Shown: positions 1 through 64,000 of the stretch, in pieces
Position numbering within the stretch: the first letter of the stretch is position 1
Layout: every line of letters begins with the position of its first letter
Assembly (NCBI GenBank): GCA_947588675.1
Contig: CANPYY010000005.1
Span: forward strand, 40,933 to 104,932
From: an uncultured Lachnospiraceae bacterium
GTDB taxonomy: Bacteria; Bacillota; Clostridia; Lachnospirales; Lachnospiraceae
Direction: 5' to 3'
Length of the DNA: 64,000 nt
Notes under the pieces: generated by a model
The model's input: only the letters and a program-made list of their open reading frames with translations
Told to the model about the DNA's origin: nothing
The model's database searches: none
Position numbers and translations under genes: made by a program

Positions 1-1
1 C

Positions 2-829
2 ATAACATTTATACGTGACAGGTATAATGATACTGGAAGCAATCCCCAAAAAAAGATAAAAGACAAAAGCACAGGCACTGAAGCTTTTGTCAAGTCCAAA
101 AAACGCAGGATGATGATACTCTTTATATTAACCCTTCTTTGCTTCCATGGCGCTCTTGCCACATATACAGTCGCAGTCAGATATTTTGATATGCAGAAGT
201 GGATTGCTTCCGTATTGATACTTATATGGCTTATTATACCGATTCTTTCTATAATATACGGCTTTAAATATAACAGCGCAGGCTTGAAATGCACTAAAAA
301 TATAGTTGCCGGCTTCATTTTAGGATTTATATTATTAGTATACGGAGGTCTTAGTTTTATTGCTTCTATTGTTTTTGTTGTGCAAAACAATCTGGATGGT
401 TATTCCAGTGAATATAGTGATATTTATGAATACAGCAGTATCATTAACGCTGATCTCCCCGAAAACGGGGAATTACAGATATTAGACATACCCGATGATG
501 CTGATAGTGAAGGTCTTTATTATGACCACACTATCATAAGCGCAGATTATCAATACGAGGATACTTCTGCATTATCAGACAGTATTAAAAACAGCGATAC
601 ATGGCAACCATATAAAGATATGGATTCCGCATTTCAGATATTTATGCCTTTTATCTATTATACAGATAAAAATGCATATATATCAATATACAACAAAACA
701 CTTAACAGTTATAACGTACTCCCGGACAATTCGGGAGAATATGAAATATACAGTATGATGTATGACAGCAAAAACAAGTATATGGAGATACAAAAATTCA
801 ATTTTAATTATGTTAAAGGCGAGTCTTAA
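2..829 (+). CDS. Hypothetical membrane protein, probably 5'-truncated by the window edge
   Basis: ORF 110..829 has hydrophobic N-terminal segments; the same frame is open back to position 2 with no stop and there is no good RBS before 110. Confidence 0.6.
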   Translation: MTFIRDRYNDTGSNPQKKIKDKSTGTEAFVKSKKRRMMILFILTLLCFHGALATYTVAVRYFDMQKWIASVLILIWLIIPILSIIYGFKYNSAGLKCTKNIVAGFILGFILLVYGGLSFIASIVFVVQNNLDGYSSEYSDIYEYSSIINADLPENGELQILDIPDDADSEGLYYDHTIISADYQYEDTSALSDSIKNSDTWQPYKDMDSAFQIFMPFIYYTDKNAYISIYNKTLNSYNVLPDNSGEYEIYSMMYDSKNKYMEIQKFNFNYVKGES

Positions 830-841
830 ACTCCGAAACAT

Positions 842-1693
842 TTACCTTCCGTCAATAAACAGCACTCCGAGCGTGCCCGGTCCGCAGTGGCTCGATATAA
901 CGCCACCGGCGCGGGTAATAAGTATTTCCTTAAATACACCCAGTTCTTTCAGATACTCTTTTACTGAATTTACAATATAATCATCGCAGCCTGAATGTGT
1001 AATAAACACCCTGTCAGGCTTTGCTTTCTTCAGTTCTTCTTCCATGTCTTTTACATACGCAGGAATCACTTTATCAATTCTTCCCCTGTATTTTTTCGTA
1101 CTGTCCATCTTACCATTTTCTACGACGATTTTCGGATGAATTTTTAATACTCCTCCCGCCATTGCGCTGATACTGCTGCAGCGTCCTCCTCTGTGCAAAA
1201 ATATAAGCGTATCGACTACAAAACTGCTTCTTACAAGCGGTTTGAGATATTCCATTCTTTCTGCAATTGTTTCTGCCGTTTCGCCTCTTTCCGCCATAAC
1301 TGCGGCTTCAATAACAAGAAGCCCTATCCCCGTAGAAAGGTTTGCGGAATCAATTACCCACACTTTATCAGAAGTTCCAAGTTCTTCCGCAGCAATTTTA
1401 AACACATTTGCGGTTGAAGACATTTCTTTGGAAATAGTAAAACATATCACGCTGTTACCGTCATCCGTGAAAGGCTTTAATACGTCAATAACTTCAGAAA
1501 CAGAAGGCGCTGACGTTTTAGGAGTTGCATTATTATCATCAGACCAGCGGAATATATCTTCCGGTTTAATATCTATTCCATCCCTGTATTCTTTTTCGCC
1601 CAGAATAATATGTAATGGCAGAATTGATATATTATATTTTTCCACAAGTTCATCCGACAAATCACATGTACTGTCCGCAATTATTTTTACCAT
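842..1693 (-). CDS. DegV family (fatty-acid-binding) protein
   Basis: MVKIIADSTCDLSDEL start and SSFVVDTLIFLHRGGR motif typical of DegV. Confidence 0.93.
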   Translation of the reverse strand: MVKIIADSTCDLSDELVEKYNISILPLHIILGEKEYRDGIDIKPEDIFRWSDDNNATPKTSAPSVSEVIDVLKPFTDDGNSVICFTISKEMSSTANVFKIAAEELGTSDKVWVIDSANLSTGIGLLVIEAAVMAERGETAETIAERMEYLKPLVRSSFVVDTLIFLHRGGRCSSISAMAGGVLKIHPKIVVENGKMDSTKKYRGRIDKVIPAYVKDMEEELKKAKPDRVFITHSGCDDYIVNSVKEYLKELGVFKEILITRAGGVISSHCGPGTLGVLFIDGR

Positions 1694-2941
1694 TTATATA
1701 TTTCCTCCTTTTTTATTTTCGAGTTCTGCTTTATATTTTCTCCCCACTTTAAGCGTCGAATTAAGCGAAGAACCTCTCATTATCATATCGTTCCCGAATC
1801 TGTTACGTATTTCATCCACAGCTTTATCAATCTGCCTTTCCTTTTCCTTATGCGCATCTTCAAAAAGCTGCATTTGCATGGCTTCCCCTTTCGTAACATC
1901 TGTAAGAGATATTCCTATAAGCCTGAGAGGTGTATGTCCGTCCCACAACTCACAGAATAATTCTTTGCTAATTTCAAATATTTCCGATGTTATGTCCGTT
2001 GGCTCATACAATTTTTTCTGGTGTGATTTATTTTTAAAGTCATTAGACCTTATGGTTACACCTATGCAAAATGCGCTTGTACCATCCGCCCTCATTCTTG
2101 CAGAAATGCTGTCTGACAGCGCATGTAAAATATTAAATGCAATATCTATTGTTTTTACATCTTCTTCAAGCGTGGTAGATATACTATAACCTTTAGGTTC
2201 TTCAGGCTCGCTAAGCACCGGTGATTCGTCTGTTCCATTTGCATAGTTATAAAGCTGTGTACCGGCTTTTACTCCAATCAATGACTGTATATGAGTAATA
2301 TCTGATAGTGCAAGGTCGCCTATGGTTCTGATATGCGCCTTTTCCAGTCTGGAAGCCGTGGCCTCCCCTACGGTAAACAACTGCCTTATATATAATGGCC
2401 ACATTTTCTTTTCAATCTCTGTTTTAAACAGCGTATGAACCTTATCAGGTTTTTCAAAATCACTTGCCATCTTTGCAAGCACTTTATTATTTCCTATTCC
2501 TACATTTACCGTAAATCCCAAAGTATCACGTATTTCATTTTTTATATCATACGCAGTCTTAACCGGGTCGGGATAAATCATGCCTGTACCGCTCATATCC
2601 AGAAAACATTCGTCTATAGAATATTTTTCAACTACCGGAGCATATTTTCTGCATATGTCCATAAAATCTCCGGAGCATTTATTATATAATACAAAATCAG
2701 GCTCTGCCAGTAAAAGGTCAGGACACTTACGCAAAGCCATGGAAACAGGTTCTCCCGTCTTTATTCCAAATCGCTTTGCAGGTATTGATTTGGCAAGTAT
2801 AACTCCGGTTCGTTTTTGAGGATTACCGCCTACCGCAGACGGGACAAGCCTTATATCATCCATTCCCTCTGCAACGCGCCTTGCCGCCTCCCAGGAAAGA
2901 AATGCGCTATTCACATCTATATGAAAAATCAATCTATCCAT
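1694..2941 (-). CDS. dinB: DNA polymerase IV (Y-family)
   Basis: FHIDVNSAFLSWEA, YSIDECFLDMSG, VGIGNNKVLAKMASDFEKP motifs. Confidence 0.93.
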   Translation of the reverse strand: MDRLIFHIDVNSAFLSWEAARRVAEGMDDIRLVPSAVGGNPQKRTGVILAKSIPAKRFGIKTGEPVSMALRKCPDLLLAEPDFVLYNKCSGDFMDICRKYAPVVEKYSIDECFLDMSGTGMIYPDPVKTAYDIKNEIRDTLGFTVNVGIGNNKVLAKMASDFEKPDKVHTLFKTEIEKKMWPLYIRQLFTVGEATASRLEKAHIRTIGDLALSDITHIQSLIGVKAGTQLYNYANGTDESPVLSEPEEPKGYSISTTLEEDVKTIDIAFNILHALSDSISARMRADGTSAFCIGVTIRSNDFKNKSHQKKLYEPTDITSEIFEISKELFCELWDGHTPLRLIGISLTDVTKGEAMQMQLFEDAHKEKERQIDKAVDEIRNRFGNDMIMRGSSLNSTLKVGRKYKAELENKKGGNI

Positions 2942-3057
2942 AAAATCCCTGCTCCTTTAAAAATTATTATAATATCCATCATTCCCTTTCTCAATAGTAA
3001 ATATATCTGCATATATTAAATATAAAATTCTAAACCCAGACGGAGTTATCACAATCC

Positions 3058-3537
3058 ATGAATGATAACAGTATTTTTTCAACATCCATACTACGCGACA
3101 TTCCTGATGCAATGGCAATAATTAAAGGGAATGATATGTACCCGGGATTATATGGCATAGCCAATTTTTATACGACCAGATGGGATATAGGTATCATTAT
3201 TGAAGTTGAAGTGTATGGTCTTCCCAATTCTCCTTCATATTCTCCACGTTTTTTTGGAATGCACATACATGAATATGGAGATTGTTCCGACAATTTTGCA
3301 GACACCGGTACGCACTACAATCCTACCGGAGCCGACCATCCTTTCCACCTTGGAGATTTAGTGCCTCTTTTAAACAGCAACGGATACGCATTTACCGCCT
3401 TTTACGACAGTTTTCTGCGAATCGAAGATATAACCGGAAGGTCCATTGTAATTCACGACAACAGAGATGACTTTACATCCCAGCCCTCCGGAGATTCCGG
3501 CGAAAAAATCGGGTGCGGAGTAATACTGCCCGTATAA
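3058..3537 (+). CDS. Cu/Zn superoxide dismutase family protein without signal peptide
   Basis: GMHIHEYGDCS, GTHYNP, HPFHLGD, VIHDNRDDF and GCGVI match CuZnSOD metal-ligand motifs. Confidence 0.85.
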   Translation: MNDNSIFSTSILRDIPDAMAIIKGNDMYPGLYGIANFYTTRWDIGIIIEVEVYGLPNSPSYSPRFFGMHIHEYGDCSDNFADTGTHYNPTGADHPFHLGDLVPLLNSNGYAFTAFYDSFLRIEDITGRSIVIHDNRDDFTSQPSGDSGEKIGCGVILPV

Positions 3538-3579
3538 TATTTACATTTATTATTCATATGGTGTATAATAAATGCCGTT

Positions 3580-5001
3580 ATGGACAAATTATCAAAAACA
3601 CCTACTGATAATAAAACACACGAAAATCCGCTTGGAACCAAACCGGTAAACCGTCTTCTTTACCAGTTTGCCGTTCCAAGCATTATTGCTATGCTTGTCA
3701 GTTCTCTTTATAATATCGTAGATCAGTTTTTTATAGGAAACAGTATCGGTGAACTTGGCAATGCCGCAACCAATATTTCATTTCCGCTGTCTATTTCATG
3801 CGTTGCAATTGCGCTCCTCTTTGGAATAGGCGGTGCGTCATCTTTCAATATATCAATGGGAAAAGGGGATTTTAAAAAGGCCGTTTACTATCTCGGAAAC
3901 GCTGCCGTTATGATGTTTGGATGCGGAGTTTTATTATGCCTGATTACACAGATTTTTCTTGAGCCCATGCTCAGATTCTTCGGTTCTCCCAAAAATGTAA
4001 TTGGCTATGCCAAAATATATACAAGAATCGTATCATTTGGTTTTCCTTTTCTGATAATCACTACCGGCGGAGGTCACCTGATACGCGCAGACGGCCGTCC
4101 TAAAATAACTATGTTCTGCAATCTTATCGGAGCTGTCATAAATACCGGTTTAGACGCTTTGTTTATAATGGTATTCCATATGGGAATGGCAGGCGCAGCG
4201 ACAGCCACGGTTATAGGACAAGTTATATCCGGAAGTCTGGCAATATGGTTTTTGTCCCATTGCCGCACGGTAAGCATACTGAAAAAACATCTCATAATCA
4301 GGTGGAAATTTGTCATGCGCATAACCGCTCTTGGCGCTGCGCCGTGCAGCAATCAGCTTGCAATGATGATTGTACAGATTGTAATGAACAAATCACTAAA
4401 ATATTATGGGGCGCTGTCAGCATACGGAGATTCCATTCCTATCGCCTGCGCCGGAATAATTACCAAGGTAAATCAGGTGTTTTTCTCATTTATTATTGGA
4501 ATATCACAGGGGCTCCAGCCCATAGTAAGTTTTAATTACGGAGCCGGAAAATATAAAAGGGTAAAATCTGCATATTTATATGCCGTATCAGCCGGATTTA
4601 TATTGTCCGCTATAGCGTTTTTCACCTTCCAACTGGCTCCGGGACAAATAATATCCCTTTTCGGAGAAGGCTCCGAAGAATATTACAGATTTGCCGTAAA
4701 CTATTTTCATATATTCCTTTTCTTTACATTTATTAACTTTATGCAGCCTATAACTTCCAACTTTTTTACTGCTATCGGCAAACCAAAACGAGGAATATTT
4801 TTATCACTTACGAGGCAGATTATATTTCTGCTTCCCCTTATCATTATATTTCCGGTTATTGCGGGAATCAACGGTATAATGTATGCGGGTCCGATTGCTG
4901 ATTTCCTTGCATTCGCGGCATCCGTCATTATGGTATGTCTGGAATTTAAACAGAAAAAGTACACAGAAGATGTTCTTCCTTCATATCATGATATACCATA
5001 A
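3580..5001 (+). CDS. MATE family efflux transporter
   Basis: 12-TM MATE-like protein; PSIIAMLVSSLYNIVDQFFIG and GISQGLQPIVSFNYGA motifs. Confidence 0.92.
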   Translation: MDKLSKTPTDNKTHENPLGTKPVNRLLYQFAVPSIIAMLVSSLYNIVDQFFIGNSIGELGNAATNISFPLSISCVAIALLFGIGGASSFNISMGKGDFKKAVYYLGNAAVMMFGCGVLLCLITQIFLEPMLRFFGSPKNVIGYAKIYTRIVSFGFPFLIITTGGGHLIRADGRPKITMFCNLIGAVINTGLDALFIMVFHMGMAGAATATVIGQVISGSLAIWFLSHCRTVSILKKHLIIRWKFVMRITALGAAPCSNQLAMMIVQIVMNKSLKYYGALSAYGDSIPIACAGIITKVNQVFFSFIIGISQGLQPIVSFNYGAGKYKRVKSAYLYAVSAGFILSAIAFFTFQLAPGQIISLFGEGSEEYYRFAVNYFHIFLFFTFINFMQPITSNFFTAIGKPKRGIFLSLTRQIIFLLPLIIIFPVIAGINGIMYAGPIADFLAFAASVIMVCLEFKQKKYTEDVLPSYHDIP

Positions 5002-7522
5002 ATTCCTTTTCAGACACATCATATATGCCGATAACATTTAACAGTTCCCTGCTTTCATCACAATAATCAGGCAGCCTGTTATCGAGCCCGTCTAATATTT
5101 CCGGATTAAAATGCAGTGTTTTTTCATTGTCAAAAACAGCAGAATACAAAATATCAGCTTCAACCAGGTCTTGGAATATATGGCTTCCATATGATAATTC
5201 AGGCATATAGCCCGCACGTTTTTCCGATACTTCACAGATTACGTCAAACTCACTGATATCCGCAAAAGTCGTTGGTACTCCAAGCTCCGGCGAGGACGTA
5301 CATATCCTTCCCGGCACAAGAAGCATAAGACGGCATCCTTTTTCACGGAAATACCAGTTAATACGTCCTATAACAGATGCCACTTTGGATTTTCTGTTAT
5401 ATTCCATCTGATAATATGCAACAGGATTTACATAGACTATATAATCAATTTTGATAACATGCGACATTCCCATTGAAGCATGTCTGCACTCCAGAAATAT
5501 ACGGTCTGTATTAATATTTTCGGGCATTGTTATATTTCCGTATTCCTTTGCAACCTGCAGCGGACGGCACTGCAGAAGGTTGATAACATACTCTCCGCTT
5601 TCTGATATATTTATGGTATATTCCACATCTACAGGATAATCATAAGCTTCCTGTATGAGCGCAAGCATATCTTTAAATGTATTCATTATTTCATTGTTTT
5701 TTACTATTCCATGACAGGACACAAACTGTATCTGTCTGTTCTGTCCCCTCTCACGGAACATATACTCCGCATCATAATCATGTTCCAAAAGCAGCTTTTT
5801 CAGATAACGCGGAATCTTGTTGTCAATTTTTGAAAGCTCGCAGCTTAACACTTTCTTTTCCGAGGCGTCTATTACATCTACCAGTCTTTGTGAATACTGA
5901 TGCTTTTCAGCGCTTGTGGTGGCCGGCGTAAGCTCAGGTTTGTCAAGATTCACAAGCCTCGGATAAGAACCCTGAGTACGGTCTACCGCGCCTGTTCCCA
6001 GTCCCATAACAAGCCTCAGCATACCCGCGCTCTGGTCAATAGATTCCATAAACCGGTATGGGCTGAAAGAATACCCTACGCCTGCCGCACAGGGCATGAA
6101 TATATCTTCATATCTGGAACCTGATACACGCTGCACCAGAATTGCCATCTGTTCGTCACGTCCGGCAAGTCCTCTCCTCATTCTGTAATCAAGCGCAGAC
6201 GTACTCATTGTACTTGCATATACAGTCTTTACGGCATCTTCAAATGCTTTCAGCCTTTCCTCCGGCATTCCTGTATTTGGGCAGAATACCGATTCATATT
6301 TTCCGGCAAAGGCGTTTCCAAATCCATCTTCAAGTATACTGCTTGAACGTACTATAACGGGGTCCTGTCCATAATAATCAAGTATCTGACAGAACTGTTC
6401 TCTTATCGAACCGCTGAACTCCCCTTTCATAAGATGTTCTGCGAATGTATCCGCAAGACTGAAATATTCCTCTTTAGTACGCTGACGTATCCTTATATCC
6501 CAGAAATTATTATCCACAATAAACGCATAGAACACATCCGAACCAATATAAAATGAATCGTGCGGTTCAATCTTTTTATACAAATCCGGTCTTTTATTCT
6601 GTATAAGCTTTCTGGCAAGAAGCATACCGCACGCCTTGCCGCCAATCATACCCGTACCAACCATACGGCTGCGTATTCTGAAATAATCTTCCGGTTCAAA
6701 ATTTTCTTTAATTAAAACCCTGAGCTTTGAATCCCTGCTCATCATGATATCACACATACGGTTACACGCCGCGCTTACATCCATACCCTGCTTATACATC
6801 TGCACAGTCAGATTAAAAAATCTGTCCCAACTGTCCATATTCCTGTCATTATCGTTATCCTCGCCATTCATAATCTGATAAAATCTGCTAACCATAAGTC
6901 CTTCCATTACCGGGCTGAACTCACCTGTTTTCATATCATACAGATGAGGAAGGAACATGGTGTCCGAATGTCTGTTCCATACTTTTACCGGTCTTACAAA
7001 GACATATTCCCTATCTGAATATACATCCAGAAAAAGCTGCGTCGTATCTCTTATTTTTGCAATTGCCTTAAACGAGTGTTTTCCCCTTATTAAAGGAAAA
7101 AACGCTACCGTATCAAGAGAAAACAAATATGGGCATGTAACCTTGAAAAAATTACCCATCATCAAATCAGTAGACCACGCAGTCTGCAATTCAGAAAGAC
7201 AGTCAAATACATAAAACGCATCATACCCTTCCTTTTCAATCAGCTTATGTATTTCTACGGTAAATGTTTCAAACCTGTGCGACAGTTCTACCGGAATAAC
7301 CTTTACTCCTTCTCTTTCTTCTACAAGGGGTTCATGCGAAGCAAACCTGAAATATATAAGATTTCTTCCGTCCTTTATAGCCTGTTCTACATATGGATTT
7401 AAAAAAATACGAAATTCATCCAGGTTTGTAACCTCCCATACCACATTATCACCCAGACGTATATTATCAAACGCTTTATCCATATTTTCTATTCCCGACA
7501 TTACCCGTTCAAATGCAGCCAT
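4946..7522 (-). CDS. PEP/pyruvate-binding (PEP synthase N-domain-like) protein with an extra N-terminal domain
   Basis: GGKACGMLLARKL, VIVRSSSILEDGFGNAFAGKYESVFC and NLLQCRPLQ typical of PPDK_N; 3' end overlaps the MATE gene. Confidence 0.85.
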   Translation of the reverse strand: MAAFERVMSGIENMDKAFDNIRLGDNVVWEVTNLDEFRIFLNPYVEQAIKDGRNLIYFRFASHEPLVEEREGVKVIPVELSHRFETFTVEIHKLIEKEGYDAFYVFDCLSELQTAWSTDLMMGNFFKVTCPYLFSLDTVAFFPLIRGKHSFKAIAKIRDTTQLFLDVYSDREYVFVRPVKVWNRHSDTMFLPHLYDMKTGEFSPVMEGLMVSRFYQIMNGEDNDNDRNMDSWDRFFNLTVQMYKQGMDVSAACNRMCDIMMSRDSKLRVLIKENFEPEDYFRIRSRMVGTGMIGGKACGMLLARKLIQNKRPDLYKKIEPHDSFYIGSDVFYAFIVDNNFWDIRIRQRTKEEYFSLADTFAEHLMKGEFSGSIREQFCQILDYYGQDPVIVRSSSILEDGFGNAFAGKYESVFCPNTGMPEERLKAFEDAVKTVYASTMSTSALDYRMRRGLAGRDEQMAILVQRVSGSRYEDIFMPCAAGVGYSFSPYRFMESIDQSAGMLRLVMGLGTGAVDRTQGSYPRLVNLDKPELTPATTSAEKHQYSQRLVDVIDASEKKVLSCELSKIDNKIPRYLKKLLLEHDYDAEYMFRERGQNRQIQFVSCHGIVKNNEIMNTFKDMLALIQEAYDYPVDVEYTINISESGEYVINLLQCRPLQVAKEYGNITMPENINTDRIFLECRHASMGMSHVIKIDYIVYVNPVAYYQMEYNRKSKVASVIGRINWYFREKGCRLMLLVPGRICTSSPELGVPTTFADISEFDVICEVSEKRAGYMPELSYGSHIFQDLVEADILYSAVFDNEKTLHFNPEILDGLDNRLPDYCDESRELLNVIGIYDVSEKEFMVYHDMKEEHLLCTFSV

Positions 7523-7570
7523 TATAAAGCCCCCTTAATTTATATATATTTCTTTTAAATTCCCGAAAAC

Positions 7571-7598
7571 AAAAAGCGCCCTGATTTAATCAGGACGC
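7571..7598 (-). terminator. Rho-independent terminator downstream of metF
   Basis: GCGTCCTGATT/AATCAGGGCGC stem followed by TTTTT on the minus strand. Confidence 0.8.
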
Positions 7599-7639
7599 CT
7601 TCGTCTTTATTTAAACTATAAATTAATATATCCCTATTG

Positions 7640-8488
7640 TCAAGATGCGTTAAAAAATGTTTTTGCTACATCCGGCTTATTCATTGCATACAAATGAATC
7701 CCTTTTACTCCATGTTTTATAAGGTCAAGTTTCTGCATTATTGCATATTCTATACCTGCCTTTCTCAAATCGTCAGGATTATCACGGTATTTTTCTATCC
7801 TGTTAAGCAATTCTACAGGTGTAGATGCGTTCGACAGCTCTATCATCGTCTTCACCTGGTTTGCTGTCGTTATAGGCATAATACCTGCCATAATTGGCAC
7901 ATTTATCCCAACGGCATCCGTCATTTCAATAAACCTGTAAAACTTCTCGTTATCAAAAAACATCTGACTTGTAAGCATGGATACTCCCGCATCTATCTTT
8001 TTTTTGAGATTACGAATATCTTCCTCAATGGATACCGCATCCGGATGTTTTTCCGGATAACATGCGCCTGCAATAAAAAACTCTCCTTTTATCGCCCCTG
8101 CAAGGTCAGAAGCATGTTTATAATATCTTGAATCAAACTGCTCCTGCGATATATCGCGCGGCTTATCTCCTCTCAGTACAAGAATATTTTTAAGTCCGTT
8201 TGCTTTCATGCTATCTGTATATTTCACAAGACTCTCCTGAGTCAGCGCAGCGCATGTCAGATGCGCAAGGGATTCTATCCCGCAACTGTTTTTTATATAT
8301 GACGCTATTGCGAGCGTTTCCTTACTTGTACCACCGCCCGCACCATATGTAACGCTTATAAAATCGGGACGACATACTTTCATTTCATCTATTGCGTCAT
8401 AAACCAACTGTACATCATCCGTTTTTTTCGGCGGAAACACCTCAAGCGAGCATACCAGCTTCTTTTCTTTTAATATATCACCAATCAT
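7640..8488 (-). CDS. metF: 5,10-methylenetetrahydrofolate reductase
   Basis: CSLEVFPPKKTDD, SVTYGAGGGT, HLTC, LRGDKP motifs. Confidence 0.93.
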   Translation of the reverse strand: MIGDILKEKKLVCSLEVFPPKKTDDVQLVYDAIDEMKVCRPDFISVTYGAGGGTSKETLAIASYIKNSCGIESLAHLTCAALTQESLVKYTDSMKANGLKNILVLRGDKPRDISQEQFDSRYYKHASDLAGAIKGEFFIAGACYPEKHPDAVSIEEDIRNLKKKIDAGVSMLTSQMFFDNEKFYRFIEMTDAVGINVPIMAGIMPITTANQVKTMIELSNASTPVELLNRIEKYRDNPDDLRKAGIEYAIMQKLDLIKHGVKGIHLYAMNKPDVAKTFFNAS

Positions 8489-8628
8489 GTCAATACTCCT
8501 TAATTTTAAATAGCAAATACAATTTTATATGATAATACCGGCATTGTCAAATAGTTCGGATTATGGTAAAATTAGACACATATGGGTATTATATATATTA
8601 CCTGACAACGTTTCAAAGGAGCATTTTT

Positions 8629-9888
8629 ATGAAAAAATTTAAATATATACTATCAGACCATTATTTTATAATAATACCTTTATGTATGATATCTGTTCTA
8701 TTTATATTCGGAGCCTTTACCGGCATATGGCCGCTTAGCAGCAATGCCTTCAACTCATACGCGCTGCAGGCAGACGCATGGCTCAACGGAAATCTCGCTC
8801 TTGACAGAAACTACGAACATCTCGAACTTGCAATATACAATGGACAATATTACGTAAGTTTTCCGCCTTTCCCGTCATATGTGCTCCTGCCTTTTGTTTA
8901 TTTTTTCGGAGTCAATACTCCGGACAACCTGATAAGCGATATAGCAACAGTAATCGGAGCGTTATATGCTTATAAGCTGGCTCTTAAACTTTTAGGCAAT
9001 GACAGGAAAAACACCGCTTTTCTTTTGACAATGCTCATTTATATAGGAAGCAATACACTGTTTTTCATAAACAACGGCTGGGTATGGTTTATCGCGCAGA
9101 ACTTTTCATTTACGCTTACAATACTTGCCCTGTACTATGCTGCATGTGCAAAACCGGGGTTATCGCTGTTTTTCTGGGCATGCGCAGTAGGCTGCCGTCC
9201 ATTTCAGATACTGTATTTACCCGTACTTATTATTCTCATGCTGAATGTATGGCGCAAACAGGATAGTAAATTTACAATTACGGGAATAATTAAAAAACAA
9301 TGGTACAAAGGAATACCCTGTTTCATAGTTGCGCTGTCATATTTTATTTTGAACTATGCAAGATTCGGCAGTATATTTGAATTTGGGCATAATTATCTGC
9401 CTGAATTTACACGTACCGAAACAGGTCAGTTCAACATTGCATATCTGGCGCAAAACCTGAAGCAGATGTTCAGGCTTCCTGTATTTAACGAAACAAACCG
9501 TTTAAATTTTTATAACTGCGACGGTATAGCTTTTTGGCTTGTTAATCCCGTATTTATATTGTTTTTAATCATTCTCGTATATAAAACATATACCGTTATC
9601 CGAAAAAAAGCGGATAAACACATATATGACAATACCGGGTTAAGCACCCCGTTTCTTATACTGTCACTTGCTTTAGCACACATAATAATTTTATGTATGC
9701 ACAGGACTCTCGGCGGATGGCATTTCGGCAACCGGTACACATGCGACATTATTCCCGCAATATTTACCGGTACAATGCTGTGTATGCCGAATAATGACAA
9801 ATTTAAACCTGTCACACAATTTATACTTATATTCGGATTTGCTTTAAATCTCGTCGGAACTATCGCCGCATACAATTATTGGATTTAA
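8629..9888 (+). CDS. Polytopic membrane protein, GT-C-like
   Basis: Multiple TM segments; ATG at 8629 preceded by AAAGGAG, so the ORF-track start at 8563 is probably too early. Confidence 0.7.
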   Translation: MKKFKYILSDHYFIIIPLCMISVLFIFGAFTGIWPLSSNAFNSYALQADAWLNGNLALDRNYEHLELAIYNGQYYVSFPPFPSYVLLPFVYFFGVNTPDNLISDIATVIGALYAYKLALKLLGNDRKNTAFLLTMLIYIGSNTLFFINNGWVWFIAQNFSFTLTILALYYAACAKPGLSLFFWACAVGCRPFQILYLPVLIILMLNVWRKQDSKFTITGIIKKQWYKGIPCFIVALSYFILNYARFGSIFEFGHNYLPEFTRTETGQFNIAYLAQNLKQMFRLPVFNETNRLNFYNCDGIAFWLVNPVFILFLIILVYKTYTVIRKKADKHIYDNTGLSTPFLILSLALAHIIILCMHRTLGGWHFGNRYTCDIIPAIFTGTMLCMPNNDKFKPVTQFILIFGFALNLVGTIAAYNYWI

Positions 9889-9934
9889 TTTAATACTAAA
9901 TAAAGGAACAATAACTTCAGAAAGGATTTTGGTT

Positions 9935-12148
9935 ATGTTTGACGGAAATATTTCAGGAAATATAACAGGTACACTGTATATGCTTGCCTATCAGATTTTA
10001 GGCATACTTATTGCACAGATACTATTAAAAAAAGAAAAGAGCGCAATACGCATATTAATCGGCTCTGTGTTTGGAACAATCGGTCTTTGCTGGAGTCCGA
10101 TACTTTTCTCTTTCATTGCCGGATTTACAAAGACTTCACATATATGCGGACTTATTTTCTTTGCGCTGATTACAATACTTGTAGTATATATTAAAAGTCC
10201 TTCTAAAGTTTCCGGACAAAAAACAAATAAAAACAGAAAAAAACAAAATCATGCCGAGCCAAAACAACATGATTCAATTAAAAATTATCCTTTCCTGATT
10301 GTAGGAATACCTCTTTTCATATTTTTCTGCATGATGCTTTCAAACCATACGCTTGTCACTTCGGATTCCGGCGCCTTTACTACAGGACAGTGCGGTTTCG
10401 GCGATATGAATATGCACCTGAGTTTCATTACAAGCATTGCAAACCAGCACACATTTCCGCCTTATTATTCGCTTCTGCCCGATACGAAGCTTTCATATCC
10501 CTTTTTGTCGGATACTATTTCCTCAAGCATATATATATGGGGCGCATCGCTTCGTTATGCTTATATGCTTCCAATGTGGCTGGCAATCTTTCAGGTTATG
10601 TTCGGAATGTATTCTTTTGCTGAATCATGGCTTAAAAGTAAATGGAAAGCTTTCCTTGCATTCGTGCTTTTCTTCTTCAACGGCGGCTTTGGCATAATAT
10701 ATTTTCTCAATGGAAAATATACGTTTTCAGAACTTATGAACGGTTTTTATGTCACTCCTACCAACCTTATAGACGTCAATATAAGATGGACAAATACAAT
10801 AGTAGATATGCTGCTGCCTCAACGCGCGACCTTATTCGGATGGGCTCTTTTATTCCCTGCCCTTTACCTTTTAAGACGCGCGTGGAATGAAAACAGAAAA
10901 GACTTCTTTATAATTGTAGGAATCATCGCCGGCGCACTTCCGATGATACACACACATTCATTTCTGGCGCTTGGCATAATAAGCCTCGGATGGCTTATTG
11001 CCGATATGGGTAAAACAACAAAATTTTTCTCGTCGGATAATGATGGAAAAAATATAAAGAAACAGAGAATAATTCTTGCCTCTATTATCTTATTCGCATT
11101 TATATTTTTCTCTGTGATATCTGCGATACAAAATTCTGCTGCAGAAGAAATAAACGATAAAATATATCTTGCCGCAGGAATCATAGGCGTTATTATACTT
11201 TTATGCTTAACAGCATATATATTCTTTACAATTTCCAAAGAAAACCGCATGAATATCATTAAAACATGGGGTGTATTCCTTGGCATTGTAATAATATTTG
11301 CCGCCCCGCAGCTTTTATACTGGACATTTGGACAGGTTGCAGGAGGCGATATGCTTAAAGGCCACTTTAACTGGTCCAATACCGGAGATATTGCCGAACC
11401 CTATCTTTTATACTATCTGAAAAATATAGGGCTTACCGCAATACTGTTTATACCCGCATGGATTTTTTCAAAAAGGAAAGATATCGCGCAGGTATTTCCT
11501 GCTCTGATAATATGGTTCTTATGTGAATTTATAGTCTTTCAGCCGAACGTATACGATAACAATAAACTTCTTCTCGCCGCATACATGCTTATATGCTGCT
11601 TTGTTGCCGGCGCAATATGCGACTGGCTAAAGCTAGCTTTCTTTAACAGCAAGCTTACAGGCCGTATATTGAAATACACCGTTACCGTCATATGTGTAAT
11701 TCTATTTACCGTATCAGGCGTTCTTACAATGATACGCGAATACTACAGCGGAACCAAAAACGCCTGTTATGAACTTTACAACAGCGAACTTCTGGATGTA
11801 TGCAGATATATTGAAAAAAACACCCCTGCCGATTCAGTTATACTTACTGCAAACAACCATAATAATGCCGTTGCATCACTTACCGGAAGAAATATAGTAT
11901 GCGGTTCTTCAACATTTTTATATTTCCACGGTCTGGACTTTTACGAACGTGAATCCAGCCTTACTCCTATGTATGAAAATGTAAATGAATCTGAAAACCT
12001 ATACGCTAAATATAACGTTGACTATATTCTTGTAAGCAGTGAAGAATATAGTACCTTCCCAAATCTTGACGAACAGGCGATACATGATAAATACCCCTGT
12101 GAATATTCAACCGAAACGGTACGGTTATACAGGGTAACAAACAGATAA
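9935..12148 (+). CDS. Large polytopic membrane protein, GT-C-like
   Basis: ~738 aa with many TM helices; AAAGGA RBS before ATG 9935. Confidence 0.7.
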   Translation: MFDGNISGNITGTLYMLAYQILGILIAQILLKKEKSAIRILIGSVFGTIGLCWSPILFSFIAGFTKTSHICGLIFFALITILVVYIKSPSKVSGQKTNKNRKKQNHAEPKQHDSIKNYPFLIVGIPLFIFFCMMLSNHTLVTSDSGAFTTGQCGFGDMNMHLSFITSIANQHTFPPYYSLLPDTKLSYPFLSDTISSSIYIWGASLRYAYMLPMWLAIFQVMFGMYSFAESWLKSKWKAFLAFVLFFFNGGFGIIYFLNGKYTFSELMNGFYVTPTNLIDVNIRWTNTIVDMLLPQRATLFGWALLFPALYLLRRAWNENRKDFFIIVGIIAGALPMIHTHSFLALGIISLGWLIADMGKTTKFFSSDNDGKNIKKQRIILASIILFAFIFFSVISAIQNSAAEEINDKIYLAAGIIGVIILLCLTAYIFFTISKENRMNIIKTWGVFLGIVIIFAAPQLLYWTFGQVAGGDMLKGHFNWSNTGDIAEPYLLYYLKNIGLTAILFIPAWIFSKRKDIAQVFPALIIWFLCEFIVFQPNVYDNNKLLLAAYMLICCFVAGAICDWLKLAFFNSKLTGRILKYTVTVICVILFTVSGVLTMIREYYSGTKNACYELYNSELLDVCRYIEKNTPADSVILTANNHNNAVASLTGRNIVCGSSTFLYFHGLDFYERESSLTPMYENVNESENLYAKYNVDYILVSSEEYSTFPNLDEQAIHDKYPCEYSTETVRLYRVTNR

Positions 12149-12173
12149 AAATATTTTACAACCGTAAACATAA

Positions 12174-12214
12174 CATGACCACACCGGAAAATTTTTCTGT
12201 CCGTCGTGGTCATG
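12174..12214. terminator. Hairpin between convergent genes, probable bidirectional terminator
   Basis: CATGACCAC...GTGGTCATG inverted repeat with AT-rich loop. Confidence 0.65.
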
Positions 12215-12265
12215 CGCATTTTTACTTCTATTCTCAATTTTCTGTTTTACTTTATATTTTCCGAA

Positions 12266-13567
12266 TTAAAAAGGTGATTTATAGCTTGCGCTGTAATGAA
12301 GTTCTTCTTCTATCCTAAGCAGCATATTATATTTTGCAACCCTGTCTGTACGGCAGGGCGCGCCTGTCTTTATCTGTCCCGAGTTAAGCGCAACCGCCAT
12401 ATCCGCTATAGTCGTATCTTCAGTTTCTCCCGAGCGATGCGAGATTATAGTGCGAAATCCTGCGTCATGCGCTGTCCTGACAGCTTCTATGGCCTCAGTA
12501 ACTGTTCCTATCTGGTTTAGTTTTATAAGAATAGCATTTGCGCATTTACCGCTTATTCCTTTTACAAGCCTTTTTGAATTGGTAACAAATAAATCATCTC
12601 CTACAAGCTGTATCCTGTCGCCAAGTTTCACCGTAAGCTTTTTCCAGCCGTCCCAGTCTTCTTCATTAAGTCCGTCTTCTATGGATTTAATCGGGTACTT
12701 TTCACACAATTTTTCATACAATTCTATCATTTCATCAGTAGTACGCGTTACCCCTTTATTACCGGAATCATCCTTTATTTCATTTGGAAAAAGATACATC
12801 CCGGAGTCTGCCTGATATAGCTCGCTTGCGGCGGCATCCATTGCAAACACAATATCTTTTCCGGGTTCATATCCTGCCGCCTTTACCGCCTTTAGGAGAT
12901 ATTCAAATACTTCAAACGAATCTTTTAAATCAGGCGCAAATCCTCCTTCATCACCTACCGCCGTAGACTTTTTATGGTCGCTCAATATTTTCTTTAAAGC
13001 ATGATATACTTCAGTTCCCATTCTTAATCCCTCGGCAAATGTATCCGCTCCCACCGGCATAATCATAAATTCCTGAAAATCAACCCCATTAGCAGCATGT
13101 CGTCCCCCATTCAGTATATTCATCATCGGTACCGGCATTTTATGTGACTGCGCCCCGCCAATGTACATATATAACGGTACTCCCAAAGCCTCCGAAGCAG
13201 CTTTTGTACATGCAACGGATACTGCAAGAATTGCATTCGCCCCAAGTCTTTCTTTATTTTCCGTACCATCCAGGCTGCACATTACATGGTCTATTAATGC
13301 CTGTTCGAGCGCATTATGCCCGATAAGGCTTTTCTTTATCTCAGTATTTATATTTTTAACCGCCTGCCTTACCCCTTTTCCATTATAACGCTTTTCCTGT
13401 GTATCCCTAAGTTCCGACGCCTCATATTTTCCGGTAGATGCCCCGCTTGGGACAATCGCCCTTCCAACATAATAATCATCAATAGTAACCTCGGCTTCTA
13501 CGGTAGGATTTCCACGCGAATCAAGCACTTCCCGTCCATGCACATCTGTTATTTTTAAATAATTCAT
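12266..13567 (-). CDS. eno: Enolase
   Basis: [60 protein letters not shown]. Confidence 0.98.
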
Positions 13568-13654
13568 AAAACTACCTCCAAATCCAATTTATATTATTAT
13601 GTGGACGTGAAGATTTTTTATTCAGAAAAAAATTTTCATAATAAGGTGTATATA

Positions 13655-13840
13655 ATGCCAAAAACGGTAAATAATATTAACAAGCCGATAAGAACCTGAA
13701 TATTCAGTCTTACGGAACACGCCATGAAGTGCGACCCCCTCTTACACGCATGGCGTAACACTAAGGATGAAGTTTTAATACTTAATCCTCCCCTATAAAT
13801 AAGCCTCATACGTACTCAGACGTATGGGGCTTATTATTTT
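13655..13840 (+). ncRNA. Candidate structured small RNA, class unassigned
   Basis: TATAAT box at 13651-13656, internal ACGCCATG...CATGGCGT stem, and a 3' terminator hairpin at 13798-13835. Confidence 0.35.
13798..13835 (+). terminator. Strong hairpin terminator
   Basis: AATAAGCCTCATACGT/ACGTATGGGGCTTATT 16-bp stem (one wobble) followed by ATTTT. Confidence 0.75.
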
Positions 13841-13933
13841 CGGATTATATTTTATTATTGAAACAATAAACTGATTTTGCTAATATATGAATTAGTATCT
13901 ATAAAACTATCCTGATTTAATGGAGGAATCATT

Positions 13934-14215
13934 ATGAAAAAAATAGCAGCCATAATTGGAGTAGCGGGTCTTTTACTTATATACATAGCAACACTTATAT
14001 CTGCCATATTTACATCTCCATATACACCGCAATTGTTTAAAGCGTGCGTATATGCAACCATTATTATACCTGTAATATGTTACGGATATATTCTTATGTA
14101 CAGAGTTCTTAAAGCAAGAGCAAAAAGCATGAAACAAAATTTGCCTCCGTCTTCCGAAGATGCTGTTTCCAAAACTGAAAAGGATGAACCTGAAAATACG
14201 GAACAATCTGAATAA
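13934..14215 (+). CDS. Small two-TM membrane protein
   Basis: AATGGAGGAATC RBS upstream; two hydrophobic segments and a charged tail. Confidence 0.65.
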   Translation: MKKIAAIIGVAGLLLIYIATLISAIFTSPYTPQLFKACVYATIIIPVICYGYILMYRVLKARAKSMKQNLPPSSEDAVSKTEKDEPENTEQSE

Positions 14216-14218
14216 TTT

Positions 14219-15544
14219 TTAATTTTTACTACGTTTTGTCCTGTTCAGATATTCTTTCTGCACCTTTTCATAACCGTTATCCGACGGCTCATAAAATATC
14301 TTATCAGCATGTTCATCCGGAAGATACTGTTGTTTTACGTAATGATTTTCATAACTGTGCGCATATTTATATCCTATACCGTGTCCAAGCTTTTCAGCTC
14401 CGCTGTAATGTGAATCCATAAGATAAGGCGGTATAGATATATTATTATCCTGTAATGCCACGCTCATTGCCTCATCTATTGCCGTAATAGCTGAATTGCT
14501 TTTAGGCGCACACGCCACATATGACGCCGCCTGGGCAAGTACAATTCTTCCTTCAGGCATACCAAGTCTTTCTACCGCCTGCGCTGCCGCCACGGCAACA
14601 ACAAGAGCATTAGGGTCCGCATTTGACACATCCTCTGCCGCGCATATCATTATCCTTCTTGCAATAAACGCAACATCTTCCCCTGCATTAAGCATACGAG
14701 CAAGATAATATACTGCCGCATCCGGATCCGAACCTCTCATACTTTTAATAAATGCTGATATTGTATCATAATGGTTATCTCCCTGTCTGTCATATCTCAA
14801 TACCCTTTTCTGAATACATTCCGACGCCACTTCGAGTGTTATATGTATCTTCCCATCCTCGTCAGGCGTACTTGTAAGCACGCCGAGTTCAATAGCATTA
14901 AGCGCATTGCGGGCATCGCCGTTTGCCATATCAGCAAGGAAAGAAAGCGCATCATCCTCTATCACTGCATTATATATTCCCATTCCGTCCTGTTTATCAG
15001 TCAACGCCCTGTTTATAAGTATTTTTATATCATCTGCACTAAGCGGTTTAAGTTCAAAAAGCTGCGACCTCGACAAAAGCGCCTGATTCACCTCAAAAAA
15101 CGGATTTTCAGTAGTAGCCCCTATAAGTATAACTGTTCCGTCCTCTACAAACGGGAGCAGATAATCCTGCTGCCCCTTATTAAATCTGTGAATCTCGTCT
15201 ACAAAAAGAATAGTTTTCTTACCATACATACCAAGATTGTCTTTTGCGCTTTTTACTACTTCCTCCATATCTTTTTTACCGGCTGAAGTAGCGTTAATCT
15301 GCATAAATACAGCTTTTGTCGTATTGGCAATAACTTTTGCAAGGGTGGTTTTTCCCGTGCCTGACGGTCCATAAAATATTATTGAGCTTAATTTATCCGC
15401 CTTTATAGCTCTGTACAAAAGCTTATCTTTTCCTATAATATGCTGCTGTCCCACAACGTCTTCCAGAATTTTGGGTCTCATGCGCGATGCCAGAGGCGAT
15501 TCTTTTTCTTTTTTACTTTCGCTCACATAATCAAACAAATCCAT
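14219..15544 (-). CDS. rarA: Replication-associated recombination protein A (MgsA/RarA AAA+ ATPase)
   Basis: PLASRMRPKILEDVVGQQHI, YGPSGTGKTTLAKVIA, FVDEIHRFNKGQQDYLLPFVE. Confidence 0.94.
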   Translation of the reverse strand: MDLFDYVSESKKEKESPLASRMRPKILEDVVGQQHIIGKDKLLYRAIKADKLSSIIFYGPSGTGKTTLAKVIANTTKAVFMQINATSAGKKDMEEVVKSAKDNLGMYGKKTILFVDEIHRFNKGQQDYLLPFVEDGTVILIGATTENPFFEVNQALLSRSQLFELKPLSADDIKILINRALTDKQDGMGIYNAVIEDDALSFLADMANGDARNALNAIELGVLTSTPDEDGKIHITLEVASECIQKRVLRYDRQGDNHYDTISAFIKSMRGSDPDAAVYYLARMLNAGEDVAFIARRIMICAAEDVSNADPNALVVAVAAAQAVERLGMPEGRIVLAQAASYVACAPKSNSAITAIDEAMSVALQDNNISIPPYLMDSHYSGAEKLGHGIGYKYAHSYENHYVKQQYLPDEHADKIFYEPSDNGYEKVQKEYLNRTKRSKN

Positions 15545-15559
15545 AATAAACATCTCCCG

Positions 15560-16219
15560 TTATCTTTCAAATACATGTATCTTTCCATCTGCGGAATATC
15601 CGTACCATACTTCATCCTCTCTCTGTATATCCGCTGATGCTGAAGTAGCCGATATTATCATATCCGTAAATCTATCATACATATCATGTAAAATAAGCAT
15701 TACAAACTCCACCTTATCCCCATATATTATATCCTGTACTGCTACATCATGTGAAGCCGCAATATGCTGTATCTTTCCCAAAAATGTATAATCAGTTTTT
15801 ATCTTTACTTTGTATGCCCTGTACTTTTCCATTATATCAGATGCTTTAATACCCTCTTTTACGGCGTCCGTATAAGCCCTTATAAGTCCTCCGGTTCCAA
15901 GAAGCGTGCCGCCGAAATATCTGGTTACAACTACAAGTATATTATATATTTCTTCTCCGTACAGCACATCAAGCATGGGCCGTCCCGCAGTTCCCTGCGG
16001 TTCGCCGTCGTCACTGCATTTTTGCATGAGCATGTCCTCTTTTATTATATATGCGTAACAGTTGTGTCTTGCATCCCAATACTTCTTTTTTACCTGTTCA
16101 ATAATTTTCTCTGCTTCTTCTGTCGTATCCACGGAAAACACACTGGCTATGAACCTGGATTTTTTCACAACAATCTCTCCGCTTCCACCACGAAAAACCA
16201 TTTTGTATGAATCCTGCAT
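15560..16219 (-). CDS. YigZ/IMPACT family protein
   Basis: KKSRFIASVFSV, HNCYAYI, SDDGEPQGTAGRPML, VVTRYFGGTLLGTGGLIRAY. Confidence 0.93.
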   Translation of the reverse strand: MQDSYKMVFRGGSGEIVVKKSRFIASVFSVDTTEEAEKIIEQVKKKYWDARHNCYAYIIKEDMLMQKCSDDGEPQGTAGRPMLDVLYGEEIYNILVVVTRYFGGTLLGTGGLIRAYTDAVKEGIKASDIMEKYRAYKVKIKTDYTFLGKIQHIAASHDVAVQDIIYGDKVEFVMLILHDMYDRFTDMIISATSASADIQREDEVWYGYSADGKIHVFER

Positions 16220-16356
16220 ATTACCTCCGCAATTAAATTAATATACAATACCGTCTATTTAATATAGCATATCACATTCTGATTGGACATAATACTGTTT
16301 TTTTGCTATAATAATCAATTAATCGGATATCTTTAAAATAATTGGAGGCATTGTTT

Positions 16357-18765
16357 GTGGATTACAGGAAAAAAGCAACGTCAAAAATTGCACACAGTCT
16401 TACTTCGCCGGGCAGACGAATATTGTCAAAACTAAGCGTACTGTCCTTCAGGCTTCTTCTGGTCATTATAATAACCACGGTGCTTGTAGGTATAACCACA
16501 GTAGCGGGCGTTTTGCGCGGTCTTATAGACACTGCGCCCAATATAGATACCATCGACGTATCTCCCGAAGGATATTCGACTACAATATATGATTCTGAAG
16601 GAAAAGTCACCCAGACTCTGGTAGGACAGAATGCAAACCGTATATATGTTACCCTGGACCAGATTCCCGAGTGTGTCCAAAATGCTTTTATTGCGATAGA
16701 GGATTCACGTTTCAGGGAACATAACGGTATAGATATAACAGGTATAATACGTGCCGCCGCCAGTACGCTAAAAAACGGCGATTTAAACCAGGGCGCAAGC
16801 ACAATCACACAGCAGCTTCTTAAAAATACTGTATTTGAAGGCGGCGCCGAACATTCCGATGTTGATAAAATACAGAGAAAAATTCAGGAACAGTATCTTG
16901 CAGTCCAGCTTGAAGCAAAACTTAATAACAAGGATTTGATACTTGAATACTACCTGAATACAATTAACCTCGGTCAAAACACACTCGGAGTACAGGCGGC
17001 ATCAAAAAGATATTTTGGAAAAAGCGTAAGCGAACTTAACATATCAGAAGCAGCAGTCATTGCAGGCATCACACAGAACCCTGCCGCCTACAATCCTATC
17101 TCACATCCTGATGATAATAAGGAAAAACGCGCAATTGTCCTTCAATACATGAATGAACAGGGCTACATAAATGATACCGAATATAACGACGCTCTGAACG
17201 ACAATGTTTATGACCGTATTGCGGAATATAATGAAAACTTTGTATCCGAAACAGATTCTTCATCAGTAACCTCTTACTTTAACGACGCCTTATTTGAACA
17301 GGTAATAAACGACCTTAAAGAGGAACTCGGATATACCGAAACACAGGCATACAACGCCGTATACCGCGGAGGTCTTGACATTTATTCGACCCAGGATTCG
17401 GGTATACAGAAAATATGCGACAAAATTATCAACGACCCGGCATATTATCCAACTAATTCGGAATATCAGCTTTCATATCAGCTTTCAGTAATGTCAGCAG
17501 ACGGCACACAGACAAACTACAGCGAACAGACGCTAAAATCATATTTTCTTAAAAGCGACCCTTATTTCGACATATATTTTACCGATAAAAAATCCGCTAA
17601 ACCCTATATTAAAAAATATAGAAAACATGTCGTAAAGGATACGGATAAGATTATCGGTGAAAATATAAATTATATAATACAGCCGCAGGTATCTTTTGTA
17701 CTTATGGACCAAAGTAACGGAAAAATACTTGCGCTGGTTGGGGGACGCGGTAAAAAAACAGGTTCAAGAACACTTAACCGCGCTTCCGACTCTCTCAGGC
17801 AGCCGGGTTCTACTTTCAAGATACTGTCAACTTATCTTCCGGCATTTGATACGGCAGGAATGACACTGTCTACCGTAGAAAGAGATGAAAAATATTATTA
17901 TCCGGGCACAAAAACACAGGTGCACAACTGGAACGGAGAATCCTATAAAGGCAATGTAACCCTGCGTCAGGCAATATACGATTCCATGAACGTAATAGCC
18001 GTAAAGACACTTGAAAAAGTAACTCCGAAAGTTGCATATGATTATCTTTTAAATTTAGGGTTTACTACACTGGTAGACAATAGGGTTGGAACCGACGGAA
18101 AAGTATACAGCGATATACAACTGCCTATGGCCCTTGGCGGACTTACAGATGGTGTTACCAATGTAGAACTTACTGCCGCATACGCATCTATTGCCAACGG
18201 CGGAGTATATACGGAACCTATATTATATACAAAAATACTTGACCATGACGGAAATGTTCTACTTGAAAAAAATCCCGTAACACGTCAGGTATTCAAGAAA
18301 TCAACGGCCACATTACTTACAAGCGCCATGGAAGATGTAATATCAATAGGCACGGGAACCGCCGCAAAATTTACTCAAATCCAGATGCCTCAGGCAGGAA
18401 AAACCGGTACTACATCGAATGATATAGATTTGTGGTTTGAAGGGTTCACTCCATACTATACCGCAGGAATATGGGGCGGATGGGACCTTAATAAAGACCA
18501 GGTTAATACAACGTATCATAAAACAATATGGAAAACCATTATGGAACAGGTACACACTGCAAAGAATCTTCCCACAACTGAATTTAATATTGATTCTTCC
18601 GTAAACCGGGTAGCTATATGCCGTATATGCGGCAAACTTGCAATCCAGGGCGTATGTTCAGCTTACGGCGCCGAGAAAATAGAATATTTTTCCGATGAAG
18701 CAGCTCCGAAAGAATACTGTACATGCGACCATGCAAGTTCATCCAAAAAGTTTAATACGGAATAA
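16357..18765 (+). CDS. Class A penicillin-binding protein (transglycosylase/transpeptidase)
   Basis: IEDSRFREHNGID, QGASTITQQLLKN, RQPGSTFKILSTY, KTGTT; probable GTG start after GGAGG. Confidence 0.94.
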   Translation: MDYRKKATSKIAHSLTSPGRRILSKLSVLSFRLLLVIIITTVLVGITTVAGVLRGLIDTAPNIDTIDVSPEGYSTTIYDSEGKVTQTLVGQNANRIYVTLDQIPECVQNAFIAIEDSRFREHNGIDITGIIRAAASTLKNGDLNQGASTITQQLLKNTVFEGGAEHSDVDKIQRKIQEQYLAVQLEAKLNNKDLILEYYLNTINLGQNTLGVQAASKRYFGKSVSELNISEAAVIAGITQNPAAYNPISHPDDNKEKRAIVLQYMNEQGYINDTEYNDALNDNVYDRIAEYNENFVSETDSSSVTSYFNDALFEQVINDLKEELGYTETQAYNAVYRGGLDIYSTQDSGIQKICDKIINDPAYYPTNSEYQLSYQLSVMSADGTQTNYSEQTLKSYFLKSDPYFDIYFTDKKSAKPYIKKYRKHVVKDTDKIIGENINYIIQPQVSFVLMDQSNGKILALVGGRGKKTGSRTLNRASDSLRQPGSTFKILSTYLPAFDTAGMTLSTVERDEKYYYPGTKTQVHNWNGESYKGNVTLRQAIYDSMNVIAVKTLEKVTPKVAYDYLLNLGFTTLVDNRVGTDGKVYSDIQLPMALGGLTDGVTNVELTAAYASIANGGVYTEPILYTKILDHDGNVLLEKNPVTRQVFKKSTATLLTSAMEDVISIGTGTAAKFTQIQMPQAGKTGTTSNDIDLWFEGFTPYYTAGIWGGWDLNKDQVNTTYHKTIWKTIMEQVHTAKNLPTTEFNIDSSVNRVAICRICGKLAIQGVCSAYGAEKIEYFSDEAAPKEYCTCDHASSSKKFNTE

Positions 18766-20565
18766 TTACTGCCTCGGTCTTATCAGGCACTTTTTTCCAA
18801 ATCCTATTAAATCCCTGCGTCCGCATTTTATAAGCGCTTCTTTTACAAGGTCATAATTTTCAGGGCGTCTGTATTGGATTAACGCTCTCTGCATAGCTTT
18901 TTCGTGCGGATTTTTAGGCACATATACTTTCTTCATAGTCCTCGGATCAAGTCCCGTATAATACATACATGTGGATATAGTCGAAGGCGTTGGATAAAAA
19001 TCCTGAACCTGTTCCGGCATATAACCAAGATCACGTATATATTCAGCAAGCATTACTGCATCCGAAAGCGTAGAACCGGGATGCGATGACATAAAATACG
19101 GTATAATATACTGTTTCTTTTTACTGCGTTCATTTATCTTATTAAATCTTCTGCAAAACTTTTCATATACGGCATGGGACGGCTTACCCATAAGCCCCAG
19201 TACCGAATCCGACACATGCTCGGGCGCAACCCTTAACTGTCCGCTTATATGGTGGCGGCATAATTCATATAAAAATGTATCGTCCCTGTCGGCTGCCGCA
19301 TAATCATATCTTATTCCCGACCTGATAAATACTTTTTTAACACCCGGAAGATTCCTTACTTTTTTAAGCAGTTTTACATAATCACTGTGATCTATACGGA
19401 CATTTTTACATATATCGGGAAAAAGGCACATCCTGTCTTTACATGCACCATATTTGCTCTGCTTCTTACATGCAGGAAACCTGAAATCTGCCGTAGGTCC
19501 TCCTATATCGTGTATATATCCTTTAAAGTCAGGTTCTTTTGTCATGCGTTCTGCCTCAGCCAATATGGATTCGTGGCTCCTTGCCTGAACAATACGTCCC
19601 TGATGGAATGTCAGCGCGCAGAAATTGCAGCTACCGAAACATCCCCTGTTGCCGGTTATGCTGAATTTAATTTCTTCTATTGCCTTTACTCCTCCCAACG
19701 GCTCATACGACGGATGATACGTATTCATATATCCATAAGAATACACATCGTCAAGTTCACGCGTGGTAAGCGGATATGCCGGCGGGTTCTGAATAATACA
19801 CACTTTATTAGGATATTCTTCGCACATTACCTTTGCCGTAAACGGGTCCGTATTCTGATATTGTATGTAAAAACTTGAAGCGTACGCTTTTTTGCTTTTT
19901 GATATATCATTGAAGGTCGGAAGAATCAGGGCGTCGTCAGGCACATTTTCTTTTACGGTACGATATACCGTGCCACGTACATAAGTAATATCAGAAACAT
20001 CTATCCCCGCATCAAGAGCTTCCGCAAGTTCAACCATAGCATGTTCGCCCATTCCATACATAAGAATATCCGCTCCCGAATCCAGCAGCACCGACCTCTT
20101 TATACTGTCTGACCAGTAATCATAATGTCCCATACGTCTTAGGCTTGCTTCTATTCCGCCAATAAGTATAGGCGTTTTTTTATATACATGGCGAATCAGG
20201 TTGCAATATACCACAACGGCATAATCCGGTCTTTTGCCCGTCTTTCCGCCCGGAGTATAAGCATCTGTCTTTCTTCTTTTACCTGCTACAGTATAATGAT
20301 TTACCATGGAATCCATATTCCCTGCCGACACCAGAAATGCAAGCCGCGGCTCTCCAAGAGCCATAATGCTGTTGTCATCTTTCCAGTCAGGCTGCGCAAT
20401 TACTCCCACTTTATATCCAAATGCTTCCAGAGTCCTTGTAATGATGGCAGCTCCAAAAGACGGATGGTCAACATATGCGTCGCCGCTTACATACACAAAA
20501 TCACATTGCGTCCATCCGCGCTTTTCCATATCTTTTTTTGAAACCGGCAAAAAATCATGTATCAT
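18766..20565 (-). CDS. YgiQ family radical SAM protein
   Basis: [22 protein letters not shown] cluster motif; [26 protein letters not shown] before ATG 20565. Confidence 0.94.
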
Positions 20566-22408
20566 TATTTTCCCCTTTTGCTCTGAAAAATTCATATACC
20601 TGTTTTGCTGATGATATATTCATGCCTTCAACTTTCTCAAGTTCCTCTACAGAAGCTTCCCTTATCCTTTCCAGCGATTTAAAATATCTCATAAGAGCTT
20701 TTCTTCTCTTTGGTCCTATTCCCTTAATATCATCCAAAACAGACCTTACCTGTTCTTTACTTCTAAGAGAACGGTGGTATTCAATAGCAAATCTGTGAGT
20801 TTCATCCTGTATACGCGTAATCAGCTTAAAACATTCACTCGAAACCTGAATCTGAATTTCCTCTCCGTTATAATACAGTCCCCTTGTTCTATGACGGTCG
20901 TCTTTAACCATTCCACACACAGGTATATCCAGTCCCAGATTTTTTAATACAGACAATGCGATATTTACCTGTCCTTTTCCTCCATCCATCAATATAACAT
21001 CCGGAAATATTGCAAATCCGGAATTTTTATCCATATCACGTATGCCATGCTCAAGACGTCTGGTAAGCATTTCCTTCATCGAAGCATAATCATCCGGTCC
21101 TTTTACGGTACGGATTTTAAATTTTCTGTAGTCGTGCTTTTTAGGTTTTCCGTTTTCAAATACTACCATTGAACCTACGCTTTCAAACCCGTTTGTATTT
21201 GATATATCATAAGATTCCACTCTTGTGATATCAGGTATTCCCAGACATTCAGCTAATTCGTGCATTGCTCCTTCCGTTCTTTCCTGCTCTTTTCTTATTT
21301 TCTCCGCATCCTGCATAAGAACAAGCGCTGCATTCTTTCTCGCAAGCTCTATAAGCTTTCCTTTTTCTCCTATTTTAGGCATCCTCAGGTATACTTTATT
21401 CCCGCGCTTACCTGAAAGCCACTCAGATATAATATCCGCATCAGATATTTCACACGGCAGCATAAGCTCCTTTGGAATATTCGGAGTATCTGCATAATAC
21501 TGCTTAATAAACGACGCTATAACATCTTCTTCTTTCTCATTTGTTACTCCGGTAAGATAGTGATGCTCCCTTCCTATCATCTTTCCCGAACGTATGAAAA
21601 ACACCTGTACTACAGCCTCATCGTCCGCCGCTGCCATAGCAATTACATCCCTGTCCTCATTTTCATTTACAGATGCTTTCTGTTTCTGGCTGATTCTCTG
21701 TATATTAGCCAGACTGTCCCTGTATACCGCAGCTTTTTCAAAATCCAGGTTTTTTGAAGCTTCCGCCATTTTTTCTTTTAAATCATTAATTACCAAAGAG
21801 GCATTTCCTGAAAGCACCGCCAGTGCATTCTCAAAATTTTTGAGGTATTCCTCCCTGCTTATATATCCTTGACAAGGCGCGCTGCATCTTTTAATATGAT
21901 AATACAGGCAGGGCCTGCTTACGGTTACACCCTCCTGCAGTTTTTTATTGCAGGTACGCAGTGAGAACGTCTTTATAAGAAAATCCAGAGTTTCCTTCAT
22001 TGCGCTTACACTTGTATACGGTCCGAAATATTTCGCCGCATCGCGCTGTCTTTTATGTGTAAAAAGGAGCCTTGGATATGGCTCCTGCACGGTCGCTTTT
22101 ATATAAGGATAACTTTTATCATCCTTGAGCATTGTATTATACTTTGGTGAATGTTCCTTTATCAGGTTACACTCCAAAACAAGTGCTTCAACTTCAGAGT
22201 CAGTAATGATATATTCAAAACTGGCAATCTGGCTTATCATTTTTTCAATTTTGGGAGAAACATTCCTGCCCGGCTGAAAATACTGTCTTACTCTGTTTTT
22301 GAGGCTTATTGCCTTTCCAACATATATAATATTGTCCGTACCATCATGCATCAGATATACTCCGGGACTATCGGGAAGTTTTTTAAGTTCTTCCTCCAAA
22401 TCAAACAT
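20555..22408 (-). CDS. uvrC: Excinuclease ABC subunit C
   Basis: [12 protein letters not shown]...IIYVGKA GIY-YIG domain, [11 protein letters not shown]-terminal HhH region. Confidence 0.96.
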
Positions 22409-22425
22409 TCACGCACATCCTATTC

Positions 22426-23265
22426 CTATAAATGATTATAAAAGAATCTTTCAATAGCTTTTACTACTCCGTCATTATCATTTGAATCCGTTACATAATC
22501 CGCTTTTTCAATAAGCATCGGGTTGGAATTTGCCATTGCAACGCCCACTCCCGCATATTCTATCATTGTTATATCATTAGCGCCGTCGCCAATACATATA
22601 AGTTCTTCGGGACTCATTCCAAGTTTCGTAACAAAACTTTCAAGCGCTGCCGCCTTATGCACATTAAGCGGCAATACTTCTATAAAAAATTCTTCTGATA
22701 AAAATACATTCAGCCTGCCCTCAAACCGCCTCTGTATAACAGGCAGTACACCGCGCAAATGGGCCGGCTCACCTGTAAGAAGACACTTATTAAATGGTTT
22801 TTTAAAATAAACCGGAAATTTGTCCGTCTGTTTAAGCTGCATTTTACATGCCCACGCATCATATTCCTGATACTTATCAATTCCGTTTCCGCTTATAAGT
22901 CTGTCATCTTCATAACCTATAATACCGAGGTTATTTTCTTTTGCCGTTTCATATATCTCCGGCAGATAAGACAATGACAGCGGATTGTCATATACAATTT
23001 CCCCCGTTGCGCAATTAATTATCCTGCCGCCGTTAAAGGACATTACATAACTACCGTATTTTACAAATTCAAGCTCGTCCACAATATGCCTGAATCCATA
23101 TTCAGACCTTCCCGATGCAATTATTACTTTTATCCCTTTTTCCTGAAGTCCTGTTACTGCCTTTCTTGTAGGCTCCGTAATAATCTTCTCACTGGTAGTA
23201 AGCGTTCCGTCAATATCCAGCGCAAGCATTTTATAACGGCTGTTAATCATCTGACTGTCCATCAT
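22426..23265 (-). CDS. Cof-type HAD-IIB family hydrolase
   Basis: LALDIDGTLTTSEK and IGDGANDITMIEYAGVGVAMANS. Confidence 0.93.
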   Translation of the reverse strand: MMDSQMINSRYKMLALDIDGTLTTSEKIITEPTRKAVTGLQEKGIKVIIASGRSEYGFRHIVDELEFVKYGSYVMSFNGGRIINCATGEIVYDNPLSLSYLPEIYETAKENNLGIIGYEDDRLISGNGIDKYQEYDAWACKMQLKQTDKFPVYFKKPFNKCLLTGEPAHLRGVLPVIQRRFEGRLNVFLSEEFFIEVLPLNVHKAAALESFVTKLGMSPEELICIGDGANDITMIEYAGVGVAMANSNPMLIEKADYVTDSNDNDGVVKAIERFFYNHL

Positions 23266-25117
23266 CTGACATACCCTTTACATCGTTATATATTTCCATA
23301 AATTCTTTACCCGTAATAGTTTCCTTTTCTTTAAGGTATGTTGCAATTCTGTTCAGCGCCTCCATATTTTCCAGAAGAAGCGTCTTAGCTTTTTCATAGC
23401 ATCTGGCAAGAAGTTCTTTAACTTCTTCGTCTATCTGCGCAGCCGTAGCATCCCCGCAGTTGGTTACCGACGTTCCGTCGAGATATACGCTTTCTACGCT
23501 TTCAAGCCCCATAAGACCAAATCTTTCAGACATTCCATACTGCGTAACCATCGCCCTTGCTATCGAAGTAGCCTGTTGTATATCGTTTGCCGCTCCTGTA
23601 GTTACCGAATCAAATTTAATCTCCTCAGCAGCACGTCCTGCAAGAAGCGTAACCAGCCTTGCTTCAAGTTCCGACTTTTTCATAAGATATTTTTCTTCTT
23701 CAGGCACCTGCATTACATAACCAAGCGAGCCCATCGTTCTCGGTACGATAGTAATCTTCTGCACCGGTTCTGCATGTTTTTCAAGCGCCGTAATAAGGGC
23801 GTGTCCGACTTCATGATAAGACACTATATTCTTTTCCTCGTCATTAAGTATGCGGTCTTTCTTTTCTTTTCCGGCAATAACAACTTCTACCGCTTCAAAA
23901 AGATCTTTTTGAGAAACAGCCCTCCTGCCATTCCTTGCAGCCATTATTGCGGCCTCATTAATCATATTTGCAAGGTCAGAGCCGACTGCGCCGGAAGTTG
24001 CAAGCGCAATTTCTTCAAGATCTACCGATTCATCCATTAATACATCCCTTGCATGTACTTTAAGGACGTCCACCCTGCCCTTCAGGTCAGGCTTTTCAAC
24101 AATAATACGCCGGTCAAACCTTCCCGGTCTCAGAAGCGCCTTATCAAGTACATCCGGTCTGTTCGTAGCACCAAGCATTATGATTCCCTTTGACGAATCA
24201 AATCCGTCCATCTCGGAAAGAAGCTGGTTCAGCGTCTGCTCACGTTCATCATTGCCGCCTCCATATCTGGAGTCCCTGCTCTTTCCTATAGCATCTATCT
24301 CGTCAATAAATACTATACAGGGAGCCATCTGCTGAGCCTGTTTGAACAAATCTCTTACCCTTGACGCTCCTACTCCGACAAACATCTCAACAAAGTCCGA
24401 ACCCGACAATGAAAAGAAAGGAACCTTTGCTTCTCCTGCAACGGCTTTTGCCAAAAGAGTTTTTCCTGTACCCGGAGGGCCTACAAGCAGCGCTCCTTTC
24501 GGAAGTTTCGCACCTATCTGGGTATATTTGGAAGGATTATGGAGAAAATCGACAATTTCCCTCATCGACTCCTTTGCTTCTTCCTGTCCGGCAACATCCC
24601 TGAAAGTTACTCCGGTTTCTTTCTGCACATACATTCTGGCATTGCTTTTACCGACTCCCATAATGCCACCGCCGTTTTTGGACATCATTCTGAAAATAAA
24701 CCAGAACACAAGCCAAAGCACTGCAAGCGGCAGAATATATATCATAATAAAATCAAGTATTCCCGTACTCGTATCCTGTATTTCACTTTTAAATTCCACG
24801 CCTGCTTTCGTCAGTTTTCCAATAAGCTCATCGTCATTTAAAGCTCCCGTATAGTATATTCTTTTATAATAAATACCTTCCGTTTTCTTTGGAGCAATAT
24901 AAATAACATTGCCGTCAAATTTTACCGCCGCAACTTCACCATGTTCAACCATTTCAATAAATTTGGAATAAGTTATCTCAATACGCGAACTTTCCTGCAG
25001 CTTTTTGTTCACAAATGATATAAACATGAATGCAAGCAGCGTTACTACGATACATACGATGATAAAACGAAGATTACTTTTCTTTTTCCTGTTGTTATTG
25101 TTGTTATTATTGTCCAT
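23243..25117 (-). CDS. ftsH: ATP-dependent zinc metalloprotease FtsH
   Basis: [44 protein letters not shown]. Confidence 0.97.
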
Positions 25118-25284
25118 ATTCTACCTCAATTCAAAAATTAGTAATATTCTATTATTATAAGTCTTAATATGATATAAATCAACTTGAAAAATCAAATTTA
25201 TTTTGTTATAATAATGAACGTGTGTTATTAACCTTTGTCAATTGTTTTACATATATGTATTTTTATAAAATCAGGAGGGGTTTT

Positions 25285-26901
25285 ATGTCAGTCAAGTATG
25301 TATTTGTTACAGGCGGCGTTGTATCAGGTCTTGGAAAAGGAATTACCGCCGCATCTCTCGGCAGGCTCTTAAAAATGAGAGGCTACAACGTTACCATGCA
25401 AAAGTTTGACCCTTATATCAATATAGACCCGGGAACAATGAATCCCATACAGCACGGAGAAGTATTCGTAACGGATGACGGTGCGGAAACAGACCTTGAC
25501 CTTGGGCACTACGAGCGGTTTATTGACGAAAGCCTTACAAAGCAGAGCAACGTTACCACAGGCAAGATATACTGGTCTGTACTTTCAAAAGAACGCCGCG
25601 GCGATTACGGCGGCGGCACCGTTCAGGTTATACCGCATATAACAAATGAAATAAAAAGCCGTTTTTACAGAAACGACGGTTCAGTCGATACACAGATTGC
25701 CATTATTGAAGTAGGAGGAACCGTAGGCGACATCGAAAGCCAGCCGTTCCTTGAATCAATAAGACAGTTCCAGCACGACGTCGGACGCAGCAATGCAATT
25801 ATAATACATGTTACTCTCATCCCTTATCTTTCCGCATCAGGCGAAATGAAAACCAAACCTACTCAGGCAAGCGTAAAAGAACTTCAGGGAATAGGAATAC
25901 AGCCTGACATACTTGTATGCCGTACTGAAAAGGAACTGGAACCGGGCATTAAAGATAAAATTGCGCTGTTTTGTAATGTTCCGCCTGAAAATGTTATTCA
26001 GAACATCGACGTTGAAACATTATATGAAGCGCCTCTTGCTTTAGAAAAAGAACACCTTGCAGATATTGCATGCAAGTGTCTGAATCTTGATAATCCTACG
26101 CCTGATCTTACCGAATGGAAGACCATGGTCGATACTATTAAAAACTTACAGGGCGACGTGACGGTTGCGCTTGTAGGTAAATATACCGCCCTTCACGATG
26201 CTTATATAAGCGTCGTGGAATCTCTCAAACACGGTGGTTTTGCACATAATACGTCAGTTAATATCAAATGGCTTTCATCTGAAGACGTTACCGATGAAAA
26301 CGCTTCAGAACTTTTAAGCGACGTAAGCGGAATACTTGTGCCAGGCGGTTTCGGAAGCCGTGGAATAGACGGAAAGATTGCTGCCATACGTTATGCGCGT
26401 GAAAATAAAATTCCATATCTCGGATTGTGTCTTGGTATGCAGCTTGCGCTTGTAGAATATGCCAAAAATGTACTTGGATTTGCAGATGCACACAGCGCCG
26501 AGCTCGACCCGTCCACAACGCATCCCGTCATTCATCTTATGCCTGAACAGGACGGCGTAGAAGACATAGGCGGCACGCTCCGTCTTGGCGCATATCCCTG
26601 CGTACTCGACAAATCGAGTATCGCATACGAACTTTATCAGAGTGAAACGATATATGAGCGCCACCGCCACCGCTACGAGGTAAATAACTATTATAGAGAT
26701 GATTTAATAAAATCCGGACTTAAACTTTCAGGTCTTTCTCCTGACGGACGCATTGTCGAAATGCTTGAACTTCCTTCGCATCCATGGTTTGTTGCAACAC
26801 AGGCGCATCCGGAATTTAAGTCAAGACCGAACAGGCCGCATCCGCTTTTCAAGGGATTTATCGGAGCTGCTCTGCAGTATCAGAAAGAAAAAGCAGAATA
26901 A
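25285..26901 (+). CDS. pyrG: CTP synthase
   Basis: [54 protein letters not shown] before ATG 25285. Confidence 0.97.
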
Positions 26902-27313
26902 CGCCTGCAAAGATTGAAAAATCACCGATATTAAATACAATATGTTTTATAAAAGGCAGATTAATACTGAAATAATCAGTAACGCTGCCTTTTTTTATTC
27001 TGTCATACTCATTTGATACTGCGCCTGCCAGAATAAAAGCAATGCCCGCCTTTACTCCCATGCCTTTTTTCATAACAAATGAAACCGCATATATGATAAA
27101 CAACACCGCTATTAATATTCCCGTTACGGCCTTTAAAATTTTTCTGCAATTTTTTAACAATCCCAAAAATGCGCCTTTGTTACTGCTCCTTCTTACAGTC
27201 ACCAGACCCGCCATAATTTTCTTCTCATCTGTATATGTATAATTTTTTTCTATATAATTTTTAACGGCAATATCCACCGATGCCATAACAACAAGTATAA
27301 TTACGCTTAACAA
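26858..27313 (-). CDS. Signal peptidase II (LspA)-like protein, divergent
   Basis: Four TM segments; [20 protein letters not shown] and [11 protein letters not shown] match the LspA catalytic motifs. Confidence 0.75.
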
Positions 27314-27344
27314 TTTAATCCCTCCATATTTATCCCAATAATCA

Positions 27345-29132
27345 CTATTTCCCTGCTCTCCTGATAATCTTATAGTTTTTTATTATAAGCTGCACGCTTC
27401 TTAAACCATTATACTCATTTATTTTTGCATTAAAGACAAACTCGGCATGTACGTTATTTGCCGCCCCGCGAAGCATTTTCTCCTGTTCCTCGCTTCCATA
27501 TGCGTTCTTAACATCCTCCAGAAAATCTTCAATATTGTCAAACATCATTGCCGTGCATGTTGTATCTTCAATATCGCTTACGGACATTCTAAGCACATTA
27601 CTGTTTTTTCCAATAATCTGCGCGCGTTTTATTTTAAAATTTCTTCCATAAAACAATGGTTCGCGATTTCCCTCCCCAAATGGCATAAGCACGGAAAAAG
27701 ATTCTATTACCGGTATGGAAACATGCCTTAGATATACCTGTGCGTCTATATTTATAACAGGTATAAAATCCTGCTGTGTAAGAGGTGAATTATCGTTAAG
27801 AAACTTTCTTAATTCTTCAAAATTTTCTTTCGGCAGCGACATTCCCGCCGCCATTTTATGACCTCCGAATCTGGTAAAAAGGTTTCTGCATTTATTAAGC
27901 TCCGCATACATATTGTAAGCCGGTATTGAACGTCCGGAACCCTTATATGTCCCGTCTTCTGCGCCGGTAAATATTATAACGGGTTTATTATATTTTTCTT
28001 TTATCCTTCCCGCTACTATGCCTATAATACTTTCATGGCAGCCGTCCAGATATATAACAAGCACATCATTGTCCCTGTATTTTGTATTCTCTGCAATAGC
28101 GGAAGCGCATTCCGCACCTTTTTCAGTCATATTCTTCCTGTAATCATTGAGCTCCTTTATTTTAAGAGCCAGTCTGTATGCCCGGTTTTTATCTTCCTGT
28201 TTAAGAAGTTCAAACGCCTGCTCTACGGTTTTAAGCCTGCCTACAGCATTAAAACACGGACCTATTATAAATCCTATATGATAAGGCGTAATGTCCCTTC
28301 CATTTATATCGTTAGCTTCCTTAATTGCCCATAGTCCCGGATTATCGGTATGCGACAGAAGTTCCAGCCCCTTACGCACTATTATCCTGTTTTCGCCTTT
28401 TAACTCCATTACATCCGCAACAGTTGCAATGGCTGCATACTGAAGCAGTATTTCTGTCTGTCCGAAAGGAATACCTGCATTTTCATACATAACGCACATA
28501 AGCCTGTAGCACACTCCCGCGCCGCACAGCCCTTTAAACGGATACCGGCAGTCTTCCTGTTTGGGATTGCATATCGCGTCCGCAGGAGGAAGCATATATA
28601 TCTTTTCTCCCATGCCGTCACTCTCAAAGGGCACTTCATGATGGTCGGTAACAACGACGATCATGCCAAGTTTTTTTGCGTATGCTATTTCTTCTAAGGC
28701 CGCTATGCCGTTGTCACAGGTAATCAAAAGTTTTATGCCCATAGAATATGCTTCGTCTATAATCCTTTTATGTATTCCGTAACCTTCCTTTACTCTGTCC
28801 GGTGTAAAAAGCTCCGGCTCTGCCCCGAGTTTCAAAAGTCCGGTATACAGAATCATACCTGCAAAAATCCCGTCGCAATCATAATCCGTAACAACCGCTA
28901 TTTTATCTCCCGAAACCGCCGCATCCATTAAAATTTCCGCCGCTTTATCAATATCCTTCATAAGGTGCGCATCAGATAAATCGTCTATATTTCCATAAAG
29001 ATATTCTTCAATATCTTCTTCCCTGATTCCACGGTTTACTATAAGCTTTATAACAAGCGGAGGAAGGTTAAATCTGGCAGAAAGTCCCGAAAAATCTGCC
29101 TGTGTATTATCAATTACCCATTTTTCATTCAT
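27345..29132 (-). CDS. recJ: Single-stranded-DNA-specific exonuclease RecJ
   Basis: VTDYDCDGIFAGMIL, VVTDHHEVP, GLCGAGVCYRL, RFGGHKMAAGMSL. Confidence 0.94.
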   Translation of the reverse strand: MNEKWVIDNTQADFSGLSARFNLPPLVIKLIVNRGIREEDIEEYLYGNIDDLSDAHLMKDIDKAAEILMDAAVSGDKIAVVTDYDCDGIFAGMILYTGLLKLGAEPELFTPDRVKEGYGIHKRIIDEAYSMGIKLLITCDNGIAALEEIAYAKKLGMIVVVTDHHEVPFESDGMGEKIYMLPPADAICNPKQEDCRYPFKGLCGAGVCYRLMCVMYENAGIPFGQTEILLQYAAIATVADVMELKGENRIIVRKGLELLSHTDNPGLWAIKEANDINGRDITPYHIGFIIGPCFNAVGRLKTVEQAFELLKQEDKNRAYRLALKIKELNDYRKNMTEKGAECASAIAENTKYRDNDVLVIYLDGCHESIIGIVAGRIKEKYNKPVIIFTGAEDGTYKGSGRSIPAYNMYAELNKCRNLFTRFGGHKMAAGMSLPKENFEELRKFLNDNSPLTQQDFIPVINIDAQVYLRHVSIPVIESFSVLMPFGEGNREPLFYGRNFKIKRAQIIGKNSNVLRMSVSDIEDTTCTAMMFDNIEDFLEDVKNAYGSEEQEKMLRGAANNVHAEFVFNAKINEYNGLRSVQLIIKNYKIIRRAGK

Positions 29133-29276
29133 AAATTTCTCCCGGACTGATTCATAAATTTGTTCATATGTATTTTAAATCATTTGATTTGGCACTGCAA
29201 CAGTTTTACAAACATTTGAATCCTGTACCTTTTTCTGATATTATAAATATTATTATACATGAAAGGAACTTTAGTT

Positions 29277-30239
29277 ATGAAATGGACTAAGTATACATTA
29301 TATACAACCACGCAGGCAACCGACCTGATAAGCTATACGCTTGGAGAACTGGGCGTTGAAGGCATTGAAATCGAAGACAACGTGCCTCTTACCGAAGATG
29401 AAAAACGTCAGATGTATGTAGATATACTTCCTGACCCTGTAAGTAATGATAATACGGCTATTATAAGATTTTACCGTGATATTAACGAGGACAGCGACGC
29501 CTTTTTAAAGCAGGTTTACGATGCCATTTCCGAATTGAAAAGTTTTACCGATATAGGAAGCGGCAGAATAGAAATATCTGAAACCGCAGATAAAGACTGG
29601 ATTAATAACTGGAAAGAATTTTTCCACACCTTCCGTGTATCGGACAAACTTATAATCAAACCCAAATGGGAATCTATTGAGAACTTTTCTGATTACCGCA
29701 AAAACGATATTGTGCTTAATATAGATCCGGGAACTGCATTTGGTACCGGTTCACATGATACGACCAGATTATGTATACGCGCCATAGAAAAATACATAAA
29801 AAAGGATATGGAGATACTGGACGTTGGATGCGGAAGCGGTATTCTTTCAATTGCGGCCATAAAATACGGGGCGAAACATGCGCTCGGAATAGATATAGAT
29901 AAGTATGCTCTACCGTGCACTGCTTACAACCGCGACATCAATGATATATCCTCAGAACAGTTTGAAATAACCTGCGGCAATCTTCTGGATGATGATAAAT
30001 TACAGAACCGCATAGGCGATAAATATTACGACATTGCCGTTGCAAATATACTTGCCGATGTAATTATTCCATTATCAGGTAAAATAGCGCGTCATATCAA
30101 ACCGGGCGGCCTGTTTATATCATCAGGAATAATAAATACCGCGGCTGAAAATGTAAAACAGGCAATTACCGATGCCGGTTTTAAAATCATAGAAACAACA
30201 ACGCTTGGAGAATGGTACTGTTTTACGGCTTCTCTATAA
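29277..30239 (+). CDS. prmA: Ribosomal protein L11 methyltransferase
   Basis: IDPGTAFGTGSHDTTRLC, VLDVGCGSGILSIAA-like, ILADVI. Confidence 0.95.
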   Translation: MKWTKYTLYTTTQATDLISYTLGELGVEGIEIEDNVPLTEDEKRQMYVDILPDPVSNDNTAIIRFYRDINEDSDAFLKQVYDAISELKSFTDIGSGRIEISETADKDWINNWKEFFHTFRVSDKLIIKPKWESIENFSDYRKNDIVLNIDPGTAFGTGSHDTTRLCIRAIEKYIKKDMEILDVGCGSGILSIAAIKYGAKHALGIDIDKYALPCTAYNRDINDISSEQFEITCGNLLDDDKLQNRIGDKYYDIAVANILADVIIPLSGKIARHIKPGGLFISSGIINTAAENVKQAITDAGFKIIETTTLGEWYCFTASL

Positions 30240-31221
30240 TTATCTTACCGTCTTTAAGCTCAAGTTTAACACGCGTACCGTCTATTCCAAGCCCATCAAG
30301 AAGCTCAGAAGGTATCTGCAGTCTTCCAAACCTGTCAAGGACTGCATATTCCTCCTGTGTTTCATCATTTGTATCCCAGTTAAACGACATATCTTTAAGT
30401 TTTTCTATGTAATCTTCTTTCATGATTCTTTCACTGCTTGTCTTGCCGTCCCGGATTGACACAACCCTGTTTACTTTTCTGGCAAGCCCTTTATCATGCG
30501 TAACAATGACAATAGTAACCCCAAGCTGCTCATTAAGGCTTCTGAACATATCCAAAATATAATCTGAAGTATTCCTGTCTACAGAACCTGTAGGCTCATC
30601 CGCCAGAAGAAGTTTCGGCCTATTTGCCAATGCTATTGCAATTGCCACTCTCTGCTGCTCGCCTCCCGACAGTTGGCTCAATCTGCTGTTTTTTCTGTGG
30701 CTTAACCCTACCATTTCAAGTAATTCATTGGCGCGTTCTTTTTTATGAGCTTCTTTTGTAAAAAGCATGGGAGTCATTATATTTTCAATGGCAGTAAGAT
30801 ATGGAAGAAGGTTTCTCGCATTGTTCTGCCATACAAATCCAACGGTACTTTTTTTATATTCTACCAGTTCATCTTCCGTAAGGCGAAACAGATTTCTTCC
30901 GTCCACGTAAAGTTTTCCCGCGCTCGGTCTGTCCAGACCTCCAATCATATTAAGGAATGTTGACTTACCGCTTCCGCTGTTACCGATAATCGCCATCAGT
31001 TCTCCGCGTTCCACCGTAAGGTCCAGCCCCTGAAGCGCCAGAACTTCAATATCCCTGGTTTTATATATCTTTACGAGATTGTCACATTCAATCATCGCAT
31101 CCGGATTAAGCTGTACATCATTTTCCTGACGGATATCATTCTCCTGTTTCTTCTGCTTCAACAATCTCACCATCCTCCAATTTATATATACAATCTGATG
31201 CTCCCATAAGACCTGTATCAT
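30223..31221 (-). CDS. ABC transporter ATP-binding protein with C-terminal AbrB/SpoVT-like domain
   Basis: [43 protein letters not shown]; tail [42 protein letters not shown]. True start uncertain (31221, 31173 or 31095). Confidence 0.88.
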
Positions 31222-31825
31222 GGGTTGTCATAACTATTGTTATTCCCTCATTCCGTATAAGTTCCTTAAATATTTTTATAACCTGCAGTCCTGTGTTGGA
31301 ATCGAGCTCCGCCGTCGGTTCATCAGCAAATATTATTTCCGGTTTATGCGCTATCGCCCTTGCGATTGCCACACGCTGCTGCTCGCCTCCCGACAATTCC
31401 TCCGGCATATGGTTCGCCCTTTTCATCAATCCTACAAGTTTAAGACATTCCATTACCCGTTCCTTTTTATTACCCTTATATCCTGAAAGCCTGAGAGCAA
31501 ACTCCACATTTTCATAAGCAGTCATTATCGGTATAAGGGCAACTGACTGAAATACAAAACCTATCTTTGTCTTTCTTATCTGCTCGCGTCTGCTCTCAGT
31601 CATAGCGGTTATATCTTCTCCATGAAAAGTAATACTTCCCGATTTTGGTCTGTCAAGCGCGCCTAAAAGGTTCATAAGGGTAGTTTTTCCCGAACCGGAA
31701 CGCCCCCTTAAAATCGTCATCTTCTTTTCCGGTATACTTATATTAATATTTTTCAGAGCATAAAATTCACCGTCGGAAACAGGAAAACTCTGTACAATAT
31801 TGCGCGTTTCAATAATTGCCTGCAT
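31136..31825 (-). CDS. ABC transporter ATP-binding protein (MacB/LolD type)
   Basis: [57 protein letters not shown] before ATG 31825. Confidence 0.93.
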   Translation of the reverse strand: MQAIIETRNIVQSFPVSDGEFYALKNINISIPEKKMTILRGRSGSGKTTLMNLLGALDRPKSGSITFHGEDITAMTESRREQIRKTKIGFVFQSVALIPIMTAYENVEFALRLSGYKGNKKERVMECLKLVGLMKRANHMPEELSGGEQQRVAIARAIAHKPEIIFADEPTAELDSNTGLQVIKIFKELIRNEGITIVMTTHDTGLMGASDCIYKLEDGEIVEAEETGE

Positions 31826-31826
31826 A

Positions 31827-34652
31827 TTAATCCTCCCCAAGCTTTAATGCCTGTGATATGTTGATTCCCGTAATTATAAATGCCAGTATTCCCATGCATA
31901 TAAGAATCACAACTCCTATAACTCCAAACAGCCTTATCATATCGATACTTTTATTGACTACGACAAGGGGCACAGCCTGTTCCGTCGTAGAATAAAATAT
32001 CTGAACAAGCGGTACGAAAAATTTCGACGCAAGAACACCGATTACAGCGCCGATTACAATGGACAGACCTGAACTGAATATCTGCTCATTTATAAGCATA
32101 CGTATAATCTCACCCTTTTTCATTCCCATTGCCCTGAACACACCAAATAAAAGCTCCCTTTGGCGTATCGAAAGAATCCAGTATATAAGAAATCCTGCGC
32201 AGCACAGTATCAAAACTACAATAAAGCTCATTGTCAGTATTCCGTTCGTTCCCTGAAACAGCGTATTATTCCTTATATCTACCATATCTGCCGCCGCATC
32301 ATCAAATTCGGTAAATGCAAGATTAGTTTCTTCCGCATAATCATATATGAACTGTGACGAACCATCCGTCCTAAGCCATATCTGATATGGCGTAACGCCC
32401 CATACTTCCTGAACTTTTGCAAGGTTTGCAATAATAAGATATTTCTCGTTGGTAGCAAGAGCCCCTTCATCGGTAATACTGTAATCGATCTGCATATAAG
32501 ACGGCCAATAGTCTACAAAACCATATATTACGGCAGATATTGCATCACCGTCTTCATTCACATATTCAATCTTATCTCCGACATCATACTCAAGTATTGT
32601 ATGGAAATTCATCGATAAAAGCACAGCATCCATATTGGAGCCAAGCACGTTCAGATATGTATTAATGTGTTCAGGCAAAAGCGACGAATCAAATCTGGCG
32701 GTTTCGCCAAATTCTTTCGTATTTATTCCCATTAACGACACGCTTATAGGTTCCTGCTCCTTATATCCCGATATGCTTACGTCACTTTTCAACACACGCG
32801 CAACCGACTTTACCTCCGGCAGGCTTTCAAACCTTGTATAATCCGGCTCAGTATATGTAAGTTCCAGTTCCTCATCGGCTTCATATGTTGAAGTTGATTT
32901 AAGAAACGCAGAATTATCTTTCCATACTTCTTTAAACACAATATCAGCGCCATTCTTATATTCAAGATTTTTTTCCGCATTGGAAAGTATCGTGCGCGCA
33001 ACAGTCGTATTATATATTCCCAGCGCCACAGTCAGTATTAAAAATACCATCATAAATCTCTGCTTTCCGCCGCTGCGGAGTATTTGTAAAAATGAAGCAA
33101 ACGACGCCGGTTTAAGAAACCTTTTAGATATAAAATAAACCAGTCTGACAATTAAAGGCTGTATTCTTAAAGCCACTATTCCTGCGCTTATAATAAATAA
33201 CGAAGCGCACAAAAACAGCATCGGGTCAATAGACTCTCCCGACAGGACCTGAAAGATAAGATTTTCCTTTCTTCCGTTAAAAGAATATATGCCATAAACC
33301 GATATCGCAAAAAGTATTACATCCAAATATACCCTTCTCCACAACGGTTTCTTTACTTTATTTTTCTGCTGCTTATAATTGACTATTGTAATATTGGCAT
33401 CTTTAAATACCGGAAGCACCATAACCGCAATTGATATTAAAATGGCTGCAAGTCCGTAAAGCACAACTTGTCCGTCAATCCTGACTTTAAGCGAACCCCT
33501 GTGTACAAATTCAAGAAAACCATTGGCTGAGCCCAGCACCTTACACAAAAATGCGCCGATTGGCAGCGCAATAACAACACTGACCAGCGTGATTGCCACA
33601 GACTGCAGAAAATATATCATAATTATCTGCGATTTACTTGAACCACGGCTTTTCAGTAAAGCCATTTCATTCTGCTCCAGGTCAAGCATCTGCCTTGAAA
33701 TCATAAATATGAATGCGCATAATAATACAAGTACCGGCACCTGAAGAATCAAAAGAGTTGCTACAATCTTATTCTGCGACAATATAAAATCTTTCAGCAC
33801 AGGCATATATGCCGGCTCGTCAAAACGTGTAGTTTTGGTATTGTATTCCGCAATATACTTTTCAGTATTTTTTACTATCTTTTTCACGCTCGCGGGTTCA
33901 AGTTTTTCATAATCAAAAAACATGTGCCACAAAGTTTCTATATTGTACATCTGCTTTTCAGTGTTAATAAACTGTTTTTCAAATAATTCCGGCGAAACAA
34001 AACACTCTGTTTCATATTCTGAAGGACTGTTTACCCAGTAAGGGTCTTCCGTTTCACTGTTAGTAAATACGCCTACTATTTTTACATTAACGGGATTTCC
34101 ATCCTTACCTGTTTCATTTTTAAACTGCATGACTTCATCCAGAATAAGATTGGCGTCCACAAATGCTTTCTGGCTCACAACAGCCTCAATAGTATCGTCG
34201 TTTACATTGCCATCATACATACGTCCTGCAAGAAGCTTGACATGTTCGTCCAGCCCCGACATTGACGCTATCCTCATGGTGTGGGATTTGTTATTATCCT
34301 CGCGTCCCATAATTGAAACGGCGCTTGACTTCATTGTAGCTGACATCTTTACGCATTCAGTCTGTACAAGTCCGATATCATCAAGAGCAGTTTCAGACAA
34401 TTCAGACATTTTTATATAGTCGGCCTCATTGGACTGATCTCTTGTCATTGCAGACTCAATAGTGACGACGCCGGGATACACTCCCTCTTTTTCTATGTAA
34501 TCTCCAAATGATTTTTTTAACGTTCTCTGTAAAGAAGCATTTTTATACATAGGATTACTGCACGCTATTGCAATCAACAGAATATTGCCAATCAAAAGGC
34601 TTATAACCATCCATTTCTTATACAGAAGCTTTTGAAGCATAAATCTTATCAT
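31827..34652 (-). CDS. FtsX-like ABC transporter permease
   Basis: Large extracellular domains, MacB/FtsX TM architecture; GVFRAMGMKKGEIIRMLINEQ. Confidence 0.9.
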   Translation of the reverse strand: MIRFMLQKLLYKKWMVISLLIGNILLIAIACSNPMYKNASLQRTLKKSFGDYIEKEGVYPGVVTIESAMTRDQSNEADYIKMSELSETALDDIGLVQTECVKMSATMKSSAVSIMGREDNNKSHTMRIASMSGLDEHVKLLAGRMYDGNVNDDTIEAVVSQKAFVDANLILDEVMQFKNETGKDGNPVNVKIVGVFTNSETEDPYWVNSPSEYETECFVSPELFEKQFINTEKQMYNIETLWHMFFDYEKLEPASVKKIVKNTEKYIAEYNTKTTRFDEPAYMPVLKDFILSQNKIVATLLILQVPVLVLLCAFIFMISRQMLDLEQNEMALLKSRGSSKSQIIMIYFLQSVAITLVSVVIALPIGAFLCKVLGSANGFLEFVHRGSLKVRIDGQVVLYGLAAILISIAVMVLPVFKDANITIVNYKQQKNKVKKPLWRRVYLDVILFAISVYGIYSFNGRKENLIFQVLSGESIDPMLFLCASLFIISAGIVALRIQPLIVRLVYFISKRFLKPASFASFLQILRSGGKQRFMMVFLILTVALGIYNTTVARTILSNAEKNLEYKNGADIVFKEVWKDNSAFLKSTSTYEADEELELTYTEPDYTRFESLPEVKSVARVLKSDVSISGYKEQEPISVSLMGINTKEFGETARFDSSLLPEHINTYLNVLGSNMDAVLLSMNFHTILEYDVGDKIEYVNEDGDAISAVIYGFVDYWPSYMQIDYSITDEGALATNEKYLIIANLAKVQEVWGVTPYQIWLRTDGSSQFIYDYAEETNLAFTEFDDAAADMVDIRNNTLFQGTNGILTMSFIVVLILCCAGFLIYWILSIRQRELLFGVFRAMGMKKGEIIRMLINEQIFSSGLSIVIGAVIGVLASKFFVPLVQIFYSTTEQAVPLVVVNKSIDMIRLFGVIGVVILICMGILAFIITGINISQALKLGED

Positions 34653-34671
34653 TTATCAGATTCCTGCCTTT

Positions 34672-35946
34672 CTATTTGTATATAGCAACTTCCTGCCCCT
34701 CGGTCAGTCCCGAAAGGACAAGATATTCTTTATTGTTACTTCCAAAAATCTGGATATATCTCTTAAAGGTTTTATTATCTTTATATATGTATACATACGG
34801 TACAGAAACCGCTTTACTGCCTTCATTTTTATTTTCAAATAACACTGCTTTGGCATCCAGCAAAAGTACATCTTTTACTTCCTTGCTGTCAAAATAAACT
34901 TTTATTGCGCCCTTCCAGTCGACGCCTTCCGGTTCATCCACAATTTCAACATACGCATTTTCCGTAGTATTTTCATAAGACAATATATTTGAACTCATTA
35001 CAACTTTTCCGGGCATCCTGATATTGCCGCCGCCTGACTCAACCGATATCGTAACGTCCGAATTATACCTTAGCAATCCATGAGTAGTGTCGTTGACTTT
35101 TATGTAATAATCTTTCTTTGGTGAAATTACAGCTACAACATTACCTTTTCTTATGATATTTTCATTTTCCATTTCTGCAATTTCCATTATATAACCGCTG
35201 TGCGGAGCTACTACTTTAGTTTTTTTAAGTCCTTCCCTGTATTCTGCAAGACTTTTTTTCTGCTCGTCAAGATTCTGTGCGTTTTCCTGATATTTTTTCA
35301 ATGCCAGTTTTAATTTCTTTATCTCAAGCTGTTTAATTTCTTTTTCCGTTTTATCTTTAATATTTTTAATATCATGCTCCGCTTTTATTATTTCGGCACG
35401 CCTTGTATCATATCCTGCCGCATATTCTTTTTCCTGCTGTTCAATATAGGAAACCCTTTGCTTATACTCACCCTCGTCATATACGGGTTTATATTCGAGT
35501 ATTACATCACCCTTATTAACCTTATCGCCCTTTTCAACTTTATATTCAACTATTTCGGCTTCCTCTGTTTCCATTGCCGCATAATAGAGGTCTCTGTACT
35601 CTATATTACCAATTGCAAACATCTCATATTTAAAATCTCCGCGCCTTACTTTGGTGATTTCATAATTGTTATTTTCTTCGGAAGCGCTGCTTTCATTTAA
35701 TACATCCGTATTAAGAAGCAATTTTTCTTCATCATTTTCCGGTCTTTCCGTATTTGCCGGCTTTTCATTACTGACCGGCTTTTCTGTACTTACCGCCTTT
35801 TCTGTATTTACCGCCTTGTTACCGGACTTATTATCCCGGTTTTTACACGAACCAAAAAGCAGGGCAGAAAATATACATAAGCACATTACAGGTAAAAATA
35901 TTTTTAATTTTCTTCTCAACACACTATTGCTGTACATATACTTCAT
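34672..35946 (-). CDS. HlyD/MacA-like adaptor, lipoprotein (third of the set)
   Basis: LLFGSC lipobox; coiled-coil and VEKGDKVNKGDVILEYKP, VVAPHSGYI biotinyl-lipoyl-like motifs. Confidence 0.85.
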   Translation of the reverse strand: MKYMYSNSVLRRKLKIFLPVMCLCIFSALLFGSCKNRDNKSGNKAVNTEKAVSTEKPVSNEKPANTERPENDEEKLLLNTDVLNESSASEENNNYEITKVRRGDFKYEMFAIGNIEYRDLYYAAMETEEAEIVEYKVEKGDKVNKGDVILEYKPVYDEGEYKQRVSYIEQQEKEYAAGYDTRRAEIIKAEHDIKNIKDKTEKEIKQLEIKKLKLALKKYQENAQNLDEQKKSLAEYREGLKKTKVVAPHSGYIMEIAEMENENIIRKGNVVAVISPKKDYYIKVNDTTHGLLRYNSDVTISVESGGGNIRMPGKVVMSSNILSYENTTENAYVEIVDEPEGVDWKGAIKVYFDSKEVKDVLLLDAKAVLFENKNEGSKAVSVPYVYIYKDNKTFKRYIQIFGSNNKEYLVLSGLTEGQEVAIYK

Positions 35947-37042
35947 CCCCCTCCTCTACGCCGTCGGTTATCTGCACATAAGAAGGCGTTGTTGTTCCAA
36001 CAGTAACTTCGGTCTTAACTTTCGTATCTCCTGATTTTTTATATACGTACCATGTCTGTGATTCTTTATAGAGCGCATTTACCGGAATAACAAGCGCATC
36101 ACTGCAATATCCCGATTCCACACACATATTTATATAATCTCCAACCTGAAATTCAGTATCCTGCTCCTGCAAATCATAATATACATAGGCAGTCTGTTCA
36201 CTCTCAATAATCTGATTTATTTCATCCGCATCATATGGAAGCTGCGTTATTCCATACTGCTTATCCTTATACTTTACATAATATTTATCAGCTCTTTCAA
36301 GATCAGAGCTGCTTATAAATTCCGCTTTAATCTGCTTACGGGAATTATCAGAAATTGACATTACAAATGCCTCGTTAGTTACCTGATCGCCTTTATTCTT
36401 CGCTATATATGTAACAATCCCGTCCATACTTGCATATAAAAAATATTGTTCTAAATCCTGTTGTACTTTTCTTTTTTGACGACGCAGCTCTTTAAGTTCC
36501 ATATCCTGCAATTCTTTCTGGTCCCTAAGCTTCTGTTCCGCAATTGCTATATCCGCCTCTTTTATCCGCATATCCGCTTTAAGCTGCTTTTTCTCCCTGC
36601 CGGAAGCAGTTTTTATCTTATCTGATATCATCCTGTTTTCCGCTTTCATAATACTTATATCATATTCCATGGTAAGATTATTTTCTTCATTAGCTGAAAT
36701 CGCCTTTTCTATACTGCTCACAGCTTCATTATAAGCAGCGCTGTCCGTCGCGCCTATAAGGGTAGCAAGAACGTCGCCTTTTTTTACATGCTGTCCTCTT
36801 TCGACTTTTATCTCATCAATAATCCCGCTCGTATTAAACCCTATTTCCTGTGTATAGGGTATTACCTGCGCGTCCCTGTATTCCATATTGCATATATCCT
36901 GCCGCACCACCTTAACCACATCGCTTGTATCTCCCTGTGATTCGTTAAGCTCCGGCACAGCCATTGTCTGAGTCTGCTTATTACATCCTGCAAACAGTGT
37001 AAATACAGACAGCATGACAATAACAACACACAATTTTTTCAT
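35924..37042 (-). CDS. HlyD/MacA-like adaptor, lipoprotein (second of the set)
   Basis: LFAGC lipobox; VERGQHVKKGDVLATL motif; GGGGAGAA RBS. Confidence 0.87.
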   Translation of the reverse strand: MKKLCVVIVMLSVFTLFAGCNKQTQTMAVPELNESQGDTSDVVKVVRQDICNMEYRDAQVIPYTQEIGFNTSGIIDEIKVERGQHVKKGDVLATLIGATDSAAYNEAVSSIEKAISANEENNLTMEYDISIMKAENRMISDKIKTASGREKKQLKADMRIKEADIAIAEQKLRDQKELQDMELKELRRQKRKVQQDLEQYFLYASMDGIVTYIAKNKGDQVTNEAFVMSISDNSRKQIKAEFISSSDLERADKYYVKYKDKQYGITQLPYDADEINQIIESEQTAYVYYDLQEQDTEFQVGDYINMCVESGYCSDALVIPVNALYKESQTWYVYKKSGDTKVKTEVTVGTTTPSYVQITDGVEEGDEVYVQQ

Positions 37043-37056
37043 ACCGTTTCTCCCCT

Positions 37057-38142
37057 TCATCGCACTATAACAGCATCGCCAAATTCCAAACCGCCTGTTA
37101 TCTCAATTTTATTCTCAGCTTTAAGGCCAATAGTAACTTCCTTTGCATTTTTCAAACCATTTTCATCCTCATAATAGACAACATATGAATCCCCCATTTT
37201 ATTAACGGAAATATCCGGAAGATACAATACATTCTTATGTTCTTCTATTACATATTCAGCATTTGCAATATTGCCGTCATATATATCATCCGGGACATAA
37301 TCAAGCGTAAAATACACTTCACTCTTGTTATCTTTAGGAAAATGCACTTTAGTATTATACTCCCTGTCAAGACATGTCACTTTTATTTCCTGACCTTCAG
37401 AAAGATAATCTATGTATTCTGACGAATCAATAGCTGCACTGAAAAACGGCATACCTCCGTCGGATACCGATACAACATTAACATCCTGTTTCATATCGGG
37501 TCTGCCATTAGGTCCTGCAATATTCATTTTTTTAGCGCCCGCCGCGCTTGCATCCGCATATGTAACAGTACCTGAAATAGAGGCTCTTATAAGATACTCA
37601 TTCTGTTCCTGAACCGCATCATCCAGCTTTTGTTTAAGCGACAAAAGTTCATTTTCATAAGAAGATATCTGCGCATCATAGTTTTCCTTTATTGCTTTTA
37701 TCGAAACTTCTTCATTCAGAATAAGCTTCTGCTTCTTAACCTCCAGTTCACACATTCTGCGCGCCTGGCTGATAATCTTTTTCTGTCTTGCAATTTCGTA
37801 TTTTATTTCTTCTATATCTACGCCTTCTTCTTCTGATTCAAGCTCTACCAGAATATCGCCGGCTTTTACCTTATCGCCTTCTTTAACGCACACTTTTTTA
37901 ATAGTGAGCCATGACGGGATATTTATATTTTCTATATTAGATTGATTAAATTCACAGGGAATATTTCTATAATCTCTTATATCTCCACGTTTTACGGTCG
38001 TCATATTAAACTCCGTACCTTCGTACTCTTTAACTATTGTTGTTGTCCTGAATACTTCTTCTTCAGGCATAAGACCACATGCAGATATGAATAGAACGAT
38101 AAGAACAGTTAAAAATATAGTCAGCATTTTTTTTATATACAT
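37057..38142 (-). CDS. HlyD/MacA-like adaptor, lipoprotein (first of the set)
   Basis: FISAC lipobox; VKEGDKVKAGDILVELESEE; ORF-track start at 38220 lies in tandem repeats and is probably wrong. Confidence 0.86.
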   Translation of the reverse strand: MYIKKMLTIFLTVLIVLFISACGLMPEEEVFRTTTIVKEYEGTEFNMTTVKRGDIRDYRNIPCEFNQSNIENINIPSWLTIKKVCVKEGDKVKAGDILVELESEEEGVDIEEIKYEIARQKKIISQARRMCELEVKKQKLILNEEVSIKAIKENYDAQISSYENELLSLKQKLDDAVQEQNEYLIRASISGTVTYADASAAGAKKMNIAGPNGRPDMKQDVNVVSVSDGGMPFFSAAIDSSEYIDYLSEGQEIKVTCLDREYNTKVHFPKDNKSEVYFTLDYVPDDIYDGNIANAEYVIEEHKNVLYLPDISVNKMGDSYVVYYEDENGLKNAKEVTIGLKAENKIEITGGLEFGDAVIVR

Positions 38143-38171
38143 GGTACATCCGTTTCCTTTCAAAATCCGTT

Positions 38172-38587
38172 TAGCCGTTCCGACCTTGCCCCCATGGGAG
38201 CAAACCCTTAAATCTTGCATGATATGAGCCGTTCACGACCTTGCCCCCATGGGGCAAGCCTTTAAATCTTGCATGATATGAGCCGTTCACGACCTTGCCC
38301 CCATGGGGCAAGCCCTTAAATCTTGCATGATATGGGCCGTTCACGACCTTGCTCCCATGGGGCAAACCCTTAAATCTTGCATGATATGAGCCGTTCACGA
38401 CCTTGCTCCCATGGGAGCAAGCCCTTAAATCTTGCAAAATATGGGTCGTTCAACATCTTGCCCCCATGGGAGCAAACCCTTAAATCTTGCATGATATGGG
38501 CCGTTCACGACCTTGCTCCCATGGGAGCAAGCCTTTAAATCTTGCATGATATGAGCCGTTCAACACCTTGCCCCCATGGGAGCAAGG
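38172..38587. repeat. Eight 54/55-bp tandem repeats, each with a central CATG palindrome
   Basis: CCGTTC anchors at 38175, 38229, 38283, 38337, 38391, 38446, 38501, 38556; unit ~CCGTTCACGACCTTGCYCCCATGGGRGCAAGCCCTTAAATCTTGCATGATATGAG. Confidence 0.95.
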
Positions 38588-38606
38588 TCGCAGGCGTTCG
38601 CCTTAT

Positions 38607-38663
38607 GAACCTGTAATCTGATAAATTTGTCTGCAAGCAGCCATTTTATCAGATTACAGGTTC
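38607..38663. repeat. Perfect 19-bp inverted repeat with 19-nt loop
   Basis: GAACCTGTAATCTGATAAA (38607-38625) / TTTATCAGATTACAGGTTC (38645-38663). Confidence 0.93.
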
Positions 38664-38721
38664 GCACGGCTCATTGCTTTTGCGAATATTATACCATATA
38701 CATTATTATACCGCTATAATT

Positions 38722-39075
38722 TTATTTCATTTTCGGATTAAATATAAGAGAGGCAATATAGCCCATAATAAGGGCTCCTGATATTCCTGCAGCCGCCGCC
38801 GTAAATCCACCGGTAAAGACTCCTATGAATCCATCTCTTATAATATCTTCTTTTATACCCTGAAACAAAGTATTGCCAAATCCGAGAAGCGGCACCGATG
38901 CGCCTGCGCCCGCCCACTCCTTAAATGGTTCATATACTCCGATAAATCCAAGAAATGCTCCTATACATACAAGCAGAACCATAACATTACCCGGCTGCAG
39001 TTTAGTATTATCGAGTACAATCTGTGCTGCCGCACATATAAGTCCTCCAACAATAAATGCAATAACATAATCCAT
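38722..39075 (-). CDS. spoVAE: Stage V sporulation protein AE
   Basis: SpoVAE-like 4-TM sequence: QPGNVMVLLVCIGAFLGFIGVYEPFKEWAGAGASVPLLGFGN. Confidence 0.92.
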   Translation of the reverse strand: MDYVIAFIVGGLICAAAQIVLDNTKLQPGNVMVLLVCIGAFLGFIGVYEPFKEWAGAGASVPLLGFGNTLFQGIKEDIIRDGFIGVFTGGFTAAAAGISGALIMGYIASLIFNPKMK

Positions 39076-39088
39076 AAATTATAACCTC

Positions 39089-40147
39089 CTATAACGCCGA
39101 TTGAAGCACAATACCATGCGCAATTCCAGGAATACTGTTACCTTCATGATAACTTACCGTTGACATCAATGCTCCTGTCGGCACAAATAATACTTTTTTC
39201 CATATTCCTTTCATAAGCTTATCCATCACAAGACCGCAAAGAGTAATTGCAGCGCATCCGCATCCGCTTCCTCCGGAATGGGTATCCTGTTTATCACTGT
39301 TATATATTTCAATTCCGCAATCCATATATATTTTGCTTATATCAATCCTGTCCGAAGACAGCATGTTCATAAGTATATCCCTTCCTACAACTCCCAAATC
39401 TCCTGTAATTACCCTGTCATATTCGCTAAAATCCGTATTAAAATCATCTGCATGCGTTTTTATCAAATCATACGCCGCAGGAGCCATTGCCGCGCCCATA
39501 TTATTCGGATCTTTAATGCCATAATCTACAATTTTCCCTGTAGTTATACCTGTAATGCTTACATATTGCTTTTTCTCATCGGCGATTTCAGGAACCAAGT
39601 CTTTTGAACTTAATATAATAGCTCCACTTCCGGTAACCGTAGTTGTAGCAGATAAGGGTCTTTGACTTCCATATCCCAACGGAAACCTGAATTCTTTCTC
39701 CGCCGTAGCAAAATGGCTTGATGTAAGGGCAATAGTTCTTCCTGCAAATCCTCCGTCTATCAGCATGGAAGCAAGCGCCGCGCTCTCACCCATTGTCGAA
39801 CAGGCTCCATACACTCCAAATAATGCTATATTCAGATTCTTAATACCAAACGACGTTGCCATAAGCTGTCCAAGCAAATCCCCTGCAACAATATAATCAA
39901 TATCTTCTTTTTTTACATTTGCTTTTTCTATCGCTTTTCTTACTGCCGACATCTGCATTTTACTTTCTGCTTCTTCCCAGTTATCCGAAGAAAACAGCGC
40001 TGAATCAGACGTTATATCAAAATAACGCCCAAGGGGACCTTCAGATTCCTTTTTTCCCGCCACTGACGCCCAACCGACAACAACCGGCGGATTAGTAAAA
40101 CATATACTTTGCTTTCCTCTTTTTTTAGTATCAGACAAATCTATCAC
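39089..40147 (-). CDS. spoVAD: Stage V sporulation protein AD
   Basis: GACSTMGESAALASMLIDGGFAGR, TGDLGVVGRDI, SGGSGCGCAAITLCG; start codon uncertain. Confidence 0.94.
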   Translation of the reverse strand: MIDLSDTKKRGKQSICFTNPPVVVGWASVAGKKESEGPLGRYFDITSDSALFSSDNWEEAESKMQMSAVRKAIEKANVKKEDIDYIVAGDLLGQLMATSFGIKNLNIALFGVYGACSTMGESAALASMLIDGGFAGRTIALTSSHFATAEKEFRFPLGYGSQRPLSATTTVTGSGAIILSSKDLVPEIADEKKQYVSITGITTGKIVDYGIKDPNNMGAAMAPAAYDLIKTHADDFNTDFSEYDRVITGDLGVVGRDILMNMLSSDRIDISKIYMDCGIEIYNSDKQDTHSGGSGCGCAAITLCGLVMDKLMKGIWKKVLFVPTGALMSTVSYHEGNSIPGIAHGIVLQSAL

Positions 40148-40243
40148 CTACTTTATACATTAATGTATATTTTATCCGCAAAAGTATGTTTTATGTATTT
40201 GTCTGCAATTTTAATAAAATTTTTTATCAGAAGGAAAAACATA

Positions 40244-40288
40244 GGAATGGGTATGACCGTCGCTAAACAACGACATCATACCCACTCC
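40244..40288 (-). terminator. Hairpin between recX and spoVAD, probable terminator
   Basis: GTGGGTATGA...CGTTGTTTAGCGACG...TCATACCCAT stem followed by T-rich sequence on the minus strand. Confidence 0.55.
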
Positions 40289-40322
40289 GTATTCTTCAAA
40301 GAAATTTTGTTTATGTATAAAC

Positions 40323-40775
40323 TTAATTAATCAGACTCCTTATTTTGTCTGCCTGAAAGCCCTGCCTGTATAAAGCTTCAGATATCTTTCTTTTAACTAT
40401 ATAATCTGCCTCGGATATATCTGAAATATTTCTCCTTAAAAGCTGTTTTTTTAACGCCTTTTTTAATGCTTCAGAATCATCCGCTTCCTCAAGCGCTTCT
40501 TCTATTATATAATTCTCTATTCCCTTTACTTCAAGCTCTTTTCGTATTCTGCTAACGCTCCTTTTACTACTGTAACAAGTAACATAATATTCCGCATATC
40601 TTCGGTCATCCAGAAAATGCTGCTCAGAAAGATAATCTATTACCCGTGTTACCGTGTCATCCATAAAGCCATTCTTTAACAGTCTCTCCCGGACTTCAAG
40701 ACACGTCCTGTCATTATATTTTAAAATCACCAACGCCTTATTAAGGGCCTGTTTATATTCAATATCCGAATCCAA
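40323..40775 (-). CDS. recX: Regulatory protein RecX
   Basis: RecX-like three-helix repeats; ALVILKYNDRTCLEVRERLLKNGF, adjacent to recA. Confidence 0.88.
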   Translation of the reverse strand: MDSDIEYKQALNKALVILKYNDRTCLEVRERLLKNGFMDDTVTRVIDYLSEQHFLDDRRYAEYYVTCYSSKRSVSRIRKELEVKGIENYIIEEALEEADDSEALKKALKKQLLRRNISDISEADYIVKRKISEALYRQGFQADKIRSLIN

Positions 40776-40844
40776 TATTATCTCTCCCTATACTGTAAAG
40801 AAAGCATTTATATAAGCAGTCAAAATACAACGAAACGCCCTTTG

Positions 40845-41888
40845 TCACTCAAAAAAGTCTATATCTTCTTCCTGCACTTCTTCCTTTTCAGAACCGTCAA
40901 TATTGAAAAGAGCCCTTACTTTTCTTTCTACTTCATCCATAATATCAGGATGGCTTACAAGAAACTGCTTTGCATTTTCACGTCCTTGTCCTATTTTCTC
41001 GCCATTATATGCAAACCATGCTCCGCTCTTATCAATAATATTTTTCTTTACTGCCAAATCAAGTATATCTCCTTCTTTAGATATACCTTTTCCAAACATT
41101 ACATCAAATTCTGCTTCACCAAAAGGAGGCGCAACCTTATTCTTTACAACCTTTACTCTTGTCCTGTTACCAATAAACTCTCCATTCTGTTTAAGCGTTT
41201 CAATTCTTCTTACATCCATTCTTATGGAAGAATAAAATTTAAGCGCACGTCCGCCGGTCGTAGTTTCCGGATTACCAAACATAACTCCGACCTTTTCACG
41301 AAGCTGATTAATAAATATAACAACGCATCCCGATTTGCTGACAACCGGAGTAAGCTTACGGAGCGCCTGCGACATAAGCCTTGCCTGAAGTCCTACATGG
41401 GAATCTCCCATCTCGCCATCTATCTCGGCTCTTGGTACAAGCGCTGCCACAGAATCGACAACTATAACATCCATTGCTCCCGATCTTACCATGGTTTCCG
41501 TAATCTCAAGCGCCTGTTCTCCATTATCAGGCTGTGATATATAAAGATTATCTATATCCACACCTATATTGCCCGCATATACCGGGTCAAGTGCATGTTC
41601 TGCATCTATAAATCCTGCTATTCCGCCTCTTTTCTGTATCTCGGCAACTACGTGCAATGCAACCGTCGTCTTTCCGCTGGATTCAGGACCATATATCTCA
41701 ACTATCCTTCCTCTTGGCACACCTCCTACCCCAAGTGCAATATCAAGGCTGAGCGAACCTGTAGGTATAGCTTCCACATTAAGCACTGCCCCTTTATCTC
41801 CAAGTTTCATCACAGTACCTTTTCCATACTGCTTTTCTATCTGTACAAGCGCAGATTCCAATGCCTTTATCTTATTACTGTCTGCCAT
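40845..41888 (-). CDS. recA: Recombinase RecA
   Basis: [64 protein letters not shown]. Confidence 0.99.
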
Positions 41889-42045
41889 TACATTTCCTCC
41901 TTATACGAACTTATGTTCTTATGTGGACTATCATAATATAAAAACATATGTTTGTCAACTTATTTTGTTAAGCTAATTATAACAGTCTGCTTTCCAATTG
42001 TACATATCAGTAATACACAAAATGTTATGTAATATTTTGTATATA

Positions 42046-42504
42046 TTATCTCAATCTTCCTGTTTCGTATTTCAGCCTCGTTTCAAGGTATTGTACAATC
42101 TGCTCATACAACTCGTCAGGATGCTTTGTATCGGGAGCGATATCAAACGCAACTGCAAGGTTTCCAAGCATTTTAGCATCAATCATGTCTTTCTTTTCCG
42201 TAATCTTATCAAGTTTCTCTTTTATGGTTTCAGCATCAAGGATACTGGTCAGCAGGGCGTTTTCATTATTTTCCGTTTCCGGCTGCCCGGATATCTTAAC
42301 AAATCTTTTCTTACCATCTTTCGTATAGTTTCCAAACATATCTGCAGGCCGCGCATATATTTTAAAATCATCATATAACGCCTGATATATAACAAGTTCC
42401 TCCCCGTTTTCCGTATGCGTTGCCATCGTTACAATCTGATATTCCCCTCCTTTATAATGACGGTAACGTTCCCCCGGCACAGGCCTTTTTGATTCGTATG
42501 ACAT
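42046..42504 (-). CDS. DUF1653 domain-containing protein
   Basis: RYRHYKGGEYQIVTMATHTENGEELVIYQALYDD..KIYARPADMF matches DUF1653. Confidence 0.85.
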   Translation of the reverse strand: MSYESKRPVPGERYRHYKGGEYQIVTMATHTENGEELVIYQALYDDFKIYARPADMFGNYTKDGKKRFVKISGQPETENNENALLTSILDAETIKEKLDKITEKKDMIDAKMLGNLAVAFDIAPDTKHPDELYEQIVQYLETRLKYETGRLR

Positions 42505-42653
42505 ATTATACCTCCTGTTAAACTGATAATATTCCTGTAATATTATAACAGAAATTCAGTAATCATACACTGTAAATTACATTTTTTTAAATTGACAAGC
42601 TTTTTTATTGATTTATAATAATAGAAGATTATATTTATTAAGGAGATGCATAT

Positions 42654-43631
42654 ATGAACAGCATTTTAGAAGAAATATCAAACATAGGAATAGTTCCCGT
42701 AATAAAACTTGACGATGCGAAAGACGCCCTCCCGCTTGCAAAGGCGCTGTGCGAAGGCGGTCTTTACTGTGCAGAAATAACTTTCAGGACTTCCGCTGCC
42801 GAAGAATCAATAAGGCTTATAACAAAAGAATTTCCTGACATGCTTGTCGGAGCCGGAACAGTGCTGACTACAGAGCAGGTAAGCGATGCTGTAAATGCCG
42901 GAGCCCGTTTTATCGTAAGTCCGGGATTTAACCCTGATGTAGTAAAATACTGTATAGATAAAGATATTCCCGTAATCCCGGGATGCTCAACGCCAAGCGA
43001 TGTGGAACATGCAATCGCGCTCGGTCTTGAAGTGGTTAAATTTTTCCCTGCCGAAGCAGCAGGCGGTCTTCCGATGATTAAAGCAATGTCAGCGCCATAT
43101 ACCGGAGTAAAATTCATGCCGACCGGAGGAATAAATGCCTATAATATTAATTCTTATCTTGCATTTTCAAAAATAATTGCCTGTGGCGGCAGTTTCATGG
43201 TAAAGGACAATTTTATCAAAAACGGCGAATTTGATAAAATCACTGAACTTACAAGGCAGGCTGTAAATACCATACTCGGCTTTGAAATGGGTCATGTGGG
43301 AATTAACACTGACGGAAAGGATTGCGCTGATTTGCTTGCATCGTTTTTTGCATCCTCATTTGGATTTACCACAACGGACGCACCCGGAAAAGTTGGCTAC
43401 TTTGCCGGAAACGGAATAGAGCTCCTATATGACAGCAAAAGCTTTACAGGCGAAAAAGGACACATTGCAATACTCACTAATTCTGTAGAGCGCGCTATAT
43501 ATCATCTTGGCAAAAAGGGTATTGAATTTGAAGAAAAGACCGCGCGTTATGCAGAAGACGGCAAACGTACATTTATATATCTTAAAGGTCTGTACTCAGG
43601 ATTTACAATCCATCTTTCGCAAAAGAAATGA
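42654..43631 (+). CDS. KDPG/KHG aldolase fused to C-terminal VOC/glyoxalase-like domain
   Basis: EITFRTSAAEESIR, VGAGTVLT, IVSPGFNPDVVKYC, VKFFPAEAAGG, PTGGIN; C-terminus LGFEMGHVGINTDGKDCADLLASFFASSFGF. Confidence 0.9.
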   Translation: MNSILEEISNIGIVPVIKLDDAKDALPLAKALCEGGLYCAEITFRTSAAEESIRLITKEFPDMLVGAGTVLTTEQVSDAVNAGARFIVSPGFNPDVVKYCIDKDIPVIPGCSTPSDVEHAIALGLEVVKFFPAEAAGGLPMIKAMSAPYTGVKFMPTGGINAYNINSYLAFSKIIACGGSFMVKDNFIKNGEFDKITELTRQAVNTILGFEMGHVGINTDGKDCADLLASFFASSFGFTTTDAPGKVGYFAGNGIELLYDSKSFTGEKGHIAILTNSVERAIYHLGKKGIEFEEKTARYAEDGKRTFIYLKGLYSGFTIHLSQKK

Positions 43632-43713
43632 ATAATCCCGTTCCATGTCTGACAGGCATACACGGACAATAGGTTATTTTGATATTCATTATTTTTTGAA
43701 AATAAGCTTAAAT

Positions 43714-43748
43714 AAGACAGGGAGCCTCGGTTTAAGGAACCCTGTCTT
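43714..43748 (+). terminator. Terminator downstream of the aldolase gene
   Basis: AAGACAGGG...CCCTGTCTT stem. Confidence 0.75.
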
Positions 43749-43780
43749 TATATATCTTATCGTATTCAATTTATATTTAT

Positions 43781-45154
43781 CTATCTTTTATCAAGCTCTT
43801 TATAATCTTTATGAACTCCAACAAACTTATAAGCCGGTCTTATTATCTTACCGTTATTGACAAGTTCTTCAAGCCTGTGCGCACACCATCCCGACATTCT
43901 TGAAATAGTAAATATCGGTGTAAACAGTTCTTCAGGAATCTCAAGCATTGAATATACAAGTCCGCTGTAAAAATCTACATTCGCACATACAGGTTTAAAC
44001 AACTGCCTTTGTATGGTAATAAGTTCAGAAGCAATCCTTTCTACGGTTTCATATAATTTGAACTCTTTTTCCCTGCCTTTTTCTACAGATAACTGCTTAG
44101 CATAATCTTTAAGGATAATTTTTCTCGGGTCAGATAATGTATATACCGCATGTCCCATACCATATATAAGACCTGCTCTATCAAACGCCTCCTTATTAAG
44201 GATTTTCATGAGATATTCCCTAATCTTATCTTCATCATCCCAGTCGCTTATATGTGCTTTAATATCAGCAAACATCTGTGTTACTTTCATATTTGCGCCA
44301 CCATGCCTCGGACCTTTAAGCGAACCTATGGACGCCGTTATTGCTGAATATGAATCTGTTCCCGTAGTGCTTACAACATGCGTGGTAAATGTAGAGTTAT
44401 TACCTCCTCCATGTTCTGCATGAAGTACAAGCGCCATATCAAGAATTTTTGCTTCAAGCGGTGTATATTTACCGTCATATCTTAACATCCTGAGTATATT
44501 CTCCGCTATTGAACAGCTTTTATCCGGATTGCGGATTACAAGCGTTGCATCCTTTTTAAAATGCAGATATGCATGATACGCATATACCGATATCAGCGGA
44601 ACTTTACTGATTAACTGAAGCGATTGCCTTAACACGTTAGGCACCGATATATCATCAGGGTTCGGATCATATGAATACAGCGTAAGTATTCCTTTCTGCA
44701 ATGCATTCATAATATTTGAACTCGGCGCCTTCATAATAACATCACGTACAAACTGCCCTGACAATTCCTGCATTTCCGCAAGTATCACTTTAAAACTTTC
44801 AAGCTGCTTTTCGTTTGGCAGTTCCCCAAACAACAGCAGATATGTAGTTTCTTCAAAACAAAACCTTCTCTTATCAAAATCCTTTACCAGTTCACATATA
44901 TTATATCCCTGATAATACAGTTCACCATCCGACGGTATCTTACGTCCCTCAATAGTTTTATATGAAACTACGTCTGATATTTCCGTAAGCCCTGTAAGCA
45001 CACCCTTACCATTGGCATCACGAAGTCCCCTTTTTACATCATATTCTTCGTACAGGTCCAGATTAATAGCTCCGGACGCCATACAGTACTGTACAAGTTC
45101 ATCGAATTGTTCCCGCGCTTTAGGTCCCATTTCCATAATTGATCTTTTCGCCAT
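43781..45154 (-). CDS. Citrate/2-methylcitrate synthase
   Basis: LVLHAEHGGGNNSTFTTHVVSTTGTDSYSAITASIGSLKGPRHGGAN; RBS AAGGGGGAATT before ATG 45154. Confidence 0.95.
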   Translation of the reverse strand: MAKRSIMEMGPKAREQFDELVQYCMASGAINLDLYEEYDVKRGLRDANGKGVLTGLTEISDVVSYKTIEGRKIPSDGELYYQGYNICELVKDFDKRRFCFEETTYLLLFGELPNEKQLESFKVILAEMQELSGQFVRDVIMKAPSSNIMNALQKGILTLYSYDPNPDDISVPNVLRQSLQLISKVPLISVYAYHAYLHFKKDATLVIRNPDKSCSIAENILRMLRYDGKYTPLEAKILDMALVLHAEHGGGNNSTFTTHVVSTTGTDSYSAITASIGSLKGPRHGGANMKVTQMFADIKAHISDWDDEDKIREYLMKILNKEAFDRAGLIYGMGHAVYTLSDPRKIILKDYAKQLSVEKGREKEFKLYETVERIASELITIQRQLFKPVCANVDFYSGLVYSMLEIPEELFTPIFTISRMSGWCAHRLEELVNNGKIIRPAYKFVGVHKDYKELDKR

Positions 45155-45276
45155 ATAATTCCCCCTTATTACAATAATCTGCATAAATAGCACCCTGCAT
45201 TTATGTATACGCTAGGTAAAAAAAATCGTGCCTCAGCTACGCTAACGCACAACATTGTCTTTACATATAATAACAT

Positions 45277-45306
45277 TTTAGCCCGGCAATGTCAAGCCGG
45301 GCTAAA
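45277..45306 (-). terminator. Terminator after the oxidoreductase operon
   Basis: TTTAGCCCGGC/GCCGGGCTAAA 11-bp perfect stem. Confidence 0.75.
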
Positions 45307-45308
45307 TA

Positions 45309-46262
45309 TTACATATTACATTTTATAAGTATTTCATTCCAGTTTTTATCAACTTCCTTCTGGAAATCTGCAAGAAGTTCTTCATTTTCCGGTTTGAACA
45401 AATGCCTGAATCTTCTCTGCGGTCTTAAAAAGTCTTCAATAGGCAGTTTCTTTTTCGGCGTATATGTCAGCGTCCATGTACCGTCAATCACTTCAAACAT
45501 AGGCCAATAACACGTATCAACTGCCAGTCTGCATATTTCCATCATATCCGATGTTTCATAACCCCATCCCCTCGGACATGGCGAAAGCACATTCAGGAAT
45601 GCCGGTCCCGGAGTATATATCGCCTTTTCTGCTTTGGTGTATATATCCTTGAAGTTACCTAAAAATGTTGTCTGTCCAACATACGGGATATGATGTTCCG
45701 CCATTATTGCCGCCAGGTCTTTTCTTACCTGTACTTTACCATTCTTTACCTTTCCCGCAGGAGTTGTAGTTGTATCGGCAAACCTTGGTGTTGCAGACGA
45801 ACGCTGTGTTCCGGTATTCATATATGCGCCGTTATCATAACATACATATACAAAATCATGTCCTCTTTCCATTGCTCCCGACATTGACTGGAACCCAATA
45901 TCATATGTTCCGCCGTCACCGCCGAAAGTAATAAACTTATATTCGCCTTTTATCTTTCCCTGTCCTTTAAGTACCCTGTAAGCCGTTTCAACACCCGACA
46001 TGGTCGCGCCTGCATTTTCAAACGCATTATGTATATAACTGTCCTCATATGCTGAATAAGGATACATATAAGAAGATACTTCAAGGCAACTTGTTGCATT
46101 TCCGACTACAGCCTTATCTCCCTCATGCAGGGAACGAAGCACTGAACGGACAGCAACAGCTCCGCCACAGCCGGCACACATTCTGTGTCCGGGTACAAAT
46201 CTGTCCTTTTTATTAATCATTTCCTCTTTAAAATTATATGATTTATTCATAACATTATCCAT
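45309..46262 (-). CDS. 2-oxoacid:ferredoxin oxidoreductase beta subunit (TPP-binding)
   Basis: GHRMCAGCGGAVAVRSVLR, FGGDGGTYDIGFQSMSGAMERGHDFVYVCYDNGAYMNTG. Confidence 0.93.
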   Translation of the reverse strand: MDNVMNKSYNFKEEMINKKDRFVPGHRMCAGCGGAVAVRSVLRSLHEGDKAVVGNATSCLEVSSYMYPYSAYEDSYIHNAFENAGATMSGVETAYRVLKGQGKIKGEYKFITFGGDGGTYDIGFQSMSGAMERGHDFVYVCYDNGAYMNTGTQRSSATPRFADTTTTPAGKVKNGKVQVRKDLAAIMAEHHIPYVGQTTFLGNFKDIYTKAEKAIYTPGPAFLNVLSPCPRGWGYETSDMMEICRLAVDTCYWPMFEVIDGTWTLTYTPKKKLPIEDFLRPQRRFRHLFKPENEELLADFQKEVDKNWNEILIKCNM

Positions 46263-46273
46263 TTGTAGCCACC

Positions 46274-47458
46274 TCACTCCCTAAGTCCGATATATCTGTA
46301 ATTATCTCTTACTTCATGTGTTTCTGCTATTCTGTAAAGTTCTTCATAAACCTTTTCAAAATCATCCGTAGTAATATCACGTCCACCAAGTCCATATATG
46401 TAATTTACAACTTCGGCATTCACTTTCGCGCGATATAATGCCGCAGTAACTTCGGCTCCAAGCGGTCCTCCGGTTCCCGAGAACATCTCGGAACGGTCAA
46501 GTATCGCAACGGCTTTTACTTTGCTTAACGCTGCCGCTATTTCTTCATCAGGGAACGGACGGAACACCCTTATCTTAACAAGTCCTACCTTTTTACCTGT
46601 AGTGCTTCTTATATGTTCTATGGCTGCTTTTGCCGTTCCCGCCGCAGAACCGATAACTACAACAGCATATTCCGCATCTTCCATTCTGTATTCTTCAAAG
46701 AAACCGTACTTTCTTCCTGAAATTTTTTCAAATTCCTCTGCTACCGAAAGAATAACCTTTCTGGCATTAAGCATTGCCTGTCTTTGTCCCCTCTTAGATT
46801 CCATATAATAATTGGATACTGCATAAGGTCCTATAGCCATAGGTTCTTTCTCATTAAGCAGAAAATGCTCCGGGTTTCGTTCTCCCACAAAAGCTTTTAC
46901 AAGTTCATCTTCAACAAGTTCTATATTCTCTACGCCATGGCTTGTTATAAAACCGTCCTGGCATATCATTACAGGCAGCATAACATCTTTATTTTCCGCT
47001 ATTTTAAATGACTGCAGGAAATTATCATAAGCCTCCTGATTCGACTCAGCATATATCTGAATCCAGCCGCTGTCCCTTGCTCCCATACTGTCGGAATGGT
47101 CGGCATTAATATTGATAGGTCCTGAAAGCGCCCTGTTCACAAGCGCAAGCACTATCGGAAGCCTGTCTGACGCCGCAACATAAAGTTCTTCCCACATAAG
47201 TGCAAGACCACACGATGAAGTTGCCGTAAGAGTTCTTGCGCCTGCCGCGGAAGCTCCTATTGCCGCACTCATAGAGCTGTGCTCGCTTTCTACATGAATA
47301 AATTCAGTATCTATATCTCCGTTTGCTATGTATGAAGCAACATACTGCGGTATTTCGGTAGACGGAGTAATAGGAAATGCCGGCATTACATCCGGATTAA
47401 TCTGTTTGATTGCATAGGCAACCGCTTCATTACCCGATAATCTTTCTCTTATAGACAT
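46274..47458 (-). CDS. 2-oxoacid:ferredoxin oxidoreductase alpha subunit
   Basis: GNEAVAYAIKQINPDVMPAFPITPSTEIP, HVESEHSSMSAAIGASAAGARTLTATSS. Confidence 0.93.
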   Translation of the reverse strand: MSIRERLSGNEAVAYAIKQINPDVMPAFPITPSTEIPQYVASYIANGDIDTEFIHVESEHSSMSAAIGASAAGARTLTATSSCGLALMWEELYVAASDRLPIVLALVNRALSGPININADHSDSMGARDSGWIQIYAESNQEAYDNFLQSFKIAENKDVMLPVMICQDGFITSHGVENIELVEDELVKAFVGERNPEHFLLNEKEPMAIGPYAVSNYYMESKRGQRQAMLNARKVILSVAEEFEKISGRKYGFFEEYRMEDAEYAVVVIGSAAGTAKAAIEHIRSTTGKKVGLVKIRVFRPFPDEEIAAALSKVKAVAILDRSEMFSGTGGPLGAEVTAALYRAKVNAEVVNYIYGLGGRDITTDDFEKVYEELYRIAETHEVRDNYRYIGLRE

Positions 47459-47461
47459 TCT

Positions 47462-47752
47462 TTACACCTCCATGCTTATTGCATCAAATGGACACACCTT
47501 GGCGCATATTCCACAGCCTTTGCAGTGATCCATGTCAAATTCTATTTTTTCATCTTTAGTAACAAGTATACTCATATCAGGGCATACAGGCACACAAAGG
47601 AAACAATCCCTGCATTTTTCAGAATTATGTACCGGTCTTTGCGTCCTCCACTCTCCCGTTTTAAATTCTCTCGATGTAGCAGCCTCAAAAAGCTTATTTC
47701 CTTCTGTTATGTCCTGCCATGGTGACTGTTCATTAATCTTATCGCCTATCAT
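47462..47752 (-). CDS. 2-oxoacid:ferredoxin oxidoreductase delta subunit (2x4Fe-4S)
   Basis: CRDCFLCVPVCPD and CKGCGICAKVCPF. Confidence 0.93.
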   Translation of the reverse strand: MIGDKINEQSPWQDITEGNKLFEAATSREFKTGEWRTQRPVHNSEKCRDCFLCVPVCPDMSILVTKDEKIEFDMDHCKGCGICAKVCPFDAISMEV

Positions 47753-48330
47753 ACTGCAACCTCCTCAAATGTCATACGAAGCGCATTCATATTACCATCT
47801 ATTACTTCAGGTTTTTTACTGAATTTATGTTTATATGAAGCCTCCATTTCATTAAGAAACTGTTCCTTATCCATAACCTTTGATACAGCTACGACTGCCG
47901 CAAGCATCGGTGAATTTGGAAAATACTTTCCAAGCGTTGCAACAGATATTTTCCTCGCATCAACAGTATATACCTTTCCTTTATAACCTCTAAGCTTTGG
48001 TATTATTTCCTGAGGCGGTTTTGCAGAATTTACTATTACCGCCCCTTCAGGATTCAACCCTGCCGTAACGTCAATTCCTTCAAGAAGGCCTTCGTCCACA
48101 ACTACAACATAATCCGGCTCATATATATTTGAATGAACCGTTATCGGCAAATCACTGATTCTGTTGTAGGCTGTAATAGGAGCTCCCATTCGCTCCGGAC
48201 CATATTCCGGGAATCCCTGAACATATTTTCCGGCTTTAAAGGACACATCGGCAAGTAAAAGCGCCGCTGTTTTAGCTCCCTGGCCTCCCCTTCCATGCCA
48301 TCTGATTTCAATAGTGTTTTTCAACTCCAT
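47749..48330 (-). CDS. 2-oxoacid:ferredoxin oxidoreductase gamma subunit
   Basis: IRWHGRGGQGAKTAALLLADVSFKAGKYVQGFPEYGPERMGAPITAY. Confidence 0.93.
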   Translation of the reverse strand: MELKNTIEIRWHGRGGQGAKTAALLLADVSFKAGKYVQGFPEYGPERMGAPITAYNRISDLPITVHSNIYEPDYVVVVDEGLLEGIDVTAGLNPEGAVIVNSAKPPQEIIPKLRGYKGKVYTVDARKISVATLGKYFPNSPMLAAVVAVSKVMDKEQFLNEMEASYKHKFSKKPEVIDGNMNALRMTFEEVAV

Positions 48331-48372
48331 TTACCTTCTTTCTTATTTTTTCTTGTTAAATGTTTTTATAGA

Positions 48373-48630
48373 AACAAAAAAACTCCGACCGCCCGTAAAC
48401 GGTAAGAGTTAAAGTTTCCAAAAATTCATTAAACCATCTACGACATACCATCATATGCGGCCCTATTTACGGCAGGCTTCCGTCAGCATTTACTTATACC
48501 TTTAATATACTTTCAACGCTGCAACTCAGGAGGGATGTTCAATTAGTTTCTACTTGTACCGCTTCCCAGCATATGCGGCTCTCTTTGACTTTCAAAACAA
48601 ATCTACTGTCTCCGTCACAGTCTTTATGTT
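48373..48630 (-). promoter_or_regulatory. T-box-like leader upstream of the oxidoreductase operon
   Basis: On minus strand: GACGGAGACAGTAGA, AGAGAGCCGC..GCTGGGAAGCGGTAC, GAACATCCCTCCTGAGTTGCAG, AGTAAATGCTGACGG...CCGT, degenerate T-box GATGGTATGTCG, terminator 48381-48410. Confidence 0.75.
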
Positions 48631-48763
48631 TAAATATTCAACTTTAAAAATGATTATATAAATAAGTTTTTGTTTTGTCAATAGTTTTTTCTATTGATTT
48701 TGAGAGGTTAAAGTGATAATATGTTACCGAAAAAAGGTTTTTATAACATGGAGGTAAATTATT

Positions 48764-49552
48764 ATGAAAAAATTAATTGTAGCGCTTTTGTCTGTTGCAA
48801 TGGTTTTATCACTTGCGGCATGCAGCAAAAAAACTGAAACTTCAGGAAGCGACCTGGATTACGTGAAGCAAAAAGGCAAACTGGTAGTCGGTATCACGGA
48901 TTTTGCACCAATGGACTATAAAGAAGACAGTGAAGAATGGATTGGTTTTGATGCCGATATGGCAAAAGCATTTGCAGCAAGCATCGGCGTCGATGTAGAA
49001 TTTGTTGAGATTAACTGGGATAATAAAGTTCCCGAACTTGACGGCAAAAATATCGACTGTACCTGGAACGGTATGACTCTTACAGATGAAGTTACATCAG
49101 CTATGGATTGTTCTAATGCATACTGCCGCAATTCACAGATAGTTATCGTTAAGGCTGATAAAGCTGAAGAATATAACAGTACGGACAGTATTAAAGAGCT
49201 TTCATTTGCTGTCGAGGCCGGAAGCGCCGGTGAGGAAATGGCTAAAGAAAACGGTTATACATATAACTCCGTTGAACAGCAGTCAAATGCGCTCATGGAA
49301 GTTGCAGCAGGTACATCTGACGCCGCTATTATAGATTCACTTATGGCTTATGCAATGGTAGGCGAGGGCACGGACTATGCAGACCTTACATATACTGTTG
49401 AACTTAACAGCGAAGAATATGGCGTTGGTTTCCGTAAAGGTTCAGACCTCGTTCAGGCACTCAACGATTTCTTTAAAACAAGTTATGAAGATGGAAGTCT
49501 TCTTGAATGCGCTCAGAAATATGGTATTGAAAATTCAATAATTGCTCAGTAA
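48764..49552 (+). CDS. Amino-acid ABC transporter substrate-binding lipoprotein
   Basis: LSLAACSKK lipobox; KLVVGITDFAPMDYKE...WIGFDADMAKAFA. Confidence 0.92.
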   Translation: MKKLIVALLSVAMVLSLAACSKKTETSGSDLDYVKQKGKLVVGITDFAPMDYKEDSEEWIGFDADMAKAFAASIGVDVEFVEINWDNKVPELDGKNIDCTWNGMTLTDEVTSAMDCSNAYCRNSQIVIVKADKAEEYNSTDSIKELSFAVEAGSAGEEMAKENGYTYNSVEQQSNALMEVAAGTSDAAIIDSLMAYAMVGEGTDYADLTYTVELNSEEYGVGFRKGSDLVQALNDFFKTSYEDGSLLECAQKYGIENSIIAQ

Positions 49553-49654
49553 TATTACTTTTAATATTGTATTTAAGAAATTAAGAAATAGAGAGTGGAA
49601 TTTCCGCCCTCTATTTTCTGTATAAGATAAAGCAGAAAGAAGTGTGATAAAATA

Positions 49655-50341
49655 ATGGAATTAATAATGAAACAGCTGCCTATAGTTATCGGTTCCCTTA
49701 ACATAGGTTTTTTACAGACATTAAAACTTTTCTTCGTAACGCTTATCGGGTCATTTCCATTAGGACTTATTATTGCGTTTGGTTCAATGTCACGTTTTGC
49801 TCCGGTAAAATACATTTCAAAACTGTTTGTCTGGATAATCAGGGGAACTCCCCTCATGCTCCAGATGATGATTATTTATTATTTTCCCGGACTTGTTTTA
49901 CATAACAACATATGGGGAAGCGGTGAAATGGGTCGTTTTCTTGCCGCTTCAGTATCTTTTATTATTAACTATTCATGCTACTTTTCTGAAATATACCGCG
50001 GCGGAATACAGAGTATCCCCATAGGTCAGGAAGAAGCGGGGCTTGTTCTCGGCATGACAAAAAGCCAGATATTTTTTAAAGTAACACTGCTTCAGATGAT
50101 AAAACGTATTGTACCCCCTATTTCAAATGAAATAATAACACTTGTTAAAGATACCTCCCTTGCACGTATTATTGCCCTTCAGGAAATCATATGGGCAGGC
50201 CAGTCTTTCCTCAAAGGCTCCCACGGTATATCGGGCGCCATATGGCCTTTATTCTTTACAATGATATATTATCTTGTATTCAGTGGTATTCTTACCGTCC
50301 TTTTAGGAAAATTAGAGAAAAAATTAAATTATTTCAGATAG
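49655..50341 (+). CDS. Amino-acid ABC transporter permease (HisM/GlnP type)
   Basis: FVWIIRGTPLMLQMM, EIYRGGIQSIPIGQEEAGLVLGMTKSQIFFKV. Confidence 0.94.
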   Translation: MELIMKQLPIVIGSLNIGFLQTLKLFFVTLIGSFPLGLIIAFGSMSRFAPVKYISKLFVWIIRGTPLMLQMMIIYYFPGLVLHNNIWGSGEMGRFLAASVSFIINYSCYFSEIYRGGIQSIPIGQEEAGLVLGMTKSQIFFKVTLLQMIKRIVPPISNEIITLVKDTSLARIIALQEIIWAGQSFLKGSHGISGAIWPLFFTMIYYLVFSGILTVLLGKLEKKLNYFR

Positions 50342-50354
50342 GAGGAACAACAGC

Positions 50355-51137
50355 ATGTCAATTTTAGAAGTTAAAAATATAAGCAAATCATTTGAAAATA
50401 CAAAGGTTTTGAAAGATATAAACTTTACGTTGGAAAAAGGCGAAGTCCTGTCAATTATAGGTTCTTCCGGAAGCGGAAAAACAACTCTCCTCCGGTGCCT
50501 TAACTTTCTTGAACGCCCGGACAGAGGAATAATAAAAGTAAATGATGAAATATTATTTAACTCGGAAGATCCGAATACTCTAAAGGAAGCAGAAATACGT
50601 AAGAAACGGCTTCATTTCGGGCTTGTATTCCAGTCATTCAATCTGTTTCCGCAATATACCGCGCTGGAAAACGTAATGCTGGCAAAACAACTTCTTGCAA
50701 AACAGCTTCCCGAATACAAAACAGATAAAAAAGATATCCTTAACGATATAAAAAATCAGGCGGAGGAACTGCTTATACAAATGGGACTTCATGACCGCAT
50801 GTCCAACTACCCGCACCAGCTTTCCGGCGGACAATGTCAGCGTGTCGCAATAGCACGCGCCCTTGCACTTAAACCCGATATACTGTGCTTTGATGAACCC
50901 ACATCAGCCCTTGACCCGGAACTTACAGGCGAGGTCCTCAAAGTTATTAAAAAACTGTCCGAGCAGAATACTACAATGATTATCGTCACCCATGAAATGT
51001 CTTTTGCAAAAGATGTTTCCAATCAGGTTATTTTCATGGATGACGGTTATGTACTGGAATGCGGAAAACCTTCACAGATATTTGACAACCCGGCAAATGA
51101 AAGAACAAGACAGTTTCTTTCACATTATAATCAATAG
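50355..51137 (+). CDS. Amino-acid ABC transporter ATP-binding protein (GlnQ type)
   Basis: IGSSGSGKTTLLRCLNFLERP, LSGGQCQRVAIARAL, CFDEPTSALDPEL. Confidence 0.95.
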   Translation: MSILEVKNISKSFENTKVLKDINFTLEKGEVLSIIGSSGSGKTTLLRCLNFLERPDRGIIKVNDEILFNSEDPNTLKEAEIRKKRLHFGLVFQSFNLFPQYTALENVMLAKQLLAKQLPEYKTDKKDILNDIKNQAEELLIQMGLHDRMSNYPHQLSGGQCQRVAIARALALKPDILCFDEPTSALDPELTGEVLKVIKKLSEQNTTMIIVTHEMSFAKDVSNQVIFMDDGYVLECGKPSQIFDNPANERTRQFLSHYNQ

Positions 51138-51158
51138 CCTGTATAATACCATTATATT

Positions 51159-52058
51159 TTACGCTTCGCCTGATATCAGCCACGGCGACGGCTGCGCTAC
51201 AAATATACTGTTTTTATCAGTCTTTGATATGGATATCTGCATTGCCTCCATGTTTTGTATATTATATTTTTCAAATATATTTTTAATATCTGCAAGTATA
51301 TTAAGCTCCAGCGTATATATAATAAACTGCATATGAGGATTCTTTTTAAGAAGCTGCTCTACATCTTCCTCAAGCGTTTCTGACGCTACTATAAATGCAA
51401 GTCTTGGAGCAGGAAGGTCTTTCATTGCATCCTCGTCAAGGGATTCTATTATCTGTACATTATGTACGCCAAACTGCTCTACATTATCCCGCATGGTTCT
51501 CTTGGAACCCTTGTCCTTTTCTACGGCTATGACAGTACCTTCGCTTGCAGCTATTGCCGTTTCAACAACTATGCTCTCGCCGCTGACGATACATATAACG
51601 TCCTGAACATCCACCGACAGCATACTCATTATAACCGCACGTATTTCATTTCCTACATAACGTACTGTTCCTGCACTGAAAAATTCATTCTTTATTCCAA
51701 CCCTGAATGATTCCCTCGTATTTTCATTCACAATAAATATTACCGTAGGCGCCTTTATTTTTTTGTTAAGCACGTCTTTTACTTTGGCATGTTTTACTTC
51801 GCCGCTTCCGCATTCTCCCTCTCCTATCCACACATCATAATCCCCAAATCCTGCTTCCCAGAACTGAAACAGAAGATTTTCATGCATATCATTTGCAAAA
51901 ACCATAACCCTCTTGTGGGTTTCAACGGTCGGAAGCACATTTTTCTTCTTGGTACATATATCAAGCATCTTAATTTTCTCAGGACTTACGTCCATATTTT
52001 CTGAAAAATATGCAAGCCACTGAAGCATATTGTTGTTAGTATACTTATTATCCGTCAT
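51159..52058 (-). CDS. CbiE/CbiT (precorrin-6Y methylase)-like protein with degenerate SAM-binding motif
   Basis: GTVRYVGNEIRAVIMSMLSV...CIVSGESIVVETAIAASEGTVIAVEKDKGSKRTMRDNVEQFGVHNVQIIE follows CbiT layout; N-terminal WIGEGECGSGEVKHAKVKDVL resembles the CbiE C-terminus. Confidence 0.6.
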   Translation of the reverse strand: MTDNKYTNNNMLQWLAYFSENMDVSPEKIKMLDICTKKKNVLPTVETHKRVMVFANDMHENLLFQFWEAGFGDYDVWIGEGECGSGEVKHAKVKDVLNKKIKAPTVIFIVNENTRESFRVGIKNEFFSAGTVRYVGNEIRAVIMSMLSVDVQDVICIVSGESIVVETAIAASEGTVIAVEKDKGSKRTMRDNVEQFGVHNVQIIESLDEDAMKDLPAPRLAFIVASETLEEDVEQLLKKNPHMQFIIYTLELNILADIKNIFEKYNIQNMEAMQISISKTDKNSIFVAQPSPWLISGEA

Positions 52059-52097
52059 CTAATACGAACCTCCTCTTATAATATAATTTTTTACAAG

Positions 52098-52415
52098 CTA
52101 AAAACAATCAACCACAAGCCCGCTCACAAATACCATAACGCTTGACGAGAGAGCTACCGTAATTAGGCTTTTCCCAAAATACGCTAATATAACCGCCGTA
52201 ATAAATCCGCACAACGCCGATATAAAATACCTTGTAGAATAAAACACTCCCGGTACGGTCATGGCAGCAAGCACAGCATACGGTATATAACCCAGAAATG
52301 ATTTTATATATTTATTTTCTATTTTATTTTTAACAAGGATAAAAGGAACTACCCTTACAAGATAAGTCACACCTGCCATTACTCCAAGGTATAGCAGAAA
52401 TTCATAACCGTCCAT
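52098..52415 (-). CDS. AzlD family branched-chain amino acid transport protein
   Basis: ~105 aa 4-TM; VTYLVRVVPFILV typical AzlD; adjacent to AzlC. Confidence 0.87.
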   Translation of the reverse strand: MDGYEFLLYLGVMAGVTYLVRVVPFILVKNKIENKYIKSFLGYIPYAVLAAMTVPGVFYSTRYFISALCGFITAVILAYFGKSLITVALSSSVMVFVSGLVVDCF

Positions 52416-52432
52416 ACTTTAACTTCCTTTTA

Positions 52433-53122
52433 TTAATCCGGTTCGCTTCCCGGGAACAAAAGCGCCCCCAATGCCGAGGCTGTAACCGCACATATAATAA
52501 TTGCAAACCCCGACGATATCTTATCAAATATCGGAATATAATAAAGCATACAGCTTAATACCACAGAAACAGCTACAACAAATAATACAGCTTTACTGCG
52601 TCTTGCCGACGGTACAATTATCGCTATAAACATTCCGTAAAGCGCTATTCCAAGCGCGTCGCATACAACATCCGGCATTATATTCCCGCATACGGAACCT
52701 GCAAGCGTTCCAAGCGTCCAGCCTATATACGGTATTATAATCAGACCAAAGAAATAGCTTCGTTTTATTTCTTTTGCGGTATTCATTGCAACAGCAAATA
52801 TTTCATCAGTTATGCCAAATCCCAGAATCAGCCTGTAAATACCTTTAAATTTTTCCTCAGTTTTCTGCGACAACGATACCGACATCAGCGCGTATCTGAT
52901 ATTAATAACGAACTGGCTTATTGCCATCTCCAAAAGCCCGCCGGCCGCTGCCATCACTGTAATACCGGCATACTGGCCCGCCGAAGTCAGGTTTGCCATG
53001 GAAATAAGCACTGCCTCCCACCACGTAAATCCGTTTGAAACAGCCAGTATACCAAAGGAAAATGAAACCGAGAAATACCCCAATCCTATGGGTATGCCAT
53101 CTCTTATTCCCTTTTTTATCAT
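52433..53122 (-). CDS. AzlC family branched-chain amino acid permease
   Basis: GIRDGIPIGLGYFSVSFSFGILAVSNGFTWWEAVLIS...TSAGQYAG. Confidence 0.9.
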   Translation of the reverse strand: MIKKGIRDGIPIGLGYFSVSFSFGILAVSNGFTWWEAVLISMANLTSAGQYAGITVMAAAGGLLEMAISQFVINIRYALMSVSLSQKTEEKFKGIYRLILGFGITDEIFAVAMNTAKEIKRSYFFGLIIIPYIGWTLGTLAGSVCGNIMPDVVCDALGIALYGMFIAIIVPSARRSKAVLFVVAVSVVLSCMLYYIPIFDKISSGFAIIICAVTASALGALLFPGSEPD

Positions 53123-53142
53123 AAATAAATATTGCTCCTATA

Positions 53143-53742
53143 CTATTTACACAAATTCTCAATGGCCTTTACACACTCGTCATATCCAAGCGTAGACGTA
53201 TTGAGGCACATATCATAATTTGTTGCCTCACCCCATCTGCCATCAGTATGGAAATTATAATACTCTCTCCTCTGCTTATCACGTTTTCTGATATATCCTG
53301 CAGCATCTTTTTCAGGGACATTGTCGACCTCTACGGCTCTTTTTATCCTTGCCGACATATCAGAAGCATATACAAATATGCTCAGGCAGTCATTTCTCCC
53401 GCTTAATATGTAATCCGCGCATCTTCCCATAATAACGCAGGGGCCTTCGCCTGCAAGCCTCGTTATTGTCTGGGCCATAGCATTATATATTTTCTGCGGC
53501 AGAAGTTTATTGCTGTCATCCATCCCATAATCTGAATACATGGCAATCATATATATCATGCTTTTTACATTTTTTTCATCATACTCTTTCATTACATTGG
53601 GACTAAGCCCGAACTTTTCAGCAGCCATCATAAGCATCTGTCCATCATAAAAAGGAATATCCAGACGCTCTGCAAGCATTTTTCCTATTTCCCTTCCTCC
53701 GCTGCCATACTGTCTGTCGATAAGAATAATTTTTTTACTCAT
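53143..53742 (-). CDS. Cytidylate kinase-like family protein
   Basis: IILIDRQYGSGGREIGKMLAERLDIPFYD; GGGGGCGG upstream of ATG 53742. Confidence 0.87.
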   Translation of the reverse strand: MSKKIILIDRQYGSGGREIGKMLAERLDIPFYDGQMLMMAAEKFGLSPNVMKEYDEKNVKSMIYMIAMYSDYGMDDSNKLLPQKIYNAMAQTITRLAGEGPCVIMGRCADYILSGRNDCLSIFVYASDMSARIKRAVEVDNVPEKDAAGYIRKRDKQRREYYNFHTDGRWGEATNYDMCLNTSTLGYDECVKAIENLCK

Positions 53743-53822
53743 GCTACCGCCCCCTTTTTTATATATAAAAATATTATATATTAAATATAAATTATTTTCA
53801 ACCATGAAATACATATAATTTT

Positions 53823-54299
53823 TTATATCGCCGATAATTTTCTGATGTTATATGTCAGTATCATATGGTATAACGCCGTCTTGTACAAAAGAATTATATT
53901 AGCGTCTATAAAACAATAACGGTTGATAATAAATACCAGACTTTTATAACCGAAACAGGTAATCACCATGAATATACCGGTAACGGTCCAAAAAGGTGAT
54001 ACCGGTAAAAATATAAAAATTAATATTGTAAAAACCGTACAAATCCATACCCACATATACTGTCTGCTTATCCTTACTGACAGTTCAATCGTACTAAGCA
54101 GACGTTCAAGCATTTTCTGCAATGTGTATATGTCTTTGTTTCCCAGTTGCTTATATATATCTTTAAAAATTATTTCGTTATGCTTACCCGCCGACTTATC
54201 GCCGCCGCTGTTTACATAACTGCTGTAATACTCAAAATACATATCATACTTCTGCTCACCAAGCTCTTTACATATCAATTTTCCAAGTATGCTTAACAT
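53823..54299 (-). CDS. Hypothetical membrane protein
   Basis: 158 aa, two hydrophobic segments. Confidence 0.55.
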   Translation of the reverse strand: MLSILGKLICKELGEQKYDMYFEYYSSYVNSGGDKSAGKHNEIIFKDIYKQLGNKDIYTLQKMLERLLSTIELSVRISRQYMWVWICTVFTILIFIFLPVSPFWTVTGIFMVITCFGYKSLVFIINRYCFIDANIILLYKTALYHMILTYNIRKLSAI

Positions 54300-54420
54300 G
54301 CTGCCTCCCTGTATATATACTGTTAGATATTATATTTTATTCATCAGTGCATGTAAGTGTTATAAGCATGTGACTGTCAGCCATATGTATTTCACATACT
54401 AACGCCTGACATAAATAAAA

Positions 54421-54460
54421 GGAGTTGCTGCAAAATAATTGTTTATTTTGCAGCAGCCCC
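54421..54460 (-). terminator. Terminator downstream of galM
   Basis: GCTGCAAAATAA/TTATTTTGCAGC stem followed by TTTTATTT on the minus strand. Confidence 0.78.
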
Positions 54461-54486
54461 TCTTTATTCCTACTCATATTATCGTA

Positions 54487-55539
54487 TTATTTACTGAACT
54501 TATACATTGTTTCGGAATGGAATTTTTCACCTGCCATAAGTACGCTTGACGGGAAAGTCTGGATATTACAGGAATTTGGAAAATATTGCGTTTCAAAACA
54601 CATTCCCGCTCTGCTTCTGTAAGTCTTACCGCCTTTGGCATTCTCCACCGTTCCTATATTATTACCGGAATAGAACTGCATTCCCGGAAGGTCAGTATAT
54701 ATTTCCATGGTTCTGCCTGTAGTGCCTTTTGCCTCTCCTGCCTTTGCAAATACTCTTAAATCTTTGTCGAGTACAAAATTATGGTCATATCCCTTTCCAT
54801 ATTTTAACGGCTCATAATCATCATCTATACTGAGTCCCACTCTCTTTTCCACAGTAAAATCAAGCGGCGTGCCGCTCACCGGCAAAAGTTCTCCCGTAGG
54901 TATAAGATCTTTTCCCGTAGGAGTAAAGAAAGATGCATTAAGCTGCACCGTATGGTCACATATCGTTCCCGAATCCTCGCCGTCCAGATTAAAATATGTA
55001 TGATTTGTAAAATTAACAACCGTATCTTTATCAGATACTGCATCATATATAATATACAGCTCATTTTCATCCGTAAGCTTATAAGTTACTTTTATTTTAA
55101 GATTGCCCGGATATCCCTGTTCCATATCGGGACTTAACCTCATAAAACTTACACTTGAATATCCTTCTCCTTCATCACACTCCGTACTGTACATTACCTT
55201 ATGATAATCAGGCGTTCCACTGTGCAGATTGTTATCCCCTTCATTTTTCTCAAGATTGTAAGTAATACCTTTAATCGTAAACGAGGCTCCTCCGATTCTG
55301 TTAGCGTGTCTGCCTATAAAAGCTCCGAAAAACGGCGCGTTCTCCTCATATCCTGCCACATCGTCAAACCCAAGAACCACATCCTTCATAACTCCATTTG
55401 CATCCGGAGTTATAATATTTACGATTACCGCTCCGTAATCTATGCAGGATACTTTCATTCCGCCTGCATTTTCCATCGTATACTTATATACTTTCTCACC
55501 TGTTTTCGTTTTCCCAAATACATCTTTTACCACACTCAT
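54487..55539 (-). CDS. galM: Aldose 1-epimerase
   Basis: GRHANRIGGASFTI, NLHSG, NHTYFNLDGEDSGTICDH. Confidence 0.93.
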   Translation of the reverse strand: MSVVKDVFGKTKTGEKVYKYTMENAGGMKVSCIDYGAVIVNIITPDANGVMKDVVLGFDDVAGYEENAPFFGAFIGRHANRIGGASFTIKGITYNLEKNEGDNNLHSGTPDYHKVMYSTECDEGEGYSSVSFMRLSPDMEQGYPGNLKIKVTYKLTDENELYIIYDAVSDKDTVVNFTNHTYFNLDGEDSGTICDHTVQLNASFFTPTGKDLIPTGELLPVSGTPLDFTVEKRVGLSIDDDYEPLKYGKGYDHNFVLDKDLRVFAKAGEAKGTTGRTMEIYTDLPGMQFYSGNNIGTVENAKGGKTYRSRAGMCFETQYFPNSCNIQTFPSSVLMAGEKFHSETMYKFSK

Positions 55540-57326
55540 TATTTCTCCTCCTTTATCTGTATTCCAAGCTCCTCAAGCTGTATGTCGTCCACTACATTAG
55601 GCGCATCGCTCATAAGACATGAAGCATCCTTGATTTTAGGAAATGCTATAACATCCCTTATACTGTCTTCTCCTGCCATAAGCATTATCAGCCTGTCAAA
55701 CCCATATGCAAGCCCCGCATGAGGCGGAACTCCATATTTAAACGCATTCAGCAGAAAACCAAACCTGTCATGCGCCTGCTCTTTAGTGAAACCAAGTTTT
55801 TCAAACATTTTTTCCTGCACGTCGTCCTGATGTATCCTGACTGAACCTCCGCCAATTTCATTGCCGTTAAGAATAATATCATAGGCCTTCGCCCTTACTT
55901 TGCCCGGTTCTGTATCAAGAAGCTCAATATCTTCTTCCATAGGCATTGTAAACGGATGATGCATAGCAACATACCTGTTTTGTTCCTCTGACCATTCAAA
56001 TAAAGGAAATTCCGTAACCCACAGGAAGTTATAGGCATTATTATCAGCAAGCCCAAGCCTTTTTGCAAGTTCAACCCTTAAACTGCCAAGCACATCAAAT
56101 ACTACTTTATCACTGTCTGCGGCAAATAAAAGCAAATCACCTGCTTCGCCATCCATGGCTTCTATAAGCGACTGTATTTCTTCTTCAGATAAAAACTTTG
56201 TAAATGACGACTTAATGCTCTTATCTTCCATAATACATAAATATGCCAGTCCCTTTGCGCCATATGTTTTTGCAAAATCCGCAAGCGCATCTATCTTCTT
56301 TCGCGGCATAACAGCCTGTCCCTTTACATTGATTCCCCGTACGCTTCCTCCGTTTTCCACTGCATTGGCAAATACTCCGAACCCACAGTTACGCACAACC
56401 TCCGATACGTTTTTAAGTTCCATTCCAAACCTTGTATCAGGTTTATCCGAGCCAAATCTGTCCATAGCTTCTTTATATGTCATCCTACGGATAGGAAGCT
56501 CTACATCTACATCTATTGTTTCCTTAAAAAGCTTTTTTAACAGTCTTTCATTTACATCAATTACATCATCAATATCTACAAATGACATCTCCATATCTAT
56601 CTGTGTAAATTCCGGCTGTCTGTCAGCTCTTAAATCCTCATCCCTGAAGCATTTTGCTATTTGAAAATATCTATCATATCCGGATACCATAAGAAGCTGC
56701 TTAAAAAGCTGCGGCGACTGCGGAAGCGCATAAAAATTCCCCGGATGCACCCTGCTTGGCACCAGATAATCCCTTGCCCCTTCAGGCGTACTTTTATTAA
56801 GAATAGGCGTTTCTATTTCAAGAAATCCTTCGTCAGAAAGGAACTGTCTGGTAAGCGTGGCAACCTTGCTTCTCATAATAAGGTTTCTTTGCAAATCAGG
56901 TCTTCTAAGGTCAAGATACCTGTATTTTAACCTCAGTTCTTCCTTTGTCTTTGAACCTTCTTCTATAGGAAAAGGAGGTGTTTCCGCCTCTGAAAGTATC
57001 CTTATATCATTGGCTATAAGCTCAATATCTCCCGTTGCAATATTTGTATTTACAGCTCCCGCCCTTGGCTGTATAACGCCGGTAACGGCAACCACATATT
57101 CACTTCTCAGTTTTTCTGCTTTACAAAAACCTTCTTCGCTTATATTCTTTCCCTCAAAAATAACCTGCAGTATTCCGCTTCTGTCCCTCAAGTCAACAAA
57201 TATGATTCCGCCTTTATTCCTGTTTTTCTGTACCCAGCCCATAACCGTTACGGTTTTTCCTACATCATCTGCGGACAACTCTGCACATCTGTGCGTTCTG
57301 TGAAGTCCTTTCATCGATTCAGCCAT
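55539..57326 (-). CDS. aspS: Aspartyl-tRNA synthetase
   Basis: RTHRCAELSADDVGKTVTVMGWVQKNRNKGGIIFVDLRDRSG, FRDEDLRADRQPEFTQIDMEMSF, AYGFDRLIMLM. Confidence 0.97.
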   Translation of the reverse strand: MAESMKGLHRTHRCAELSADDVGKTVTVMGWVQKNRNKGGIIFVDLRDRSGILQVIFEGKNISEEGFCKAEKLRSEYVVAVTGVIQPRAGAVNTNIATGDIELIANDIRILSEAETPPFPIEEGSKTKEELRLKYRYLDLRRPDLQRNLIMRSKVATLTRQFLSDEGFLEIETPILNKSTPEGARDYLVPSRVHPGNFYALPQSPQLFKQLLMVSGYDRYFQIAKCFRDEDLRADRQPEFTQIDMEMSFVDIDDVIDVNERLLKKLFKETIDVDVELPIRRMTYKEAMDRFGSDKPDTRFGMELKNVSEVVRNCGFGVFANAVENGGSVRGINVKGQAVMPRKKIDALADFAKTYGAKGLAYLCIMEDKSIKSSFTKFLSEEEIQSLIEAMDGEAGDLLLFAADSDKVVFDVLGSLRVELAKRLGLADNNAYNFLWVTEFPLFEWSEEQNRYVAMHHPFTMPMEEDIELLDTEPGKVRAKAYDIILNGNEIGGGSVRIHQDDVQEKMFEKLGFTKEQAHDRFGFLLNAFKYGVPPHAGLAYGFDRLIMLMAGEDSIRDVIAFPKIKDASCLMSDAPNVVDDIQLEELGIQIKEEK

Positions 57327-57401
57327 TATAAATTCACTCCTCTATATCAGTTTTTTATTTCTATATCATATATTCTGCATGTAGAATCCACAGACATACA
57401 A

Positions 57402-58037
57402 TTATATAACCTCTTTTTCAAAGAAGCCCGACGCGCATTCCATAAGTCCGCCCTGCATAATATTCTTTACCTTAACATATTCATCCGAATGTATTACTTT
57501 AAGAAATGCCAGAAATACCTTCATATCAAAATGTCTTGCTTCATCTATCATAAGTTCTACTGCGACCTTTTCTGAAAACGCTTTTCTGTAGGACCTTTCA
57601 GATATAAGCGCCGCATATACGTCGCATACCCTTATTATCCTTGCTCCGGGCGGTATATTCTCTCCCGATATATTTTCCGGATAACCGCTTCCGTCATAAT
57701 TTTCATGATGATGATATACCATATCAAGCAGATTATCATCAAATCCCTGCTCTTTCATGACATCACGGCTTAACGCTGCATGCATCCTGACATATTTCAT
57801 TTTTTCAACAACCATTGCTTCAGAACGCTCTTTATGGAGCTGCTCGGCAAGCCTGAGTTTTCCTATATCATGAAGCATTGCTGCAATTGCAATATCATCA
57901 CAGAATTTTTTATCCATCCCCAGTTCCCTGGACACAAGTACGGCAAGCTCGCTTACTATCGCCCCATGAGATATAGCGTCAGCAAAATCTACGGTCATTA
58001 CTTTAATTATTCCTTCATTAATTGATACTCTGACCAT
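57402..58037 (-). CDS. HD-GYP-type phosphohydrolase
   Basis: MLHDIGKLRLAEQL and HHHENYDGSGYPENISGENIPPGARIIRVCDVYAAL. Confidence 0.88.
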   Translation of the reverse strand: MVRVSINEGIIKVMTVDFADAISHGAIVSELAVLVSRELGMDKKFCDDIAIAAMLHDIGKLRLAEQLHKERSEAMVVEKMKYVRMHAALSRDVMKEQGFDDNLLDMVYHHHENYDGSGYPENISGENIPPGARIIRVCDVYAALISERSYRKAFSEKVAVELMIDEARHFDMKVFLAFLKVIHSDEYVKVKNIMQGGLMECASGFFEKEVI

Positions 58038-59535
58038 ATGCCCACCTCTTTTTACGTTCTATCATCTCGTCTATCCTGTCTATATATTCAAATACATTTT
58101 TCACATTGGAATTTCTTATTACTCCTGTCACTTCATCCGCATATGGGTCGTACGGAGCTACCAGTTTACTCTGCGCACCTGCCCCTATAGCGGCAACCGT
58201 CTGTTTTTCTTCCATTATAATTACATTGTAGACGGATTCCTTTCCTGCTTTTGCATACCCAACATTTTCAAGCACGGGGCTTTCCGAAAGTCCTGCTTTA
58301 TTCTTCTGACGATACATATAATACGGCTCATACCCATTCCTGTATGCATAATCAGCGGCAATATCAAGCATCCGTTCTATCCGTCTTCCGTTATACTTCT
58401 TTATACCGTCCGCCTCTTTAATTCTCCTGTACTCTGAGGCTCGTTTTACTACAAGTGAATGTACTGTAAAACTGTCAGGTTCCAGTTCGCATATTCTGTC
58501 CATCGTATATGAAAAATCATCCGTATTTTCTCCTGCAAGCCCTGCAATAATATCCATGTTTATATTATCAAAGCCTGCGCTTCTTGCAAGATTATATGCA
58601 TATATTGTCTGCTCTGCCGTATGTTTTCTTCCTATTTCAATCAATGTATTATCATTCATGGTCTGCGGATTAACTGATATACGCGTTACTCCGGCTCTTT
58701 TTAATATCTCAAGTTTTTCTTCATTTATTGTATCAGGTCTTCCCGCTTCAACTGTAAATTCTTCTGCCGAATTTACATCAAAATTACTGCATATAATATC
58801 CATAAGCCGGCTAAGATATTTTGCGGAAAGTACCGTAGGCGTCCCTCCTCCTACATAAATACCTGTAATCCGCTTTTCGGAAAAAAGTTCTCTTACGCAC
58901 CGGCATTCTTTTTCTATGGCTTCTATATAACGCGCAATAAGTTCATCCGATTTATCCGTATCCGAAACCTGCATCGATGAAAAGGAACAATATGTACACA
59001 CTGTCGGACAAAACGGTATACCTATATACACACTGTATCCTTTATAAAAACCTGCTTTTTTTAATATCTCCGCTTCTTTTTCGGCTACTTTGGTACACAG
59101 CGAAGCCTTCTTTTCCGAACAGAAAAATTCTTTTTTCATATATTCCGTTACCTGTATTTCCGAATGTCCCGATAATATACGTTTCAATGCAAGTTTGGAA
59201 GGCCGTACTCCCGTAAGCGTCCCCCACATGAGTTCCTCTCCGGTCGCTTCCCTAAGTACCGAATATAACAGCCTTTTTAACTCGTCCCTGTATTTTTTCG
59301 TATCAGGTTCTTCGCAAAATACATGTTCTTTTTCTATTCCGTCACAGGAAATATCTATGCTGCGCTCATACATAGATATTCGTATATCCGTACTTTCATT
59401 GTCCGGATTATTACTCTCTTTTATATCATTATCCCCGGTTATATGATAACAGGGATTAATATATGGGAAAAACGCCATTACGAGCGCACGTATATCATAT
59501 TCACATCTGTTTGAATTACAATATATATTAACCAT
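58018..59535 (-). CDS. hemZ: Coproporphyrinogen dehydrogenase HemZ (radical SAM)
   Basis: GIPFCPTVCTYCSFSS and GGGTPTVLSAKYLSRLM. Confidence 0.92.
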   Translation of the reverse strand: MVNIYCNSNRCEYDIRALVMAFFPYINPCYHITGDNDIKESNNPDNESTDIRISMYERSIDISCDGIEKEHVFCEEPDTKKYRDELKRLLYSVLREATGEELMWGTLTGVRPSKLALKRILSGHSEIQVTEYMKKEFFCSEKKASLCTKVAEKEAEILKKAGFYKGYSVYIGIPFCPTVCTYCSFSSMQVSDTDKSDELIARYIEAIEKECRCVRELFSEKRITGIYVGGGTPTVLSAKYLSRLMDIICSNFDVNSAEEFTVEAGRPDTINEEKLEILKRAGVTRISVNPQTMNDNTLIEIGRKHTAEQTIYAYNLARSAGFDNINMDIIAGLAGENTDDFSYTMDRICELEPDSFTVHSLVVKRASEYRRIKEADGIKKYNGRRIERMLDIAADYAYRNGYEPYYMYRQKNKAGLSESPVLENVGYAKAGKESVYNVIIMEEKQTVAAIGAGAQSKLVAPYDPYADEVTGVIRNSNVKNVFEYIDRIDEMIERKKRWAYGQSIN

Positions 59536-59544
59536 ATTATTTTC

Positions 59545-60165
59545 CTAAACAAACATATTATTCTTTTTTTCAAATCCAATACCGGTTGACGGACCATGTC
59601 CCGGATATACGGTAACATCATTCGGCAGCGTATAAAGTTTTTCCTTGATTGAACGCACAAGATTTCCCATGCTTCCCGTAGGTAAATCAGTACGTCCCAC
59701 GGACATCTCAAATAACGTATCTCCGGAAAACAGTACAGCTTCATCCTCAATATAATAACATATGCTCCCTATAGTATGCCCCGGAGTTGATATCACTTTA
59801 AATGACAGTCCGGCTTCATTAACTATATCTCCTTCATTAAGATACACATCCGCAGTTTCCGAAACAACCATCCTATGCGCCACGGATACATTAAGTTTCG
59901 GTTCTTTAAGAAGTTCTTTTTCTCTTTCACCGGCATATACCCTGCAGCCTGTTTTCTTTCTTATATCATTGACCGCCAGAATGTGGTCAAAATGTCCATG
60001 AGTCAGAAGTATTGCCGAAACAGTATAACCGTTCTTCCTGACCTCAGAGAGAATATCTTCCGGCTGGTCGCCCGGGTCGATAATCACACATTCCTTAGAA
60101 CCATCGGCTGCAGTTATATAACAATTGGTCTGTACATCTCCTACTACAATATATTTTACAAACAT
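59545..60165 (-). CDS. MBL-fold metallohydrolase (glyoxalase II-like)
   Basis: LLTHGHFDHILAVNDIR, VISTPGHTIGSICYY, LFSGDTLFEMSVGRTDLPTG, VYPGHGPSTGIGFE. Confidence 0.94.
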   Translation of the reverse strand: MFVKYIVVGDVQTNCYITAADGSKECVIIDPGDQPEDILSEVRKNGYTVSAILLTHGHFDHILAVNDIRKKTGCRVYAGEREKELLKEPKLNVSVAHRMVVSETADVYLNEGDIVNEAGLSFKVISTPGHTIGSICYYIEDEAVLFSGDTLFEMSVGRTDLPTGSMGNLVRSIKEKLYTLPNDVTVYPGHGPSTGIGFEKKNNMFV

Positions 60166-60189
60166 ATCGTTCCCTCCAAATATCAGAAT

Positions 60190-62511
60190 TTAACTTGAAG
60201 TCCTTTCAATATCTATTACACTTTCAACCGCCCTTATTTTTCCTACAAGTATTCTCAGGCTTTCCTTACTGTCTACTTCAAACCCGATATTTATCGTTGC
60301 AGTTCCTTTCTTTGAAGTCCTCACATTCATGGATTTAACATCTATTTCCCGTTCCGTAAAGATTTTTGTTATATCAAACAACACTCCGCTTCTGTTATAA
60401 CAATATACGATAATCTCTGTTGAATACATTCCCTGAGCCTGTTTATTTACACGCCATTCGGCTTCTATAAGCCTTCTTCGGTCTTCTTCGGGCATATTCA
60501 ATACATTAATACAGTCTGTCCTGTGAATGGATACTCCCCTTCCACGCGTAACAAATCCTACTATTTCATCCCCCGGAACAGGGTTACAGCATTTTGAAAA
60601 ACGCACTGCCAGGTCGTCTATACCCTCAACGATAATACCGCTAAGTTTTTTGCCTCCTTTTACCTCTGCACTTTCTGAAGATACCTTAACTTTGTTTTCC
60701 TCAATACTCTTTAATATCTGCTCGTTGGTAATATCCTGTTTATTCTTTTTCTTATATTCTTCCTGAAGCTTATTTACTATCTGACCTTCTTTAAGTCCGC
60801 CGTGTCCTACCGAGGCAAGAAGCGAATCCCAGTCCCTGAATCCGTATTTTCTAAGACATGCCGCCTGATATTCGCTTTTAAGATAATCAAATATAGAAAC
60901 TCCTTTACTCTTACCATAATTAATAATAAGCTCCCTGCCGCGCGCAATATTTTCTTCTTTAAATTCTGCGCGAAACCATTGGTTAATCTTATTTTTGGCC
61001 TGCGTACTTTTAACTATTTTAAGCCAGTCCCTGCTTGGACCATGGGAATTTTGCGAAGTAAGAATCTCTATCCTGTCACCGTTTTGAATTTCATAATCAA
61101 TATTGACAAGGTTTCCGTTTACTCTTGCTCCTACCATTTTGTTTCCTACCGCGCTGTGTATACTGTATGCAAAATCTATCGGAGTTGAACCTGTAGGAAG
61201 CGTTTTTACATCTCCCAACGGTGTAAAACAGTATACGCTGTCCGAGAACAAATCCAGGTCGCTTTTTAAAAGGCTCATAAATTCTTTATTATCTGACATC
61301 TCATGCTGCCATTCAAGAATCTGTCTGAGCCATGTAAGTTTCTCTTCTTCACTGTCGGCAGTATTGCCATTAATTCCCTCTTTATATTTCCAATGCGCCG
61401 CAATACCATATTCTGCTATCCTGTGCATATCATATGTCCGTATCTGAATTTCAAACGGCTGCCCCTGCGGACCAATAAGTGTTGTATGAAGCGACTGATA
61501 ATTGTTCGGTTTAGGCATTGCTATATAATCTTTAAATCTTCCAGGAATCGGCTTATACATTTCATGTATAACTCCAAGCGCTGCATAACACTGTTTATCG
61601 TTTTCAACTATAATTCTTACTGCAAACAAATCATATATCTGATCAAGGGTTTTATTCTGATTTTTCATCTTTTTATAAATTGAAAACAGATGTTTCACCC
61701 TGCCGTCAATCTGCGCGTCAATTTTTGCCTTGGATATATGCTCGCTTACCTCCGATACTATCTGCTGTATAAATGTTTCCTTTTCAACCCTCATGGAATC
61801 AAGTTTATTTGTAAGTTCATCATATATTTCAGGTTCAAGATATTTAAGCGACAGGTCGTCAAGTTCTACTTTCACTTTCGATATACCAAGCCTGTGAGCA
61901 ATAGGCGAATAGATGTCCATAGTTTCCCTGGCTTTTTCTTTCTGTTTTTCAGGTTTCATAAACTGTAATGTCCTCATATTATGAAGTCTGTCCGCCAGTT
62001 TAATGAGAATTACTCTTATATCCTTTGCCATTGCCAGAAACATTTTTCTGAGATTTTCAGCCTGCATCTCAATTTTATCCGCAGAATAATTGATTTTTGT
62101 AAGCTTGGTAACCCCATCCACCAACAATGCAATTTCTTCGCCAAACCATTTTTTTAAATCATCTATAGTGTAATTGGTATCTTCCACAACGTCATGCAGT
62201 ATTCCTGCAACTATTGTTTCTTTATCCATCTCAAGCTGTGCAAGTATAATAGCAACACACAGCGGATGTATTATATAAGGTTCTCCTGATTTTCTTTTCT
62301 GACTGCTGTGCGCGCTTTTTGATATATCATAAGCCCTGTATATAATATCAAGATTATCGGAAGGATGGTATTTCTTTATCTGCTTTATAAGCATGTCAAA
62401 GAGCACTTCAGGGTCTACAAAATTGTCCGGAATACTCATCTGAAGTTCACCGTTATCAATCTTGAGCCTGCCGCTTTGCGGATTCATAATAAGATTGCTT
62501 AATGTATCCAT
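60190..62511 (-). CDS. RelA/SpoT bifunctional (p)ppGpp synthetase/hydrolase
   Basis: HD, synthetase (PKPNNYQSLHTTLIGP), TGS (FCFTPLGDVKTLPTGSTPIDFAY-like) and ACT domains. Confidence 0.96.
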   Translation of the reverse strand: MDTLSNLIMNPQSGRLKIDNGELQMSIPDNFVDPEVLFDMLIKQIKKYHPSDNLDIIYRAYDISKSAHSSQKRKSGEPYIIHPLCVAIILAQLEMDKETIVAGILHDVVEDTNYTIDDLKKWFGEEIALLVDGVTKLTKINYSADKIEMQAENLRKMFLAMAKDIRVILIKLADRLHNMRTLQFMKPEKQKEKARETMDIYSPIAHRLGISKVKVELDDLSLKYLEPEIYDELTNKLDSMRVEKETFIQQIVSEVSEHISKAKIDAQIDGRVKHLFSIYKKMKNQNKTLDQIYDLFAVRIIVENDKQCYAALGVIHEMYKPIPGRFKDYIAMPKPNNYQSLHTTLIGPQGQPFEIQIRTYDMHRIAEYGIAAHWKYKEGINGNTADSEEEKLTWLRQILEWQHEMSDNKEFMSLLKSDLDLFSDSVYCFTPLGDVKTLPTGSTPIDFAYSIHSAVGNKMVGARVNGNLVNIDYEIQNGDRIEILTSQNSHGPSRDWLKIVKSTQAKNKINQWFRAEFKEENIARGRELIINYGKSKGVSIFDYLKSEYQAACLRKYGFRDWDSLLASVGHGGLKEGQIVNKLQEEYKKKNKQDITNEQILKSIEENKVKVSSESAEVKGGKKLSGIIVEGIDDLAVRFSKCCNPVPGDEIVGFVTRGRGVSIHRTDCINVLNMPEEDRRRLIEAEWRVNKQAQGMYSTEIIVYCYNRSGVLFDITKIFTEREIDVKSMNVRTSKKGTATINIGFEVDSKESLRILVGKIRAVESVIDIERTSS

Positions 62512-62660
62512 TCTCATCCCTCCAATTTATAATAAATATCATTCTTAATAGTATAAATATATGCACAAAAAATTTCAAGGCTTTTAGCAAAGAAAGTCAT
62601 ACCTTGTTGCTTTTTTTATTTGTTGCCTATTTGTTGTATATTAAGATTTTGGAAAATTTT

Positions 62661-62891
62661 TATGGATGTGGTCTTATAGGTATTTTTATATATGGTTTTA
62701 TGTAAACGAAACCGATAGCCCATAGGGCTGATATAAGACACATTCTCATTCTGGTGCCTCACGTAGCGGTACATAATTTGACCGCGCATACGGTCAAATA
62801 AGTACCGACGGAGGCACAAGGTCTTATATCATCCCTATGTACTTTCGGTTTCTGTTTCCTTAAAAATATATAAACCATAAAGACATCCATA
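62661..62891. repeat. Long (~230 bp) multi-segment imperfect inverted repeat
   Basis: Nested pairs: TATGGATGT/ACATCCATA, TATGGTTT/AAACCATA, GAAACCGA/TCGGTTTC, CATAGGG/CCCTATG, GATATAAGAC/GTCTTATATC, GTGCCTC/GAGGCAC, CGGTAC/GTACCG, ATTTGACCG/CGGTCAAAT. Confidence 0.9.
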
Positions 62892-63082
62892 TGCGCCGTG
62901 GCTTATGAATGTCCTTTATGGTTGTTGTAATATTATGATTTAATAACAACTATCTCCCTACGCTAATTTGGGCAGAGCGTCGGGGGTAATTGGTATTAAC
63001 TTGGTTATGCTAATTATAGTTTCATAATTAATTTGTTTTTATATATCTTTTTAGCCTAACCATTTATAAGATATTATAATTA

Positions 63083-63565
63083 TTAATTAGTTGCATCCCA
63101 ATCTTTATCATCAACAGCTGTCCAACCATCCTTTTGATTCCAGCTAATAAAATGAGCATCATCCCGATATGTAAATGCTATAACCGCACCTTTACCTACG
63201 GTCACTTGTATAATTTTTTTGTTTGAAGTAGCTTTTTGAGTAACAGGACCAGGATCTGTTGTAACAACTGTAATCGTATCGGTTCCAGCAGTCCAACCAG
63301 TTAATGTTTTATCAGCATCTGTTCCTATTTTACCATCTGGTATATCAGTAGAATTTTGTGCATAATATTCTGCTTCATATCCTGTTATTTCTGTCAAGTA
63401 TCCTGATGCTTCGCTCTGGAATGCTGATTTTCTTGCTGAATCAATGTACCTCATTACGTTTGGTATAAGTACTGCTGCAAGTATCAATATGATTACGATT
63501 ACTACGATAAGTTCTACGAGAGTAAAACCTTTTTTGCTGTTAAGTCTTTCTCTTAACTTTTTCAT
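63083..63565 (-). CDS. Type IV pilin-like / prepilin N-terminal methylation domain protein
   Basis: KKGFTLVELIVVIVIILILAAVLIPNVMRYIDSARKSAF; GGAGGT RBS before ATG 63565. Confidence 0.92.
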   Translation of the reverse strand: MKKLRERLNSKKGFTLVELIVVIVIILILAAVLIPNVMRYIDSARKSAFQSEASGYLTEITGYEAEYYAQNSTDIPDGKIGTDADKTLTGWTAGTDTITVVTTDPGPVTQKATSNKKIIQVTVGKGAVIAFTYRDDAHFISWNQKDGWTAVDDKDWDATN

Positions 63566-63603
63566 AAAATTAAATACCTCCATTCTTTTTTTATTTAGAT
63601 ACT

Positions 63604-63690
63604 AAAAGCCTAATCAGAAATATGTACTCTAGTCTGTATCAGGCTTCCCGTCGTCATCCGTTTGCCCAGACAGATGACATCTGACGCCAT
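63604..63690 (-). promoter_or_regulatory. Candidate structured 5' leader of the pilin gene
   Basis: Minus strand: CATCTG..GGGCAAA..CGGATG hairpin then AAGCCTGAT/ATTAGGCTT hairpin followed by TTTTAG. Confidence 0.4.
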
Positions 63691-63953
63691 TTATCTCAAT
63701 TTAATTGTTTTTATCTCCGAATCTCTTAACGTCAGTTTTATAAATATATATTAAATGATTTTGTTAATTTTGTCAAAAGTTTTTTTAATTTTTCTCAAAT
63801 TTTCTTGTACTTTTTATTTATTAGGGTTTATATAGATATATAAGAAGTTTTGAAATTTTTTAATTACATGGCAATAACTGCCATAATTTAATACTTATGA
63901 CTAATACGTATATTAATACTTTGTCAGGGACGCTTTCGCTTGTTGCAATAACG

Positions 63954-63997
63954 TAACAGTACATAGTGCAGCACAACACGCTGCACAAGTACTGACG
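63954..63997. repeat. Hairpin element related to the core of the 62.66-62.89 kb inverted repeat
   Basis: ACGTAACAGTACATAGTGCAGCacaacacGCTGCACAAGTACTGACG; truncated by the window end. Confidence 0.8.
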
Positions 63998-64000
63998 ATT

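Follow-up and report, generated by a model that had tools for sequence, protein, structure and literature searches.

A T-box-type leader without the UGGN bulge upstream of porGDAB in the Lachnospiraceae, with a predicted response to tRNA-Ile

The porGDAB operon of an uncultured, gut-type Lachnospiraceae bacterium is preceded by an RNA leader that probably senses tRNA-Ile and controls the operon by antitermination, being derived from the isoleucine T-boxes of the Lachnospiraceae but stripped of the UGGN bulge and helix A2; this assessment leaves aside how the acceptor end of the tRNA is read. The leader lies in a window of 64,000 nucleotides (the whole stretch of DNA that was analysed), where it occupies the minus strand, flanked by porG and a divergent amino-acid ABC transporter (Table 1). 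In the prevailing view, contact between UGGN and the NCCA end of the tRNA is the unchanging core of amino-acid sensing by T-boxes. According to a review, UGGN is fixed next to helix A1 "in all known T-boxes" (PMC7583486), and TBDB describes the UGGN:NCCA pairing as controlling the regulatory logic (PMC7778990). Judged from its sequence, the porG leader is a real T-box homologue and very probably responsive to tRNA-Ile, yet the element that gives the class its name is missing from it.

The initial annotation had described a T-box-like leader with a terminator ahead of the gamma subunit gene, and both parts of this description were confirmed. The search that it had proposed with the Rfam T-box model RF00230 returned a significant match of 71.1 bits (E = 1.5e-15 over the region and 2.1e-13 over the whole 64-kb window), which is below the curated gathering score of 93 bits. 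The variant leaders L008 (58.8 bits) and L009 (62.9 bits) likewise fall below this cut-off, whereas canonical T-box leaders of por operons exceed it (L021, 113.6 bits; L029, 101.4 bits). A standard annotation run would therefore report nothing at the position of the porG leader. In the RF00230 alignment, Stem I, stem II and the IIA/B region are covered well while the antiterminator is skipped, and no further credible match to other Rfam families was found within the leader. Thermodynamic folding of the whole leader was uninformative (z = -0.76); that the leader goes beyond chance follows from the recurrence of the same elements in por leaders of other genera.

Table 1. Features of the porG leader and the porGDAB operon (positions in the window)
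Feature	Position	Strand	Evidence or remark
Sigma-A promoter TTGACA-17-TATAAT, upstream of leader	48653..48681	(-)	12/12 consensus positions
T-box-type leader	48627-48453	(-)	RF00230 covariance-model match
Stem I: AGTA/GAA loop-E side, specifier loop, CTCCTGAG	48520..48624	(-)	RF00230 alignment
Stem I AGAGAG	48584-48579	(-)	RF00230 alignment
Stem I apical CCGC:GCGG hairpin, UGGGAAG loop	48578-48559	(-)	RF00230 alignment
Specifier AUC (Ile)	48534..48536	(-)	AUC in each of 16 por leaders and in every ileS relative; flanks vary
Stem II CAGCGUU:AAUGCUG	48484..48521	(-)	RF00230 alignment
Stem II S-turn AAGUA	48495-48491	(-)	RF00230 alignment
IIA/B pseudoknot: ACGG:CCGU, loop GCCU pairing with GGGC (48463-48460)	48460..48483	(-)	covariation
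Stem III CGCAUA-UGAUGG-UAUG(U)CG	48441..48459	(-)	conserved in 14 variant leaders
UGGU in stem III loop	48450-48447	(-)	complementary to tRNA-Ile ACCA
Helix A1, 5' strand CGUAGAUGG	48434..48442	(-)	pairs with 48402-48394
Helix A1, 3' strand CCGUUUACG, inside terminator hairpin	48394..48402	(-)	pairs with 48442-48434
Intrinsic terminator AACUCUUACCG-UUUA-CGGGCGGUCGGAGUU and U run	48376..48410	(-)	terminator helix covaries across variants
porG (porC), gamma subunit	47749..48330	(-)	TIGR02175 210 bits, PF01558
porD, delta subunit, two 4Fe-4S motifs	47462..47752	(-)	TIGR02179 101.5 bits
porA, alpha subunit	46274..47458	(-)	best model NF040682 PorA_Arch 502.5 bits, below cut-off 550
porB, beta subunit	45309..46277	(-)	best model NF008819 pyruvate synthase PorB 338 bits, below cut-off 405

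Stem I carries the features noted in the initial annotation, namely AGAGAG, the GGGAAG apical loop and CTCCTGAG, and its elements are conserved in the por and ileS relatives. The S-turn of stem II and the IIA/B pseudoknot, two further traits that most T-boxes possess, are also found in the porG leader. Across 11 leaders, 98.9% of the cells in IIA/B are paired, a value as high being reached in none of 500 shuffles, and the second helix, between the loop and GGGC, is paired in 100%. One pair of this second helix is seen as U-A, A-U, G-C, G-U and U-G. This covariation identifies GACGG..CCGT, previously taken for stem III, as helix IIA of the pseudoknot. Similarly, the string TGGTATGTCG, which had been read as a degenerate T-box, belongs to stem III, forming its loop and 3' strand. 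The string GCCGCATATG is present twice in the leader, in the apical hairpin of stem I (48579-48570) and in stem III (48462-48452, minus strand), and alternative pairing is possible, CATATG being self-complementary.

The specifier codon of the leader is AUC, and leader comparison gives good support to isoleucine as the specified amino acid. The codon was located by a rule in which it is followed by N and then by eight nucleotides ending in a conserved GAG, calibrated on T-boxes of the same genome. Three further T-boxes were found in that genome with the RF00230 model, before ilvD, pheS and trpE; the rule reads UUC for pheS and UGG for trpE, the right amino acid in both cases, and GUA (Val) for ilvD. 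Applied to the por leader it gives AUC, and this codon recurs in RNAs of the same type that stand before ileS in other genera. In the 16 por leaders with a readable specifier loop, which come from many genera, any of the four bases may precede AUC and either C or A follows it. Because these flanks vary, no other triplet is invariant, which rules out CAU, AAC, ACA and UCC as alternative specifiers; the ATC (Ile) of the initial annotation thus stands, while the adjacent frames that it had kept in play do not. The por operons were gathered from the same family and from named genomes. Further leaders were sought with GAANAUC patterns, and in them AUC is invariant partly by selection; free of this bias are the first four por relatives, found with the Rfam model alone, and the ileS relatives, found with a stem III pattern. 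Isoleucine specificity therefore follows from the invariant AUC, the ileS relatives and the calibration on pheS and trpE. For the ileS-linked leaders the specifier matches the amino acid of the regulated gene, and for por the link to an amino acid is one that we infer.

In comparison with the class I T-boxes of RF00230 and with canonical ileS T-boxes (L180 and L197), the porG leader has in common the specifier loop of Stem I, the AGAGAG and apical loop, AUC, the stem II S-turn, IIA/B, stem III, a long helix A1 and the terminator. In the canonical relatives, however, stem III is followed by an antiterminator of A1, UGGU and A2, whereas the canonical AGGGUGGNACCGCG is absent from the porG leader, and neither there nor in its variant relatives is A1 followed by a UGGN bulge and helix A2. 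The initial annotation had overlooked this absence. Further differences from canonical RF00230 members, besides the lower score, are the UGNUGGU sequence of the stem III loop and a terminator loop whose sequence is conserved as the 3' strand of A1. When CGUARAUGG is paired with CCGUUUACG as helix A1, 93.7% of cells are paired over 14 variants, against 24-50% in slid controls, which refer to the whole structure. The A1 of L161 is a perfect, covariant helix of 9 bp (CGUGAUUGA:UCAAUUGCG), and in a few ileS leaders one or two positions fail to pair; covariation in A1 is modest, with both sides changed in two of the nine pairs. Canonical ileS leaders have a homologous long A1 (GUAAxAGG:CCUxUUAC) with covariation in 89 leaders, and at two outer positions 79-80% of leaders pair, compared with 46-53% after shuffling.

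The terminator helix of the variants covaries strongly while the terminator loop is nearly fixed, as expected if this loop is the other strand of A1. Antiterminator and terminator are mutually exclusive: the terminator hairpin contains the 3' strand of A1, and both helices are supported by comparison. A T-box hidden in the loop of A1 was ruled out, given that UGG is sporadic there, occurs at differing places and is absent from L008, L155, L071, L152, L158, L159 and L161. In L008, L073 and L155, the stretch from the leader terminator to the gene contains another terminator-like hairpin that has a T run.

In the proposed mechanism, Stem I and its AUC would bind tRNA-Ile (GAU), with stem II and the IIA/B pseudoknot acting as a brace. 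Uncharged tRNA-Ile would stabilise helix A1 and the terminator would be avoided, while with charged tRNA-Ile the terminator would form and por would be switched off. The most probable contact for the acceptor end would be the UGGU of the stem III loop, beside A1, in replacement of the missing bulge. This loop reads UGNUGGU in the variants with L156 (UGAUAGU) as the sole exception, and UGNUGG is present in all of the variants found through their genes without any pattern (9 por and 3 ileS), although the variant por leaders form one clade of the PorA tree (support 100/100) and these statistics overstate independence. In two relatives, tRNA-Ile(GAU) has the discriminator A73, and hence the end ACCA, the exact complement of UGGU; a pattern search for this tRNA in the window genome gave only tRNA-Met-like genes, probably owing to an assembly gap. 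The retention of UGNUGGU and its complementarity to ACCA suggest that contact with the acceptor end has passed to the stem III loop, a plausible relocation that we hold with somewhat less than even confidence. Of 41 canonical leaders whose stem III loop is just as short, 10 also have UGNUGG, and with a quarter of such leaders carrying it, the loop may serve another purpose.

On balance, the leaders slightly more probably than not represent a Lachnospiraceae class of isoleucine riboswitches without T-box bulge or A2, a class in which A1 alone would bring about antitermination and the acceptor end would be either read by the UGGU of stem III or not read. The disappearance of both UGGN and A2 from leaders that keep Stem I, stem II, IIA/B and A1, together with L156, which has neither the canonical UGGN nor a UGG in stem III, would suit a T-box that detects free tRNA-Ile (not bound to EF-Tu) by means of Stem I and stem II alone and does not touch the 3' end of the tRNA; we regard this as a minority possibility, as it leaves unexplained why the UGNUGGU loop is kept in nearly all variants. 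A little less likely is a degenerate canonical T-box, in which a short A1 of 6 bp (CGUARA:UUUACG) would leave the UGG of CGUARA-UGG (48436-48434) as a bulge to which the tRNA end binds. All por variants do have this UGG, immediately 3' of an A1-like strand as in canonical T-boxes, but most ileS variants no longer have it (UAGG, UUGA, UAA), and their bases at this site tend toward pairing with the terminator loop. Furthermore, the base in fourth position varies between U, A and G despite the A73 of tRNA-Ile, and no A2 helix follows. A decaying, non-functional relic, to which the score below the Rfam cut-off and the missing bulge might point, is very improbable in view of the consensus promoter, the covariation of the IIA/B, A1 and terminator helices, and conservation over about ten genera and three kinds of gene.

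The form without a T-box bulge was found in about ten Lachnospiraceae genera, before por, ileS and nucleoside phosphorylase genes. A pattern combining stem III and A1 matched in 15 of 396 genomes of the family (11 of 333 genera), and its reversed control had no matches. Thirteen of the 15 matches lack the T-box and precede por (five), ileS (six) or a PNP_UDP_1 phosphorylase gene (two), while the remaining two are canonical ileS leaders (L153 and L154). In a gene-driven survey of about 128 upstream regions of ileS, about 89 were canonical, with GGUGGN (a few of these matches being due to chance), one had AGUGGU, and three were without a T-box (L165, L166 and L266, the last divergent in A1). Among 388 genomes drawn from the taxonomic class, no variant was found outside the Lachnospiraceae, the only match being the window's own. 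The T-box-less AUC leaders before a PF01048 nucleoside-phosphorylase-like gene (L155 in genome G161 and L162 in G369, whose stem III lies at roughly 1501-1526 in the oriented locus) represent an unexpected isoleucine target.

The genes downstream of the leader, initially described as a four-subunit 2-oxoacid:ferredoxin oxidoreductase operon, were verified as porGDAB. Their subunit set and gamma-delta-alpha-beta order, which is constant across about 100 loci, are those of PorGDAB pyruvate synthase, and the best NCBIfam models for the alpha and beta subunits are the pyruvate-synthase models PorA and PorB, ahead of the 2-ketoisovalerate models. Unlike pyruvate synthase PorGDAB, the window subunits do not reach the equivalog cut-offs, and the predicted control by tRNA-Ile points to an isoleucine-linked use. 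Citrate synthase was rejected as a member of the regulated unit, because its position after por is confined to the genus of the window; its gene (43781-45193, minus strand) lies after porB there, and other genes take this place elsewhere. At 42654-43631 (plus strand), a KDPG aldolase domain and about 110 residues of another domain share a single reading frame. A strong inverted repeat at 54413-54468 (minus strand) is probably a terminator or small repeat element, and its weak match to mir-8186 is surely due to chance as a family assignment.

Isoleucine T-boxes of the canonical kind also precede por operons, for example in Faecalicatena contorta (L136) and Dorea sp. (L121 and L140). These leaders share the operon, AUC and the IIA/B pseudoknot with the porG leader, but carry AGGGUGGUUGCGG with A1 and A2. 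In the PorA tree, por genes with variant leaders and most of those with canonical T-boxes form two separate supported clades, and the Stem I sequences differ between the two kinds of leader, so that isoleucine control of por must have arisen at least twice. Such repeated recruitment argues for a use of porGDAB in isoleucine supply and gives good support to an isoleucine-linked role. The anabolic, isoleucine-linked role put forward in the initial annotation thereby gains indirect support, as it does from the separate NifJ-type PFOR of the window genome, whereas the reductive carboxylation of 2-methylbutyryl-CoA offered as an example is not favoured, since the subunits fit pyruvate-synthase models better than 2-ketoisovalerate models. 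Given this preference, formation of 2-oxobutyrate from propionyl-CoA, or of pyruvate, fits at least as well. Several anaerobes are reported to carboxylate propionyl-CoA to 2-oxobutyrate in a ferredoxin-dependent manner (cited in PMC7476758), and this reaction suits a POR-type enzyme; conversion of 2-methylbutyryl-CoA to 3-methyl-2-oxovalerate, or simple pyruvate supply, are possible alternative uses. The window genome also encodes a threonine ammonia-lyase, and no citramalate synthase above the cut-off was found in it. Additionally, it has no match to a citramalate/isopropylmalate synthase of LeuA size, while a 556-aa frame of the sister species (G269) gives such a match; this absence reflects either loss or an assembly gap.

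In the open-licence literature, no paper was found that describes a ferredoxin oxidoreductase under T-box control or a T-box lacking UGGN, an absence that is weak evidence. As the variant is missed at the Rfam cut-off, the T-box regulons of the Lachnospiraceae are probably undercounted. A natural class without UGGN that occurs beside canonical siblings on the same genes offers a direct test of the extent to which the discriminator is needed and of whether it can be relocated. For the metabolism of these bacteria, the repeated recruitment of isoleucine T-boxes ties the ferredoxin-dependent porGDAB to isoleucine supply, which may proceed, for example, from propionyl-CoA and CO2 to 2-oxobutyrate.

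Follow-up and report, generated by a model that had tools for sequence, protein, structure and literature searches.

MITEs are short, non-coding, multicopy and intergenic elements that form hairpins, carry terminal inverted repeats (TIRs) and target duplications, and have empty sites in relatives. The repeat family to which the hairpins of the locus described here belong resembles them in these properties. Its elements are about 200–230 bp long and occur in 1–79 copies per genome, the best-defined subfamily has TIRs and target duplications, and there are empty sites in relatives (genomes G304 and G000). The family differs from the MITEs covered by a review in containing a covarying RNA-type module, which has invariant internal loops and a side hairpin of the GNRA type and is common to subfamilies with different ends. 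Furthermore, no parent transposon, autonomous and with the same ends, was found among the matches listed for the TIR pattern in 11 genomes.

Correia (CREE/NEMIS) and ERIC repeats have other hosts and other ends than the family described here, and we know of no conserved GNRA/UU-UAU module in them. They are palindromic mobile repeats of 100–200 bp with folding transcripts that RNases can cleave (PMC2649163, PMC10969869). The present family is likewise palindromic and mobile, and its transcripts may by analogy be processed by RNases. The BOX, RUP and SPRITE repeats of Streptococcus pneumoniae are distinct from it in sequence and architecture, and it is spread over a whole bacterial family. These pneumococcal sequences are proliferated intergenic Firmicute repeats with predicted RNA folds that were shown to be co-transcribed, in a report from the text of which the term "covari" is absent (PMC3049150). 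The REP/RAYT (REPIN) system shares with the present family the hairpins, the many copies, the close inverted pairs and the intergenic positions. However, the elements described here are approximately 200 bp long, with TIRs and target duplications, and several high-copy genomes contain no Y1 transposase.

Two copies of the repeat in the window

The window, which is the whole 64,000-nucleotide stretch of DNA that was analysed (G000:C5:40933-104932), contains two copies of the repeat, A and B (Table 1). The structured strand of both palindromic elements is the minus strand of the window. The pattern GTACATAN{8,38}AAGTAC matches the window twice, compared to 0.05 matches expected. The tip hairpin of copy A reads as given in the preliminary description, and so does that of copy B, except that its start, placed there at 63954, is three bases further upstream, which makes the hairpin 47 nt long. 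The two differences between the copies noted previously are real: one pair of the GTAC helix changes from G:C to A:T, and the distal stems are wholly different, yet each is still paired. In contrast, the segment described as an ACGTAR//ACG internal loop extends the helix by three base pairs, of which one covaries (T-A/C-G), and has a 2-nt bulge.

Table 1 Positions of the repeat copies and the intervening gene in the window
Feature	Position	Strand	Basis or remark
Copy A, robust part of palindromic element	62696..62864	-	Arms 62696-62739 and 62821-62864; fold to about 62661-62891, outer ends approximate
Copy A, conserved structured core	62732..62830	-	Match to R1 (covariance model), score 71.5 bits
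Copy A, GNRA loop (GAGA) of side hairpin P3 (AAT-GAGA-ATG, minus strand)	62744..62747	-	Sequence and alignment
Copy A, tip hairpin; its minus strand has the YU bulge and the UU//UAU internal loop	62754..62817	-	Sequence, pattern and alignment
Copy B, core truncated by contig end	63922..64000	-	Model positions 18-95, 62.5 bits
Copy B, GNRA loop (GAAA) of P3	63934..63937	-	Sequence and alignment
Copy B, tip hairpin, start corrected by three bases	63951..63997	-	Sequence and pattern
Intervening type IV pilin-like gene, a bystander outside the element	63083..63583	-	Copies adjoin many unrelated genes

The conserved hairpin of copy A is the tip of a longer hairpin, the 44-nt arms of which are 80% complementary, and the complete fold has z-scores of -8.9 and -10.7 on the two strands. 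The same site, downstream of a pilin gene and upstream of a RelA/SpoT-like gene, is occupied in three species, and the insertion of copy A is therefore old. One of its outer pairs is mismatched in the window, whereas the other two species have C:G and G:C, respectively. Several partial homologs of the pilin-like gene are located at different loci of sister species (G270 and G304).

Copy B is interrupted by the end of the contig, which is also the end of the window. Contig C6 of the same genome begins with a second, complete copy (L011:27-122), which is 98% identical to copy B, and many TIR matches elsewhere are located less than 100 nt from contig ends. The repeats thus probably break assemblies.

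Distribution of the repeat family

The pattern GTACATAN{8,38}AAGTACYGNCG was run on 299 Lachnospiraceae genomes together with a reversed-pattern control. Copies were found in 21 of the genomes, with few matches in the control. Thirty cores from the pattern loci were aligned by sequence only (alignment A1), and covariance model R1 was built on the structure drawn there. The search with R1 for further copies in the genome of the window and its relatives was successful, with nine copies in the former and 1–79 in each of 18 other genomes. In a wider survey, R1 matched 114 of the 299 sampled Lachnospiraceae genomes, which is a lower bound, as few candidates were scored per genome.

Four of the 148 genomes in a survey of Clostridia were positive, all of them Lachnospiraceae, and non-Lachnospiraceae genomes gave no match. 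Nearly all the matches from a scan of public genomes with titles naming a family belong to Lachnospiraceae or its genera. Copies are present, for example, in the isolates Lachnospiraceae bacterium GAM79 and G11 and Butyribacter intestini TF01-11. No copies were found in viral contigs, plasmids or phages. The best reading is that the family is specific to Lachnospiraceae. Metagenome-assembled genomes titled Gastranaerophilales or Muribaculum (NALB series; L130, L143, L145 and others) contain the repeats despite their titles, which suggests that they are mislabelled or mixed bins.

The scan of the window against Rfam 15 yielded no match above the curated thresholds, and elements in five loci had no match with E up to 1. 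Integron attC sites were rejected, because core sites RYYYAAC...GTTRRRY are present at the hairpin base on 2 of 184 strands, compared to 4 in shuffles. The comparison with REP sequences was also without match, in agreement with the preliminary description, which did not recognise the hairpins as members of a known family. A search of Rfam and of a library of papers for a description of the repeat family found none, and it has apparently not been described so far.

Element ends and mobility

Each element is one long imperfect hairpin, and elements are sometimes joined as divergent pairs of 400–700 bp. A 229-nt insert in G270 (TTAAGGTGGTTTT...GGAAACCGCCT) is wholly missing from G304, a member of the genus of the window, in which the empty site reads GTATTATTAT followed by GATGATTAT. 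No target duplication was seen at this insertion. Additional orthologous sites are empty in G304 or G000 and occupied in sister species. Insertion into pre-existing palindromes, considered as the origin of the copy-specific outer stems, was rejected for the G270/G304 site, at which the whole 229-nt hairpin is new and the empty site is non-palindromic.

The best-defined subfamily has inverted ends AGRYRATTGCGAAAC, which are a median of 207 bp apart. Target duplications of at least 9 bp flank 39 of its 52 copies, whereas 0.57 are expected when the flanks are exchanged; the duplications are 9–14 bp long, mostly 10–14 bp. Subfamilies in G037, G106, G187 and G000 have other palindromic ends, for example TAAACTGYAG in G037. 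Many copies within a genome look young, such as near-identical ones in G037. Because the subfamilies differ in their ends and the G270/G304 insertion lacks a target duplication, one transposase common to the family is a candidate only.

Close copies form divergent pairs in 17 of 18 cases, with the structured strands pointing outward. Divergent close pairs resemble a two-headed unit (L154, L204, L140, L131, L198, L202, L171, L145, L227, L240, L217, L226, L375, L377, L379 and L380). In locus L083 (G270:C2:86300-93300), divergent copy pairs alternate in a tandem array with a repeated ORF, which has no Pfam match and which we take to resemble the C-terminal part of Rpn-type proteins. As a mobility partner this ORF was rejected, because it is restricted to the G270 arrays and two distant matches. 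At L361 (positions ~1311-1700, G270:C1), the ortholog of the copy at G000:C2:93528 has lost its tip and kept both outer arms.

Conserved fold of the element

In the 5' to 3' direction of the minus strand, the fold starts with the long outer stem P1, stem P2, and a helix of a constant length of 9 bp, which contains a YU bulge and covarying pairs (G-C/A-T and T-A/C-G). The GTAC core of the helix partly covaries in some lineages (GTGC/GCAC or others). The helix is followed by the UU//UAU internal loop and a distal stem that varies between lineages yet remains paired. The returning strand contains a CU or UU bulge, then side hairpin P3, which has two pairs and a GNRA loop, and finally the 3' arm of P1.

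In the 30-core alignment A1, 94.5% of the pair cells are standard, 143 cells have double changes, compared to 42 in shuffles, and 17 of the 25 pairs contain two-sided changes. The 92 matches from the genome scan contain 412 double-change cells (117 in shuffles). Under a tree-aware null, which preserves the tree and the substitutions of every branch, covariation is significant in 11 of 25 pairs in alignment A2 and 9 of 25 in A3, both of which were fitted with the covariance model and hence lean towards the structure, unlike A1. The significant column pairs are nearly all structural; two are outside the drawn pairs, and one of these lengthens the distal stem. The compensatory change of the stems, proposed previously from two copies, is thus borne out by strong covariation, significant under the tree-aware null.

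G.U pairs outnumber A.C mismatches 43 to 4, and the GNRA strand is therefore the one that folds. The P3 loop conforms to GNRA in 60 of 61 cases and in 86 of the 92 genome-scan matches; both N and R vary, and the closing pair of the loop covaries. Other features are near-invariant: UU is present in 90 of 90 copies, UAU or UAC in 88 of 90, and the CU or UU bulge in 91 of 91. The outer arms are copy-specific but match their own partners, with 96 of 129 below the first percentile of exchanged arms. In L029 and L080 (G002), the P3 loop was seemingly swapped for a longer inserted hairpin.

The further copies, the covariation and the lack of a match to known families uphold the earlier view of a selected single-strand structure of an unrecognised family, not a product of chance. 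Because of the GNRA rule, the folding nucleic acid is probably RNA rather than single-stranded DNA. The same unusual RNA-type fold recurs at the tip of almost all copies, suggesting that RNA read from the repeats has an activity.

Genomic context

Of the 104 copies scored, three are inside ORFs, seven are at locus edges, and the others are intergenic. Their orientation relative to the genes on either side is balanced, with 36 copies same/same, 35 opposite/opposite, and 12 and 11 in the mixed classes, and a 3' arm often abuts a stop codon. The neighbours include many unrelated genes. The hairpins in the window do flank a pilin-like gene, as was noted previously, but this link is incidental, since copies adjoin unrelated genes without orientation preference. 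The identity of the element as a mobile repeat, and not a locus-specific RNA, is supported.

No protein encoded by any copy was seen. The search for a recurring protein family beside the copies found none beyond common host genes, and no transposase, reverse transcriptase or guide-RNA nuclease. In G188, a 4.2-kb TIR pair was rejected as an autonomous element, as it contains ordinary chromosomal genes, and divergent pairs 0.6–2.4 kb apart were rejected as gene-bearing parents, because only host genes are inside. In L084 (G270:C8:1800-7800), copies are positioned between a ribD-like gene and a leader that, recognised by eye, we take to be FMN-riboswitch-like and that would control this gene.

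Possible function of the fold

The repeat is very likely a mobile element of the MITE-like type, the single-strand fold of which is under selection. As the best overall explanation we favour, with moderate confidence, a non-autonomous, MITE-like family the fold of which acts in mRNA. A role specifically in mRNA processing or insulation is a more tentative proposal, based on analogy with Correia and ERIC repeats (PMC10969869, PMC2649163). The elements would move as DNA by a DDE-type transposase supplied in trans and, being intergenic, would be read through in mRNAs from neighbouring genes. The transcribed module would then fold and be recognised by a host protein or RNase, which would lead to processing or insulation of the insertion, as with Correia and ERIC repeats. 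The balanced orientation speaks against this model, because it implies that in about half of the insertions between co-directional genes the structured strand would not be read by these genes.

The main rival to the mRNA-processing model, which we regard as unlikely, is that the fold serves the mobility or control of the element itself. RNA, or an RNA intermediate, would participate in copying, or RNA would limit or recruit the transposase, and the fold would be a selfish module without which copies fail to spread. The module is retained across subfamilies with different ends and is not tied to any host gene or orientation, the G270 copy without a tip is a lone decayed remnant, and the divergent pairing looks like a property of a mobile unit. 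However, the TIRs and target duplications are signs of ordinary DNA transposition, a process that works without RNA, and no reverse transcriptase or guide-RNA nuclease is tied to the copies.

Action of the structure in DNA form, as a single strand or a cruciform to which an HUH (REP/RAYT-like) or other transposase or recombinase responds, is improbable. The long palindromes with a compact hairpin at the tip would suit such recognition, DNA also accommodates G.T pairs, and one insertion (G270/G304) is without target duplication. Nevertheless, the loop can be any GNRA, a class set by RNA geometry and not a fixed DNA sequence, and the TIR subfamily has target duplications. Moreover, the Y1 transposase PF01797 has no match in 11 of the 19 positive genomes, among them the ones that carry 79 and 75 copies (drafts may miss genes), and mobilisation by RAYT was rejected for the same reason.

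Very little probability is assigned to an absence of selection on the fold, in which template switching would correct the palindrome arms and the shared loops would reflect recent common descent. Arm correction is known for quasi-palindromes, and the young appearance of many within-genome copies is consistent with such descent. However, arm correction would wipe out asymmetric features, yet almost all copies, from many genera, retain the one-arm P3, the YU bulge and the UU//UAU loop, which disfavours template switching as the cause of the complementarity. The predominance of G.U over A.C and the covarying closing pair of the GNRA loop would also be left unexplained.

The least credible alternative, in which the hairpin would be a regulatory RNA or a terminator specific to the operon of the pilin or to another one, could draw on the conserved site of copy A and the 3' arms abutting stop codons, but for the family as a whole it is refuted by the unrelated neighbours and equal orientations, and terminator-like sites are at the chance level (one in 62500-64000, 0.7 expected). 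Individual copies could have been co-opted.

Returning to the favoured mobile family with an RNA fold, the module may, as we tentatively suggest, be a functional RNA class new to science, carried on a mobile DNA element. Its GNRA side hairpin and receptor-like UU//UAU loop would be recognised by a protein of the host or the element and would control either how the repeat spreads or what becomes of the mRNAs into which it has inserted, throughout an entire family of dominant gut bacteria. The repeats are present in at least 38% of the sampled Lachnospiraceae species, often in dozens of copies per genome, and the covariance model is an annotation tool for these repeats, from which much intergenic sequence and many assembly breaks in gut genomes arise. 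The family poses the question of why a miniature transposon retains an elaborate one-strand RNA fold over long evolution.
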